52,194 nt of DNA from Bacteroidota bacterium. Its GTDB lineage: Bacteria; Bacteroidota; Ignavibacteria; Ignavibacteriales; Ignavibacteriaceae. Location: positions 1-52,194 of the forward strand of contig JAKAKL010000060.1 of NCBI GenBank assembly GCA_021824565.1, in the 5' to 3' direction. The notes under the pieces are model-generated. The model was given only the letters and a program-made list of their open reading frames with translations, had not been told where the DNA came from and made no database searches. Positions within the stretch are counted from its first letter, which is position 1. The number at the start of each line of letters is the position of its first letter. This document shows, piece after piece, positions 1 to 52,194 of the stretch. The position numbers were made by a program, and so were the translations under genes.

Positions 1-263
1 TAATAAACTATCCAAATCCCTTTAACCTTACAACAAACCTTTATATAAAATTGCCGGATAAGTTTAAGAACAAAACCGGGAGCATTACTATTTACAATGT
101 AACCGGACAATTAATCAGAAGGTTTGAATACAGGGATCAATCGACTGTTACATGGGATGCAAAAGATGAAAGCGGTATGATAATGCCGTCGGGTATTTAT
201 TATTATAGACTGAGCATTGATAAACAGGTATTAAAGACGGGTTCGATGATTCTCTTAAAATAA
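1..263 (+). CDS. C-terminal end of a T9SS-sorted secreted protein (5' truncated by window edge)
   Basis: The frame is open from base 3 to the TAA at 261-263, so the gene begins outside the window. The visible residues start with an NYPNPFN motif, continue through a beta-rich stretch with GSITIYNVTGQLIR, and end with MPSGIYYYRLSIDKQ and GSMILLK. This is the layout of the type IX secretion C-terminal sorting domain (Por_Secre_tail type), which directs the protein through the outer membrane and is normally removed at the surface. The TTG at 51 is internal and is not the start. The next gene follows one base later, so the two are probably co-transcribed. The cargo function cannot be told because only the sorting domain is present. 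Confidence 0.85.
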   Translation, partial: INYPNPFNLTTNLYIKLPDKFKNKTGSITIYNVTGQLIRRFEYRDQSTVTWDAKDESGMIMPSGIYYYRLSIDKQVLKTGSMILLK

Positions 264-264
264 T

Positions 265-819
265 ATGAAGAAAATTTTATTCTTTTTGATTTTAACAAAT
301 TCGTTCTCGTTTGCGCAAAGGGCTGATTTTTTTAAGGAAGATATTACATTTCGCCTGGACAGCACCTATATTGATGTCGAGGGCGTTTATTGGTTCCTAA
401 ATAATTATGATAAGCCTGTTTTCAGCGATATATTCTACCCTTTCCCTGTTTCTTCCGGAAGCGAGATCGATTCAATACGTCTATTTAATATTACTGCAGG
501 ACAGAAAACAAAATATAACTTGGAATCCGGCAGCGGTATTTCTTTTAATTTGTTTATACCGCCGAAAGACACTGTTTTATTTCAGATAGGTTATAGACAG
601 AAACTAAACGGCGACAGTGCGGTTTATATTCTAAGATCAACACAGGTCTGGGGAAAGCCTCTTGAGCGTGCAGAATATAAGCTTATGACTTCCCTCATTT
701 TTAAGATTAAAAACTTTTCTTATCTGCCGGATAAGATTTATAAGATAGACAACAAAAAAATCTATTACTGGAAAAAAGAAAATTTTATGCCTAAGGTGGA
801 CATGGTTTTTAAATTTTAA
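265..819 (+). CDS. Small secreted protein of unknown function
   Basis: This is a 184-residue protein. It begins with a classical signal peptide (Lys-Lys, a hydrophobic run, then SFAQ), so it is exported to the periplasm or beyond. The ATG lies one base after the stop of the T9SS cargo gene, and the pair is likely translated together. The mature part is beta-rich with many aromatic residues, and I see no catalytic motif. It has neither a lipobox nor a T9SS sorting tail. I do not recognise the family. An accessory or partner of the upstream surface protein is the simplest reading of the context, but that is inference. Confidence 0.7.
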   Translation: MKKILFFLILTNSFSFAQRADFFKEDITFRLDSTYIDVEGVYWFLNNYDKPVFSDIFYPFPVSSGSEIDSIRLFNITAGQKTKYNLESGSGISFNLFIPPKDTVLFQIGYRQKLNGDSAVYILRSTQVWGKPLERAEYKLMTSLIFKIKNFSYLPDKIYKIDNKKIYYWKKENFMPKVDMVFKF

Positions 820-1038
820 TAGTTCTTGCTCCGCACGGGCTTGGCGTTCTCTGCGTAAAGAGGCAGGCATTTGATCCGATAAAATCGGGACAGGTTCAGC
901 AAATTCCAAAACAAGCAAAAAGTACAAAGGTCAAATTTCAAAGTAAATAATACAGGCTGAATGACGAACTGCCGCTTAATTTGATTCTTATTTATAATCA
1001 AAATTAAGACCTATTACAAAAATGAGATTTTGCTAATA

Positions 1039-1575
1039 GTCGAAATTGGGAGTGGCAGCAAAGATTGGTATTTGTAGGCAGTCACAATATGGAGTGGCAG
1101 CAAAGATTGGTATTTGTAGGCAGTCACAATATGGAGTGGTAGTAAAAATTGATTTTTGTAGGCAGTCGCAATATGGAGTGGCAGCAAAGATTGGTTTTTG
1201 TGGGCAGTCGCAATATGGAGTGGCAACAAAAATTGGTTTTTGTGGGCAGTCGCAATATGGAGTGGCAGCAAAAATTGGTATTTGTAGGCAGTCACAATTT
1301 GGAGTGGCAGCAAAAATTGGTTTTGTGGGCAGTCGCAATTTGGAGTGGCAGCAAAGATTGGTATTTGTAGGCAGTCGCAATATGGAGTGGCAGCAAAGAT
1401 TGGTTTTTGTGGGCAGTCACAATATGGAGTGGCAGCAAAAATTGATTTTTGTAGGCAGTCACAATATGGGGTGGCAGCAAAAATTGATTTTTGTAGGCAG
1501 TCACAATATGGAGTGGCAGTAAAAATAGATATTTGTAGGCAGTCACGATATGGAGTGACAGCAGTTACACAGAAT
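1039..1575. repeat. Tandem array, 42-bp unit, about 13 copies
   Basis: Copies begin with GTC at 1039, 1081, 1123, 1165, 1207, 1249, 1291, 1332, 1374, 1416, 1458, 1500 and 1542. Spacing is exactly 42 bp except for one 41-bp unit (1291-1331, one T missing). Units differ by scattered substitutions such as cac/cgc, aaaga/aaaaa and tag/tgg. Each unit holds two related halves, each with GGCAG followed 12-13 bases later by TGG. Both strands stay open because 42 is 14 codons, but the 41-bp unit shifts every frame while the DNA repeat continues, so the repeat is conserved as DNA. There are no spacers, so this is not CRISPR. Confidence 0.95.
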
Positions 1576-1893
1576 TCTGTTGACATTATTATAATATAAA
1601 AGAGAAGATGAGAAGGCAGCGATATATAAAATAAGCAGGTATTGAAAAAGAAGGCGACAGCAGACACAAACCGCCGGAAGGAGGCGCGCAGGCGTAAGGA
1701 ATGTAATGTTCAGAAAATAATGTCACCCCCGAAGGGGTTGGTTATTAATGTTAGGCTGTAATTTCTATAATAATGACAACACTTCGGGTTTGAGGAAACA
1801 AGGAATAGCGCAGAGAGATGTAATTATATCAATCATGCGAATAGAGAAATCACAAATATCTATTTCGTAATATATTAAATCAGCTACGAAAAA

Positions 1894-2080
1894 AATCCCG
1901 AAGTGATGGCAATATTATAGCAAGATAAACAAGCGATGAAATATAATCCCGAGGGATGATATTATTGTAGGATTACAAGCAAGCTAAGAAGGCAAATCCC
2001 GCAGGGATGATATTATTATAGGATGATAGACAAGCTAAAAAACCAAATCCCGGAGGGATGACATTATTGCCAGAGAAAAT
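1894..2080. repeat. Tandem array, 50-51-bp unit, four copies, with small dyads
   Basis: The core aatccc starts at 1894, 1945, 1995 and 2046. Each copy has the form aatcccgNagggatgatattattatagg followed by a variable stretch rich in caagc and aag. Three of the four cores are short inverted repeats (atccc/gggat, loop of 2-3 bases); the first is degraded to gtgat. Its period differs from the 42/21-bp arrays in this window. Similar CCCGnAGGG repeats are, from memory, common in intergenic DNA of Bacteroidota. Confidence 0.85.
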
Positions 2081-2095
2081 ATAAACGTAAATGAT

Positions 2096-2128
2096 AATAA
2101 CACCCATAAGCGGGACTTGTTATTTTTT
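2096..2128. terminator. Weak stem-loop downstream of the GH31 gene
   Basis: An outer stem aataac (2096-2101) pairs with gttatt (2119-2124) and encloses ccc/ggg. Six T follow on the plus strand. It lies just beyond the 3' end of the minus-strand GH31 gene, but its T run favours plus-strand termination. The internal loop is asymmetric, so this is a weak call. Confidence 0.3.
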
Positions 2129-2159
2129 ATCGATCATGACTTCCATAATTCACAACTGA

Positions 2160-4625
2160 TTACTCAATATGTATCTTCACTTTCTTATTCACCGATACAT
2201 TATTTACCTGCACTACCAAAGCGCCTTGTGCTTTATCAAAATAAAATCCTTCTCTAAATTTAGAGTTGGAGTTATTCAACGCAGGTAATGTTTTCCCATT
2301 AACAAAAATATTTTTCACTTTGGTAATTCCGATGAAGCAAATTGTATAATCCTTTTCTTCCGGCGCTCCTTTATATGTCCCGGTTGCTTTCCCGATATTT
2401 AAAGTCTTTGCGCCATCATCATAATTAAAAACAGTTTCCGACTTCTCGCCTTTTTTATAATACTCCGTTACTCCGTCGTCTTCATATAATTTGAAAGAAC
2501 CATTCGCACCGGGATAAACTTTAAGTATCAATTTATTTTTCTTAATGAAAGCCGTGCTTAACGCGGGATAATACATTGGAACGACTGCTCCTTCTTTTAC
2601 AAGAAGAATTAAGCTGCCCACGGGCGAAGGATACTTTTTAACTTTTCCGCCTGAAATTTTTTCATTCGTCCAGTAATCATACCACTTCCCTTCCGGCAGC
2701 CAGTACTTTACACTGTCGTTGTTTGATGGATTAGGAACGACAAGCATTTCATCTCCCCACAAATATTGAAGATCATATTTCCACGCTTCGGGATTATCCT
2801 GGTAATCATAGACCATCGCTCTTGCCATCGGCGTGCCGGTTTTATACGCGTTGTAAGCTGCTGTGTAAGTGTACGGCAGAAGCTGGTATCGAAGATTTAT
2901 AAAAAGCCTTGCCGTTTCTAATTCAGGCTTGGTTCTATTTAAAGGCCAGCGCGACGGACCCATTCCGTGCGGCTTCCAGAAAGGAGTAAAGCATCCAAGC
3001 GCCATCGACCAGCGGCGGTACATATTTGCGTCGGGACCGATCTTCTTATCCCAGTCATAAAATCCTCCCGCGTCATGTCCTTCGTACGGAAACCCGGACA
3101 GCCCCGCAAGCTGCATCGCTATTATCTGTTCTTTCATTGCTTTGTAGTTAGGGAGAATATCGCCCGTCCAGAGAGTTGCATATCTTTGCGCTCCTGCCGT
3201 CATTCCTCTTACCCAAACAAATGGACGCTTTGCGGGAGAAATATGTTTGTCCCAGCCGTTGCCGACTAAAGTTTTTGCAATTAAGAAGAACCAATAATTT
3301 TTCATCTCACCCCAGAGCTTTCCATTTCCAAGTCGCACAGTATCAGCTATCGGGCTGTATTCGTCGAACTCGTCTATCCACAATGCGTCGCCGGGAAAGT
3401 GCAATTTAGGATTTAAAGTCTTATTCCAGAATAAACCCCAGAACCAATCTCTAACATCCTTTCTTGAGAAGTCCGGCGCGGCATCGCCGAAATCAGCTCT
3501 TTCGGCGTGAGGCACATTGAAAGATTTTTTCCAGCCTTCGCTTCGCATGCTTATACAGCGGTTGTAATCCACAGTTAATATCAAGCCGTTCTTCTTTATC
3601 CAAGATTCATATTCAGCCGGATTAGGATACCGGGTTCTATCCCAATCAAAATATGATTCGCAGCGCTGCCCGCCTCCAGCACGCCAGCGGTTATCATTAA
3701 TTATATGATCGAAGGGAAGACCCGCATTTCGCTGCTCCGCGATTTTTTTCTTCCACCAATTCTCATCGGAAGGATGCTTTGAGTTTTCGTCATTTGCTTT
3801 ATCTGAAAGACCAAGTCCGAAAACAGCAAGCTGCGGCAGCCGCGGTCTGCCGGTCAATTGCGTATAGCGGTCAAGTATATCTTTAAACTTTGGTCCGATG
3901 ATAACGAAATAATCCATGCGCCCGTCATTCGAGCCGTAATCATCAATAGAAAATTTATACTTGTTATCCTTATCAAAAATAAAATCATTTGTAAATGTGC
4001 TGTTTAAAAATAATCCGTATCCTTTTGAAGAAAGATAGAAAGGCACAACAAGCGGAGCCTGGTTGCCGTGCACGGTTCCATAGTTTCTTCCTATTTCTTG
4101 TCCACGTAAATCGATTGTCTCCGCTTCGCCGAAGAATCCGTGACCAAGCCCGGTAAAATGCTCTTCGCTGTCGGGAACAAATGATTCGGAAATATAATTT
4201 CCGTTCCAGGCGATGCCTTCGTCTTCTTTCAGGATAGTTATATTATTTAAATCGAATTGAACTTTGAGCGGGTTTTTATTTATGATGATCTTAAGTCCGT
4301 TATCGTCGGACGAAGTTAGTTCGAGCAAATCTTTTTTATTTGTAACGGATAAACTTCCATTCCATTTTTTTGACAGCACCATTTCACTCGGCTTATCAAT
4401 AAAGCTTTCTCCTTTTCTTACTGCTTGTATTCGAAAGATAAAACTGCCGTATGGAGTTATTTTTAATTTGCCGCCGTTAGATGAAGTTATAATCAGGCTT
4501 TTGCCTTGCTTTGTGAAGTCTTTCAAGTCGCCAGTTGTTTGAGCATTCATTTTACTTCCCGCGAAAAGTGTTAGGTAAATTGTCAGAATAAAAAAGAAAG
4601 ATAATTTGTAATTAGGATAGTTCAT
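2160..4625 (-). CDS. Glycoside hydrolase family 31 (alpha-glucosidase/alpha-xylosidase type)
   Basis: This is an 821-residue exported glycosidase. A signal peptide of about 29 residues ends in MNAQ. An N-terminal beta-sandwich (about 30-245) precedes the catalytic barrel. The motif ALWIDEFDEY near residue 415 carries the probable nucleophile Asp. RYATLWTGD near residue 487 carries the probable acid/base Asp. GFPYEGHDAGGF follows, as expected for GH31. The C-terminal beta domains contain LYEDDGVTEYY, typical of GH31 tails. Family members cleave terminal alpha-linked glucose or xylose; the exact substrate cannot be read from the sequence. It is last in a minus-strand run of five genes, 38 bp after a LolA-like gene. 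Its periplasmic or surface location is inferred from the signal peptide. Confidence 0.92.
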   Translation of the reverse strand: MNYPNYKLSFFFILTIYLTLFAGSKMNAQTTGDLKDFTKQGKSLIITSSNGGKLKITPYGSFIFRIQAVRKGESFIDKPSEMVLSKKWNGSLSVTNKKDLLELTSSDDNGLKIIINKNPLKVQFDLNNITILKEDEGIAWNGNYISESFVPDSEEHFTGLGHGFFGEAETIDLRGQEIGRNYGTVHGNQAPLVVPFYLSSKGYGLFLNSTFTNDFIFDKDNKYKFSIDDYGSNDGRMDYFVIIGPKFKDILDRYTQLTGRPRLPQLAVFGLGLSDKANDENSKHPSDENWWKKKIAEQRNAGLPFDHIINDNRWRAGGGQRCESYFDWDRTRYPNPAEYESWIKKNGLILTVDYNRCISMRSEGWKKSFNVPHAERADFGDAAPDFSRKDVRDWFWGLFWNKTLNPKLHFPGDALWIDEFDEYSPIADTVRLGNGKLWGEMKNYWFFLIAKTLVGNGWDKHISPAKRPFVWVRGMTAGAQRYATLWTGDILPNYKAMKEQIIAMQLAGLSGFPYEGHDAGGFYDWDKKIGPDANMYRRWSMALGCFTPFWKPHGMGPSRWPLNRTKPELETARLFINLRYQLLPYTYTAAYNAYKTGTPMARAMVYDYQDNPEAWKYDLQYLWGDEMLVVPNPSNNDSVKYWLPEGKWYDYWTNEKISGGKVKKYPSPVGSLILLVKEGAVVPMYYPALSTAFIKKNKLILKVYPGANGSFKLYEDDGVTEYYKKGEKSETVFNYDDGAKTLNIGKATGTYKGAPEEKDYTICFIGITKVKNIFVNGKTLPALNNSNSKFREGFYFDKAQGALVVQVNNVSVNKKVKIHIE

Positions 4626-4663
4626 TTAGACAGCTCGAATGTTTTAATGATAATTATTCATTA

Positions 4664-5425
4664 TTAATTTTTTGTTTCTTCTGCAGGTTTCTCGAAAAGA
4701 GAATCATCAAGAGGAAGATTGACGTCAACATTGTGAATGATTATCTGCTGCTTATTTGTTGTGCCCGGAGTATCGGTATCAAGTTTGAATGCGTACATTA
4801 TGCCGTTAACTTTTTTATAATTACTAAAGTAGGTTTCCATCTGAATAGCTTTACCGTTAGAAAAAATATTTCCGATCCATTTTACTTCGAGGAATGATTT
4901 GCAGTCTATGAAATCATCGCGGACGTCGCCCGATTTCATTTTAATGACAAGCTTATACGCATCTTTTCCATTCACTTTTTCTACGCCGTCGTAAGTAATT
5001 TTATTTCCTTTTAGCTTATAATCGACAAGCGGACCTTCTATATCGGCGCTTCCCGCGCTGTTTCTTAATTCATCTGCCGTCATTGGTCTTGCGGTATCGC
5101 TGCCGAACGGATTCAATACCCAGCCGGATTTTCCATTAGTAGTTCTGATTATTTTTCTGCCTTTATAAATTATTTGGTCGCGCATTTTGCCGGGGCGCTT
5201 CATTTCAGCCATGAATGGGCTGGCAGTATCAGCATTGAAAGATATTTCGCCTTCGATACGCTGTGTCTCTATCCCTTTTATTTTTGAAATGCCGCCTCGC
5301 GCTTCAAGGTTTTTGGAAATTATTTCGTCAACAGTTTGAGCTTTTACAAGCGCTGCAAAAAATAAAATTATTATTCCTGACTTAAGCAAATATGAAACCG
5401 GAAAACACTTATTAAGTTTTTGCAT
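4664..5425 (-). CDS. Exported LolA-like protein (outer-membrane lipoprotein-sorting fold)
   Basis: This is a 253-residue protein with a signal peptide ending in VKAQ. The opening TVDEIISKNLEARGGISKIKG, the repeated beta strands (GRKIIRTTNGKSGWVLNPFG, KDAYKLVIKMKSGD) and the late VNLPLDDSLFEKP resemble the LolA/LolB-like superfamily, which forms open beta-barrels that bind acyl chains or other hydrophobic ligands. In Bacteroidota many such paralogues exist and few are true LolA. The start is supported by GGAG five bases before the ATG. It sits between the CDF-like and GH31 genes with 38-bp gaps on each side, which suggests one transcript. A second LolA-like gene lies at 24496-25185. Confidence 0.7.
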   Translation of the reverse strand: MQKLNKCFPVSYLLKSGIIILFFAALVKAQTVDEIISKNLEARGGISKIKGIETQRIEGEISFNADTASPFMAEMKRPGKMRDQIIYKGRKIIRTTNGKSGWVLNPFGSDTARPMTADELRNSAGSADIEGPLVDYKLKGNKITYDGVEKVNGKDAYKLVIKMKSGDVRDDFIDCKSFLEVKWIGNIFSNGKAIQMETYFSNYKKVNGIMYAFKLDTDTPGTTNKQQIIIHNVDVNLPLDDSLFEKPAEETKN

Positions 5426-5463
5426 TTCTGCTCCATGTTTATTTATTAATAAAACAAGTTATG

Positions 5464-6117
5464 TTATTCGCAATCGCAGTGATCTATACCTTCGGCTTTT
5501 TCAAATGCTTCTTTTCCTTCCTTGTACGAAAAATATATTATTCCCCAAGCGCCGATGCTGTCGATATATTTAAATCCGGTTACGGCGTAGATCAAGCTTG
5601 ACGCAAGCAATACAAGAGACATATACATACAAACTTTTGTACAATTAGCATCTGAAATTATCGGTTGACAATTCAACTTCGTGCCCATCGAAATTTTTAA
5701 TCTCATCAAAATATACATTGCAGACATTGAGATGATTGAAATTATTATTCCTGAAATTGTGGTCTCGGGACTTTTTCCTAAATAAATATTAAGTAAAGAA
5801 GAAATAGCCAAGCCTGCTGACAAAATATAAAAGCCCGTCCCGGTAATTTTAAGCGCCAATATTTCCGCATTATTTCTTTCGCTGCCGGGATTTTTCATAA
5901 TTCGTTTAATCATTATAAATATTCCCGCCGCGGAAACTGCTTCTATAAAACTGTCAAACCCGAAGCCGAAAAGAGTCAATGCTTTATCGCCGTAACCATA
6001 GTAAACGGATACCAATCCTTCAACTATATTAAACAGAATTGTCGCTACGCTTAATGCTAAGCCCGCGTTAAATAATTTTTCTTGAGAAGATCCCACAATA
6101 TTATCAGCCGTTTTCAA
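5464..6117 (-). CDS. Cation-diffusion-facilitator-like membrane protein
   Basis: This is a 217-residue protein with five to six hydrophobic segments. The second segment carries GFGFDSFIEA, which matches the DSxxE metal-site region of CDF transporters. A later segment carries SDANCTKVCMYMSL where CDF proteins have an HxxxD site. The C-terminus is Cys/His-rich (DHCDCE) and there is no cytoplasmic CDF dimer domain, so it is shorter than usual family members (about 300 residues). Start is TTG at 6117, with AAGGA eight bases upstream; the TTG overlaps the TGA stop of the aminopeptidase gene, so translation is probably coupled. Metal transport is inferred from the family; the substituted site leaves the substrate open. 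Confidence 0.65.
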   Translation of the reverse strand: MKTADNIVGSSQEKLFNAGLALSVATILFNIVEGLVSVYYGYGDKALTLFGFGFDSFIEAVSAAGIFIMIKRIMKNPGSERNNAEILALKITGTGFYILSAGLAISSLLNIYLGKSPETTISGIIISIISMSAMYILMRLKISMGTKLNCQPIISDANCTKVCMYMSLVLLASSLIYAVTGFKYIDSIGAWGIIYFSYKEGKEAFEKAEGIDHCDCE

Positions 6118-8576
6118 TTTTTAAGTCCTTCTAATTTTTTCACAGCGCTTTCCAACTCTGGTTTTGCGATATCGCGCTGTTCTTCCGATGCAATTTTCTT
6201 CAGCAGCGGAAGCGAGTCTTTTGCCTTAGCATCAACAAGAAGCTTCGCAGCGTATATTCTCGTGCGCCAATAATAATTCTGGAGAGCTTTGTTATAAACG
6301 GTAATTACTTCTTTGCGATGATTTGACAAAAAGCTTTTCGCACAATTTAGCGCGGCAACATCAAGCAGATGCATTCCGCCGATGCTGTATTTATAATCCA
6401 CATATTTTTCTGCAAGCTGCACAGCGCGCGGATCGCCCAATATTTTTAATCCGTCGAATGCATACCGCCTAACAATATTTCTGTGTGAATCTAAATTCAA
6501 AGCTTTTTTTAGAATATCGAAAGCGCCTTGCATCTTACCGGCGCCAATTGCAAATGCTGCCGCTCCTTTTACATAATCATTTTCGGAATCGGACAACTTA
6601 TCCTTAAGAAAATTCTCCACATCTTTTTGAGGAAATTTTGCCAGGGCTTTTACAGCTTCTTCCTGAACCCTTGAATCATTATCATTTGCCGCTAACATAA
6701 TTGCAGAGAAAACAGAGTCGCCGCCAATCTTCTCAAGGCTTTGTACAGCGTGAAGCCGAACAGCGTAAAAATCGTCACGCACTAAAACTCTTTTTAGAAG
6801 CGCAATTGAATTTTCTCCAAACGCTGCGAGCGAATCCGCAGCTTCCATACGACCGATAATGTCATCATCATATTGAAGCTGATATGAAAGTTCATCAAAT
6901 GATTTAGGAAAATTTACGACGCACAAATCCGGAATATTTTTATTGAACAGAACCATGTCCGGTTTCTGCGGACAGTCAAAATCAAAAGTATTTGTCTTTT
7001 GCGTTATGTGAATATTTTCTTTGATCAAATTTTTTCCAGCCGTAATTTCAACAGGCACGTGCATATTAAAGATACCTACCGCAGGCAATTGCTTTTGAAC
7101 TTGCTCGACAGTCAAATAAACTTTTTTATTCTGCTCGTCATATTTGTATGAGACATTAAATTCCGGGTAGCCCGCGCCGTAAACCCATTCATTAAAAAAC
7201 CAGGAAAGATTTTTGCCGGTTGATTTTTCCATAGCATTTTTAAAATCTTCAGTCGTTACATCTTTATATTGATACTGTTCAACATAGCTTTGAATTCCCT
7301 TCTTGAAAGCCTTATCGCCAAGTTCAAATCTAAGCATGTTTAAAACTGCCGCGCCGCGCTCGTAGCACTTATTTGCAGTTTCGCCAAGCTCGACAGGAAT
7401 AAAATTATTTTGATATGCTTTGATCGAATCAAGCGGCTGTTCTTTGATTTCATCGGTAAGGTAAAGCAGATTCTCAGAGTATCTTAAGAATTTAAATTCA
7501 TCTTTACCGAATTGATGGAGATAATAAAGGTCTGTAAAATATGTAGCAAAACTTTCATTGAGCCAGATATGATCAAAGGTCTTGCAAGTCAGCAAATCGC
7601 CGAACCACTGGTGAGCAAGCTCGTGCGCTGTCAAATCATCAGGCTTATAATTCGGAATTGCACTTTCGCCTTCAAGCAGCCGCATATTTAATGTTGTGGC
7701 AGTTATGTTTTCCATTCCGCCGTATTCAAAATCCTGAACGGTTGTTTGTGCGTAACGGTTATATGGATACGGCGCAATGTAGTTGGAATAAAATTCTATC
7801 ATCTGGGGAGTCCTGCCGTAAAACAAATCTGTCTTATCAGCCCACTCGCGCGGAACATTGTAATCGAGCTCTACTCCTCTAACATAATCTTTAAGCGTAG
7901 CATAATCGCCGATAATTATTGAGGTAAGATAATTTGAATGAGGATAGTCGCATTTCCAGTCAAAAGTTTTTGTACGGCTGTTCTCATTTTCATTAACAAA
8001 GATCAGCTTGCCGTTTGATATGACGGTTAAAGTGTCGGGAACGGTTGTTATTATTTCCGAAGTCAATTTATCGTCCGGCAGATCGTAAGCCAAATACCAG
8101 TACCGGTTGTCCGTATCTTCGCCCTGGCTCCAGATATTATATCTCATAGTCGGAAATTCTTTTGAAGGCTTGAAGAAAAATAATCCGTCGGTTGGGAAAG
8201 CAGTGTAATTTATTTCTACCGTTAGGCTATCGCCGCGCCGGTAATTTTTGTCGAGCTTTATAAAAGTGTTTTCCTTTGTCTGCCAGAAATTTAAATCAGT
8301 TCCGTTCATCTTCACTGAAGACACTTTTATAGTTTTAGCATCAAGTATTAGAGTATCGAAACTATTCGAGAGCGGGGAGAAAGTAAATTCTTCTCTTCCA
8401 ATAACTTCATTGCTGTCCGCGTTAAAAGATAAAAACAGCTTCACGTTTTTTTGATCATAATTTCTTGTCAGCGGATTAAGTACAGAGCCCTTTTCTGATT
8501 GAGCTTTAATTGATACAGCAGAAATTAATAATAAAAATATACAGACGGTGAGTTTTCTTTTGTATGAAAAAAACAT
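6114..8576 (-). CDS. M1 family zinc aminopeptidase with HEAT-repeat tail
   Basis: This is an 820-residue exported metallopeptidase. The M1 exopeptidase motif appears as GGMENITATTL, and the zinc site as HELAHQWFGD near residue 320 followed by NESFA, giving HExxH-x18-E. M1 enzymes remove N-terminal residues from peptides. The last 250 or so residues hold short helical repeats (DDFYAVRLHAVQSLEKIGGD, DNDSRVQEEAVKALAKF), consistent with HEAT-like repeats. I chose the ATG at 8576 (MFFSYKRK) over the upstream in-frame start at 8651. AAGGA lies about eight bases before it and it gives a clean signal peptide ending in IKAQ. Its stop overlaps the TTG of the CDF-like gene. Confidence 0.93.
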   Translation of the reverse strand: MFFSYKRKLTVCIFLLLISAVSIKAQSEKGSVLNPLTRNYDQKNVKLFLSFNADSNEVIGREEFTFSPLSNSFDTLILDAKTIKVSSVKMNGTDLNFWQTKENTFIKLDKNYRRGDSLTVEINYTAFPTDGLFFFKPSKEFPTMRYNIWSQGEDTDNRYWYLAYDLPDDKLTSEIITTVPDTLTVISNGKLIFVNENENSRTKTFDWKCDYPHSNYLTSIIIGDYATLKDYVRGVELDYNVPREWADKTDLFYGRTPQMIEFYSNYIAPYPYNRYAQTTVQDFEYGGMENITATTLNMRLLEGESAIPNYKPDDLTAHELAHQWFGDLLTCKTFDHIWLNESFATYFTDLYYLHQFGKDEFKFLRYSENLLYLTDEIKEQPLDSIKAYQNNFIPVELGETANKCYERGAAVLNMLRFELGDKAFKKGIQSYVEQYQYKDVTTEDFKNAMEKSTGKNLSWFFNEWVYGAGYPEFNVSYKYDEQNKKVYLTVEQVQKQLPAVGIFNMHVPVEITAGKNLIKENIHITQKTNTFDFDCPQKPDMVLFNKNIPDLCVVNFPKSFDELSYQLQYDDDIIGRMEAADSLAAFGENSIALLKRVLVRDDFYAVRLHAVQSLEKIGGDSVFSAIMLAANDNDSRVQEEAVKALAKFPQKDVENFLKDKLSDSENDYVKGAAAFAIGAGKMQGAFDILKKALNLDSHRNIVRRYAFDGLKILGDPRAVQLAEKYVDYKYSIGGMHLLDVAALNCAKSFLSNHRKEVITVYNKALQNYYWRTRIYAAKLLVDAKAKDSLPLLKKIASEEQRDIAKPELESAVKKLEGLKN

Positions 8577-8637
8577 TAGATGTTCCTTATGTTTTCTTAA
8601 AGAGGAAAAATTTGATGACTGATTATGATAGCGGAAA

Positions 8638-8943
8638 TTAGACTGATTCAATTACCATCCGTGCAGAAGTAACTTTGCCGAGAAACTTTGCATTAACTTC
8701 AGCCTGAAGAGCCGGAGCTTCTTTTTCGGCATAGGAAATATATTGATCGAGCGATTCAAATTCATAGTGAACAAAATATGTTACTTCATTGCTGGTGCTC
8801 GTGGGAATGCGGACTTTGTAAAACTTATGATTGTTAAAATATCCTGTGTGAAGGACGTTAGGAATATGTGTTTCTTTCATCCAGGCAAGCCATTCGGATT
8901 CAAATTCTTTTTTTACAATTGATGTAATGCTGTAAATAAACAT
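8638..8943 (-). CDS. DUF4286 family protein
   Basis: This is a 101-residue cytoplasmic protein beginning MFIYSITSIVKKEFESEWLAW, with HIPNVLHTGYF and a later YFVHYEFESLDQYISY. The size and these motifs fit the DUF4286 family, small alpha/beta proteins of the dimeric-barrel type that are widespread in Bacteroidota and have no assigned reaction. It is the first gene of the minus-strand run leading to the M1 aminopeptidase, whose start lies 61 bp downstream. No catalytic residues can be assigned. Confidence 0.8.
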   Translation of the reverse strand: MFIYSITSIVKKEFESEWLAWMKETHIPNVLHTGYFNNHKFYKVRIPTSTSNEVTYFVHYEFESLDQYISYAEKEAPALQAEVNAKFLGKVTSARMVIESV

Positions 8944-9140
8944 ATCAGCCTTTATACTTTTATGAGGTAATTTATCAAACGATTTTTTTTCTTCAAGAAA
9001 AAATCTTTACAGAAATTGTCGATTTCGCGCGGGTTAAACTTAGATTATTTTTTCAAAAAATGCTACTGTATTAATTGAATCTTAATCGTTTCCATTAGCA
9101 ATGGATTAATAAAAATTAATCTGTTTTTTATAAAAAAATA

Positions 9141-9171
9141 TTGACGCGAAAAAGATAATAATATAACTTTA
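9141..9171 (+). promoter_or_regulatory. Promoter of the candidate small RNA
   Basis: TTGACG at 9141-9146 is followed by TATAAC (9162-9167, 15-bp spacer). The same bases can be read as the Bacteroidota pattern TTG-N20-TAACTTTA, one mismatch from TAnnTTTG. Either reading puts the transcript start near 9175-9180, just before the first hairpin of the candidate RNA. Confidence 0.45.
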
Positions 9172-9177
9172 CATCGG

Positions 9178-9259
9178 TTCTGTTAAAAGGTTCTCCCCTG
9201 CCTTTTAACGTAAGGAACTAAGGTCCTATAGTCGCCCGATTATAGGGCTTTTTATTTTT
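9178..9259 (+). ncRNA. Candidate small RNA of about 80 nt, two hairpins with C-rich loops
   Basis: Hairpin 1 is gttaaaagg (9182-9190) with ccttttaac (9201-9209), a perfect 9-bp stem with loop ttctcccctg. Hairpin 2 is gtcctata (9223-9230) with tatagggc (9241-9248), eight pairs including one G-U, with loop gtcgcccgat, then TTTTTATTTTT. A promoter-like element lies just upstream and no ORF is present. It sits alone between the 5' end of the DUF4286 gene and the 3' end of the DUF6600-like gene, transcribed against both. C-rich loops facing outward are a known feature of small RNAs that pair with Shine-Dalgarno regions. The family is not recognised; the Chlorobi-1 RNA motif is one comparison worth making. 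Confidence 0.6.
9223..9259 (+). terminator. Rho-independent terminator of the candidate small RNA
   Basis: An eight-pair stem (9223-9230 with 9241-9248) is followed by five T, an A and five T on the plus strand. No plus-strand protein gene ends nearby, so the terminator itself implies a short plus-strand transcript. Confidence 0.75.
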
Positions 9260-9267
9260 AAAGAAAT

Positions 9268-10296
9268 TTATCTATCTACTTCGCCTTTTTTTATACGTGA
9301 AGAATCTTTCTTCACTCCATTCTTCTTTACCGGAGCTTTTTTCTTTTTTCCTGTAGAACGGCGTTTGATATTGCCTTTCTCATTCTGCTTTGTATTTTGT
9401 CTTTTATCCTGGCTTACAGAATTTCTTTTGTCGTTCATTCTCGTATCTCCGGAAACATTTCGTCCGGAATTATTAATACGGCTTTTGTCATTTTCATTGC
9501 CGTTATTTGGCGGATTCTGTACAGGCGGAACTTCGCGTCTTACCGGAGGAGTAACCACTGGTTTCCTTACATCATTATTATTTCTTTGCATATCGGAATT
9601 TCTATTTCTGTCATTCCCTGCATTTCTATCACTTTGAATTCTCGCGCGAATTATTTGTCTGCCTCCGCCGGTTACTCTTTCATTCACAACATTAACAGCT
9701 TCAATCCTTCGGTTTGTAACATTTTCTATTTCTCTTACATCTGGAGCACGACCGCCTTCATTATTCCTAATGCTTCTTATCGCATTGTTATTGTCGCGTG
9801 TTCTGTATCTGACAACATTATCATCGACAAAATTTTTCTGAGGAACAACAACCCAATAATTTGTTTGTCTTACGTACACATTAGTTACCGGATAGCCTGG
9901 TGAAGGCTGCGGAGCCCATCCTACATACCCATCCTGGTTATACCACACTACGTGTGCCGGTGTCCAATCGTATGAAGGTATCCAGATCCAGCCGTACTGC
10001 GGATCATTGTCCCAGTATCCATAATGATATACTACCCAGCCGTAAGGTTCGTAAGAATCCCACATCCAGCCGTTTGCAGTCCATACCCAATGACCATCAG
10101 AATATGGCTGCCATTCCGGTGAAACATTTGGTCGCCAAACATTTCCCAGACCTGGTACAGAAATCCATTGACCATATTCGTCAATCTGACTAAAAGTCTG
10201 TCTCGGATGATTTGTTTGAGAGACATACTGCGTAGTATAACATGCTGGAATGAATAAGACACTTAGAACAATAAGAACAAAAATTATCTTTTTCAT
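9268..10296 (-). CDS. DUF6600-like lipoprotein with aromatic repeats and basic tail
   Basis: This is a 342-residue protein. A signal peptide ends in the lipobox-like IPAC, so Cys19 is probably lipidated. Residues about 40-150 contain repeated Trp/Tyr/Gly segments (GHWVWTANGWMWDSYEPYGW, YHYGYWDNDPQYGWIWIPSY), the pattern of the DUF6600 family often found with FecR-like envelope proteins. The C-terminal half is low-complexity and rich in Asn, Arg and Lys (RNNNDVRK, GKKKKAPVKK), so it may contact nucleic acid, peptidoglycan or other polyanions; this is inference. The function is not known. A 78-bp gap separates it from the thioredoxin-like gene upstream. Confidence 0.75.
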   Translation of the reverse strand: MKKIIFVLIVLSVLFIPACYTTQYVSQTNHPRQTFSQIDEYGQWISVPGLGNVWRPNVSPEWQPYSDGHWVWTANGWMWDSYEPYGWVVYHYGYWDNDPQYGWIWIPSYDWTPAHVVWYNQDGYVGWAPQPSPGYPVTNVYVRQTNYWVVVPQKNFVDDNVVRYRTRDNNNAIRSIRNNEGGRAPDVREIENVTNRRIEAVNVVNERVTGGGRQIIRARIQSDRNAGNDRNRNSDMQRNNNDVRKPVVTPPVRREVPPVQNPPNNGNENDKSRINNSGRNVSGDTRMNDKRNSVSQDKRQNTKQNEKGNIKRRSTGKKKKAPVKKNGVKKDSSRIKKGEVDR

Positions 10297-10374
10297 TTTC
10301 AGATTCTCCTAAATTGTGAAATATTTATTCAGTTAAAGATCTTCTAAAATCTTCAACTTAAACGTTATAATCTT

Positions 10375-11466
10375 CTAAAGTCTGTCGAAATTTTCCAGGC
10401 ATTTATTTCCGAATGTGAAAGAATATATGCTTGCGCCTTTTTCAAGCGGGAAAAACTTCAGCTCATGCTTTGAAGAATTCTCTTTTGTAATGATGTAGTA
10501 CATGCGCGGTTCTGTAATCCGCACGTAGGTCTCACCTTTCTCATTTACTTTTAGATCTTTACCTCTCATCAATGGTGGAACTGGATCACCATCCCGAGTA
10601 ACTAAAAGATCTACCGGAAATTTATCTTTATCTCCGAGCACAGAATAAACATCTCTCCCGTAATATGTAATTCCTAACGAGACCTTATTTTTATTTGTTG
10701 ATGGCGAGACTGAAGTAAACGAGTCGGGACCGTTATGCCATTTTCCTTGAACAAAGAAGCCTCTTTCAACCCGGCGTGAGGTTGGTTTATAAAAGACGGT
10801 CTTATCGGCTTGGAAGCCTTCAGGGTTTGCGATCTTTCCTCCCCAAAGATTTCCACGATCATAGCCGATATAAATTTCATCGGATTGCTTGCCGCAGCCA
10901 TCAGCAAATAAATCTTTGTCGGGCGGAACTTTGTAGCCTGAAAAATTTAGTTCCGGATGGATTTCCTTTAATAATTTTTGAATTTGTTTTTCAAGTTCGC
11001 CATATTTTCCTTCTCCTTGATGATTAAGGCGAATGATTCCGTTTCCATCAATTAAATACGAATCTGGCCAGGTATAGCAATTATATTCGTCCCATACTTT
11101 ATCATTAATATCTGCGATTCCCGGGTACGGAAGTTTAAAGCGTCTGTAAGCGGCTTCAACGTTTGATGCAACCGAAGCGAAAGCAAATTCGCCTTTATGA
11201 ACACCGATAATTTCAAAGCCGTATTTATGATAGCGCTGATATAATTCTTTTAAATGCGGAAAAGTACGAATGCAATTAATACAAGTATATTCCCAGAAAT
11301 CAACGAGAACAACTTTTCCTTTTAAATCGGTTTTGAACGAATGACTTCCCCCGCCGAGCCAGATTGAATTCTTCGGAAAATCAGGCGCACGCGTACCGGG
11401 CTTAAGTTCCGCTAAGGATGATATGGTTAGAATAGATAGAAGCAGCACTGATAAAATTAATTTCAT
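10375..11466 (-). CDS. Exported thioredoxin-like protein (redoxin/DipZ C-terminal type)
   Basis: This is a 363-residue protein from the chosen start. Residues 1-19 form a signal peptide. A thioredoxin-fold domain follows, with VVLVDFWEYTCINC giving Cys62 and Cys65 as the redox pair, and later WPDSYLIDGNG with the cis-Pro loop region. The TCINCIRTFP form is typical of the thioredoxin domain of DipZ-like proteins. After about residue 185 comes a beta-rich C-terminal domain (GFFVQGKWHNGPDSF, ITYYGRDVYSVLG), which in relatives accompanies the redoxin domain. Its likely role is periplasmic thiol-disulfide exchange. I start at 11466 because that Met begins the signal peptide; an in-frame start at 11556 would add an unlikely 30-residue extension. 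Confidence 0.82.
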   Translation of the reverse strand: MKLILSVLLLSILTISSLAELKPGTRAPDFPKNSIWLGGGSHSFKTDLKGKVVLVDFWEYTCINCIRTFPHLKELYQRYHKYGFEIIGVHKGEFAFASVASNVEAAYRRFKLPYPGIADINDKVWDEYNCYTWPDSYLIDGNGIIRLNHQGEGKYGELEKQIQKLLKEIHPELNFSGYKVPPDKDLFADGCGKQSDEIYIGYDRGNLWGGKIANPEGFQADKTVFYKPTSRRVERGFFVQGKWHNGPDSFTSVSPSTNKNKVSLGITYYGRDVYSVLGDKDKFPVDLLVTRDGDPVPPLMRGKDLKVNEKGETYVRITEPRMYYIITKENSSKHELKFFPLEKGASIYSFTFGNKCLENFDRL

Positions 11467-11584
11467 AGGTATTTTTCTAAATTGAAGTAACTTTTTAAAT
11501 GAATTTATGAAGATAAGTTCTAATATTTTTATCACTTGAAATGTTAAGCCAAACACAGAAGAAAAATTTTAGCTTCGTTTTTAT

Positions 11585-12235
11585 CTAAATTATTTTTTTC
11601 TTCAAGCCGGCAAGGCTCTCTTCAACTTCGTGACGGGGTAAATTTCCTCTGATCAATTCCTCATCAGATTTTTCAAGGAGGCGCATGCAAAATTCGATTC
11701 CGCTTTTAATATAACTTTTATCAAATTCAATCAAATTATAAATCACATTTTCAGCTTCCGCATAATTGCCCGTGAATTCATAAAAGAAAAAAATATTCTC
11801 TTCTGTCTCAATATTAATTTCAAATTCATTTAGTTTTTCTACTACCGAATTTATTTTGTCCAGATGATCGGACTGAAGTATTGACGGAGAACTTTTTAGT
11901 CCTTCAGTAAAAAGTGAAAGAGATTTTTCATACAATCCGCCTGCCCGCGGAAAATCATTTTGAAGCTCGAATAATTCGGCTTCTTCCTGAAATAAAATTC
12001 CAAACACATAGCAATTACCCGGAAGCAATAATTTATTTTTCCCAATCAGTTCGACAAGCTGCCGGTTAGAAATTGTCTCCGCAAAATTTAGATCAAGCGC
12101 AAAAAATTCTTTGGCGACATTATTTAATTCTGAAAAAGCTTTTGTATAATCTTTAGAATTTTTTAGAAAGACAAGCCTTGCAAGCACTCTTACAAGAGTA
12201 TCGATCATTCGCATTAAATAATCTTTGGTCAGCAT
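11585..12235 (-). CDS. Helical protein resembling DUF6483
   Basis: This is a 216-residue protein that is predicted to be almost entirely helical and has no signal peptide. It opens with DYLMRMIDTLVRVLARLVFLK, which is the recurring start of DUF6483-type proteins as I recall them. The middle (YVFGILFQEEAELFELQNDF) and the end (NYAEAENVIYNLIEF) look like TPR-like helix pairs. No catalytic motif is visible. It begins 10 bp after the YhdH-like oxidoreductase stop and is probably co-transcribed with it. The family name is a moderate-confidence recollection and the function is unknown. Confidence 0.6.
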   Translation of the reverse strand: MLTKDYLMRMIDTLVRVLARLVFLKNSKDYTKAFSELNNVAKEFFALDLNFAETISNRQLVELIGKNKLLLPGNCYVFGILFQEEAELFELQNDFPRAGGLYEKSLSLFTEGLKSSPSILQSDHLDKINSVVEKLNEFEINIETEENIFFFYEFTGNYAEAENVIYNLIEFDKSYIKSGIEFCMRLLEKSDEELIRGNLPRHEVEESLAGLKKKII

Positions 12236-12245
12236 ACTTTCTTCG

Positions 12246-13244
12246 TCAAAGTTTTACAACGATCCTTCCTGTTATTTTGCCTTGAAGAATTAAATCTATT
12301 TTTTCATTTAATTCTTCAAGTTTGCATTCAGAAGCGATCATCTCAAGATTATCCGGCTTCCACTCAGCTGATAATTTATTCCACAATAATTTTCTAATCT
12401 CAGGGCTGCAATGTGCAGAATCACTGCCGAGTAATTTTACTCCGCGAAGGATAAAAGGATAAACCGTGGTGTTTAAATTTGAAGATTGAGTAAGTCCGCA
12501 TGCCGCAATTCCTCCGCCGTATTTTGTTGACTTTATAGCAGAGGCAAGTATGTTTCCCCCAACTGAATCAATTACCGCCGCCCACCTTGTCGGCAGCAGA
12601 GCTTTGTCCGACTGATCGTCAATACTTTTTCGATCTATAATTTTTTTCGCTCCGATGTTTTTCAAAAAATATTCTTTGTCTGCCTTGCCTGTTGACGCAG
12701 TTATTTTTTTATATCCGGCTTTATTTAAAATTGCAATTGCAAGAGAACCAACGCCGCCCGTTGCACCCGTAATTAAAATCTCTCCATCCGATTGAATGTT
12801 CAATCCGTTTTGCTCAAGATTAAATAAAGACAACGCTGCTGTAAATCCTGCTGTGCCGAATATCATGCTTTCTCGTAAAGGCAAATTCTGCGGAAGCTTC
12901 ACAGCCCACTCTGACGGCACGCGAATAAATTGCCCGTAACCGCCTGGAGTGTTCATGCCGAGATCGAAACCGGTAACAATAACTTCATCTCCGGGAGAAA
13001 AATCTTTTTTTGAAGATTCAACAACAACACCCGCGGCATCGATTCCAGGTGTGTGAGGATATCTTCTTGTAATGCCTTTATTACCTGCTGCCGACATTGC
13101 ATCTTTATAATTAAGCGATGAGTATTTTACATTAATTAAAATATCTCCGCCTGGAAGATCATCGATAGACTTTTTTTCAATCCTCCTTATAAATTTTTCA
13201 TTTTCCTCGCGAACAACAAGCGCCGTGTATGCATCTTTATTCAT
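12246..13244 (-). CDS. acuI: YhdH/AcuI-type zinc-independent quinone oxidoreductase (acrylyl-CoA reductase family)
   Basis: This is a 332-residue medium-chain dehydrogenase. The N-terminal GroES-like domain holds VKYSSLNYKDAMSAAGNKG and HTPGIDAAGVV. The Rossmann domain has ILITGATGGVGSLAIAIL for NADPH, then TASTGK and GAKKIIDRK. The structural and catalytic zinc Cys/His clusters of alcohol dehydrogenases are absent, as expected for this subfamily. YhdH/AcuI enzymes reduce acryloyl-CoA and related enoyl compounds with NADPH, and the closest relatives share the PGGYGQFIRVP segment seen here. The exact substrate in this organism is inferred. The upstream region is shared with the divergent lipoprotein gene at 13568. 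Confidence 0.88.
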   Translation of the reverse strand: MNKDAYTALVVREENEKFIRRIEKKSIDDLPGGDILINVKYSSLNYKDAMSAAGNKGITRRYPHTPGIDAAGVVVESSKKDFSPGDEVIVTGFDLGMNTPGGYGQFIRVPSEWAVKLPQNLPLRESMIFGTAGFTAALSLFNLEQNGLNIQSDGEILITGATGGVGSLAIAILNKAGYKKITASTGKADKEYFLKNIGAKKIIDRKSIDDQSDKALLPTRWAAVIDSVGGNILASAIKSTKYGGGIAACGLTQSSNLNTTVYPFILRGVKLLGSDSAHCSPEIRKLLWNKLSAEWKPDNLEMIASECKLEELNEKIDLILQGKITGRIVVKL

Positions 13245-13370
13245 TTTACTCTCAAAATTTCATTTTAAATTTAATCAAATTAGATGAATCAACCATTCAT
13301 GAATAACATGCAAAGAAATAAATGCACTTAGCCCTGTTATACTAATATTAATTCTTTTTCAGTTTTCTTC

Positions 13371-13401
13371 TTGACTTTCATTTTTTTTTTTTTTCTATTT
13401 T
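13371..13401 (+). promoter_or_regulatory. Putative promoter with a 14-T homopolymer in its spacer
   Basis: TTGACT at 13371-13376 and TATTTT at 13396-13401 are separated by 19 bp, of which 13381-13394 are 14 consecutive T. The same pair of hexamers with a 17-bp spacer stands upstream of efp (43051-43079, minus strand). It points toward the lipoprotein gene at 13568. The rest of the 13245-13567 gap is AT-rich, apart from the small ORF at 13461. Confidence 0.4.
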
Positions 13402-13460
13402 AAACCGTTAATTATTTAACTAATATTTAATCAATAATATTTTAAGGTATGGTGGTCTTA

Positions 13461-13571
13461 ATGTTTATTGTTTTCGGGCTCTTTCCTTTGACGTCTCTCG
13501 TTTATTCTGAACCAATTATTTTAGCTCAGGTTATCCTTAATCCTTCCCTAATCCACACGGTACAAGCATGA
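13461..13571 (+). CDS. Possible 36-residue leader ORF coupled to the lipoprotein gene
   Basis: ATG at 13461 follows GGTGG with a 5-base gap. It opens a 36-codon frame with a hydrophobic start (MFIVFGLFPLTSLVY), ending at a TGA that overlaps the ATG of the next gene as ATGA. Such overlaps often mark translational coupling. The downstream ATG has no clear ribosome site of its own, which supports the idea. The peptide resembles nothing I know and could be chance, so this is a low-confidence call. Confidence 0.3.
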   Translation: MFIVFGLFPLTSLVYSEPIILAQVILNPSLIHTVQA

Positions 13572-14653
13572 AATTTAATACTCTTATTAATCCATCAATG
13601 AATAAATTCTTAAACTTGATCTTGAACTTACTCTTAATCTTAAACCTCTTTTTTCTCTTCTTTTTTGAAAGCTGCAAAAGTTCAACTGCGCCGAAACAAA
13701 ATACCTTGCAGCCAGGAAGAAGAGATTATACCTGGACTGTGGATACTCTAAACATTCCTTATACGGTTTTAGAAAACATTTGGGGTTCTTCTCCAACAGA
13801 TGTTTGGGCAGTAGGACCCGGCGGCGATAAAGATAAAACTATTTATCGGTTTAACGGACAGCAGTGGGTTAATGACGGTATCTCAAGACCTTTAGCACCT
13901 ACAGCAGTTTTTGGCTTTGCACAAAATGATGTTTGGCTTGCTGGTACACTCGGTGACGACATTTGGCATTATGACGGCACCGTTTTATCTAAGTATCAAA
14001 ATTATTATGTACCTGGTTATCCTTTAACAGGGATACAAGGTATTTGGGGAGACAGCCCTAACAATATATATGCTGTTGGCTTTGCTGACAGTGATAATAT
14101 CTTTAGAGGCATGATTCAACAATTCAACGGCAGCCAGTGGAAAATAACTTATCTATCCAATAAAAATGAAGAGTTTTCTATCGAATACAAAGATCCTTTA
14201 TCAAATAATTGTTATGTCCTTTCATATCGAAATAATGATAATAATAACACTGATTCGACAATAATCTATCAGTATGATGGACAAAGTCTAAAAGAAATAT
14301 ATTCATCAGATTTTTTTGCTGGACACTCTTCTAATTTAGCATATATAGCATCTCAAGTTTATTTCATACTTGATAACGGGGTCTATTCTTATAATAATGG
14401 TTTTAAGCTGTTGTTCAATGTTGATTATCCTAATTTTTACCGAGCTATATGCGGTAGAAACAATGAAGATATATTTCTATGTATGAAGGATGGCATTGCA
14501 CATTATAATGGAACCGATATTCAGTATTTATATCACTTCCATCAGGGCATATATTTTTCTGGCCCACCCGCAATATTTGACAAAGAAGTATTTTTCCTTG
14601 TCTATGATTTTGTAAATAACATAAACCTTGTAATTAGGGGAAAATTAAATTGA
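13568..14653 (+). CDS. Lipoprotein with beta-propeller-like repeats
   Basis: This is a 361-residue protein. It has a long hydrophobic leader and a lipobox-like FESC, then a Ser/Thr/Pro-rich linker. Repeated segments IWGSSPTDVWAVG, FGFAQNDVWLAGT and IWGDSPNNIYAVG, each followed by a strand with FNG, indicate a beta-propeller of about 40-50 residues per blade. Such proteins are numerous in Ignavibacteria and are probably surface-exposed; no enzyme motif is visible. A second Met at codon 11 (13598) would give a shorter leader and is also possible. The upstream region carries the T14 promoter and a 36-residue ORF that overlaps this start. Confidence 0.75.
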   Translation: MKFNTLINPSMNKFLNLILNLLLILNLFFLFFFESCKSSTAPKQNTLQPGRRDYTWTVDTLNIPYTVLENIWGSSPTDVWAVGPGGDKDKTIYRFNGQQWVNDGISRPLAPTAVFGFAQNDVWLAGTLGDDIWHYDGTVLSKYQNYYVPGYPLTGIQGIWGDSPNNIYAVGFADSDNIFRGMIQQFNGSQWKITYLSNKNEEFSIEYKDPLSNNCYVLSYRNNDNNNTDSTIIYQYDGQSLKEIYSSDFFAGHSSNLAYIASQVYFILDNGVYSYNNGFKLLFNVDYPNFYRAICGRNNEDIFLCMKDGIAHYNGTDIQYLYHFHQGIYFSGPPAIFDKEVFFLVYDFVNNINLVIRGKLN

Positions 14654-14673
14654 ATAAGAAAGGAGGTACTAAA

Positions 14674-14697
14674 ATGCGAAATAAATTTATAATATAA
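14674..14697 (+). other. Seven-codon ORF behind a perfect Shine-Dalgarno sequence
   Basis: AAGGAGG stands seven bases before an ATG that reads MRNKFII and stops at TAA (14695-14697). A 10-bp hairpin starts at the next base. The 13-mer aataagaaaggag that carries the Shine-Dalgarno recurs at 14813-14825, again followed by only a four-codon frame (TTG ATA AAA TGA). Either these are translated leaders or remnants of lost gene starts. Confidence 0.35.
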
Positions 14698-14723
14698 CGG
14701 GGAAATGCTGGAACATTTCCCCG
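14698..14723. other. Perfect 10-bp hairpin after the seven-codon ORF
   Basis: cggggaaatg (14698-14707) pairs fully with catttccccg (14714-14723) around a 6-base loop. Only three T follow soon after, so it is a poor intrinsic terminator for either strand. It may end or protect the lipoprotein mRNA. Confidence 0.6.
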
Positions 14724-14731
14724 CATGTTTC

Positions 14732-14791
14732 GAATAGTCAAGATAACAGTTAGATAAGCATTTCTATGAAATGCTATGGCTATTCTGTTTT
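14732..14791 (+). terminator. Branched stem-loop before the T9SS cargo gene, possible terminator
   Basis: An outer stem gaatag (14732-14737) pairs with ctattc (14780-14785). Inside it agcattt (14757-14763) pairs with aaatgct (14769-14775). A run of five T begins after the outer stem at 14787. It could terminate the lipoprotein transcript or form part of a leader for the gene at 14896. Confidence 0.4.
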
Positions 14792-14895
14792 TAAAAATAA
14801 TAAAATTTTATCAATAAGAAAGGAGATAAAAAATTGATAAAATGAATTGATTTGTTCTTCATCAAAAATATGTTTAATAAAAAACGGAGTATAAA

Positions 14896-16464
14896 ATGAA
14901 AAATTTATTATTAATCTTTTTGTTTACTTTTTTAGCCACTGAGTTTTGTCATGCGCAAACTATTCTCTTTGATTCGCCTTCAAATAATTCAGTTTATACA
15001 GTTACATCTGGAGTTACAATTAACATAAAAGTTAATTTTACGTTTACACTATCTGGGGGAACAATAACATATATAACTAAATTAACTACAGAACAGGGAA
15101 CAACTAGCGTAAACAATGGGGATATTGTAAACAACGTAACTGCCGGTTCTAAGAATTGGAAATTGGAGATATGGTGTTGGGATGGTAGTACTTACCATTA
15201 TGCTTCCAATAACGTTTCATTTAACGTTGTGTATGGTATACGTCATATTACCGCCGATAATAATTTTACAGATAATAGTGGAAACGGAACTCATGGTTCC
15301 ATTGTGATTGACGGTATATCTCATACTATTTCGTCTAATGGTTATGCATTTACAAAAAATGTTGGAGATAATACTACTTTACAGGCCGTTTCGCCTCAGA
15401 CAGATAATCAAGGCTACCAAAGGGTTTGGAATACATCAGGGGTGTCACAAAGCCTTAGCAGTTGGCAACAGTTAGCTAACTATCATTATAATTTCAAGAC
15501 CTACAATTCTCAATATAATTTTACTGTTGCCCCGACTGATGATGGAACAACCTTTATTTCCAACCTAATGAAAGCTTGTGATATTACGATCCAAAATAAT
15601 TTCATCGGCGTTGGACATGGAAATACAATCACTGTTAATAATAATCTTGTCAGCTCTCCTTCTTCAAATAATATGGTTGTTGAGCAAAATGCCATTACTG
15701 CGTCTGCCCTGAACGTAATATCTATCAATGGAATAGACTATACTCTCAATAACTGGACTGATGCTAATAATAATATCCTTTCTACAAATAACAGCGTAAC
15801 TTTTAATCCGAGTACAAATATGACTTACACAGCTAATTTTACTGGCACACCTCCATCTAATATTATTAACTTCGGTTTTAATAATACTGTCAATCAGCCA
15901 ATTCAAATGTATTGGACAGATAATCCGAACCCTAATGTCACTTATCAAATCTGGAGAAATATTAAAGGCGGTTCCGGTCCAGTTCTATTAGCTACCATTG
16001 GGAGAGGAGTTCAAACTTATACTGATTACGACTACTTGTACACAAGTACTTATACAAATAATTTACTCTATTATGATGTCCGCCAGTACTATTCTGTTGA
16101 AGGCACCTATTCAAATCCAACATGGCATGCCGTATACGGAAAGATTTCTCCTAAGGAGGATCCAAATAAAAATTTAACCTTGAGTACAGAATCAGAAAAC
16201 ATTACAAATTATTTTGTCGGCTGTTATCCAAATCCGTTCAATCCAGCAACAATAATAAATTATCAACTGCCGAAAGCCGGTGCAGTTACTCTTAAGATAT
16301 ATGATTCAATGGGCAGAGAAATAAAAACTCTTGTCAACGAAACAAAAGACAAAGGTTCATATAATGTAAGCTTTAATGCTTCAAGCCTTCCGAGCGGAAT
16401 ATATTTCTATCAGCTTCGTTCGGGTGATTATATTTCAACAAAGAAAATGGTTCTGTTAAAATAA
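14896..16464 (+). CDS. T9SS-sorted secreted protein of unknown function
   Basis: This is a 522-residue protein with a signal peptide ending in CHAQ. CGGAG lies eight bases before the ATG. The N-terminal part is an Ig-like or fibronectin-like segment (SPSNNSVYTVTSGVTINIKV). The middle holds beta-rich Asn/Thr repeats around HITADNNFTDNSGNG and ISINGIDYTLNNWTD. A fibronectin-like stretch (YQIWRNIKGGSGPVLLATIG) follows. Residues from about 435 form the T9SS sorting domain: CYPNPFNPATIINYQLPKAG, then SLPSGIYFYQLRSGDY and KKMVLLK. The protein is therefore expected to cross the outer membrane and be anchored or released at the surface. No catalytic motif is seen. A strong terminator follows at 16487. 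Confidence 0.85.
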   Translation: MKNLLLIFLFTFLATEFCHAQTILFDSPSNNSVYTVTSGVTINIKVNFTFTLSGGTITYITKLTTEQGTTSVNNGDIVNNVTAGSKNWKLEIWCWDGSTYHYASNNVSFNVVYGIRHITADNNFTDNSGNGTHGSIVIDGISHTISSNGYAFTKNVGDNTTLQAVSPQTDNQGYQRVWNTSGVSQSLSSWQQLANYHYNFKTYNSQYNFTVAPTDDGTTFISNLMKACDITIQNNFIGVGHGNTITVNNNLVSSPSSNNMVVEQNAITASALNVISINGIDYTLNNWTDANNNILSTNNSVTFNPSTNMTYTANFTGTPPSNIINFGFNNTVNQPIQMYWTDNPNPNVTYQIWRNIKGGSGPVLLATIGRGVQTYTDYDYLYTSTYTNNLLYYDVRQYYSVEGTYSNPTWHAVYGKISPKEDPNKNLTLSTESENITNYFVGCYPNPFNPATIINYQLPKAGAVTLKIYDSMGREIKTLVNETKDKGSYNVSFNASSLPSGIYFYQLRSGDYISTKKMVLLK

Positions 16465-16486
16465 ATTCAAAGACAATTAAGTGTAA

Positions 16487-16514
16487 AGACGACCCGCCGG
16501 GTCGTCTCTTTTTT
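16487..16514 (+). terminator. Rho-independent terminator of the T9SS cargo gene
   Basis: agacgaccc (16487-16495) pairs with gggtcgtct (16499-16507) through a GCC loop, then C and six T. The left flank reads gtaaagacg, which also opens the hairpin downstream of the other complete T9SS cargo gene (46233). Confidence 0.9.
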
Positions 16515-16725
16515 CATAATGAAATTTTGTTTAGCTGACTAAACCGGGGCATATATTGCTTCGCTTAAAATATATCATGAGGCAGAAGACGCCGGAGAGA
16601 ACTGGCAGGCTTTGAGAATGTGATTGATGAGCTTGTCTTATGCTTTACCCGTAAATCCACCCCAAAAACAACGGTAAATGCTCAAAAATGATAAAATAAC
16701 GTAATTTTAAACGTTAAGCCTATAC

Positions 16726-16990
16726 AAAAGGTTCATCGACCTGTCCGGAAGGTAGGAAGATGAACCTTTTTTGTTCATCTCTGAACCCTGGAGGTCGAAG
16801 ATCGAACCTTTTTTAGCCATCGTTGAACCTCCCGAATAGGATGCCGAACCTTTTTTAGCCATCGCTGAACCTTCCGGATAGGAAGACGAACCTTTTTCAG
16901 CCGTCACTGAACCTTCCTGATATGATGGCGAACCTTTATTAGCCATTATTGAACCTCCGGGAGTGAAAACTAAACCTTTTTTAGTCTTTG
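16726..16990. repeat. Tandem array, 42-bp unit made of two 21-bp halves, six copies
   Basis: The motif gaaccttttt starts at 16762, 16804, 16846, 16888 and 16930, with a decayed copy at 16972, exactly 42 bp apart. Each unit splits into two 21-bp halves that both begin GAACCT, for example one at 16846 and one at 16867. The array opens with a perfect 12-bp inverted repeat, aaaaggttcatc (16726-16737) with gatgaacctttt (16759-16770). There are no unique spacers. Confidence 0.92.
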
Positions 16991-17065
16991 TTCCGGCAAA
17001 AGCTTAAAGCCATAATTCCGCTTGCGGTACATCATTTTCGGCTTTCAAGGTAAGTCAATACTTTT

Positions 17066-17073
17066 TATATTTG
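17066..17073 (+). promoter_or_regulatory. TAnnTTTG-type -7 element upstream of gatB
   Basis: TATATTTG matches the Bacteroidota -7 consensus TAnnTTTG exactly and lies 25 bp before the gatB ATG. No good -33 TTTG is seen at the expected distance, so the call rests on one element. Confidence 0.35.
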
Positions 17074-17098
17074 GCACTTCAAAAAATGTTAAAGTTTA

Positions 17099-18544
17099 AT
17101 GAACAATAAATATGAAGCCGTAATCGGGTTAGAAGTTCACGCGCAGCTTTTGACTGAGTCAAAAGCTTTCTGCGGATGTTCAACAAAATTCGGAAATTCA
17201 CCAAACAGCAATGTCTGTCCTATTTGTCTCGGTCATCCAGGAGTTTTGCCTGTCTTGAATAAAAAAGTTGTGGAGTTCACAATAAAGATAGGACTGGCAA
17301 CAGACTGCAAAATTAATGAACGCTCGATTTTTGCCAGGAAAAATTATTTTTATCCCGATCTTCCGAAAGGCTACCAGATTTCGCAATATGAAGAGCCGAT
17401 TTGCGAACACGGAAGTATTACTGTAACATTGAGCAGCGGTGAAGAAAAGAAAATCGGGATTACCAGGATCCACATGGAGGAAGACGCAGGAAAATCTATT
17501 CATGATCAAGGCTTGGACACTTTGGTTGATGTCAATCGCTGCGGCGTTCCGTTGATTGAAATTGTAAGCGAACCCGATATGCGATCCGCTGAGGAGGCTT
17601 ATCTTTATCTTTCGAAGATCAAACAATTAGTTCAGTATCTTGAAATTTGCGACGGCAATATGGAAGAAGGCTCGCTGCGTTGCGATGCGAACGTTTCGGT
17701 AAGATTAAAGGGCGCTAAAGAGTTTGGTACAAAAAGAGAAATAAAAAATATGAACTCGTTCCGTAATGTAGAACGCGCAATAAACTTTGAAATTGAAAGT
17801 CAGATCGATATTCTTGAGGACGGCGGGAAAATTATTCAGCAGACTCTTTTGTGGGATGCCGACTTGAACGAAGCTTTGCCGATGCGAAGTAAAGAAGAAG
17901 CGCACGACTACCGCTATTTCCCGGAACCTGATCTCCTGCCGGTGGTTGTAAGCGAAGAATGGAAATCAGAAATTGAAAATAATCTGCCGGAACTTCCTGA
18001 GGTTAGGAAGATAAGAATGATTGAAAAGTACAAGCTTCCTGTTTACGATGCCGAACTTTTAACACAGAGTAAGCCAATCGCAGATTATTATGAAAATGTA
18101 ATCGCTGTTACCGGCGATTATAAAACTGCGAGCAATTGGGTGATGACTGAAGTTCTAAAAGTTATTAACGAAGAAAAAGTTGCTATAAAAGATTTCCCGG
18201 TTGCCGCCGGCGATCTTGGCGAGCTTATAAATTTAATTAACGAAGGAACCATCAGCAGTAAGATTGCAAAGGAAATTTTTCCTGTGATGCTGAATGAAAA
18301 GAAGAAACCGTCTGTAATAGTTAAAGAAAAAAATCTGGTACAGATTTCAGACACAGGTGAGATTGAAAAAATAATTAAACAGATCCTCGATAAAAGCACT
18401 CAGGAAGTTCAAATGTACATCGACGGAAAAGATAAAGTGTTCGGCTTTTTCGTCGGACAGGTTATGAAAGAAACAAAAGGCAAAGCAAATCCGAAGCTTG
18501 TAAACGAATTGCTTCGTGAAAGCCTTGAAAAGCTAAAGAATTAA
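17099..18544 (+). CDS. gatB: Aspartyl/glutamyl-tRNA(Asn/Gln) amidotransferase subunit B
   Basis: This is a 481-residue protein. GatB with GatA and GatC converts Glu-tRNA(Gln) or Asp-tRNA(Asn) to the amidated forms in the cytoplasm. The N-terminus [20 protein letters not shown], the Cys cluster CGCSTKFG with [27 protein letters not shown] and the [12 protein letters not shown] segment are diagnostic. The C-terminal GatB/YqeY helical domain follows from about residue 330 to the end. Length is normal. gatA and gatC are not next to it in this window. It begins a plus-strand series with lepB, two M16 genes and fabF. Confidence 0.97.
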
Positions 18545-18569
18545 TTTTTATAAATAACGGAGTTTAAAA

Positions 18570-19505
18570 TTGTCGTTTAAGTCAGGACTAAAAAGATTCT
18601 TCGGAATTAAGACCGAAGAGGAACTGAAGAAAGTAAAAACACCGAAAGAAAAAGTAAAAGAATTTATTGAGTCTTTGCTCTTTGCCGGAATTGCCGCCTT
18701 CTTCATTATAACTTTTGTTGTGCAGAATACGAGGATACCTACCGGTTCCATGGAAGATACAATACTGGTCGGTGACTTTGTTCTAGTTAATAAATTTATA
18801 TACGGCGCACAGTCGCCGAAATATATTCCTTTCACCCAGATTGAAATACCGCATTTCAGGCTGCCAGCACTAAGAAAGCCCAGGCGCAAGGATATTGTAG
18901 TGTTTGAATTTCCCGGGATGAGAGACCAGTTGTATCCTGATGACAGAGGAGTAAATTATGTGAAGAGATGCATCGGGCTGCCGGGAGATACGATTCAGGT
19001 AATAAACAAAGTTGTTTATGTAAACGGCAAACAATTCTGGATTCCTACGCACGCTATTTATGTTTCAGGCTATCCTGAGCCCAAAGGATATGTAGAATCA
19101 AGAATATTTCCCGTAGATATGCCCTGGAATGCCGATAATTATGGTCCGATCATCGTTCCGAAGAAAGGATACACAATAAAATTAACAACCGATAATGTTG
19201 ACCAATGGGCGATGACAATCAACAGAGAATATGGAAAAATTGTTGTCGGGGTCAACGGCAATCAGGTTACAATTGAAGGCAAGCCGGTTTCATCTTATAC
19301 ATTTAAGAAGAATTATTATTTTATGATGGGAGATAATAGAGACGACAGTTTGGACAGCCGTTACTGGGGTTTTGTACCGGATGATAATATAGTCGGCGAG
19401 GCATTTATAACATTGTTCTCGTGGGATAGAGATATTCCATTTACAGATATTTTCAGGCTGCTTGCTTCCATAAGACCGGATAGAATTTTACTTTTGCTTC
19501 ATTAA
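18570..19505 (+). CDS. lepB: Signal peptidase I
   Basis: This is a 311-residue inner-membrane serine protease that removes signal peptides from exported proteins. Start is TTG at 18570 with CGGAG eight bases upstream. A transmembrane helix (about residues 34-52) is followed by RIPTGSMEDT with the catalytic Ser60. YVKRCIGLPGDTI supplies the general base Lys132. Late conserved boxes FMMGDNRDDSLDSRYWGFVP are intact. A beta-rich insertion between Lys132 and the MGDNRD box makes it longer than short family members, as is common in Bacteroidota. It lies 25 bp after gatB and 3 bp before the first M16 gene. Confidence 0.95.
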   Translation: MSFKSGLKRFFGIKTEEELKKVKTPKEKVKEFIESLLFAGIAAFFIITFVVQNTRIPTGSMEDTILVGDFVLVNKFIYGAQSPKYIPFTQIEIPHFRLPALRKPRRKDIVVFEFPGMRDQLYPDDRGVNYVKRCIGLPGDTIQVINKVVYVNGKQFWIPTHAIYVSGYPEPKGYVESRIFPVDMPWNADNYGPIIVPKKGYTIKLTTDNVDQWAMTINREYGKIVVGVNGNQVTIEGKPVSSYTFKKNYYFMMGDNRDDSLDSRYWGFVPDDNIVGEAFITLFSWDRDIPFTDIFRLLASIRPDRILLLLH

Positions 19506-19508
19506 ATT

Positions 19509-20777
19509 ATGGATTTATTAAACATCAAATATGAAAAATATAAACTTGCTAACGGGCTTGAGGTAATTTTATATCAAGACAGAACTCTTCCGGTAGTTGC
19601 TGCAAACATCTGGTATAAAGTCGGATCGGCAAACGAAAGACGCGGGAAAACTGGTATAGCTCATTTGTTTGAACACATGATGTTTCAAGGTTCGGTGAAC
19701 GTGCCGAAGGAAAAGCATTTTAAATATATTCAGGAAGCGGGCGGAAGCTTAAACGGCTCAACGAGCCTGGATAGAACAAATTATTTTGAAAAAGTTCCGT
19801 CAAATTTCTTAGAACTGATCCTCTGGCTTGAGTCGGACAGGATGGGATTTTTTCTTCCTGCTTTAACTCAAGAGAAACTGTCGAACCAGATTGATGTAGT
19901 AAGAAACGAAAGACTTGAACGGTACGACAATCAGCCGTACGGGCTTGCTTGGGAAATTTTAGTTTCAAATTTATACGCGAACGATCATCCATACAGTTGG
20001 CTTACAATCGGATCGGTTGATGATATAACAAGCTTCACACTCGACGACGTTTCTTCTTTCTTCAAAAAATATTATTCACCTAAAAACGCGAGCATTGTAA
20101 TTGCTGGCGACTTTGATTCAGATCAGGCCAAGGATTCGGTAGAAAAATATTTCAGCGGAATCCCGGGACAAAATCATATTGAAGGCAAAGCTTTCGATCA
20201 AAGTTCTTTACATGAAAATAAATTCATCGTTCACAAAGACAATGTTCAGCTTGAAAGAATTTATTTAGCGTGGCATTCGGAGAAAGCTTATTCCGACGAT
20301 GATTCTTCGCTTGAAATTCTCGCCGATATTTTAACAGGCTCAAAGAATTCCCGGCTTTATAAAGAGCTGGTTTTTGAAAAAGAGATTGCGCACGAAGTAA
20401 CAGCATACCAATTTTCAGGCAAGCTTGCCGGAAGTTTTATTATCATCGCAACAGCAAAGCCGGATGTAAAGCTCAGCGAGCTTAAAGAAAAAATCTTAAG
20501 CGAATTAGATAACATTGTAAAAAGCGGCGTTACTGAGAAAGAACTTCAAAGATCAAAGAATGGAATTAAATCGGGCTTTATATATTCAATGCAGAATATT
20601 GATTCGATGGCTGATCAGCTTAATTCGTATAATTTTTATTTGAACGAGCCCGCATCTTTTAATCTTGATTTGAAAAGATATAATAATGTTAACAGCGGCA
20701 ATATTAAAAACGTCATCGAAAAATACTTAACAAAACCTTACGTGGAATTGCATGTAATTCCGCAAACAACGGAATAG
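19509..20777 (+). CDS. M16 family zinc peptidase, catalytic partner
   Basis: This is a 422-residue protein. The inverted zinc motif HLFEH is at residues 52-56 (His52, Glu55, His56), with the third ligand Glu expected in the downstream helix near RNERLERYDNQPYG. The PTSRL-like region of the family appears as SKNSRLYKEL. M16B peptidases work as pairs, one subunit with the zinc site and one without, enclosing a chamber that cuts unfolded peptides. No signal peptide is visible. The gene is 3 bp after lepB and 3 bp before the partner gene, which fits coordinated expression. Confidence 0.93.
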   Translation: MDLLNIKYEKYKLANGLEVILYQDRTLPVVAANIWYKVGSANERRGKTGIAHLFEHMMFQGSVNVPKEKHFKYIQEAGGSLNGSTSLDRTNYFEKVPSNFLELILWLESDRMGFFLPALTQEKLSNQIDVVRNERLERYDNQPYGLAWEILVSNLYANDHPYSWLTIGSVDDITSFTLDDVSSFFKKYYSPKNASIVIAGDFDSDQAKDSVEKYFSGIPGQNHIEGKAFDQSSLHENKFIVHKDNVQLERIYLAWHSEKAYSDDDSSLEILADILTGSKNSRLYKELVFEKEIAHEVTAYQFSGKLAGSFIIIATAKPDVKLSELKEKILSELDNIVKSGVTEKELQRSKNGIKSGFIYSMQNIDSMADQLNSYNFYLNEPASFNLDLKRYNNVNSGNIKNVIEKYLTKPYVELHVIPQTTE

Positions 20778-20780
20778 CTT

Positions 20781-22160
20781 ATGCATTTAAATAGAACCGA
20801 CAAACCATTGCCAAAAGACGAAATTTCTTTTTCGCTGCCTGAGATAGAAAAATTTAATCTCGAAAACGGTCTGCAGGTTTTATCTATTCAAAAAAATAAA
20901 CTGCCGATCGTTAGATTGAATTTAATTGTAAATGCCGGAAGCAAGTTTGATCCTGAAAATAAAAAAGGACTTTCAAACTTGTTCGCTATGACTATTGATG
21001 AGGGCGCAGGCGAATATTCCTCGCTCGAATTAAATGAAGAATTTAATTTCCTCGGAACAAACTTCGGCGTGAGCGCAAACCAGGATAGAGTTCATTTATC
21101 ATTGCAATCGCTGACTGAAAATTTTGACCGCTCGCTGGAACTTTTCAGCCTGATCGTTAATCAGCCTCATTTTTCCGGCGAAGACTTTTTGCGCCAGCAA
21201 AGAAAAATTTTAACTCACCTTCTGCAACTAAAAGACGATCCGGAGGAAATTGCCGATACCGTTTTCAGCTACAAAGTATTTGATAAAGATAATCTTTATG
21301 CTTTCCCGATTAACGGCTATGAAAGCGACGTAAAAAATATTTCTGCTGCCGATATAAAAAATCATTACGAAAATTATTTCACACCGGTGAATTCAACTTT
21401 AGTGGTGGTTTCCAATCTTAAAAAAGATGAACTTACGGAAAAATTAAACAACCGACTTCGCGGATGGAATACGAATGCCGTTACCAGCGAATTGAATTTT
21501 AATTCGTTTCAAAACAAAAGACAAATTTTCCTTGTCGACAAAAAAAATTCAGTGCAAAGCGAAATTAGAATCGGGCATTTATCTTCGCCCCGGACGCAGG
21601 AAGAATTTTTTAATAAGCTTGTGCTAAATACAATTTTAGGCGGACCATTTACCAGCCGGATAAACTTAAACCTGCGCGAGAAGAAAGGCTACACATACGG
21701 CGCCTCGTCAAACTTTGGGTATTATGAAAACGCCGGCTTCTTCTATGTTTCTACTTCCGTCGGGATAGAAAATACCTCCAATGCCGTAAAAGAAATTTTA
21801 TTTGAATTAGAAAATATAAAGGCAGGAGTTACGGCGGAAGAATTAGAATTTGCCAGATCATTTCTGATAAGAAAATTTCCGTCGAACTTTGAAACATACA
21901 GCCAGTTGGCGTCGAGCTTGACTTCAATTGCCGCTTTTGGTCTGCCGGATAATTATTTTAATACTTACATCGATAACGTTAAAAAAGTTTCTATCGAAGA
22001 TGTAAACTCTGCTGCAGTGCAAAATATATTTCCCGAAGAATTGATAATCGTAATAGTTGGAGATAAAGAAACGCTTCTCCCGCAGTTGCAAAAAGAATTA
22101 AAGGAAGAAATATTTTTAACCGATTACTCAGGCAATTCAATTACAACGGATATAGATTAG
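20781..22160 (+). CDS. M16 family peptidase-like subunit lacking the zinc motif
   Basis: This is a 459-residue M16 homologue. Where the catalytic partner has HLFEH it reads SNLFAMTIDEGAG, so the zinc ligands are missing. The Arg/Tyr substrate-binding segment NLREKKGYTYGASSNFGYYE is preserved, as in the non-catalytic subunits of M16B pairs. It probably forms a heterodimer with the product of the gene 3 bp upstream and supplies substrate-binding residues. There is no signal peptide. It precedes fabF by about 106 bp. Confidence 0.9.
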   Translation: MHLNRTDKPLPKDEISFSLPEIEKFNLENGLQVLSIQKNKLPIVRLNLIVNAGSKFDPENKKGLSNLFAMTIDEGAGEYSSLELNEEFNFLGTNFGVSANQDRVHLSLQSLTENFDRSLELFSLIVNQPHFSGEDFLRQQRKILTHLLQLKDDPEEIADTVFSYKVFDKDNLYAFPINGYESDVKNISAADIKNHYENYFTPVNSTLVVVSNLKKDELTEKLNNRLRGWNTNAVTSELNFNSFQNKRQIFLVDKKNSVQSEIRIGHLSSPRTQEEFFNKLVLNTILGGPFTSRINLNLREKKGYTYGASSNFGYYENAGFFYVSTSVGIENTSNAVKEILFELENIKAGVTAEELEFARSFLIRKFPSNFETYSQLASSLTSIAAFGLPDNYFNTYIDNVKKVSIEDVNSAAVQNIFPEELIIVIVGDKETLLPQLQKELKEEIFLTDYSGNSITTDID

Positions 22161-22195
22161 TAAAAAATCTTTTTATTAAATATCATAAAAATTCT

Positions 22196-22203
22196 TATCT
22201 TTG
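22196..22203 (+). promoter_or_regulatory. TAnnTTTG-type -7 element upstream of fabF
   Basis: TATCTTTG matches TAnnTTTG exactly, 63 bp before the chosen fabF ATG and inside the 106-bp gap after the M16 pair. It suggests that fabF has its own promoter. No clear -33 element was found. Confidence 0.4.
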
Positions 22204-22266
22204 CCGGAAAAATTTCCGGATTTTACTCAGAATAATTTTATTAAGAAAACAAATAGGAATAAAAGA

Positions 22267-23526
22267 ATGAATAATAATTCCAGACGAATAGTAGTAACCG
22301 GCATGGGCGCGCTTACACCGATTGGACTTTCCGTCGAAGAATTCTGGAACGGAATGATGAACAGTAAAAGCGGCGGCGCTTTAATCACTTCTTTTGATAC
22401 ATCAAGGCTCGATACAAAGTTTGCTTGTACGTTAAAAGGATTCGACGCAACAAATTATATGGATAGAAAAACCGCCCGCCGCCTTGATCCTTACGCTCAG
22501 TACGCGATGGCTGCGGCTTCCGAAGCTATAAAAGACAGCGACTTAAAACCGGAAAGCCTTTCCGAAGAAGAAAGAGCAAAAGTAGGTGTAATATTCGGAA
22601 GCGGCATCGGCGGAATACAAACTTTTTATAATCAATCTGTTATAAACTACACAGAAGGACCGCAGCGCGTTTCACCGTTCTTTATTCCTATGCTAATCGC
22701 TGATATTGCCGCGGGATATATTTCTATTCATTACGGCTTCCGCGGACCGAATTACTGCATCGTTTCCGCTTGCGCAACCGCTAATAATAATATGATAGAC
22801 GGATTTTTATTAATTAAGCAGGGCGCTGCCGATGTTATTATTGCCGGCGGAAGTGAAGCTGCGATCAATGAAGTTGGAATCGGCGGATTTAATTCTGCAA
22901 AGGCATTGTCTACAAGAAACGATTCGCCTGAAACGGCAAGCCGTCCTTTTGATTCCACGCGCGATGGATTTGTCATGGGCGAAGGCGGAGGAATTATTAT
23001 ACTTGAAGAACTTGAGCATGCAAAAAAACGCGGCGCTAAAATTTATGCGGAAGTAATCGGCATGGGACTCTCTGCCGATGCGCATCATATTACCGCTCCT
23101 CATCCTGAAGGCGTCGGAGCGATCTTAGCTATGAATATGGCTATTGAAAATGCCGGGATAAAACCCGAAGACGTTGATTATATTAATATGCACGGAACTT
23201 CTACAGAACTTGGCGACATTGCTGAAACAAAAGCAATCAAAAAAGTCTTCGGCGATCACGCTTACAAGATGAATGTTTCATCTACAAAAAGCATGACCGG
23301 GCATCTTCTCGGCGCCGCCGGCGCGGTTGAAGCTATCGCGTCTATACTTGCTATTAAAAATGATACTATTCCTCCGACGATTAATTTTGTAAATGCCGAC
23401 CCTGAATGCGATCTTAATTATACTTTCAACAAGCCGCAGCAGCGAAAAGTTAATATCGCAATCAGCAACGCGTTTGGATTCGGCGGACATAATACTTCTG
23501 TCGTTTTTAAGAAATATTCAGAATAG
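22267..23526 (+). CDS. fabF: Beta-ketoacyl-ACP synthase II
   Basis: This is a 419-residue cytoplasmic condensing enzyme of fatty-acid synthesis, extending acyl-ACP with malonyl-ACP. The N-terminus RRIVVTGMGALTPIGLSVEEFW is typical. The catalytic Cys lies in CIVSACATANNN (about residue 169). The two His are in NMHGTSTELGD and KSMTGHLLGAAG, and FGFGGHN is near the end. I start at the ATG at 22267, which gives the usual N-terminus; the upstream TTG at 22201 would add 22 atypical residues and overlap the promoter element. acpP, often adjacent, is not in the window. Confidence 0.95.
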   Translation: MNNNSRRIVVTGMGALTPIGLSVEEFWNGMMNSKSGGALITSFDTSRLDTKFACTLKGFDATNYMDRKTARRLDPYAQYAMAAASEAIKDSDLKPESLSEEERAKVGVIFGSGIGGIQTFYNQSVINYTEGPQRVSPFFIPMLIADIAAGYISIHYGFRGPNYCIVSACATANNNMIDGFLLIKQGAADVIIAGGSEAAINEVGIGGFNSAKALSTRNDSPETASRPFDSTRDGFVMGEGGGIIILEELEHAKKRGAKIYAEVIGMGLSADAHHITAPHPEGVGAILAMNMAIENAGIKPEDVDYINMHGTSTELGDIAETKAIKKVFGDHAYKMNVSSTKSMTGHLLGAAGAVEAIASILAIKNDTIPPTINFVNADPECDLNYTFNKPQQRKVNIAISNAFGFGGHNTSVVFKKYSE

Positions 23527-24162
23527 AAATTGATTTTTGCTAGCCGGATTAAGTTGACTTGCTGACTCACTATCTGGTATGTAAACTTCTTTTGTTTCTA
23601 AGAGCATTGGAATTGCAGATTCAATATGAAAAGTAAAGCCTTTTCTTAGTGAGAGTTTTTTTAAAGGCTCTATTTTTCGTCTAAATTCGATTATTTGCTT
23701 CCAAAATATCATTAATTCAAACCTTTACGGCAGTATTTTATTTCTTCACACGCATATCTTAATTTTAAATTCCGCTATTTAGTTTTAATACAGTTCTATA
23801 AACTAACTTTATAACGCTATGAAGAAACTTTATAGTACTATAAAGAAACTTTTTTAGGCTGTAAAGAAAGTTTTTTCAGTTAAGAAAAAACTCTACAGCT
23901 TTGCAGAGAAACTTAAGAATTAAAAAAAGAAACTTTACATCGCTATAAAGAAAGTTTATAGTGCTGTAAACTTTCTTTATAACACTATTATGTTTTTTTT
24001 AAATGAATAAAGCCATTGTCCAAAACCTTTAAATTATTAAGCAGATAGAAATAACCCTTCATCAAATATAAAAACCTAATATAATTTGTTTCTTTTTCCT
24101 TCCTTAAAATTTATTTAGATTATGACCGGCAAAATTTATTTACTAATTTTTAAGAGGATACA
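23527..24162. other. Gene-free AT-rich region with a 21-bp array
   Basis: No credible gene is seen. A 64-codon minus-strand ORF at 23518-23712 has no family resemblance and overlaps the fabF end. The array fills 23796-23990. The rest is AT-rich, ending with the ybjQ ribosome site (GAGGA just before 24163). Confidence 0.6.
23796..23990. repeat. Tandem array, 21-bp unit, nine degenerate copies
   Basis: Copies start at 23796, 23817, 23838, 23859, 23880, 23901, 23922, 23943 and 23964, with strict 21-bp spacing and no indels. A typical copy is ctataaagaaactttatag plus two bases. It is nearly self-complementary, so each unit can fold as a small dyad. Copies at 23880-23942 are the most diverged. 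The period is half that of the three 42-bp arrays in this window. Confidence 0.88.
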
Positions 24163-24492
24163 ATGGATCATTCTTTGGTTACAACTACTTTTGATCTCGA
24201 GGGATATAAAGTTGTAAAGCATTTTGGAGTTGTCCGCGGGATAATTGTAAGATCAAGATCGGTGTTCGGCACAATCGGCGGCTCGCTTCAAACTTTGTTC
24301 GGCGGAAATATTTCTTTATTTACGGAGCTTTGCGAGAAGACTCGCGTTGATTCTTACGAGCTGATGATCAAGCACGCAGAGCAGCTGGGCGCCAATGCAA
24401 TTATCGGAGTAAGATACGATACAACGGAACTTCTCTCAGGCGTAAGCGAAGTTCTCTGCTACGGCACTGCAGTTACTGTAGAAAAGCTGTAA
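24163..24492 (+). CDS. ybjQ: YbjQ/UPF0145 family protein
   Basis: This is a 109-residue protein matching the UPF0145 (YbjQ) family: GYKVVKHFGVVRGIIVRSRS, then a helix ending HAEQLGANAIIGVRYDTTE and a closing strand CYGTAVTVEKL. Family structures are small alpha/beta pentamers, sometimes called heavy-metal-binding domain proteins, but no enzyme activity is established. GAGGA precedes the ATG by five bases. It stands alone on the plus strand and converges tail to tail with the LolA-like gene, with only 3 bp between them. Confidence 0.9.
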   Translation: MDHSLVTTTFDLEGYKVVKHFGVVRGIIVRSRSVFGTIGGSLQTLFGGNISLFTELCEKTRVDSYELMIKHAEQLGANAIIGVRYDTTELLSGVSEVLCYGTAVTVEKL

Positions 24493-24495
24493 TAA

Positions 24496-25185
24496 TTATT
24501 TTTCTTTATCCTCAAATACTTTATCGGGTATACCTTTATTCACGACATAATTTGAGTAAGCAATAAAAACTTTGCCGGTAACATTTTTCGGTGATTTTTT
24601 TTCTCCATCCATCCCGGCGCTGTTCTCGTTTCTCGGCACGAAATTCATCCTGCCGACATCAAATGAAAAAGTCATCGTTCCCGGAAGAGGATATTTATTA
24701 TTAGAAAAATCATAAGTTAGATTTATCACAAAGGTGCCGTTCGTTTTAGTTGAAGATTCTATTTTTCTAATAACATTTTTGTCCTGATCTACCCAAAGCG
24801 TCGTTAAGACTACATCGCTGTTATCTTCCAGCGGAATAATTTTAATCACAGAAGTTTTTACGCCGTCGATAAATTCTTCTTTTACATAAAATGAAGTGTA
24901 CTTTCCTTTGAAGATGGAAGCGGGAGAAAAATCCAGTCCGCGTTTTGGCAGCATCGCGAAGCCGTCCGACTGAATATGAACTTTATCCGGCTGCTTAAAG
25001 AAAATTTTTGCCTTCATGTCAGGCACTTTAATAAAGCTGGCATCGACTTTAATGTTAGCCTCAACCGAATAATCTTTTACAGCGGCAAAAGCGTCTTTCA
25101 AATTTTTTATTATTACATCCGGATTAGTGTTCTGTGCGAAACAAGTTCCGAATGTCAAAATAATTATTAAAATAATTGTCTTCAT
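24496..25185 (-). CDS. LolA-like exported protein, linked to an ABC exporter
   Basis: This is a 229-residue protein from the chosen start. The signal peptide MKTIILIIILTFGTCFAQ is followed by DVIIKNLKDAFAAVKDYSVEANIKV, IFFKQPDKVHIQSDGFAML and later TTLWVDQDKNVIRKIESSTK, the strand pattern of LolA-like proteins that bind lipid acyl chains. ATG at 25185 has GGAGAG six bases upstream; the longer in-frame start at 25221 lacks this and spoils the signal peptide. It follows an ABC permease gene by about 32 bp, so it may work with that exporter, which is inference. It could be a paralogue rather than the housekeeping LolA. Confidence 0.75.
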   Translation of the reverse strand: MKTIILIIILTFGTCFAQNTNPDVIIKNLKDAFAAVKDYSVEANIKVDASFIKVPDMKAKIFFKQPDKVHIQSDGFAMLPKRGLDFSPASIFKGKYTSFYVKEEFIDGVKTSVIKIIPLEDNSDVVLTTLWVDQDKNVIRKIESSTKTNGTFVINLTYDFSNNKYPLPGTMTFSFDVGRMNFVPRNENSAGMDGEKKSPKNVTGKVFIAYSNYVVNKGIPDKVFEDKEK

Positions 25186-25217
25186 TAAACTCTCCGGATT
25201 AACCAAAAAAAAATTTT

Positions 25218-26057
25218 TCAAGTTAGAATGTCTTTTCTTTTGAATATTATTAATGCCGCCGAATAAAAGACCGCTATATGGGCAAGCAAAATTAGAACAG
25301 ATTTTAAAATAGTATGAACATCAATCGGGTTATCGAAAAATGCGCGCCACGTGTCCATGTAATTTGTAAACAGGTATGGCTTAATTGATTGGAACAAACT
25401 TATATTTATAGCAGAGACGATCATGAAAATAATTATTATTGCCATTGTAGAAATAATTGGTCCGATTGCATTTTCAACTAAAGAAGAAAATAAGAATGCA
25501 AGCGAAGTGACGACTCCCATACTTAGCACCGCAAACAAATAAGCAAGCATAAATCTCCAAAGCACATCGTTTTTTGCGAGAATAATTATAGAGCCGTTGC
25601 TGTAATTTAAAAGTTCGCCGGTCCCGAAAATTAAAGTGCCAAGCCCCAGGCTTACGATAGCCAGCCAGAGGATTAGTAAAAAAGTATAAATAATTCCCGC
25701 CGTAAATTTTGCAGTAGCTATGCTGAACCTTGACACCGGTCGGGTGATTAAAATTCGATAAGTTCCGGCAGTTGCTTCGCCCGCAAGCAGGTCGCCGGCA
25801 ACAAGCGCAATAAGAAACGGGATGTGGATCGCGAGGCTATTTAAAACCAGATAAGACACGAAATAAGAATTAAGCAAATTACCGACAAATAAAAACGACT
25901 GCTGAAGATTCCTCATCATGAAATTTATGGACCTCTGCCCTTCCATCAGCATTGCTATTTGTATAACCGGGATCAATACAGCGATAACTATAAATCCAAT
26001 GTAAGTGCGCCACTTCTTAAATATTTTATAAAGCTCGATACTTATCAAATTATACAT
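25218..26057 (-). CDS. ABC-2 type transporter permease
   Basis: This is a 279-residue integral membrane protein with about six transmembrane segments (for example around residues 18-38, 60-80, 108-130 and 175-195). It opens with NLISIELYKIFKKWRTYIGF and contains GDLLAGEATAGTYRILITRPVSRF, the region before the conserved coupling helix of ABC-2 permeases. Its start overlaps the stop of the ATPase gene by one base (TAATG), so the two are translationally coupled and form one transporter. The substrate is unknown; the following LolA-like gene hints at a hydrophobic or envelope substrate. Confidence 0.9.
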   Translation of the reverse strand: MYNLISIELYKIFKKWRTYIGFIVIAVLIPVIQIAMLMEGQRSINFMMRNLQQSFLFVGNLLNSYFVSYLVLNSLAIHIPFLIALVAGDLLAGEATAGTYRILITRPVSRFSIATAKFTAGIIYTFLLILWLAIVSLGLGTLIFGTGELLNYSNGSIIILAKNDVLWRFMLAYLFAVLSMGVVTSLAFLFSSLVENAIGPIISTMAIIIIFMIVSAINISLFQSIKPYLFTNYMDTWRAFFDNPIDVHTILKSVLILLAHIAVFYSAALIIFKRKDILT

Positions 26058-26977
26058 TAAGATTCCTTGTTCGTAATATTTAAAAAATATTCTTCTAATG
26101 ATCTTGTCGGAATTACCGCTTTAACCGCAACGTCATTTTGAACTAAATATTTGTTTAAGCCGGAAATCTCTTCCTGTCGTAACAGAAAAGAAAACTTTCC
26201 GTTAACTTCGGATTCGAGTTTATCAATCCATGAAGTGTTATTTAAAATTGTTTTCGCTTTTTCGGAATCATCAACCTCCACCGTAACTTTCAGTTTATTT
26301 GAATTCAACAGATCTTCCACTCTGCCTTCAACCTTAGCCGAGCCTTTATTAATAATTATCATTCTATTCGCAACCAGTTCTACTTCATATAGAATATGCG
26401 AAGAGAGAAAGATGGTTTTATTTTTTTCATTGCTTAAATAAATAATTAGATCGCGGATTTCTTTCATACCTTGCGGGTCGAGACCAGTTGTCGGTTCGTC
26501 AAGAATAATTAATTCAGGATCATGAAGAAGTGCCTGCGCAATCCCAAGCCTTTGCTTCATTCCATGAGAGAAAGTTTTTACTTTACTGTTGTATCTTTTT
26601 TCAAGCCCGACAAGTTCTAAAACTTCCATTATTCTTTTGGAAGAGATTTTCCCGCCGGAAATTTTCCCGAGCATTTCCAGATTTTTGAAAGCGCTTATAT
26701 AACCGTAGAAATCGGGTTTCTCAACGATTGCGCCTATCTTTTTCAGAATGTCATTCCGCTTTTCATTAAGCTGAGTACCGAATATTCTTATCGCCCCTTC
26801 TGTAGGGGCTATCAGCGATGTCATCATTCTTATGGTGGTGCTTTTACCCGCTCCGTTTGGTCCTAAAAAGCCGAACACATCTCCTCTGTATACATTCAAA
26901 TTTAGATGGTCAACAGCTTTTATATCTCTAAACTGCTTCGAGAGATTTTCTATTTCAATAATCTTTTCATCGGACAA
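26057..26977 (-). CDS. ABC transporter ATP-binding protein
   Basis: This is a 306-residue ATPase. Walker A is GPNGAGKST (about 38-46), the signature is FSHGMKQRLGIAQAL, Walker B is ELIILDEPTTGLDPQG, and the H-loop is FLSSHILYEVE. The C-terminal extension (about 220-306) is typical of ABC-2 exporter ATPases. Start is TTG at 26977 with AAGGA nine bases upstream. It energises the permease encoded immediately downstream. The upstream region 26978-27436 is shared with the divergent nrdJ. Confidence 0.95.
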   Translation of the reverse strand: MSDEKIIEIENLSKQFRDIKAVDHLNLNVYRGDVFGFLGPNGAGKSTTIRMMTSLIAPTEGAIRIFGTQLNEKRNDILKKIGAIVEKPDFYGYISAFKNLEMLGKISGGKISSKRIMEVLELVGLEKRYNSKVKTFSHGMKQRLGIAQALLHDPELIILDEPTTGLDPQGMKEIRDLIIYLSNEKNKTIFLSSHILYEVELVANRMIIINKGSAKVEGRVEDLLNSNKLKVTVEVDDSEKAKTILNNTSWIDKLESEVNGKFSFLLRQEEISGLNKYLVQNDVAVKAVIPTRSLEEYFLNITNKES

Positions 26978-27436
26978 TTTTTATTTCCTTTGTTTAGAAA
27001 AAATTTTTGTTAAAAGCAAAACAATTATAAAAATTTTTCACGTAAGAAGAATATTTTTTACACAAACGGAAAAATTAAATTATGATCTTCAATTAAAATG
27101 AGATTTATTTTTCAAAGAATACTTTTTTATCTTTTTTTTAAAAATATTTTCTGCAAATTCTTGCTAAAAATAACATCGATATAAATTTAATTTGTTTTTT
27201 AAAAAATTTATCCTCAAGTTTGTCAAAAAGTTTTTTTAACGGCGATACTTGAAAAAAAATTTTTTGTTGTATATTCTTCTTATTCTTTTTAGTTTGTTAT
27301 TAATCTAAAATATTTCTCAATAGAAATTCAGCGGAATGAAAGAATTATTTTTTCCTCAGGAAATTACCATCATAAGAAATTGTTAAGATAATTATTTTTA
27401 ATTTATAAATGTTATTTGTTAGAAGGGAGTTTTTTC
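26978..27436. other. AT-rich divergent intergenic region between the ABC ATPase and nrdJ
   Basis: No gene is seen. Runs of A and T dominate. A weak plus-strand promoter, TTGAAA (27249-27254) with TATATT (27270-27275) at 15-bp spacing, could serve nrdJ and would give a leader of about 155 nt. I looked for a cobalamin riboswitch in that leader, since NrdJ needs B12, and saw no G-rich conserved core. Confidence 0.5.
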
Positions 27437-30400
27437 ATGCACATAAAAAGGTTTTTTACAGAAGTTGATAAGGATCCATTTTCCTCGTTTGAATTTGTCA
27501 AACGTACTTCGGAAATAAAAAACCCGGACGGCTCCATTGTTTTCAAAATGGAAGACGTCGTTGTTCCATCTTCATGGTCTCAGGTTGCAACTGATATTAT
27601 TGCGCAAAAATATTTTAGAAAAGCTGGCGTACCCAAGCTTCTGAAGAAACAATTTGAAAAGGATGTGCCGACATGGCTGCAGCCTTCCGTTGCCGACCTA
27701 GAAAATCTTGAACAACTCCCGCAGAAAGAAAGATATTCTTCGGAAACAGACGCAAGACAGGTATTTCACCGACTTGCAGGCAACTGGACTTATTGGGGAT
27801 GGAAGGCAAAATATTTCAACGGCGAAGCGGATGCAAAAGCTTTCTATGACGAATTAATTTTTATGCTGACTAACCAGATGACAGCTCCAAACAGCCCGCA
27901 ATGGTTTAATACCGGGCTTAATTGGGCATACGGCATCAGCGGTCCTTCACAGGGGCACTATTACGTTGATTATCAAACCGGCGAGTTGACAGCTTCCAGT
28001 GATGCTTACACGCATCCACAGCCTCATGCATGCTTCATCCAATCTTTAAAAGATGATTTGGTAAACGACGGCGGAATAATGGACCTCTGGGTTAGAGAAG
28101 CCAGACTATTTAAATACGGTTCCGGCACCGGTTCAAACTTTTCTGAAATTAGAGGCGCAGACGAATCATTAAGCGGCGGAGGAAAATCTTCAGGATTAAT
28201 GTCTTTCTTAAAAATCGGCGATAGGTCCGCCGGTGCAATTAAATCTGGCGGTACCACAAGACGCGCTGCAAAAATGGTTACCCTCGATCTCGATCATCCT
28301 GATATTGAAGAATATATCAACTGGAAAGTTGTAGAAGAACAGAAAGTCGCATCATTAGTTGCCGGATCAAAGCTTTGTAATTTTCATCTTAACAATATTA
28401 TGAAAGCCTGTTACGATGAACATCCAGAAAATGATAGATTCAATAAGAATTTCAATAAAAAATTACAACACGCTGTTGTCGAAGCAAGAAAAGTAATGAT
28501 TCCGAACAATTATATCGAAAGAGTCATTCAGCTTGCAAAGCTTGGTTTCAAATCAATTGAGTTTCCTATTTATGATGTTGACTGGAATTCGGATGCTTAT
28601 GCTACTGTCTCCGGACAAAACTCAAATAACTCCGTTAGAGTAAATAATGATTTCATGAATGCCGTTCTAAATGACGGCGAATGGAATTTGTACGGAAGAG
28701 TTGAAAAACGCAGAGCTAAAGAAGATAAACGCCAGCCAAAGCCTTTTAAAACTTTGAGAGCGCGCGATCTCTGGGAACAGATAAGTTACTCCGCATGGTC
28801 CAGCGCCGATCCGGGAGTACAATATCATACCACAATTAATGAATGGCATACTTGCCCTGAAGATGGAGAAATTAGAGCGTCTAATCCTTGCAGCGAATAT
28901 ATGTTTCTCGACGACACTGCATGCAATCTCGCTTCGATTAATCTTGGGAAATATTATGACACACAAACAAAAAAATTCGCTATCGAAGCTTACCGTCATA
29001 CAACAAGATTATGGACAATCGTATTAGAGATCAGCGTTTTAATGGCGCAGTTTCCAAGTAAAGAAATTGCTCAGCGCAGTTATGAATTTAGGACTTTAGG
29101 ATTAGGCTATGCAAACCTCGGTACTTTGCTTATGCTTCAAGGAATTCCTTACGACAGCAATGAAGCATTTGCAATCTGCGGCGCATTAACAGCGATTATG
29201 CACATGTCTGCCTACGCTACGTCAGCCGAAATGTCAAAAGAACTCGGTTCTTTCCCTAAATATGAAGCGAACAAAAATCACATGCTGAAGGTTGTTCGGA
29301 ACCATAGAAGAGCGGCTTATAATGTGCCTACTGAAGAATACGAAGGGCTTTCTATATTCCCTGTTGGAATTAATCCAAAACACTGCCCGTCGGATTTATT
29401 AAAAGCTGCAAGAGAAGATGCCGATAGAGCAATTGAACTCGGCACAAAACATGGTTTCAGAAATGCTCAGGTAACAGTGATTGCGCCTACAGGAACAATT
29501 GGTCTTGTTATGGATTGCGATACCACCGGTGTTGAGCCTGACTTTGCGCTTGTTAAGTTTAAAAAACTTGCCGGCGGCGGCTACTTTAAAATAATTAATC
29601 AGTCTATCCCACCAGCACTAGAAAGATTAGGTTATAATAAAGATCAAATTAACGAAATTGTAAAATACGCAAAAGGCGCCGGTTCATTGGAAGGATGCCC
29701 GTACATCAATCATGAATCTTTAAAAGCAAAAGGCTTTGCCGATGCAATTTTAGATAAGCTCGAAAAAACTTTGCCTTCTGTTTTTGATCTTTCATTTGCA
29801 TTCAACAAATTTACGCTTGGCGCGGACTTCTTGATTAATAAATTAGGATTCAGCGAAGAAGAAATTAATTCATTTGATTTTAATCTTCTTACTTCACTCG
29901 GATTTTCGAAACAAGAAATTGCAACAGCCAATGACTATGTTTGCGGAACGATGACCGTAGAAGGCGCTCCTTTCTTAAAGCATGAACATTATCCGGTTTT
30001 TGACTGCGCAAACAAATGCGGTAAAAAAGGGACAAGATTTATCCGTTCTGCTGCACATATTAAAATGATGGCTGCTGCGCAACCATTTATTTCGGGCGCA
30101 ATTTCCAAAACCATTAATCTTCCGAACCAGGCATCTGTTGAAGATGTTAAAGAAGCTTACATGGAATCGTGGAAGCTTGGAATTAAAGCCAATGCACTTT
30201 ACCGGGACGGATCAAAACTATCTCAGCCGCTTAATACAATCACCGATGAAGAGATGGAAGCTATTATTGAAGACAAGGAGAATAATGATATTGTAAAAGT
30301 AGCGGAAAAAATTATTCATAGGTATATTGCAAAAAGAAGAAGACTGCCGGACAGAAGAACGGGATACACACAAAAAGCAAAGATTAACGGTCAATCTGTT

Positions 30401-31021
30401 TATATAAGAACCGGTGAGTATGAAAACGGACAGCTCGGTGAAATATTTATTGATATGCACCGCGAAGGAGCCGCTTTCAGAAGCCTGCTGAACTGCTTTG
30501 CTATTTCGATTTCTCTTGGCTTGCAGCATGGCGTTCCGCTAGAAGAATTTATTGATGCGTTTGTTTTCACCCGCTTTGAACCGAGCGGAATTGTTACCGG
30601 CAACGATAAAATAAAGATGGCTACTTCAGTTATTGATTATATTTTCCGTGAGTTAGCCGTTACATATTTAGGTCGTTACGATCTTGCTCATGTTGAACCC
30701 GACGAACAAAAATCAAAAGCTTCTCCAGGCATAGTTAAAAAATTAAATGAGCCGGAATTTGTAAGTGAAGAAGTGGTAAGCGAGCGTCTGGTTGAACTGG
30801 ACAAAGATCATGTTCAAAATTATAATTATTCTCTTTCAGCTAACGAAGCTAAATTTCATAAAATGCCGGAGCACCAGAATTCGATGCAGTCTAAAGTCAG
30901 ACAAGCAATCGAACGCGGCTACACTGGTGACATTTGTACTGAATGTCAAAGCATGACGATGGTAAGAAATGGAACGTGCCTAAAGTGCATGACATGCGGA
31001 GCCACGTCTGGCTGCAGTTAA
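27437..31021 (+). CDS. nrdJ: Adenosylcobalamin-dependent (class II) ribonucleotide reductase
   Basis: This is a 1194-residue enzyme that reduces ribonucleotides to deoxyribonucleotides using adenosylcobalamin to make the thiyl radical, without oxygen dependence. Seen in order: [37 protein letters not shown] with a conserved Cys, [15 protein letters not shown], the active-site [38 protein letters not shown], a TSCPD-type domain ([20 protein letters not shown]), and a C-terminal tail with CTECQ and [13 protein letters not shown], probably the redox/zinc cysteines. ATG at 27437 has AAGGGAG nearby; an upstream in-frame TTG at 27416 lacks a site. No other RNR class lies in the window. Confidence 0.96.
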
Positions 31022-31040
31022 AAATTAACGTATTAAGAAA

Positions 31041-31066
31041 AAGCCGTTCGTGTGAACGGCTTTTTT
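31041..31066. terminator. Bidirectional terminator between nrdJ and ridA
   Basis: aagccgttc (31041-31049) pairs with gaacggctt (31054-31062) around gtgt. T follow on the right and A on the left, so it can stop transcripts from both convergent genes. Confidence 0.9.
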
Positions 31067-31076
31067 ATTTTAAAGA

Positions 31077-31532
31077 TTATTTTAGTTTTACAATCATTTC
31101 AATTTCCACCGGTGAATTTAACGGAAGTTCATTAACGCCAACAGCACTTCTTACATGTTTACCAGCATCGCCAAAAATTTTTCCTATTAGTTCGGAGGCG
31201 CCGTTTGCTATTTTTGGTTGACTTATAAATCCTTCCGAGCTATTTACAAAAACAGTCAGTTTAATAATACGCTCAATATTATCAAGGCTGCCTGCAGCAC
31301 TTTTTACAACGCTTAAACAATTTAATGCACATATTTCTGCCGATTTAATTCCATCGTTATCGCTTACATCTTTGCCGAGCTTTCCTTTTATTTTTAGCTC
31401 ACCATTTATTAGAGGAAGCTGTCCGGCTGTGTAAACAATTTTATCTATTATCAAAACAGGTACATATGCGGCAAGAGGTTTAGGCGCATTCGGAAGCGCG
31501 TAACCGAGTTCTTTAATTTTTTCTTCTACCAT
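31077..31532 (-). CDS. RidA/YjgF family protein
   Basis: This is a 151-residue protein. It shows the RidA trimer fold signals: VYTAGQLPL near the start, CALNCLSVVKSAAGSLDNIERIIKLTVFVNS, and HVRSAVGVNELPLNSPVEIEMI, in which Arg and Glu form the carboxylate-binding and catalytic sites. Family members with the Arg hydrolyse reactive enamine/imine intermediates made by PLP enzymes. The body is slightly longer than the classical 125-130 residues because of an N-terminal extension (KIKELGYALPNAPKPLAAYV), as in the RidA-like subgroup found in many Bacteroidota. It stands alone and converges with nrdJ. Confidence 0.9.
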   Translation of the reverse strand: MVEEKIKELGYALPNAPKPLAAYVPVLIIDKIVYTAGQLPLINGELKIKGKLGKDVSDNDGIKSAEICALNCLSVVKSAAGSLDNIERIIKLTVFVNSSEGFISQPKIANGASELIGKIFGDAGKHVRSAVGVNELPLNSPVEIEMIVKLK

Positions 31533-31626
31533 GTTAATCCTTTCTAAACGAATTTAGATTTATTATCTTTAACGCGTTTTAAAACAAATATTACTTTTTT
31601 TAATGCAATTTTAAGGAATAAATTGA

Positions 31627-32385
31627 ATGATTGAAAATAATTTTAAAGAACTGGTAGATATAGTTAGAAGGCTCCGTGTTGAATGTCCATGGGACCGTGA
31701 GCAGACAAATGATTCCATAAAATCAGCAACCATTGAAGAAGCTTACGAAGTCGTTGAGTCAATAGATAATAAAGATTATGATGAACTTAAAAAGGAACTG
31801 GGCGATCTTTTGCTTCATGTTGTCTTTCACTCTATTATCGCGGAAGGAGAAAATAAATTCAAGCTTGAGGAAGTAATCGATTCAATAAAAGCAAAATTAA
31901 TTAGACGACATCCTCACGTATTTGGAAATGTTGAAGTTAATAATGCAGATGAAGTGAAGAAAAATTGGGAAGCAATAAAGCTAAGCGAAGGAAGGGAATC
32001 TGTACTTGATGGCGTACCGGAGAATTTGCCGGCACTGCAAAGAGCTTACAGACTGCAGGAGAAGGCTTCCAAAGTAGGTTTTGATTGGAGCAGTAAAGCC
32101 GATGTATGGGAAAAAGTAAATGAAGAAATTGAAGAGATGCATAAATCAGAAAAGGAAGAAAGCCATCAGGATCTTGAGAACGAAGTCGGAGACGTATTTT
32201 TTGCTTTGGTAAATTATTCCAGGTTTTTAGAAATAAATCCGGAATATGCCTTGCGGAATTCAATCAAGAAATTTATCAAGAGATTTAATTATATTGAAGA
32301 TAAAATTAATAAGAGCGGGAGAAAAATTCATGAATCCAATCTTGAAGAAATGGATAAATATTGGAATGAGAGCAAAAGATTTTGA
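31627..32385 (+). CDS. mazG: Nucleoside triphosphate pyrophosphohydrolase MazG
   Basis: This is a 252-residue cytoplasmic enzyme that hydrolyses nucleoside triphosphates to monophosphate and pyrophosphate, cleaning the nucleotide pool. The N-terminal MazG domain has CPWDREQTNDSIKSATIEEAYEVVESI followed by ELGDLLLHVVFHSIIA, which supplies the EExxE and ExxD metal ligands. RRHPHVFG and LPALQRAYRLQEKASKVGFDW precede the second MazG domain, whose ExxD is in ENEVGDVFFALVNYSRFL. Length is normal. It is a single gene facing the minus-strand DinB gene. Confidence 0.95.
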   Translation: MIENNFKELVDIVRRLRVECPWDREQTNDSIKSATIEEAYEVVESIDNKDYDELKKELGDLLLHVVFHSIIAEGENKFKLEEVIDSIKAKLIRRHPHVFGNVEVNNADEVKKNWEAIKLSEGRESVLDGVPENLPALQRAYRLQEKASKVGFDWSSKADVWEKVNEEIEEMHKSEKEESHQDLENEVGDVFFALVNYSRFLEINPEYALRNSIKKFIKRFNYIEDKINKSGRKIHESNLEEMDKYWNESKRF

Positions 32386-32397
32386 TCGTAATCTGAA

Positions 32398-32835
32398 TTA
32401 TATAAGTTGGCTGATATGATGCCGTAGATGGCGAAGATAATCAGTTACTACAAACTCTAAAGCAACAGGCTGTGGTTCGCCGAAATTACATAATGAAGCT
32501 TTTGACTCTTCGGGTATTCTTTCAATTAGATCGCTGAGATGACGGTTATAATTAGACCACAAGTTTATCAGCATTTGCCAGGTTGAATTATTGTACTGCT
32601 GAACTCTGACCCAGTCATCTTGCTGATAAAGAGGAAATTCTTCTGCTGAACTGTAAACAGCTCTAACAAATCTTTGATGATTGTTTGAAGCAGAATCGAT
32701 AAGGTGCCCCAATATTTCTTTCTTCGACCACTTATTCGGAGCGGGCTTTTTAGACGCTTCGTTATCGCTAATAGAATTTAGTTTAGGTTCTGCCTCGTCT
32801 ACAACAATGCGAATTTGCTGTGCTATTTCTTTCAT
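32398..32835 (-). CDS. DinB-like four-helix metalloprotein
   Basis: This is a 145-residue protein of the DinB_2 type. The metal-site triad is visible as His44 (ILGHLIDSASNNHQRF) with His136 and His140 (YLRHLRHHISQL). WSKKEILGHL and DWVRVQQYNNSTW are typical segments. Relatives bind divalent metals, and some transfer thiols such as bacillithiol or hydrolyse related adducts; the substrate here is unknown. It lies 38 bp downstream of phoH on the same strand and may be co-transcribed. Confidence 0.85.
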   Translation of the reverse strand: MKEIAQQIRIVVDEAEPKLNSISDNEASKKPAPNKWSKKEILGHLIDSASNNHQRFVRAVYSSAEEFPLYQQDDWVRVQQYNNSTWQMLINLWSNYNRHLSDLIERIPEESKASLCNFGEPQPVALEFVVTDYLRHLRHHISQLI

Positions 32836-32872
32836 AAATTCTTCCTAATGTATTTAAAGTTCATCAGACTGT

Positions 32873-33853
32873 TTATTCTGATTTAGAGTTTTCTTTGCTC
32901 TCTCCGTTCTTAAATTTCTCATAAGCATTAATAATATCCTTTACCAGCTTATGCCGTACAACATCCGATTTATCAAAATAGACGAAGCCTACACCATCAA
33001 TATTTTTAAGAATATCTTTCGCTTCAATTAAACCGCTGACAGATTTTGGAGGAAGATCAATTTGAGTAATATCGCCTGTAATTATTGCTTTAGAATTCAC
33101 GCCGAGACGTGTGAGAAACATTTTCATTTGGGTTGCCGTAGCATTTTGTGCTTCGTCTAAAATTACAAAAGCGTTATTCAAAGTTCTGCCGCGCATGTAG
33201 GCAAGCGGCACAATTTCCACAATCCCTTTTTCTAAATATCCTCTAAGCTTTTCAGAAGGCATCATGTCGTCAAGCGCATCATATAACGGACGCAGATAAG
33301 GATCTATTTTTTCTCTAAAATCTCCCGGTAAAAATCCGAGACTCTCGCCGGCTTCAACTGCAGGGCGGGCGAGAACAATTTTGCTTACGTTCCCTTTCTT
33401 CAACGCTGATACTGCAAGTGCAACCGCAAGATATGTTTTCCCTGTACCCGCAGGACCAATAGCAAAGCATATATCGTTCCTCAAGGCAGTTTGCAAATAA
33501 TTCAACTGCCCGGGTGTTTTAGCTTTGATTGCATCGTTTTTAGTATATAGGACTACCGAATCAATTTCTTTTTCACTTATGATTTCTTTGCCGTGAAGTG
33601 TAAGGTCGAGAATCGCTTCAACGTCCGTGCTGCGAAGCGTACCGCTAGTATTTAGTACGTAAACCATCTCTTTAATTATCTTTTCCATGGTGTCAACTTC
33701 TTCCATCACTCCCTTGACAACCACATTTTCGCCGCGCACCACAATAGAGGCATTAAATTTATCTTCTATTAATCTTAGGTTGCTGTCATTCATGCCCAAA
33801 AGAGAGAGCATATCAACATTTTCCAACGTAAATTTTTTTTCTACTGCCGTCAT
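32873..33853 (-). CDS. phoH: PhoH family ATPase (YbeZ type)
   Basis: This is a 326-residue protein. An N-terminal KH-like nucleic-acid-binding segment (about 10-90) leads to the PhoH ATPase domain, with Walker A GPAGTGKT near residue 134, LARPAVEAGESLGFLPGD, and Walker B AFVILDEAQNAT. PhoH/YbeZ proteins are cytoplasmic ATPases tied to RNA and ribosome metabolism, often encoded beside the ybeY nuclease; ybeY is not adjacent here. Start is ATG at 33853 with GGTGAGG just upstream. A strong terminator of the preceding LysM gene lies 19 bp before the start. Confidence 0.93.
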   Translation of the reverse strand: MTAVEKKFTLENVDMLSLLGMNDSNLRLIEDKFNASIVVRGENVVVKGVMEEVDTMEKIIKEMVYVLNTSGTLRSTDVEAILDLTLHGKEIISEKEIDSVVLYTKNDAIKAKTPGQLNYLQTALRNDICFAIGPAGTGKTYLAVALAVSALKKGNVSKIVLARPAVEAGESLGFLPGDFREKIDPYLRPLYDALDDMMPSEKLRGYLEKGIVEIVPLAYMRGRTLNNAFVILDEAQNATATQMKMFLTRLGVNSKAIITGDITQIDLPPKSVSGLIEAKDILKNIDGVGFVYFDKSDVVRHKLVKDIINAYEKFKNGESKENSKSE

Positions 33854-33873
33854 TACCTCACCATTAAATATAA

Positions 33874-33908
33874 AAAGCCCTTCTCATCAAAAAGATGATA
33901 AGGGCTTT
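33874..33908 (-). terminator. Terminator of the LysM/lipoprotein operon
   Basis: A 15-bp stem with one mismatch (33874-33888 with 33894-33908) and a five-base loop. On the minus strand it is followed by TTTTTATATT. It lies between the LysM gene and phoH. Confidence 0.9.
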
Positions 33909-33943
33909 CAACACGCATAAAAAATAGGGACAATTATCGAACC

Positions 33944-34633
33944 TTATTTAGCCGGAGCCGGTTTATAATTCTTTCTAATTTTATCGTACTTTGCCATTTC
34001 TTCATCCGTCAACTTAGGAATTTTGAAATTCTGTTTTGGATAAATCAAATTTGGGTTTTTAATTTGATCGCGATTAGCTTTGTAAATATTTGGCCAAGCG
34101 AAAGGATTATTATAGATATCTTTTTTCTTAGCTATGTTCCATAAGCAATCACCTTTTACAACCGTATAGGTAATTTCTTTTGGCGCTTCAACCCATGCGT
34201 CAAGAGCGGCTTGCATTTGATTGTGTACTTCATCATAAAATTCAGGAAGTGCGCTTATTTTGTTGGCTTTTAAAGCGTCAAGATCTTTCTGTCTGTCTGC
34301 TTTAGGACCTTCGTGTCTTTGAATTTTACCGTTCAATTCAGCAACTGCATTTCTAAAATTATCAACGTCTGCTTTTGTAGCGCCAACCATCTGATAAAGT
34401 TCATTCATGCAGTCGTCATAACTTTGAATCTTAGACGATTGATCCTTTAAGTTGTTAATGTCAGCTTGAAGCGAGCTGTCTTCTTTAGTAAGGCTTTCCT
34501 TTTCAGTTGTAAGACGAGCCATTTCAGCATTCCATTCATCTTTGGTCATCTTCTTTTCTTCCTGCGCATAAGCGGCAATCGAGAAGAAAAATAAGAGAGC
34601 AAGTAATCCGATTAAACTTCTATTTATTTTCAT
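33944..34633 (-). CDS. Exported coiled-coil protein with C-terminal LysM domain
   Basis: This is a 229-residue protein. Signal peptide ends in AAYAQ. Residues about 28-125 are predicted coiled coil (LTTEKESLTKEDSSLQADIN). A LysM domain follows at about 155-215: YTVVKGDCLWNIAKKKDIYN, then WPNIYKANRDQIKNPNLIYP. LysM binds the glycan chains of peptidoglycan, so the protein should sit in the periplasm on the wall. The spacing of LysM blocks, with the extra NPFAWPNIY segment, is the LysM variant common in Bacteroidota. It lies 32 bp after a small coiled-coil lipoprotein gene and before a strong terminator, so the two form a two-gene operon. Confidence 0.88.
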   Translation of the reverse strand: MKINRSLIGLLALLFFFSIAAYAQEEKKMTKDEWNAEMARLTTEKESLTKEDSSLQADINNLKDQSSKIQSYDDCMNELYQMVGATKADVDNFRNAVAELNGKIQRHEGPKADRQKDLDALKANKISALPEFYDEVHNQMQAALDAWVEAPKEITYTVVKGDCLWNIAKKKDIYNNPFAWPNIYKANRDQIKNPNLIYPKQNFKIPKLTDEEMAKYDKIRKNYKPAPAK

Positions 34634-34665
34634 AAAACTTTACTCCGTTTTCAATTTGTTAAAAA

Positions 34666-34947
34666 TTACTTATTAGAAGACATTTTATCTAAGTTAGCCT
34701 TAGTCTCTTCTTTTTCTTTTGTGCACTGTGCAAGTTTATCGTTCTTAGCCGCTATTTCTTTTTCCAGGCTAGCTCTTTCATCTTTCAGTGAATTTGTAGT
34801 GGACTGTAAAGAATTAACTTCGCTTTGCAGGTTGTTTAGCTGAGCCATTTCTGCATCGCTAACGCCGCCGCAACCGCTTAATACTGCCGTTGTAATTCCA
34901 AAAGCAGCAATAATAGCAGTGTTTCTTAGAACCTTTGCTATCTTCAT
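34666..34947 (-). CDS. Small coiled-coil lipoprotein, Lpp-like
   Basis: This is a 93-residue protein. The leader ends in the lipobox LSGC, so Cys26 should be lipidated. The mature 68 residues are nearly all heptad-pattern coiled coil (LNNLQSEVNSLQSTTNSLKD) and end in a C-terminal Lys (SSNK). Size, lipid anchor, coiled coil and terminal Lys recall Braun lipoprotein, which links the outer membrane to peptidoglycan, but sequence homology is not claimed. A ribosome site GGAGG precedes the ATG. The LysM gene follows within 32 bp. Confidence 0.8.
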   Translation of the reverse strand: MKIAKVLRNTAIIAAFGITTAVLSGCGGVSDAEMAQLNNLQSEVNSLQSTTNSLKDERASLEKEIAAKNDKLAQCTKEKEETKANLDKMSSNK

Positions 34948-35139
34948 TTGTAACCTCCGTTATAAATTATTAATAAATTAAATTTAGTTATATAAATATA
35001 TTTCGAGCCAAATCACTATTCTAAATATGCAAAAAAAAAATCAAAAACTCACCATATTATAAATAATTTAACTGTAAAATAAAACAGATTTTTTTATATC
35101 AAATATATATGCGCTTTTTTTCTCCATAGTTGCGCTAAA

Positions 35140-35820
35140 TTACATTAAACGTCTTTCTACAAAACTAGAATAGGACGATCCGGCAATAATTATGTGATCA
35201 AACACAGGAATATCCAAAATCTTGCCGGATTCCGAAACTTTTTTAGTTATTTGTACGTCCTCATTGCTCGGCTCTGGATTTCCGCTCGGATGGTTATGAA
35301 GTAAAATTATGCTCGCTGAATTGTTCTCTATTGCCACTTTAAATATTTCTCTAGGATGTACAACACTTGAATTTAAATTCCCGACAGAAATAACTTCATA
35401 TTTGATTATTTTGTTTGCGGAGTTCAAGCAAACCACTACAAATTTTTCTTTTAGCTCATCAACCATAAGAGGAATAAAAACGTCTGCGACATCTTTGGGA
35501 GAAGTTATCTTATTTTCGGCAAACCACTTTGATTGCGACTGGATTCTCCGGCTTATCTCAAAGGCAGCTTGAAGTGAAGCCGCTTTATCTTTGCCAATTC
35601 CGTCCGTCTTAATTAGGTCTGAAATCGTTTTGGATGCAAGCACTGCCAATGTGCCGTGCTTACTTAAAAGCTCTTGCGCCACTGCAACTACAGACTTTCC
35701 AACTTTACCTGTACGTAGAATTACTGCAAGCAACTCGGCGTCAGTCAAGTTTTGTGCGCCCCTCAAGACTAATTTCTCGCGCGGGCGATCGTCAAACGGA
35801 AGTTCTTTTACCTTTAAAAT
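35140..35820 (-). CDS. radC: RadC family JAB/MPN protein, probable ATT start
   Basis: This is a 226-residue protein if read from ATT at 35820. The conserved family start KELPFDDRPREKLVLRGAQN lies upstream of the first ATG/GTG/TTG-type codon (TTG at 35766). No such codon exists between the previous in-frame stop (35857-35859) and that TTG. AAAGGGA stands five bases before the ATT. A helix-hairpin-helix region (GIGKDKAASLQAAFE) is followed by the JAB metal motif LLHNHPSGNPEPSNED. RadC proteins are predicted metalloproteases, and a DNA-repair role is doubtful. It is 17 bp after the LpoA-like gene and is the last gene of that operon. Confidence 0.88.
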   Translation of the reverse strand: MLKVKELPFDDRPREKLVLRGAQNLTDAELLAVILRTGKVGKSVVAVAQELLSKHGTLAVLASKTISDLIKTDGIGKDKAASLQAAFEISRRIQSQSKWFAENKITSPKDVADVFIPLMVDELKEKFVVVCLNSANKIIKYEVISVGNLNSSVVHPREIFKVAIENNSASIILLHNHPSGNPEPSNEDVQITKKVSESGKILDIPVFDHIIIAGSSYSSFVERRLM

Positions 35821-35837
35821 ATTTGTCCCTTTAAATT

Positions 35838-37598
35838 TTAGTTTCCTGCCTTGAACTTATCTACCAGTTCAAATTTACCATTTCTATAACGAATTATATT
35901 AATAAATTTATTTATTCTATCTTTTGCAAAATAAATATTATTATGTAATCCGACATAAACAGAACCTGATTCCAGGTCCGTTTTTAATTTACTCCGGCTA
36001 ATATCCGGGTCATGAATGAAGCTCAAAAGATATTTTGAAATATCATAGCCATAAAGTACGTTTCTATTTACATTAATTCCAGTGCGGGCGTAAAAATTTT
36101 TATCAAATTGCTGAAACGTAGAATCATTATAATCGAGAAAGTAATCTGATGATATTACAAGCTTATCGCTTAAATCAGATGAAGTTTCCAATCCTTTTGC
36201 AAGAAGCCAATCCTGATTGGCGTATATTGTTAAGTTCAAGTTTGATAAAACAAATTGAGATAATATTGAAGTGACATCGTGATTATTATTCAAAGGGATG
36301 TAAACACCTTGCACCTTTAACGAATCCATGGCAATTTTATTTACCTGTTCCGAAAGGTTTATGCTTCCGGAGTTAAATTTTTGCCAAGTAATTATTTTTC
36401 CGCCAAGTCTTTCAAATTCTTTAGCAAAAGAGTTTGCCAGCACCGCTGAATAGCTACCAGCAGAACTAAGGATTGCCATCTTCTTTTTATTCTCAACAAA
36501 ATAAATATATTCTGCCATGATTTTGCCGCGGACCGAAAAAGATGGGTTTGCCTGGAAAAAATCCGGATATAACTCTGTCAGCCCCTCATCTGTGGCGGTC
36601 GGTGAAATTACCGGGATGTCCATATCCTTGAAAGTATCAAGAGCTTCTTTCACTTCGTCGCTGTATATCGGTCCTATAATCGCTTTAAGAGAAGAAAGAC
36701 TATCAACTTCATTTTTTATAGAATCAATCTTTGCTTTATTTCTGCCGGTATTTTTTATTAGAAGCCCTATCTTAAAAGAATTCTCATTATTGAACTCAGA
36801 AACAGCATACTTTATTCCTTCTAAGATTTCACGGCTTGCTGTAGATTCGCCTGAACTTTCTTTTGAGTTAGTCAAAGGAAGCATTACGGCAATTATCGGC
36901 GAAGAAATTTTATTTAATTTTCCACCTGAAAATTTTTCTATGAAGACTTCCGCTTTTACAGCTTCATAACTCTCCGGGAAAATTTTTATAAGCCTCTCAT
37001 AATATGATTTAGCGCTGTCCTGTTCCCCGTTGTAATAATAATTTTCCGCAATAAGCGACAGCAAATACGGCTTCAAAACTTTGTTTGTGGAGGCATTATA
37101 GCTTTGTTTTACTTGATATAAAGGTAAATAACTCAAAGCTAATTTTTCGCCGGAAGATTTTGCATAGAGCAAATAGTTTTCTGTCGCACTCGACTTTATT
37201 ATTTCTTCAAGAAAGATAAAAGCGGAATCGTAATTTTGTTCTTCCAAATATATTTGCGCAAACATAAGCCGCGCTTCTGCTGCATATTTACTATCACGGA
37301 ACAAACTAAAAAAATCATTGAGAACTTTTTTTGCTTCGGTATTTTGTCCTATTTGAATAAGCGACTTTGCATCAAATATATAAGAGATCGTCGTTTCAGA
37401 ATTGAAAGTGGAAAGAACGATCTTTTCAAATGACTTTTGAGCCTTTTCATATTGTCCCTCATTATACAACTTGAGAGCAGTATTAAATTCAGAATTGGTT
37501 TTTACAGTATCGGAACTTGTCTGCGCAAAAATATTTGCCGAAGCGAATAACAATAAAACAACAGCGAGAATTTTTCCTTTAACCATCAGATGCCACAT
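35838..37598 (-). CDS. Exported TPR protein fused to a periplasmic-binding-like domain (LpoA-like architecture)
   Basis: This is a 586-residue protein. Signal peptide ends in ANIFAQ with no lipobox. Residues about 38-220 form TPR-like helix pairs (EFNTALKLYNEGQYEKAQKSF, NYDSAFIFLEEI). From about 230 a type I periplasmic-binding fold begins with PIIAVMLPLTNSK, LEGIKYAVSEFN, IGPIYSDEVKEALDTFKDMDIPVISPTAT and KMAILSSAGSYS. The same order, TPR then LppC-like binding domain, is found in LpoA, the outer-membrane activator of a peptidoglycan synthase in gamma-proteobacteria. The equivalence is inference. The start overlaps the previous gene: Met1 at 37598, or Met5 at 37586 with an 8-bp overlap. Confidence 0.8.
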   Translation of the reverse strand: MWHLMVKGKILAVVLLLFASANIFAQTSSDTVKTNSEFNTALKLYNEGQYEKAQKSFEKIVLSTFNSETTISYIFDAKSLIQIGQNTEAKKVLNDFFSLFRDSKYAAEARLMFAQIYLEEQNYDSAFIFLEEIIKSSATENYLLYAKSSGEKLALSYLPLYQVKQSYNASTNKVLKPYLLSLIAENYYYNGEQDSAKSYYERLIKIFPESYEAVKAEVFIEKFSGGKLNKISSPIIAVMLPLTNSKESSGESTASREILEGIKYAVSEFNNENSFKIGLLIKNTGRNKAKIDSIKNEVDSLSSLKAIIGPIYSDEVKEALDTFKDMDIPVISPTATDEGLTELYPDFFQANPSFSVRGKIMAEYIYFVENKKKMAILSSAGSYSAVLANSFAKEFERLGGKIITWQKFNSGSINLSEQVNKIAMDSLKVQGVYIPLNNNHDVTSILSQFVLSNLNLTIYANQDWLLAKGLETSSDLSDKLVISSDYFLDYNDSTFQQFDKNFYARTGINVNRNVLYGYDISKYLLSFIHDPDISRSKLKTDLESGSVYVGLHNNIYFAKDRINKFINIIRYRNGKFELVDKFKAGN

Positions 37599-38487
37599 TG
37601 TTATTCATAAAATCTTCAGCACTTTTTCTTCCTTCAATTGCGCTCATATTTTTCGGATCAAGCTTGATTGCAATTTCATAGTAAGCCAGTGCATCTATAA
37701 ACTTGTTCGATTTGAAGCAAGCCTCGGCAAGCTTTTCATAAACTTCCGACGAAGCTTCATCCATAAGCTCAATATATTTCAAAAAATATTTTTCCGCTTT
37801 CTGATAGTCGCCAAGTTTTAGATATATCCTTCCCCCAAGCTGATAATTTGAAGGTTCAGTTTGATTTAATTTAATTGCCTTTTCAATTGGTCCAACAGCG
37901 TGCGCAAACATGCCGAGGTTTAAATAAATCTCGGAATAAATTTGATTCAGCTCCCAGAAATTTGAGTAAAGAACTTCTGCTTTCTTTGCATACTCAAGAG
38001 CAGATTTATAATTAGTAAGTTTGATTTCAACTTTAGCAAGATAAATAAAAGCTTCGTATGCAAGCTCTTCATTCTTTCCTGAAGAAATAAAATTCAGAAA
38101 ATTAATTTTTGCAATTTCATATTCGCCAAGCATAAAATGAGAATACCCAAGGAAGAATGCAACAGCGGGTTCCTCTTCTGGCGCGACAAAACTTAGTACA
38201 TCAATAGCTTCTTCCCATCGAGAATTTCGCAGCAAAAGCTGTCCAAGAAAAAGTCTCGTTTCAATATCTTCTTTGTCGGCTTCGAGCAGCGACGTAAGAA
38301 GCTCTTTTGCAGAAAAAATATTATCTGTTTTTTCGTATAATCGCACAAGGTTGTAATATGCATCCTTAAAATCAGGATGCTCATCAATTATCGCAGTATA
38401 AATTTGAATGGCATGAAGATGCTTTCCCTCGCTCTCGAAAGCAAGCGCGGTTTTGATTTTATGATCAAGTTGGAGCTTCATTTCCAC
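37579..38487 (-). CDS. TPR repeat protein
   Basis: This is a 302-residue protein built of about seven TPR units (HLHAIQIYTAIIDEHPDFKDA, WEEAIDVLSF, QKAEKYFLKYIELMDEASS, FIDALAYYEIAIKLDPKN). There is no signal peptide, so it is probably cytoplasmic and a protein-interaction scaffold. Two starts are possible, GTG at 38487 and ATG at 38481. guaA ends six bases before and the LpoA-like gene overlaps its end, so it is in the middle of a four-gene operon. No specific partner can be named. Confidence 0.85.
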   Translation of the reverse strand: MEMKLQLDHKIKTALAFESEGKHLHAIQIYTAIIDEHPDFKDAYYNLVRLYEKTDNIFSAKELLTSLLEADKEDIETRLFLGQLLLRNSRWEEAIDVLSFVAPEEEPAVAFFLGYSHFMLGEYEIAKINFLNFISSGKNEELAYEAFIYLAKVEIKLTNYKSALEYAKKAEVLYSNFWELNQIYSEIYLNLGMFAHAVGPIEKAIKLNQTEPSNYQLGGRIYLKLGDYQKAEKYFLKYIELMDEASSEVYEKLAEACFKSNKFIDALAYYEIAIKLDPKNMSAIEGRKSAEDFMNNNVASDG

Positions 38488-38493
38488 GCCGGC

Positions 38494-40035
38494 TTATTCC
38501 CATTCAATCGTTGACGGCGGCTTCGAGCTGATATCATAGACTACTCTATTTATTCCACGAACTTTGTTTATAATCTTATTTGAAACATTTTCAAGGAAAT
38601 TATGATCGAACCTAAACCAGTCGGCTGTCATTCCATCAACAGAAGTTACAGCCCTTAAAGCAAGAACATATTCATAAGTGCGCAAATCGCCCATCACACC
38701 GACAGACTGAACCGGTAGAAGTATCGCAAAAGCTTGCCAGATCTGGTTATACAAAACCGCACTTTTTATTTCACCAATAAAAATATCGTCAGCTTCTCTT
38801 AAAATGTCAAGCTTTTCTTTTGTTACCTCGCCAATAACTCTAACCGCCAAACCAGGTCCAGGGAAAGGATGCCTTTCAATAAATTCCTCAGGAATATTCA
38901 GCTCACGCCCGACACTTCTAACCTCATCCTTAAATAATTCTCTAAACGGTTCGATCAATTGCAGATTCATCTTTTCCGGTAATCCGCCTACATTATGATG
39001 AGTTTTAATTGTAACAGAAGCTCCTTTGACCGGCATGGATTCTATAACATCAGGATATAGAGTTCCTTGAGCCAAAAATTTTGCGTCGCCGTGTTTCTTA
39101 GCTTCTTCTTCAAAAACTTCTATAAAAGTATTCCCGATAATTTTTCTTTTTTGTTCCGGATCCACAACACCTTTTAGATTTTTTAAGAACCGTTGAGAAG
39201 CATCGATATGAATATGATGCAGGTCTAATTTTTCATCAAACAACTTCCCGATTTTTTCACTTTCATTTTTTCTCATCAGCCCGGTATCTATGTGAATGCT
39301 TATGAGATTTTCGCCGATAGCTTTTCTAACAAGTACGGCAGCCACTGTCGAGTCAACACCGCCGCTTAATGCGCATATAACTTTTGAGTCTCCGACTTTC
39401 TCTTTAACTCTTTCAATATTGTCTTCAATAAAATTCTTCGGAGTCCAATCGCCCTTGCACTGACAGACTCTGTAGAGAAAGTTATTTATAATTTTTCTTC
39501 CTTCGACAGAATGAACTACTTCGGGATGAAATTGAACGCCGAAAATATTCTTTTCTTCGTTAGCAATGGCGCAGATAGGCGAATGATCCGACTGCCCAAC
39601 TATTTGAAATCCTTCGGGAACTTTTGACAAATAGTCTCCATGACTCATCCAGACTATCGAATTCCGAATAACATTCTCAAATATTTTAGAATCTTCCGAA
39701 ATTCTTAAAACTGTTTTTCCATACTCGCGGTCTTTTGCCGGCTCGACGACTCCGCCAAAGTCCTTGCAAATTATTTGAAGCCCGTAACAAATTCCTAAGA
39801 CAGGAATTCCCAATTTCAAAATTTCAGGATCTATCTGCGGAGAGCCTGCATCATAAACGCTCATAGGACCGCCGCTGAGTATTATCCCCGACGGCTTAAT
39901 TTTAATTACTTCTTCAAGCGTAATTGAATGAGGAAAAATTTCGGAATAAACATGAGCCTCTCTAACCCTTCTTGTAATCAACTGCGTATATTGCGAACCA
40001 AAATCTATAATTAATATTTTTTCTCTGTTTTTCAT
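38494..40035 (-). CDS. guaA: GMP synthase (glutamine-hydrolysing)
   Basis: This is a 513-residue enzyme that converts XMP to GMP with glutamine and ATP. The class I glutaminase domain has [15 protein letters not shown] with catalytic Cys83, and [11 protein letters not shown] with the His and Glu. The ATP pyrophosphatase loop is [15 protein letters not shown], and the dimerisation domain ends [21 protein letters not shown], the canonical C-terminus. Length and order are normal. It is the first gene of the operon guaA-TPR-LpoA-like-radC, preceded by a strong terminator (40071) of the gcvH transcript. Confidence 0.97.
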
Positions 40036-40070
40036 TTTAAAAAGATAAATTTGTTAGATGAATTTAAAAA

Positions 40071-40102
40071 AGGAACAAAATCCTCTGCAAGATTTTGTTC
40101 CT
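40071..40102 (-). terminator. Terminator of the efp-accB-accC-gcvH operon
   Basis: A perfect 12-bp stem, aggaacaaaatc (40071-40082) with gattttgttcct (40091-40102), loop of eight bases. On the minus strand it is followed by TTTTTAAATT. Confidence 0.9.
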
Positions 40103-40196
40103 AAATTAATTTATTACTGGACATCAATTTATCAAAATTAATGTTCATTTGTTGTGAACTTACTATCTCCCCTTGCTTTGATTTGATCGTAAGCTG

Positions 40197-40577
40197 TTAT
40201 TGTCCGATCAGGCTTTTGTAAGCCTGGCTGTCGAGCAAAGTATTAGCTTCGGAAGGATCAGCAATTTCAATTTTTACCATCCAGCCCGCTCCGTATGGAT
40301 CGCTGTTTATAAGTTCAGGCGAATCAGCAAGAGCTTTGTTGATTTCAATTACTTTGCCGTTCACTGGCGCATAAATGTCGCTGACAGTCTTAACGGCTTC
40401 GATTGTACCAAAAGAAACTCCGCTTTTTATTTCGCTTGTATTCGGATCAATATCAACGAAGACAACATCCCCAAGCTCGCCCTGTGCGTATTCGGTAATT
40501 CCGATTGTGCCGGTTTTACCTTCTACGAGGAGCCATTCATGCTCCTTTGTATATTTTAAATTTTCCGGAAAGTTCAT
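40197..40577 (-). CDS. gcvH: Glycine cleavage system H protein
   Basis: This is a 126-residue lipoyl carrier. The lipoylated lysine is Lys63 in FGTIEAVKTVSDIYAPVNGKV. The N-terminus YTKEHEWLLVEGKTGTIGITEYAQGELGDVVFVD and the tail YGAGWMVKIEI are canonical. It shuttles the methylamine group between the P, T and L proteins of glycine cleavage; H protein can also serve as lipoate donor. None of gcvP, gcvT or lipoyl ligases is adjacent. Instead it follows accC by 29 bp and ends the efp-accB-accC transcript, before a strong terminator. Confidence 0.96.
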   Translation of the reverse strand: MNFPENLKYTKEHEWLLVEGKTGTIGITEYAQGELGDVVFVDIDPNTSEIKSGVSFGTIEAVKTVSDIYAPVNGKVIEINKALADSPELINSDPYGAGWMVKIEIADPSEANTLLDSQAYKSLIGQ

Positions 40578-40606
40578 TTTAACCTCAACAAATTTTTGTG
40601 CTGTTT

Positions 40607-41944
40607 TTATTCTTTAAAAAAATTATCTAAAAATCCTGTATCAAAGTTCCCGCTGAGAAATCTTTCATCCTGCAAAACTTGAAGATGAAACGGGATTGTT
40701 GTTTTAATACCTTCCACAACAAATTCTTCAAGCGCCCTTCGAGCGCGTGCTATAGCATGGTTTCTATCCTGACCCCACACAATCAACTTTGCTATCAGAG
40801 AATCATAAAACGGGGGAATAGAATATGAACCGTATATATGTGAATCTACCCGAACGCCGAAACCGCCCGGAAAATGAACCGAAGTAATTTTCCCTGGCGA
40901 CGGTCTAAATCCTTTTGCCGGATCTTCAGCATTAATTCTAAATTCTATACTGTGACCATTCGGCTGACGCGGAAGTGTTTCTACTTTCTCTCCGGCAGCG
41001 ACAAGAATTTGCTGTCTTACTAAGTCCACGCCGTAAACATATTCCGTAACCGGATGTTCAACCTGGATACGGGTGTTCATTTCCATGAAATAAAAATTTT
41101 TATTCTTATCAAGAAGAAATTCAATAGTGCCTGCGCCTTCATAATTAACAGAGTGGGCGCCGAGCTTTGCAGCTTCTCCCATCTTTTCACGAAGACTTTG
41201 ATCAAGCGCCGGGGACGGCGATTCTTCAATTAATTTTTGATGCCGCCTTTGAACTGAACAATCTCTTTCGCCGTAATGATAAACATTACCGAATGAATCA
41301 CCAAGAACTTGAATTTCAACATGGCGGGGATTTTCTACGAACTTTTCAATATAAACATCGGAATTACCGAACGCCGAGCCGGCTTCATTCTGCGCCATCT
41401 GGAATGCATTATCAAATTCTGATTTGTCCCAAACTACGCGCATTCCTTTTCCGCCGCCGCCTGCCGATGCTTTTATTATAACAGGGTAGCCGATTTCTTC
41501 TGCGATAGATTTCCCTTCAGCAATATCTTTTACAACACCGTCGCTCCCTGGGACAACAGGAACTCCTGTTTTTCTCATTGTATCTTTTGCAAATGCTTTA
41601 TCACCCATTGCATTAATCATTTGCGGTGTGGGTCCGATAAATTTAATATCAGACTCCGCGCATATTTCCGAAAAACTTGCGTTCTCTGCAAGAAACCCGT
41701 AACCGGGATGAATTGCATCTGCGCCGGTTATATGTGCGGCAGAAATAATAAGCGGAATTTTTAAATAACTTTCTTTGCTGGGCGGAGGTCCAATGCAGAC
41801 TGCTTCATCTGCGAATGTAACGTGGAGTGAATCCCGGTCGGCTTCAGAATAAATTGCAACGGTCTTGATGCCTAATTCTTTGCAAGTCCGGATAATTCTT
41901 AAGGCTATTTCGCCTCTATTAGCGATCAAAATTTTATTAAACAA
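40607..41944 (-). CDS. accC: Acetyl-CoA carboxylase, biotin carboxylase subunit
   Basis: This is a 445-residue ATP-grasp enzyme that carboxylates biotin on AccB, the first step of fatty-acid synthesis. The N-terminal domain starts [21 protein letters not shown]. The ATP loop is [14 protein letters not shown], with [30 protein letters not shown] and the metal-binding [18 protein letters not shown] all intact. Length is standard. It follows accB by about 27 bp and precedes gcvH. Carboxyltransferase genes accA and accD are not in the window. Confidence 0.97.
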
Positions 41945-41971
41945 AATTTCCTCAGTCTTTTAGGAAATGAA

Positions 41972-42439
41972 TTAGCTGGTCTGAACTAAAAATAGCGGCT
42001 GGTTATATTCAACCGGCTTTCCGTTTTCCGCTATTATCTTAATAATTTTTCCGCTGACATCGGATTCAATTTCGTTCATCAGCTTCATCGCTTCTACTAT
42101 ACACAAAACAGAACCTTGCGAAATCATATCGCCAACTTGAACATACGGATCCGCATCAGGCGCCGGCGAACGATAGAACGTACCGACTATTGGAGACCGT
42201 ATTTCATGAACATTGGCTGGTTTTTCTTCTTCGGTAATAACTTTTTCTTCGCTTGCTTTAAATGCAGTGTTTTCATGAACCGGTGAAGGGCTCATTATAA
42301 CCTGCGGCTGCTCAAAAGTTTTAAATCCTCTGATCTTTTTAGCAACCTTTACACGCAACCCGTTTTCTTCTACTTCGAGATCAGTTATTTCACTCGTATC
42401 AACTATCTTTACTAATTTTTTTATAAGATTTAAATCCAT
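41972..42439 (-). CDS. accB: Acetyl-CoA carboxylase biotin carboxyl carrier protein
   Basis: This is a 155-residue protein. An N-terminal helical segment and a flexible Pro/Glu-rich linker lead to the biotinyl domain, with the modified Lys119 in [12 protein letters not shown] and the thumb-region segment [16 protein letters not shown]. It carries carboxybiotin between AccC and the carboxyltransferase in fatty-acid synthesis. It sits between efp (12 bp upstream) and accC, the order seen in many bacteria. Confidence 0.97.
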
Positions 42440-42451
42440 GTTATTTCCTTT

Positions 42452-43015
42452 TTAAGATTTAACTCTTTCGACGTATCCGCCGGTTCTTGTATCTACTCTT
42501 AAATAATCACCAATATTGATGAACAAAGGTACGTTTATCGTAGCGCCGGTTTCAAGTTTAGCAGGCTTATTTGCGCCGGTAGCGGTATCGCCTCTAAAAC
42601 CCGGTTCCGTTTCAACTACTTTTAAATTTACAAAGATTGGAATTTCCACATTAATTATTTCTTCCCCGTTAAAGAGAATTTCTATTTCTTCGCTTTCCTT
42701 TAGGTATACAACGCCGTCTCCAAATAATCCTATCGGAACATTGATTTGTTCATAGGTATCGTTATCCATACAAACGAGAAATTCGCCTTCACGGTAAAGG
42801 TATTGATATTTTCTTCTTTCAACCCTGACAACCTCTACCGATTCACCTGCACGGAAAGTATTATCTAGAACTTTGCCTGTCTTTAAATTTTTTAACATAC
42901 TGCGAACAAACGCGCCGCCTTTTCCAGGCTTTACATGCTGGAATTCTATTATAGAGTATAGATCATTTTTAAATTTTATGATTAGTCCATTTCTGAAGTC
43001 TGAAGTATCTGCCAT
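42452..43015 (-). CDS. efp: Elongation factor P
   Basis: This is a 187-residue three-domain translation factor that relieves ribosome stalling at polyproline stretches. The tip loop of domain I is VKPGKGGAFVRS with Lys32 at the position modified in other species; no modification enzyme is in the window. The C-terminal signature INIGDYLRVDTRTGGYVERVKS is canonical. It leads the efp-accB-accC-gcvH operon and has a good promoter 36 bp upstream. Confidence 0.97.
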   Translation of the reverse strand: MADTSDFRNGLIIKFKNDLYSIIEFQHVKPGKGGAFVRSMLKNLKTGKVLDNTFRAGESVEVVRVERRKYQYLYREGEFLVCMDNDTYEQINVPIGLFGDGVVYLKESEEIEILFNGEEIINVEIPIFVNLKVVETEPGFRGDTATGANKPAKLETGATINVPLFINIGDYLRVDTRTGGYVERVKS

Positions 43016-43050
43016 AAACTCAAATATAATTGTTGCGAAATAAGGTCAAA

Positions 43051-43079
43051 AAAATAGATATATAAGGATAGAAAGTCAA
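43051..43079 (-). promoter_or_regulatory. Promoter of the efp operon
   Basis: On the minus strand TTGACT (43079-43074) and TATTTT (43056-43051) stand exactly 17 bp apart, about 36 bp before the efp ATG and just after the terminator of the upstream gene. Confidence 0.6.
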
Positions 43080-43158
43080 GGAAATATGTTTTTTAAAATC
43101 AACGTTTTTTTGTCAAAATTGACCGATTTTTATTGAATAATGCTTATTATTTAGCAAA

Positions 43159-43188
43159 AATGCCGCAAAACTGAAATTCTGCGGCATT
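43159..43188 (-). terminator. Terminator of the YfgM-like gene
   Basis: aatgccgca (43159-43167) pairs with tgcggcatt (43180-43188), loop of 12. On the minus strand the stem is followed by five T. It separates the TPR gene from the efp promoter. Confidence 0.85.
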
Positions 43189-43223
43189 GTATTGACCAAA
43201 TTATTTTTTGCTGTAAGAAGGAG

Positions 43224-43910
43224 TTATTCTAATTCCGTTAAATATTTATTTGCTTCACGGTTTGCCGGAGTTGTGGTATAATCCTTTGCAATAGTCTTAA
43301 ACATTTCCTTTGCTTCTGATGATTTGCCCGCCTGAAGATAATTTATTCCGGCTTGAAGAAGATAATCCGGATTAAGCATATCATTTTTTGATACACGCGA
43401 AGCTTTGCTGTATAGATCAGCGGCTTTCTCGTATTCACCTTTGGAAGAATAATAGTCCGCTTGACCGCCGAGAGCAGTTGCTTTGTACATATCTAAACTG
43501 CCCGAATAATCTTTATAATATTTAAATGCGTCATCGTATTTGCCTAACATATTATATGAGTTGGCAAGATAAATTTTAGCTGTCTCTCCATTTTCGGTAC
43601 TTCCAAAATCTTCAACTATTTTTCGTAATCCTACGTTATTAGTTCCTGCCTGTCCTTCAATAGCTTCGAGAAAAGAACCGGAGTCATAAACGGGGATAAC
43701 ACGGGAAAGTTCTATTCCAGCCTGAATATTCTGCTGGTTATGACGATAAAGATAAAATGCAATCGCAGCGATAACTACCACAATGCCGGCAGCATAATAT
43801 AGAATTCTAGATTTATTCTCATCATAATAGCCGTAGGCTTTATAATACAGCGAAACGAGCTTGTCTTCTTTTATTTCTTTTTTAGAAAGTTTTTTCTTTT
43901 TAGTTAACAT
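43224..43910 (-). CDS. Membrane-anchored TPR protein (YfgM-like)
   Basis: This is a 228-residue protein from the chosen start. A Lys-rich cytoplasmic head (MLTKKKKLSKKEIKED) is followed by one transmembrane helix (about residues 36-56, ILYYAAGIVVVIAAIAFYLY) and then TPR units facing the periplasm (GKYDDAFKYYKDYSG, GEYEKAADLYSKAS, GKSSEAKEMFKTIAKDY). The layout matches YfgM/TPR_21 proteins, which act as periplasmic chaperone partners at the Sec translocon in E. coli; the role here is inference. ATG at 43910 is preferred over the upstream TTG at 43922 because AGGA lies about nine bases before it. Confidence 0.8.
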   Translation of the reverse strand: MLTKKKKLSKKEIKEDKLVSLYYKAYGYYDENKSRILYYAAGIVVVIAAIAFYLYRHNQQNIQAGIELSRVIPVYDSGSFLEAIEGQAGTNNVGLRKIVEDFGSTENGETAKIYLANSYNMLGKYDDAFKYYKDYSGSLDMYKATALGGQADYYSSKGEYEKAADLYSKASRVSKNDMLNPDYLLQAGINYLQAGKSSEAKEMFKTIAKDYTTTPANREANKYLTELE

Positions 43911-44074
43911 TATAAAATCCAATCCTCATAAATTTGGGCACTTCACCAAGTATTAAAAAATTGTTCTGCGAATTTAATAATAAATTTAGAATTTCCATTG
44001 GCTTTCTTCAAAATAATTTTGCGGAATTTTTTATATCTAAATATATAGCCAAGCGAGCGAAATCCGTTTATTCG

Positions 44075-44148
44075 TGCGCCCAGAAGGAATCGAACCCTCA
44101 ACCTTTGGAACCGGAATCCAACGTTCTATCCAGTTGAACTATGGGCGC
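44075..44148 (-). tRNA. tRNA-Arg (anticodon CCG)
   Basis: Read on the minus strand, the acceptor stem is GCGCCCA with TGGGCGC, discriminator A. A D-arm, the anticodon stem TTGGA/TCCAA with loop TTCCGGT (anticodon CCG, decoding CGG), and a T-arm with GGTTCGATTCC follow. The 3' CCA is not encoded. It lies alone between the TPR gene and the unknown gene at 44288. Confidence 0.95.
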
Positions 44149-44228
44149 AAGTATTTAGTATGCAAAGATAATAAGATTTAATTTATTTCTGCCAGATAAT
44201 TTTTTTTATAATTGTTTTGGCTTTCTTT

Positions 44229-44268
44229 AAAAAAGCCCCAAAATCATTAAAGACTTCGAGGCTTTTTA
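44229..44268 (-). terminator. Terminator of the gene at 44288
   Basis: On the minus strand aaaaagcctc pairs with ggggcttttt (ten pairs, including a G-U) around a long loop, ending in six T. It lies just after the 44288 stop codon. Confidence 0.7.
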
Positions 44269-44287
44269 ATCGGTGTGTATATTATTT

Positions 44288-45016
44288 TTATTTAGCCGGT
44301 GCAACTGCTGACTGAACATTATTTGAGCCAGCATCGACGTGCGGCGAGCTTTTCTTTATGAAAGCCTCATCAAAATAATCCTTTACTTTTTCCGGGTTAT
44401 CAACATAAATTAAAAGTAGAAGGAGCATATTCTTAAATAACTGTACCGATAATTGTTTTCTTAACGTTTCACTTGCTGTACTGCCGTCTTTTACTTCACC
44501 TTTCTTACTAAGCTGCGCCTGCCTGGTTTGAGTAAAGCTGTCATAATATGCCTGCGCTTGATCTAATATTGATTTATCAATTTCACCCTGGTGAGCCGTA
44601 AGCGCATCGATAAATCTTTTTAGAAGACGAGCCATATTTTCAACATTCGCCTTTGAATATTCACCAATGCCTTTTGGATAAAGTTCTTCATATACCGGGC
44701 TGCCTTTGGGAAATTTATCTTTAATCACGCCCTCTTTTGAAGATATGAATTTTTTTATACTTTGAATGCCTGTATATACAACAATAGTTTTGCCTTCCCT
44801 TTGCGCCTTGTTCAAAGCTTTGCCGGAAAGACTATCATTATAAGATTTAAAAATTGTCTGCGTTGAAGTAAGATTATCTGCAAACAGTGCGGCGTAAGGA
44901 CTTCCGTTTGTATTCAGCAGCTTTGCTGTTTCGATATGTCCTTGTGTAAGCTTACTGAACTTATCATCGCTAAGTCTTGATGTTAAAAACGGGTTTGTTA
45001 AATGTTTCTCGAACAT
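44288..45016 (-). CDS. Helical protein of unknown function
   Basis: This is a 242-residue soluble protein without signal peptide and predicted to be mostly helical. It contains QGHIETAKLLNTNGSPYAAL, VENMARLLKRFIDALTAHQG and a Leu-rich stretch FKNMLLLLLIYVDNPEKVKDYFD. The final 20 residues are Ala/Ser/Asn-rich (GSNNVQSAVAPAK). I do not recognise a family; similar proteins of this size occur in Bacteroidota as hypotheticals. GGAGG lies about seven bases before the ATG. The 42-bp array begins about 100 bp upstream of the start, so the array lies in or near its promoter region. Confidence 0.75.
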   Translation of the reverse strand: MFEKHLTNPFLTSRLSDDKFSKLTQGHIETAKLLNTNGSPYAALFADNLTSTQTIFKSYNDSLSGKALNKAQREGKTIVVYTGIQSIKKFISSKEGVIKDKFPKGSPVYEELYPKGIGEYSKANVENMARLLKRFIDALTAHQGEIDKSILDQAQAYYDSFTQTRQAQLSKKGEVKDGSTASETLRKQLSVQLFKNMLLLLLIYVDNPEKVKDYFDEAFIKKSSPHVDAGSNNVQSAVAPAK

Positions 45017-45727
45017 AATGAGCCTCCTTTTCGAGGATTATATAATTTTAAACAAAAATTAGTTAGCTCGCCTCGCTTGTTGAAGCGGGATGAACTTTTG
45101 ATTTATTATTCTTCACGTACGTGCATATCAATAAATTTTCGTATTTATTGCCTCTCACGTTCGTGCATAAGAGTAAATTTTCGTATTTATTGCCTCTCAC
45201 GTTCGTGCATATCAATAAATTTTCGTATTTATTGCCCTTCACGTACGTGCATAAGAGTAAATTATCGTATTTATTGCCCTTCACGTACGTGCATAAGAGT
45301 AAATTTTCGTATTTATTGCCTCTCACGTACGTGCATATGAATAAATTTTCGTATTTATTGCCTCTCACGTTCGTGCATATCAATAAATTATCGTATTTAT
45401 TGTCCTTCACGTACGTGCATATGAATAAGTTACTGTATTTATTGTCCTTCACGTACGTGTATATGAATAAATTATAAAATACACTGAGCTTCGCATTTGA
45501 GAATAAGAATAAATTCTTCAATTTATTGATATTCGCGTTCGGGACTTTGAATAAAATCTTCACTTTATCCATATTCAGTTATAAGTATTGTATTAAACTT
45601 AAAAAAACAGATTACTTTTTAATTTGTATTTCTTCTTCGATTTACAACTGGATAAACTCAAAGGGAATCATTGTTATTTTTCAGCTTTGAGCTTTGTACT
45701 TTTCGTTGTGCCTCTTTCAGGCTTTTT
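45017..45727. other. Gene-free region dominated by a 42-bp array
   Basis: No credible gene is seen. The array covers 45121-45498, with a degenerate extension to about 45560. The ORF of 169 codons at 45063-45572 (minus) and an overlapping plus-strand ORF both consist of 14-residue repeats created by the array. The remaining bases to 45727 are AT-rich. Confidence 0.6.
45121..45498. repeat. Tandem array, 42-bp unit, nine copies
   Basis: The motif gtgcat (gtgtat in the last copy) starts at 45121, 45163, 45205, 45247, 45289, 45331, 45373, 45415 and 45457, exactly 42 bp apart with no indels. Each unit holds two inverted repeats, cacgtacgtg (or cacgttcgtg) and caataaa/tttattg in the better copies, so it can form two small dyads per four helical turns. 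Decayed copies continue to about 45560. There are no unique spacers. Confidence 0.95.
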
Positions 45728-46099
45728 TCAATTCAGAAATACTTCGTGGTTGGTCTTGTCGATTTGTTTGGAGTGAGAGAACTCTCGTAGATTAGAATTT
45801 TTATAATTGCTTGTTAATAGATTTGCATGAACAATATCCGGCTTGCCGTTTCTTCCATGCTTTCCGCTTCTTACTCCTGCTCTGCTGCCAAGTATTGCTA
45901 TTCTTCGGCTGTGTTTTGCAACTTCAGAATAACTATGATGAATAATATTAACCGGGATAATGCCGCACTTATTTTGACGATTATTAAAATTTGTTTTGGA
46001 ATTATTATTTGCGGGAATAGGATTAGAGTTGAGTAGGAGGAGGAAGAAAGACGCAATCCCTAAGAATAAGAAGTAATATTTATAGTTCCTATTAAACAT
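45728..46099 (-). CDS. Small hypothetical protein with an N-terminal hydrophobic segment
   Basis: This is a 123-residue ORF. The first 25 residues hold a hydrophobic run (YYFLFLGIASFFLLLLNS) that could be a signal or anchor. The rest is Asn/His/Lys/Arg-rich (GSRAGVRSGKHGRNGKPD), and I recognise no domain. AAGG lies three bases before the ATG, too close for an ideal ribosome site. It may be a real envelope protein or a decayed gene. It lies between the 42-bp array and the T9SS cargo gene terminator hairpin. Confidence 0.4.
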   Translation of the reverse strand: MFNRNYKYYFLFLGIASFFLLLLNSNPIPANNNSKTNFNNRQNKCGIIPVNIIHHSYSEVAKHSRRIAILGSRAGVRSGKHGRNGKPDIVHANLLTSNYKNSNLREFSHSKQIDKTNHEVFLN

Positions 46100-46232
46100 A
46101 CACCTTATTGAAATTCGACGAAATAAAATTTGTTAATTATATGGTTAAAGTCAAGTAAAGCATAAAAAATATTTTATACAGTAGGAATTTGATTAATCAA
46201 ATTCCTACAAATAGAATTTTATTATGATAAAG

Positions 46233-46261
46233 GTAAAGACGCCCCGGTGAGACGTCTTTAC
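46233..46261. terminator. Hairpin downstream of the 1317-residue T9SS cargo gene
   Basis: gtaaagacg (46233-46241) pairs fully with cgtctttac (46253-46261) around an 11-base loop. No long T run follows on the minus strand, so it may stabilise the mRNA end or stop transcription weakly. It shares gtaaagacg with the terminator at 16487. Confidence 0.6.
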
Positions 46262-46279
46262 GCATGATCATCTATAAAT

Positions 46280-49200
46280 TTATTTCAGCAGGACCATCTT
46301 CTTTATTGAAGAATAATCTCCAGCTTTTAATTGATAGAAATAAATTCCGCTTGCAAGATTACTAGCATCGAAAGTAACAGAGTATCTGCCTTGAGATTTA
46401 TATCCGTTAACAAGAGTTCTTACTTCTCTGCCGAGCATATCATATATCTTTAGTGTAACAAAGCCATCATTTGGCATTTGATACGTTATCATTGTTGATG
46501 GATTGAAAGGGTTGGGATAGTTTTGATCAAGCGAATATGATGTTGGCTTTTCTATTGCTGCCGTCATTTGTTCTATCTTTGGAAGTGAAGAGCCATTCTT
46601 TGAGGCAAGCATACTACCATATACATTGTAATCATCTTCGGCAGTTGTCAGCTCTACAGGCGTTGATAGGCTTGACTGATTCTCTATTTCATTTAATAAA
46701 GTTGATGCAGTATTTACATCATTCTCATTGTACAATGCTATATAGAAGTTATTTAGTTCCGCTCTTATTCCAAGCGGAGAATTAGGATTCTTCTTAATTA
46801 TTTCATCATTGACTTTTTTAGCTAAGTCAATGTTACCCTCTTTTAAGTATAAATATGAAAGCAGCAGCTTTTGCTCCTTTGATGCCTTAGAAGGCAACGA
46901 GCTGAAAAAGTTTATTATATCCGGCGTGGTGCTGCTGTCTGCACAATCATAAAGATAGGTATAAGCAGCTTGTTTATCCGGGTGATTCTTTATGTATGAA
47001 ATAAAGTAATCCTTTGCCTCTTTAAGCTTGTTGTTGCTCCTCAAATCGATTCCTGTGAAAAGAGAATCATCTACATCTTGCACACCGGCAGGTGAGCTTG
47101 TAGGATTAACTGCGTTCTGAGTACTTGCAATATGACTTTCAATCTTATCACCTGGAGACATAATTGGTGTTTGCTGCTTTGTCGAAGGCAAAGGATAACC
47201 CGACCATGGGTCTGTTTGTTGATAGGGAGAATAGTTAAAAGTAGATCCGGAGCCTAATGAAAACAATGATGTATTGGGAGGATAATTCCCCCACCAATTA
47301 TAGCATCCGTATAAAGTACTCGGATTACTCGAATATGAAAGACCAACTGCAGTATTAACTGAATTACTATAAATACTATTGTATCCATAAGTATCTCCAG
47401 CAGTAGGGATTCCGAAAGTTGGGTAACTGCTATAATAAACTTCGAGTCCGGCATAACAATTAGTAATACGGTTATTCTTTGCGGGATAGTAAACATTATG
47501 CGAAGTAGGCGAAGAACCCCAAATGGCGCATATACCCCAACTAAATCCTTCTATATCATTTTGTGCGGCTATGCCAGTACCTCCCCCCCCAAAGTATATT
47601 CCAACACCGTGGTGATTTAAATTTATTTTTTTTAGAATGTTTCCGGTGCATGTTACATTAGCCCCATTCTGTACTACAATGCCATGCGCTGTATTAGAAT
47701 TTTCTATTTTATTATTAGTTGCTGAACATCCTGTGCCGCCTGAAAAACTTAATCCACTCATGGAAGAGTTTGTGATATTACAGCTTTGAATACTTACATT
47801 ATTAGTGTTAGTTATATCTATCTCTGTTCCAAACAATAGATTAGCGTAACTAAGAGAAGAACCATTAGCACCCGAGCCACTAAATGTCAACGTACCCCAA
47901 TTTCCAGATACTGCATTAAAGTTTATTAAAGAAGATGGTGTTCCAGTTGCTGTTAAAGTACCTGATACAGTTAAATTCACGTTGCTATTTATATTTATAT
48001 TTGTACCGGGTTGAATTGTAAGAGTTAATCCGCTTGGAACGTATACTGTTCCTGTCAAGGTTATATTACCGGACCATATTTCATTTGAGACAAGAGTTCC
48101 AGAAGTGGTAATACTGCTAACATACTTAGTAAAGGTTGATACATTCCCATTATAATTATCTTTTACATCGCAACGGATAGTAAAACTTTTATTAGTTATT
48201 TGCTGCGAACAAGATGACGAAGAACCAGATTGAATCGGATACCAGGTACTATTTCCAAAATCCTGTCTATACCATGAGTAGGTAAAATTCCCTGAACCGG
48301 TAGTAGGGACGCAGTTCCAGAGTAAATAAGCTCCATTAAAACCCGAAGTGGGTCCAGTGATACTACCAATAACCGGAAGGGCAAAATAAACATATTTATA
48401 CAATGGCGGAAGCTGATAATTGATTGGGTAATTAAGATTCCAGTATGGCGTAATACCTATTTTCGCATAAAATATTCCAATAGCATTTGTCCCATTAGTA
48501 ACATCCCATGGGCCAATTGCATAACCACCTTGGACTCCAGCAGGCCATGAAAATTGATAGCCTCCTTCATAATGCTCAATAAAAGTACCATCTTGTCTAT
48601 ATAAATCTACAGTAGCATTAGAATACGTAGGGATAGTTGCAAAAATTCCAATCATAGGTAACCACCCATGCCAAATCTGACTAACGAGATATGGGTTTAT
48701 GAAATCACAACCTGCTAAATAAGTATTTATTCCATGATAATTATCCCAAGTATCTAAAGTAAATCCGTCTAAATAATCATCACCATTGCTGTTTGACATA
48801 TAAGTGGAAAAAATACCTTGTGGCTTAACCCATTGCTGTTGCCCATCAGCAGTATATCTTACAGAAGCTAAATATCCAGAGACTCCAATACCATCAAAAA
48901 TGTGAAACATTCCATTCGTTTGATCCGAAACGAATAAACCATTCTCAATACCTTGGAAAATGCCTAGTGAATTTAATTTTACAGGATCCTGAAAAGTATA
49001 TGAAACATAGCTACCAATAATTGCATCACCTTGAAAACTTGCGATATTATTTATAATTATAACCCTTTTCTGGTTATTATCAATCAATGCAATCTCTCTG
49101 CCATTGTGATAATAAATCAATATCTTGGAAGGGCCCGAAAAATCTGTCTCCATACCAGAAGAAGGATTTATTACACGAGTAAATTTATTTAAGAATCCCC

Positions 49201-50233
49201 CGCTCCAGTTATATTGCTGTATTGAATTCCCTGCTCTGTCAGCTATCCAAAATGAATCATCTGAAATATCATCTGGTGTTGAGTTATCATCTAAACTGAT
49301 ATCAGCTGCATCAATAACATTCTGAGTTGGAATATACTGAGGAGAAATTATTTTTGAAGAAGATTCGTCATATTTAAGCCTAATAACTTCAGTGTTGTGA
49401 CCTCCCTCCAGCACAAAAATATTTCCAAACTTATCTAGTCCGATACTAGATGCAAACATAAGACTTTGATCACCAGGGTTATCACCATAAGATTTAATCC
49501 ATCCTCCATTGTAGCTTGCATATATTATTCGGTCCCATTGATTGTCCGTAATTACCGAAAAGAAATCATGACCGTTCGTCCATACTACTCTCCCGTCATA
49601 TGGGGAGTTAAACACTGCTTTATTTACATATTGTTGAGTTACTGCCTTGTTTATTGTAGTTAAATATGTGCCTATAGCATCTTCCTGTATAAGTGCAGAA
49701 TTTGAAAATAGAAAACTTGATTGTGTACTTAATATTCGGCCACTATCTTTAGATTTAATTACAGTTTGTTTTATATTATCATAATTCTTTTTGATCACTT
49801 GGGCAAAATCCCTATGTTTGTTAACTATAATTTTAATTAGCAGTCTTGAACTTATTATCTTCCATTTATTTTTAGAATATGAGAGAATTATTGTTTCATT
49901 GCTATGGTAATGAGTAAACTCATCAAACACACCACATTGAATCGTAGCTTTATCTCCTATTATAGAAGTTTTAACACTATCAATATCGATAAATGGTGTG
50001 AAAATTTGGGTTGTGTCCGAAGTTGCTTCATAGCTAGTATCAATTCCATTTGAAAGATATTTTGCAATCATATCTATATTGCCGCTTGAAACTGCATTAA
50101 TTATATCTCTTGTAATCATTTTAAGATCATCAACATATGTATTTTTAATTCTTTCAATAGGTTTTTTATTTATCAATTGTGCGTAGTTAATATTAGTGAT
50201 AAATAATATCAAAATAACATATAATATTTTCAT
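46280..50233 (-). CDS. Large multidomain T9SS-sorted surface protein
   Basis: This is a 1317-residue protein with a signal peptide ending in NYAQ. About 200-460 reads as NHL-like propeller strands (AADISLDDNSTPDD, FWIADRAGNSIQQYNWSGG). About 640-720 is an Ig-like segment (LLWNCVPTTGSGNFTYSWYR). About 735-1010 is a right-handed beta-helix with NITNSSMSGLSFSGGTGCSA and NNRITNCYAGLEVYY. About 1070-1190 is TPR-like (LKEAKDYFISYIKNHPDKQA). The last 80 residues are the T9SS sorting domain, from QNYPNPFNPSTMITYQMP to KKMVLLK. The cargo is expected on the cell surface. A run of eight G (plus-strand C at 47583-47590) lies in the beta-helix. The gene is last of three closely spaced minus-strand genes. 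Confidence 0.88.
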   Translation of the reverse strand: MKILYVILILFITNINYAQLINKKPIERIKNTYVDDLKMITRDIINAVSSGNIDMIAKYLSNGIDTSYEATSDTTQIFTPFIDIDSVKTSIIGDKATIQCGVFDEFTHYHSNETIILSYSKNKWKIISSRLLIKIIVNKHRDFAQVIKKNYDNIKQTVIKSKDSGRILSTQSSFLFSNSALIQEDAIGTYLTTINKAVTQQYVNKAVFNSPYDGRVVWTNGHDFFSVITDNQWDRIIYASYNGGWIKSYGDNPGDQSLMFASSIGLDKFGNIFVLEGGHNTEVIRLKYDESSSKIISPQYIPTQNVIDAADISLDDNSTPDDISDDSFWIADRAGNSIQQYNWSGGFLNKFTRVINPSSGMETDFSGPSKILIYYHNGREIALIDNNQKRVIIINNIASFQGDAIIGSYVSYTFQDPVKLNSLGIFQGIENGLFVSDQTNGMFHIFDGIGVSGYLASVRYTADGQQQWVKPQGIFSTYMSNSNGDDYLDGFTLDTWDNYHGINTYLAGCDFINPYLVSQIWHGWLPMIGIFATIPTYSNATVDLYRQDGTFIEHYEGGYQFSWPAGVQGGYAIGPWDVTNGTNAIGIFYAKIGITPYWNLNYPINYQLPPLYKYVYFALPVIGSITGPTSGFNGAYLLWNCVPTTGSGNFTYSWYRQDFGNSTWYPIQSGSSSSCSQQITNKSFTIRCDVKDNYNGNVSTFTKYVSSITTSGTLVSNEIWSGNITLTGTVYVPSGLTLTIQPGTNININSNVNLTVSGTLTATGTPSSLINFNAVSGNWGTLTFSGSGANGSSLSYANLLFGTEIDITNTNNVSIQSCNITNSSMSGLSFSGGTGCSATNNKIENSNTAHGIVVQNGANVTCTGNILKKINLNHHGVGIYFGGGGTGIAAQNDIEGFSWGICAIWGSSPTSHNVYYPAKNNRITNCYAGLEVYYSSYPTFGIPTAGDTYGYNSIYSNSVNTAVGLSYSSNPSTLYGCYNWWGNYPPNTSLFSLGSGSTFNYSPYQQTDPWSGYPLPSTKQQTPIMSPGDKIESHIASTQNAVNPTSSPAGVQDVDDSLFTGIDLRSNNKLKEAKDYFISYIKNHPDKQAAYTYLYDCADSSTTPDIINFFSSLPSKASKEQKLLLSYLYLKEGNIDLAKKVNDEIIKKNPNSPLGIRAELNNFYIALYNENDVNTASTLLNEIENQSSLSTPVELTTAEDDYNVYGSMLASKNGSSLPKIEQMTAAIEKPTSYSLDQNYPNPFNPSTMITYQMPNDGFVTLKIYDMLGREVRTLVNGYKSQGRYSVTFDASNLASGIYFYQLKAGDYSSIKKMVLLK

Positions 50234-50254
50234 TTAAATATCTCTTTAATATTT

Positions 50255-51355
50255 TTATTTCTTATCCAAATAATAGTGATTTGATTTAGGGTCTATTCCA
50301 AAAAGATATTGTTGCTTATTTGTTATTTTCCCTTTACCACTTACGTTTTCAATGTAATGAAGAACAAATTTATCAGTTGATGTATACGAAGTAATTTTCT
50401 TTAGGCTTTTGTTAGAGTCTTTAACAATCTTACCTTCTGAGTTAATATGAATCTCGTAAGTGCTCCCTATTTTTGCTCCTACCCTTTCCGTTGCGATTAT
50501 AGAAACACCATTTCTATTTTTAAATGTTAACAATGGCGGAGGTAATCCTGGTTCTTTTGCTAGGAGCAATATGTTGTTATCAAATGTGGAATTAGCTTCT
50601 TCTTTCAATTTAATTCTGTGAGGCGTTGAAAATTCCAAATTTGTTTTGTCAAAAACACAATAAGCCAAACTGTCTGCCTGCGGCCAAATTATTTTGTTTG
50701 GATTGTTATAATCTAGTGGCGTTCCTAAAAACAATAAATGATTTTCATCTAAAGTTTCTAATTTATTGAAATAAATCAGGTTCTTATATATTTTGTTTGC
50801 TGTCTTAGATATATTTTGATTTAAAATAACATTTCCATTTGAATCGATTACTGTATAAGAAATTTTTCCTGCCCATGATATAATATAAATATTATTTATT
50901 GAATCTAAGCAAGAAGAATATCCGTTAGCAACCTCCAAATCATTAATATTCTTTTTTAATATACCATTATTTTTAAATTGGAAAAATTGTAAATTCCCAT
51001 CAGGAAATCCATTGAGAAAAAAAACAAAAGCATTATTATTAGAATTAATTCCTATAGCAAAGTCTCTGGGATTACCTAAGTATTTACCCAATTCCTGCTC
51101 TGAAAGCACTATACCAGTAGAGTCTAATACATCATAATAAACATGTTGATAATCATCTTTGACCATCTCTTGTTTAGAATATACTATGTGAACTTTGCCT
51201 TCTATGTCAACCAACGCATCGAATTTTAATATGTCCTTAGATTTTACAAAATTATCGATAATATTTATTTTGTTCATCCCTTCACATAATGAAATAATCA
51301 TTATAGACATAAACAATACTTTTCTTAAAAAAGAATTTATAATTTGAGTTTTCAT
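50255..51355 (-). CDS. Secreted protein of unknown function
   Basis: This is a 366-residue protein. An N-terminal hydrophobic segment (FLRKVLFMSIMIISLCEG) can act as signal peptide. The rest is beta-rich with repeated motifs such as VDIEGKVHIVYSKQE and SINNIYIISWAGKISYTVID, which look like propeller blades of about 45-50 residues. No catalytic residues or T9SS tail are visible. It lies 11 bp after the metalloprotease and 21 bp before the large T9SS cargo on the same strand, so the three are probably one transcript. I do not recognise a family. Confidence 0.7.
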   Translation of the reverse strand: MKTQIINSFLRKVLFMSIMIISLCEGMNKINIIDNFVKSKDILKFDALVDIEGKVHIVYSKQEMVKDDYQHVYYDVLDSTGIVLSEQELGKYLGNPRDFAIGINSNNNAFVFFLNGFPDGNLQFFQFKNNGILKKNINDLEVANGYSSCLDSINNIYIISWAGKISYTVIDSNGNVILNQNISKTANKIYKNLIYFNKLETLDENHLLFLGTPLDYNNPNKIIWPQADSLAYCVFDKTNLEFSTPHRIKLKEEANSTFDNNILLLAKEPGLPPPLLTFKNRNGVSIIATERVGAKIGSTYEIHINSEGKIVKDSNKSLKKITSYTSTDKFVLHYIENVSGKGKITNKQQYLFGIDPKSNHYYLDKK

Positions 51356-51366
51356 TTTGACCTCAA

Positions 51367-52092
51367 TTATTGTCCAATATTATTTCCTACTGATACTGTT
51401 TTAACTCCTAATAAATCACGAGTATTTAAAAAATCTAACGATTCTTGAAGCACTTCCTTGTAAACTGAGTACGAATTATCAAAAAGTGGTTCATGCATCA
51501 AATTTGGTACACTATCAGAGTGCTTGTATATGCCCATAGAATGTCCTAGTTCATGTGCAATTACCCATGCATAAACCCACGTTGAAGTCCAACCCTGAGC
51601 GTTTGGTATTTCATTTTCTATATTATTGCTAAAAATAATGCAACCTGTTCTATTTAAATAATAAGAACTGCTTTCGCCAGTTCGCCAAGAAGGATCACCA
51701 GATGCCAAATTCGCACAATCAAAGAATCCGTACCCCTCACCTCCATAGCCATAATGTATATTAATACCGTAGAGCCCATCTGTACCCAAAGAAGCATCTG
51801 CAGATTTTGCTATAAAAACATGAATATAGTTAGCTGGTTTGTTAACAGAACTAAGCAAATCTTCAGCTTGATGCAAGTTAAGACTTGCAGGAATTCCACT
51901 TGAGTTAATAGGGCTTCCTTTGACAATCGTTAAATAAACACCATACGTACTCCAGATACTCTTAACCTCATTTATAATATTGTCCAAGTCAGAACTTCTA
52001 ATAAAGTCTGAAGAATAATCTATTTGAACAAATACATTTTTTTGCTGACTTGATTGTATGTCTTCAGTATAATCTGCAATATTATATAATGC
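51367..52092 (-). pseudogene. Zinc metalloprotease gene, 5' end lost to an IS insertion
   Basis: The reading frame is open from 52092 to the stop at 51367, with coding character upstream of the first start-like codon (TTG at 51987), for example KNVFVQIDYSSDFIRSSD. No ATG, GTG or TTG lies between 52092 and that TTG. An in-frame stop at 52093-52095 falls in the IS3-like DNA. The protease part contains HELGHSMGIYKHSD, and VPNLMHEP looks like a Met-turn. The spacing is HExxHxxGxxxH, one residue longer than the classical metzincin motif. The secretion signal must have been in the lost part. A shortened product from the TTG cannot be excluded. Confidence 0.75.
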
Positions 52093-52194
52093 TTAAGTTG
52101 GAAAGATACTTTTGAAAAATTAACTTATGTATAACAAAACTTCAGGAGTATCAAAATGCCGTCAGAAAAAAGAAAACACAGCGCAGAGTTCAAA
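52090..52194 (+). mobile_element. Left end of an IS3-family insertion sequence (continues beyond the window)
   Basis: A TG at 52090-52091 is a plausible left end, since IS3-family ends begin with TG. The metalloprotease frame stops immediately inside this segment, and the orfA start lies 66 bp further on. The inverted repeat and target duplication cannot be verified without the right end, so the boundary is approximate. Confidence 0.6.
52156..52194 (+). CDS. IS3-family transposase OrfA, N-terminal fragment
   Basis: AGGAG lies seven bases before the ATG at 52156. The visible residues MPSEKRKHSAEFK match the usual start of IS3-family OrfA, a helix-turn-helix protein of about 100 residues that binds the IS ends and is joined by frameshifting to the OrfB integrase. 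Only 13 codons fit in the window, so the family call rests on this motif. It faces outward from, and opposite to, the disrupted metalloprotease gene. Confidence 0.75.
   Translation, partial: MPSEKRKHSAEFK

Follow-up and report, generated by a model that had tools for sequence, protein, structure and literature searches.

An IS3-family insertion sequence (IS) has almost certainly transposed into a gene of 530 codons, at about codon 293, and duplicated the target bases ATTA. The gene codes for a metalloprotease-like protein that is exported and probably lipid-anchored. The window, that is, the whole 52,194-bp stretch of DNA analysed here, is the entire contig C127, one of 148 contigs in its genome (G000), and it ends inside the IS. 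Under the proposed event, the 5' part of the gene, with the signal and a Big_1-like region, and the region upstream of it would now lie on contig C147, while the 3' part, with the zinc-site region, would lie on C127 together with the two genes that follow. The sequences of the two contigs display a shared IS end, a matching duplication and a frame restored by joining. One IS copy probably joins C127 and C147 physically, and the insertion would have inactivated the protease.

The left end of the IS is defined by repetition. The 110 bp from position 52085 to the contig end are identical at six places in the genome, all of them contig edges (C127, C39, C131, C72, C68, and C15), which is more than chance. 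Because this identical DNA begins at 52085 next to six different flanks, the border of the IS (TATAATGC, plus strand, 52085–52194, cut by the contig end) is placed there and not at 52093. The protease frame runs on the minus strand from 51367 and, as the first-pass annotation had stated, is open up to 52092. That annotation also put an in-frame stop in the next codon, which is correct (TAA, 52093–52095), and had IS DNA start at the same point, which is not. The last native base of the gene is 52084; the IS supplies two of the three codons at 52084–52092 completely and the third in part. Within the window, the frame has its earliest possible start at TTG 51987, which would give 206 aa. A transposase OrfA start had been noticed next to the insertion, and it is indeed present on the plus strand: ATG 52156 lies behind a ribosome-binding-site-like AGGAG read directly from the sequence (52144–52148, plus strand) and opens 13 codons (MPSEKRKHSAEFK, 52156–52194) before the contig ends. 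The complete related copy, 1429 bp long at positions 2150–3578 of contig C184 in genome G006, has a similar OrfA start (MKTEKRKFTAEFK), and its left end matches that of the window at 82% over 110 bp.

Joining the window to C147 restores the gene. The 3' half (minus strand, 51367–52084; 238 codons plus stop) carries the zinc-site-like motif HELGHSMGIYKH and a later NLMHEP. The first-pass annotation had expected the other half of the gene beyond the IS, with a 3–4-bp target duplication, and both were found: the 5' half occupies C147:116–994 on the minus strand (ATG at 994; the frame of the window continues into 120–994), and flank comparison places the two ATTA copies at 52081–52084 and C147:116–119. 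With one ATTA copy removed, the frame crosses the C147–window junction without a stop and comprises 530 codons. Thirty-six combinations were tried for an open frame (nine right flanks, each with 0, 3, 4, or 5 bp dropped), and an ATG-containing stretch of 295 open codons ahead of the junction arose only for C147 when 4 bp were dropped. Next came C80 at 5 bp, with 184 codons, but that flank is paired with C68 through a 4-bp duplication of its own. The other eight right flanks gave at most 51 open codons each with 4 bp dropped. A tblastn search with the joined protein hit two places in the genome, which are the two halves (seven candidates, three scored). The composition of the two contigs is also alike: the tetranucleotide correlation between C127 and the first 20 kb of C147 is 0.99, compared with 0.96–0.98 for five pieces of relatives, and their GC contents are 0.369 and 0.366. 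The signal, said earlier to be separated from the protease by the IS, does lie on C147, together with about 290 residues. The joined protein starts with a hydrophobic segment whose last residues are LLAC and which, by eye, resembles that of a lipoprotein; behind it lies a stretch that matches Big_1 below threshold (21.4 bits, with the cut-off at 34.9).

The right ends of the IS were sought by a pattern search of the same genome, using an end derived from two copies, that of G006 and an old one on C3. Of 11 matches, nine are exact and at contig edges, one is exact in the C3 copy, and one, on C95, carries three mismatches. In the 96 bp common to them, the nine right ends do not differ. The one that was translated, at C35, ends OrfB with ...NYWKEKNQAA, where the G006 copy has ...DYWNSINQAA. 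Among the 54 pairs of six left and nine right flanks, five share 4 bp; shifted controls share 4 bp in 0.41 pairs on average and reached five in 2 of 3481 cases. Besides C127–C147 (ATTA), these are C131–C35 (ATAT), C72–C29 end (CAAC), C68–C80 (CAAT), and C15–C133 (CATC). The sixth left end, on C39, pairs with the start of C29 by TTACA, so that the duplication is 4 bp in five of six pairs and 5 bp in this one alone. C127 also has 3 bp in common with the flank at the start of C29, but the frame there is just 39 codons. Since left ends pair with right ends by their duplications, the C127 insertion appears as one of several recent insertions. Three right ends are without a left partner (start of C125, start and end of C132). 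Starting at the IS edge, 419 codons are open at the end of C132, and another gene may be cut there.

Two readings compete with insertion into an intact gene, and the pairing bears on one of them. The junction could have arisen in assembly, as a chimaera or through a break at some unrelated repeat, with the protease gene free of the IS in most cells. The contig does end in a repeat, with only about 110–126 bp at each left edge; such short repeat edges are typical of a short-read graph break, and no read or contig spans the IS, which counts against the link between C127 and C147. To judge by its relatives, the genome is probably a MAG in which strains may be mixed, and this too counts against a single-IS link. 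But a chimaera is not expected to yield a matching ATTA duplication and a restored frame, nor left ends of which five in six pair one-to-one by 4 bp, and this reading is extremely unlikely. It is also very unlikely that the IS landed in a pseudogene: neither half contains a stop or frameshift, and together they form one frame of 530 codons, although the protease is without a convincing homologue in the genomes searched, so that constraint is not measurable. The preferred reading remains the insertion of one IS copy into the protease gene, and the first-pass interpretation is thus supported. The first-pass annotation had judged the event recent from the lack of other damage, and this view gains support: the gene halves are otherwise undamaged, and the IS ends show no differences, over 110 bp among the six left and over 96 bp among the nine right copies. 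These identities fit recent activity of the IS.

Membership of the IS3 family, named in the first-pass annotation, holds through the copies in relatives. The 110-bp end is matched in 20 of 97 genomes searched, including the window's own. The complete G006 copy encodes OrfA with HTH_Tnp_1 and, in the -1 frame, OrfB with an integrase core, and has a run of nine A and G close to the end of OrfA. Its termini are TATAATGCTT... on the left and ...AAGCATTACA on the right. The order of OrfA, an A-rich slippery run, and OrfB in -1 recurs in three related copies (G006:C184 and the genome's own C95 and C60), and it is from these that the two-frame organisation is read, the window's own element being assembled for at most about 126 bp per end. 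The fused OrfA-OrfB of G006 scores 183.6 bits against the NCBIfam IS3 model (cut-off 160) and 149.6 bits against the IS481 model (cut-off 224). OrfB alone falls below both cut-offs (145.2 and 139.5 bits, respectively). The transposase of the relatives (OrfA, frameshift, OrfB) thereby supports placing the window element in the IS3 family. The body of this element is absent from the assembly by two OrfB searches, which returned diverged matches on C95, C60, C3, and C5 only.

IS3-family elements duplicate 3–5 bp of their target and have inverted repeats ending 5'-TG...CA-3'. The element's left end is TATAATGC in six of six copies and starts with TA, compared with the usual TG; its right end is TGTAATGC in nine of nine copies and reads TG inward. 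Compared with the family in general, the element differs from the usual form in its TA terminus. A sister IS whose left end is TGTAATGCTTAAGTTGGAAATGGAC, with TG, occurs at four contig edges of the same genome (C17, C18, C24, and C82). The inverted repeats of ISSau2 are described as ending 5'-TG...CA-3'. With its related copies, the element resembles two-frame members of the IS3 family, such as ISSau2 as described (PMC5771124, PMC4433286), in an OrfA with HTH_Tnp_1 that carries 8–9 consecutive A and G towards its end, an OrfB with an integrase core in the -1 frame, and a short target duplication. A literature search on Ignavibacteria and insertion sequences found, judged by titles, no paper on such an insertion.

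The interrupted gene was called a metalloprotease because it contains a HELGH motif, and the sequence makes this assignment likely. Metzincins carry the motif HExxHxxGxxH. The protease half shares the HExxHxxG core with secreted metalloproteases of the matrixin/metzincin type, and its later NLMHEP resembles a Met-turn. Unlike in these enzymes, the third histidine of HELGHSMGIYKH is preceded by an additional residue, and the match to Pfam Peptidase_M10 (20.2 bits) is below the gathering cut-off of 24. An AlphaFold2 single-sequence model of this half (mean pLDDT 36.8) was too poor for a fold search. Sequence matches in the PDB (28; E 0.078–0.66), including fragilysin and matrix metalloproteinases, were not significant, and no function was drawn from them; 27 of the 28 span little beyond the zinc-site stretch, and 9s3s_A spans residues 68–150.

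The closest relatives of the host are uncultured Ignavibacteria. In the genome_contigs set, the GuaA of the window is matched best (80 of 315 matches kept) by MAGs filed as Bacteroidetes, Ignavibacteriales or Ignavibacteriaceae, the first listed being 90% identical. Neither the protease fragment (E <= 0.001) nor gene 2, the next gene behind it, has a match in the 96 relatives searched, and there is therefore no IS-free comparison. A search for a protease homologue in the genome_contigs set gave 22 peptide-pattern stretches, none of them confirmed. Among 395 genomes of the phylum, including this one, matches were limited to its own two halves and six weak partial ones in six other genomes, the best of the latter covering 46 residues of the N-terminal part (E 1.3e-4). 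No relative was found in which the gene naturally begins at 51987, a result that is uninformative given the lack of a convincing homologue in the genomes searched. In nine pieces of relatives (14–20 kb each), window-side matches stop at about 43.9 kb, past which there are just two short matches of 94 and 110 residues, both to gene 3, and C147-side matches begin at about 2.1 kb. The protease region and its putative operon thus look like a lineage-specific stretch. The conserved blocks flanking it on both sides sit on two different contigs of genome G001, far from the contig ends; synteny gives no support as independent proof of the C127–C147 link, which G001 neither proves nor excludes. A tandem array that looks like a minisatellite lies at 45113–45473: a 42-bp unit is repeated 8.6 times with 90% matches, and both strands carry long open frames there.

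Two further genes follow the protease on the minus strand. Gene 2 (50255–51355; 366 aa) lies 11 bp behind the protease stop and has no family match in Pfam or NCBIfam. Gene 3 (46280–50233; 1317 aa) lies 21 bp behind gene 2 and combines a beta-helix region with a C-terminal sorting domain of T9SS type A (TIGR04183, 46.6 bits, cut-off 23; PF18962, 44.3 bits, cut-off 27). On the basis of this spacing, the three genes may be co-transcribed as a putative operon. Upstream of ATG 994 on C147 are 125 bp and then a minus-strand frame of 195 aa (1120–1707), regulator-like by eye. As the first gene starts on C147, the IS would stand between that start and genes 2 and 3, which would lose their normal promoter. 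A first guess is that polarity silences the operon. IS elements can also activate outward transcription, and the left end of the IS could drive genes 2 and 3, along with a signal-less 206-aa protease fragment from TTG 51987, without any silencing. This is unlikely: genes 2 and 3 are still intact open frames, as such drive would allow, but OrfA reads away from the operon and the visible 110 bp of the IS contain no outward sigma-70-like site by a sigma-70 model, with most of the IS outside the assembly and Bacteroidota-type promoters outside the scan. Promoter-like sites in 51200–52194 number three, compared with 5.3 expected by shuffling, and none is within the IS. A terminator-like hairpin is present on the operon strand inside the protease half (51665–51683; one found, 0.3 expected by shuffling).

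At three of the other five resolved sites, too, long frames reappear when the flanks are joined in this way, which brings the sites with a cut frame to four of six. The copy at the starts of C39 and C29 cuts a pectinesterase gene (57.5 bits in the front half), and another cuts a lipoprotein-like frame with no Pfam match in either half. The copy at the ends of C15 and C133 cuts a 710-codon frame with a reverse transcriptase (RT) domain (YADD; RVT_1, 85.3 bits), the front part of which matches PADLOC defence-type RT models, 51 in all and with up to 418 bits; the best is RT-Toprim_I-C (residues 86–401). At the start of C131 and end of C35, the copy precedes the ATG of an exported-type gene by seven bases, three of which lie past the duplication, and would therefore part this ATG from its ribosome-binding site; the gene has Sortilin/BNR matches and stands behind another of similar type. 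One site has no long frame across it. Three of the four cut frames (protease, pectinesterase, and lipoprotein-like frame) have an export-type N-terminus. By a crude script, an N-terminal hydrophobic segment is found in three of the four cut genes, compared with 12 of 58 frames (11 of 43 in the window and 1 of 15 in 20 kb of C147). Coming from four genes, this bias toward exported genes is only a hint. It is very improbable that this IS group prefers genes for exported proteins and, through its insertion and loss, acts within the population as an on-off switch for parts of the secretome.

Gene disruptions of this kind are well known and routine, and this one affects an uncultured bacterium from the environment. 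That the rest of the protease gene exists is now settled, a question that a first reading of the window could merely pose, and a recent transposition best accounts for the break. Beyond this locus, IS ends with matching duplications can link the contigs of a fragmented genome.
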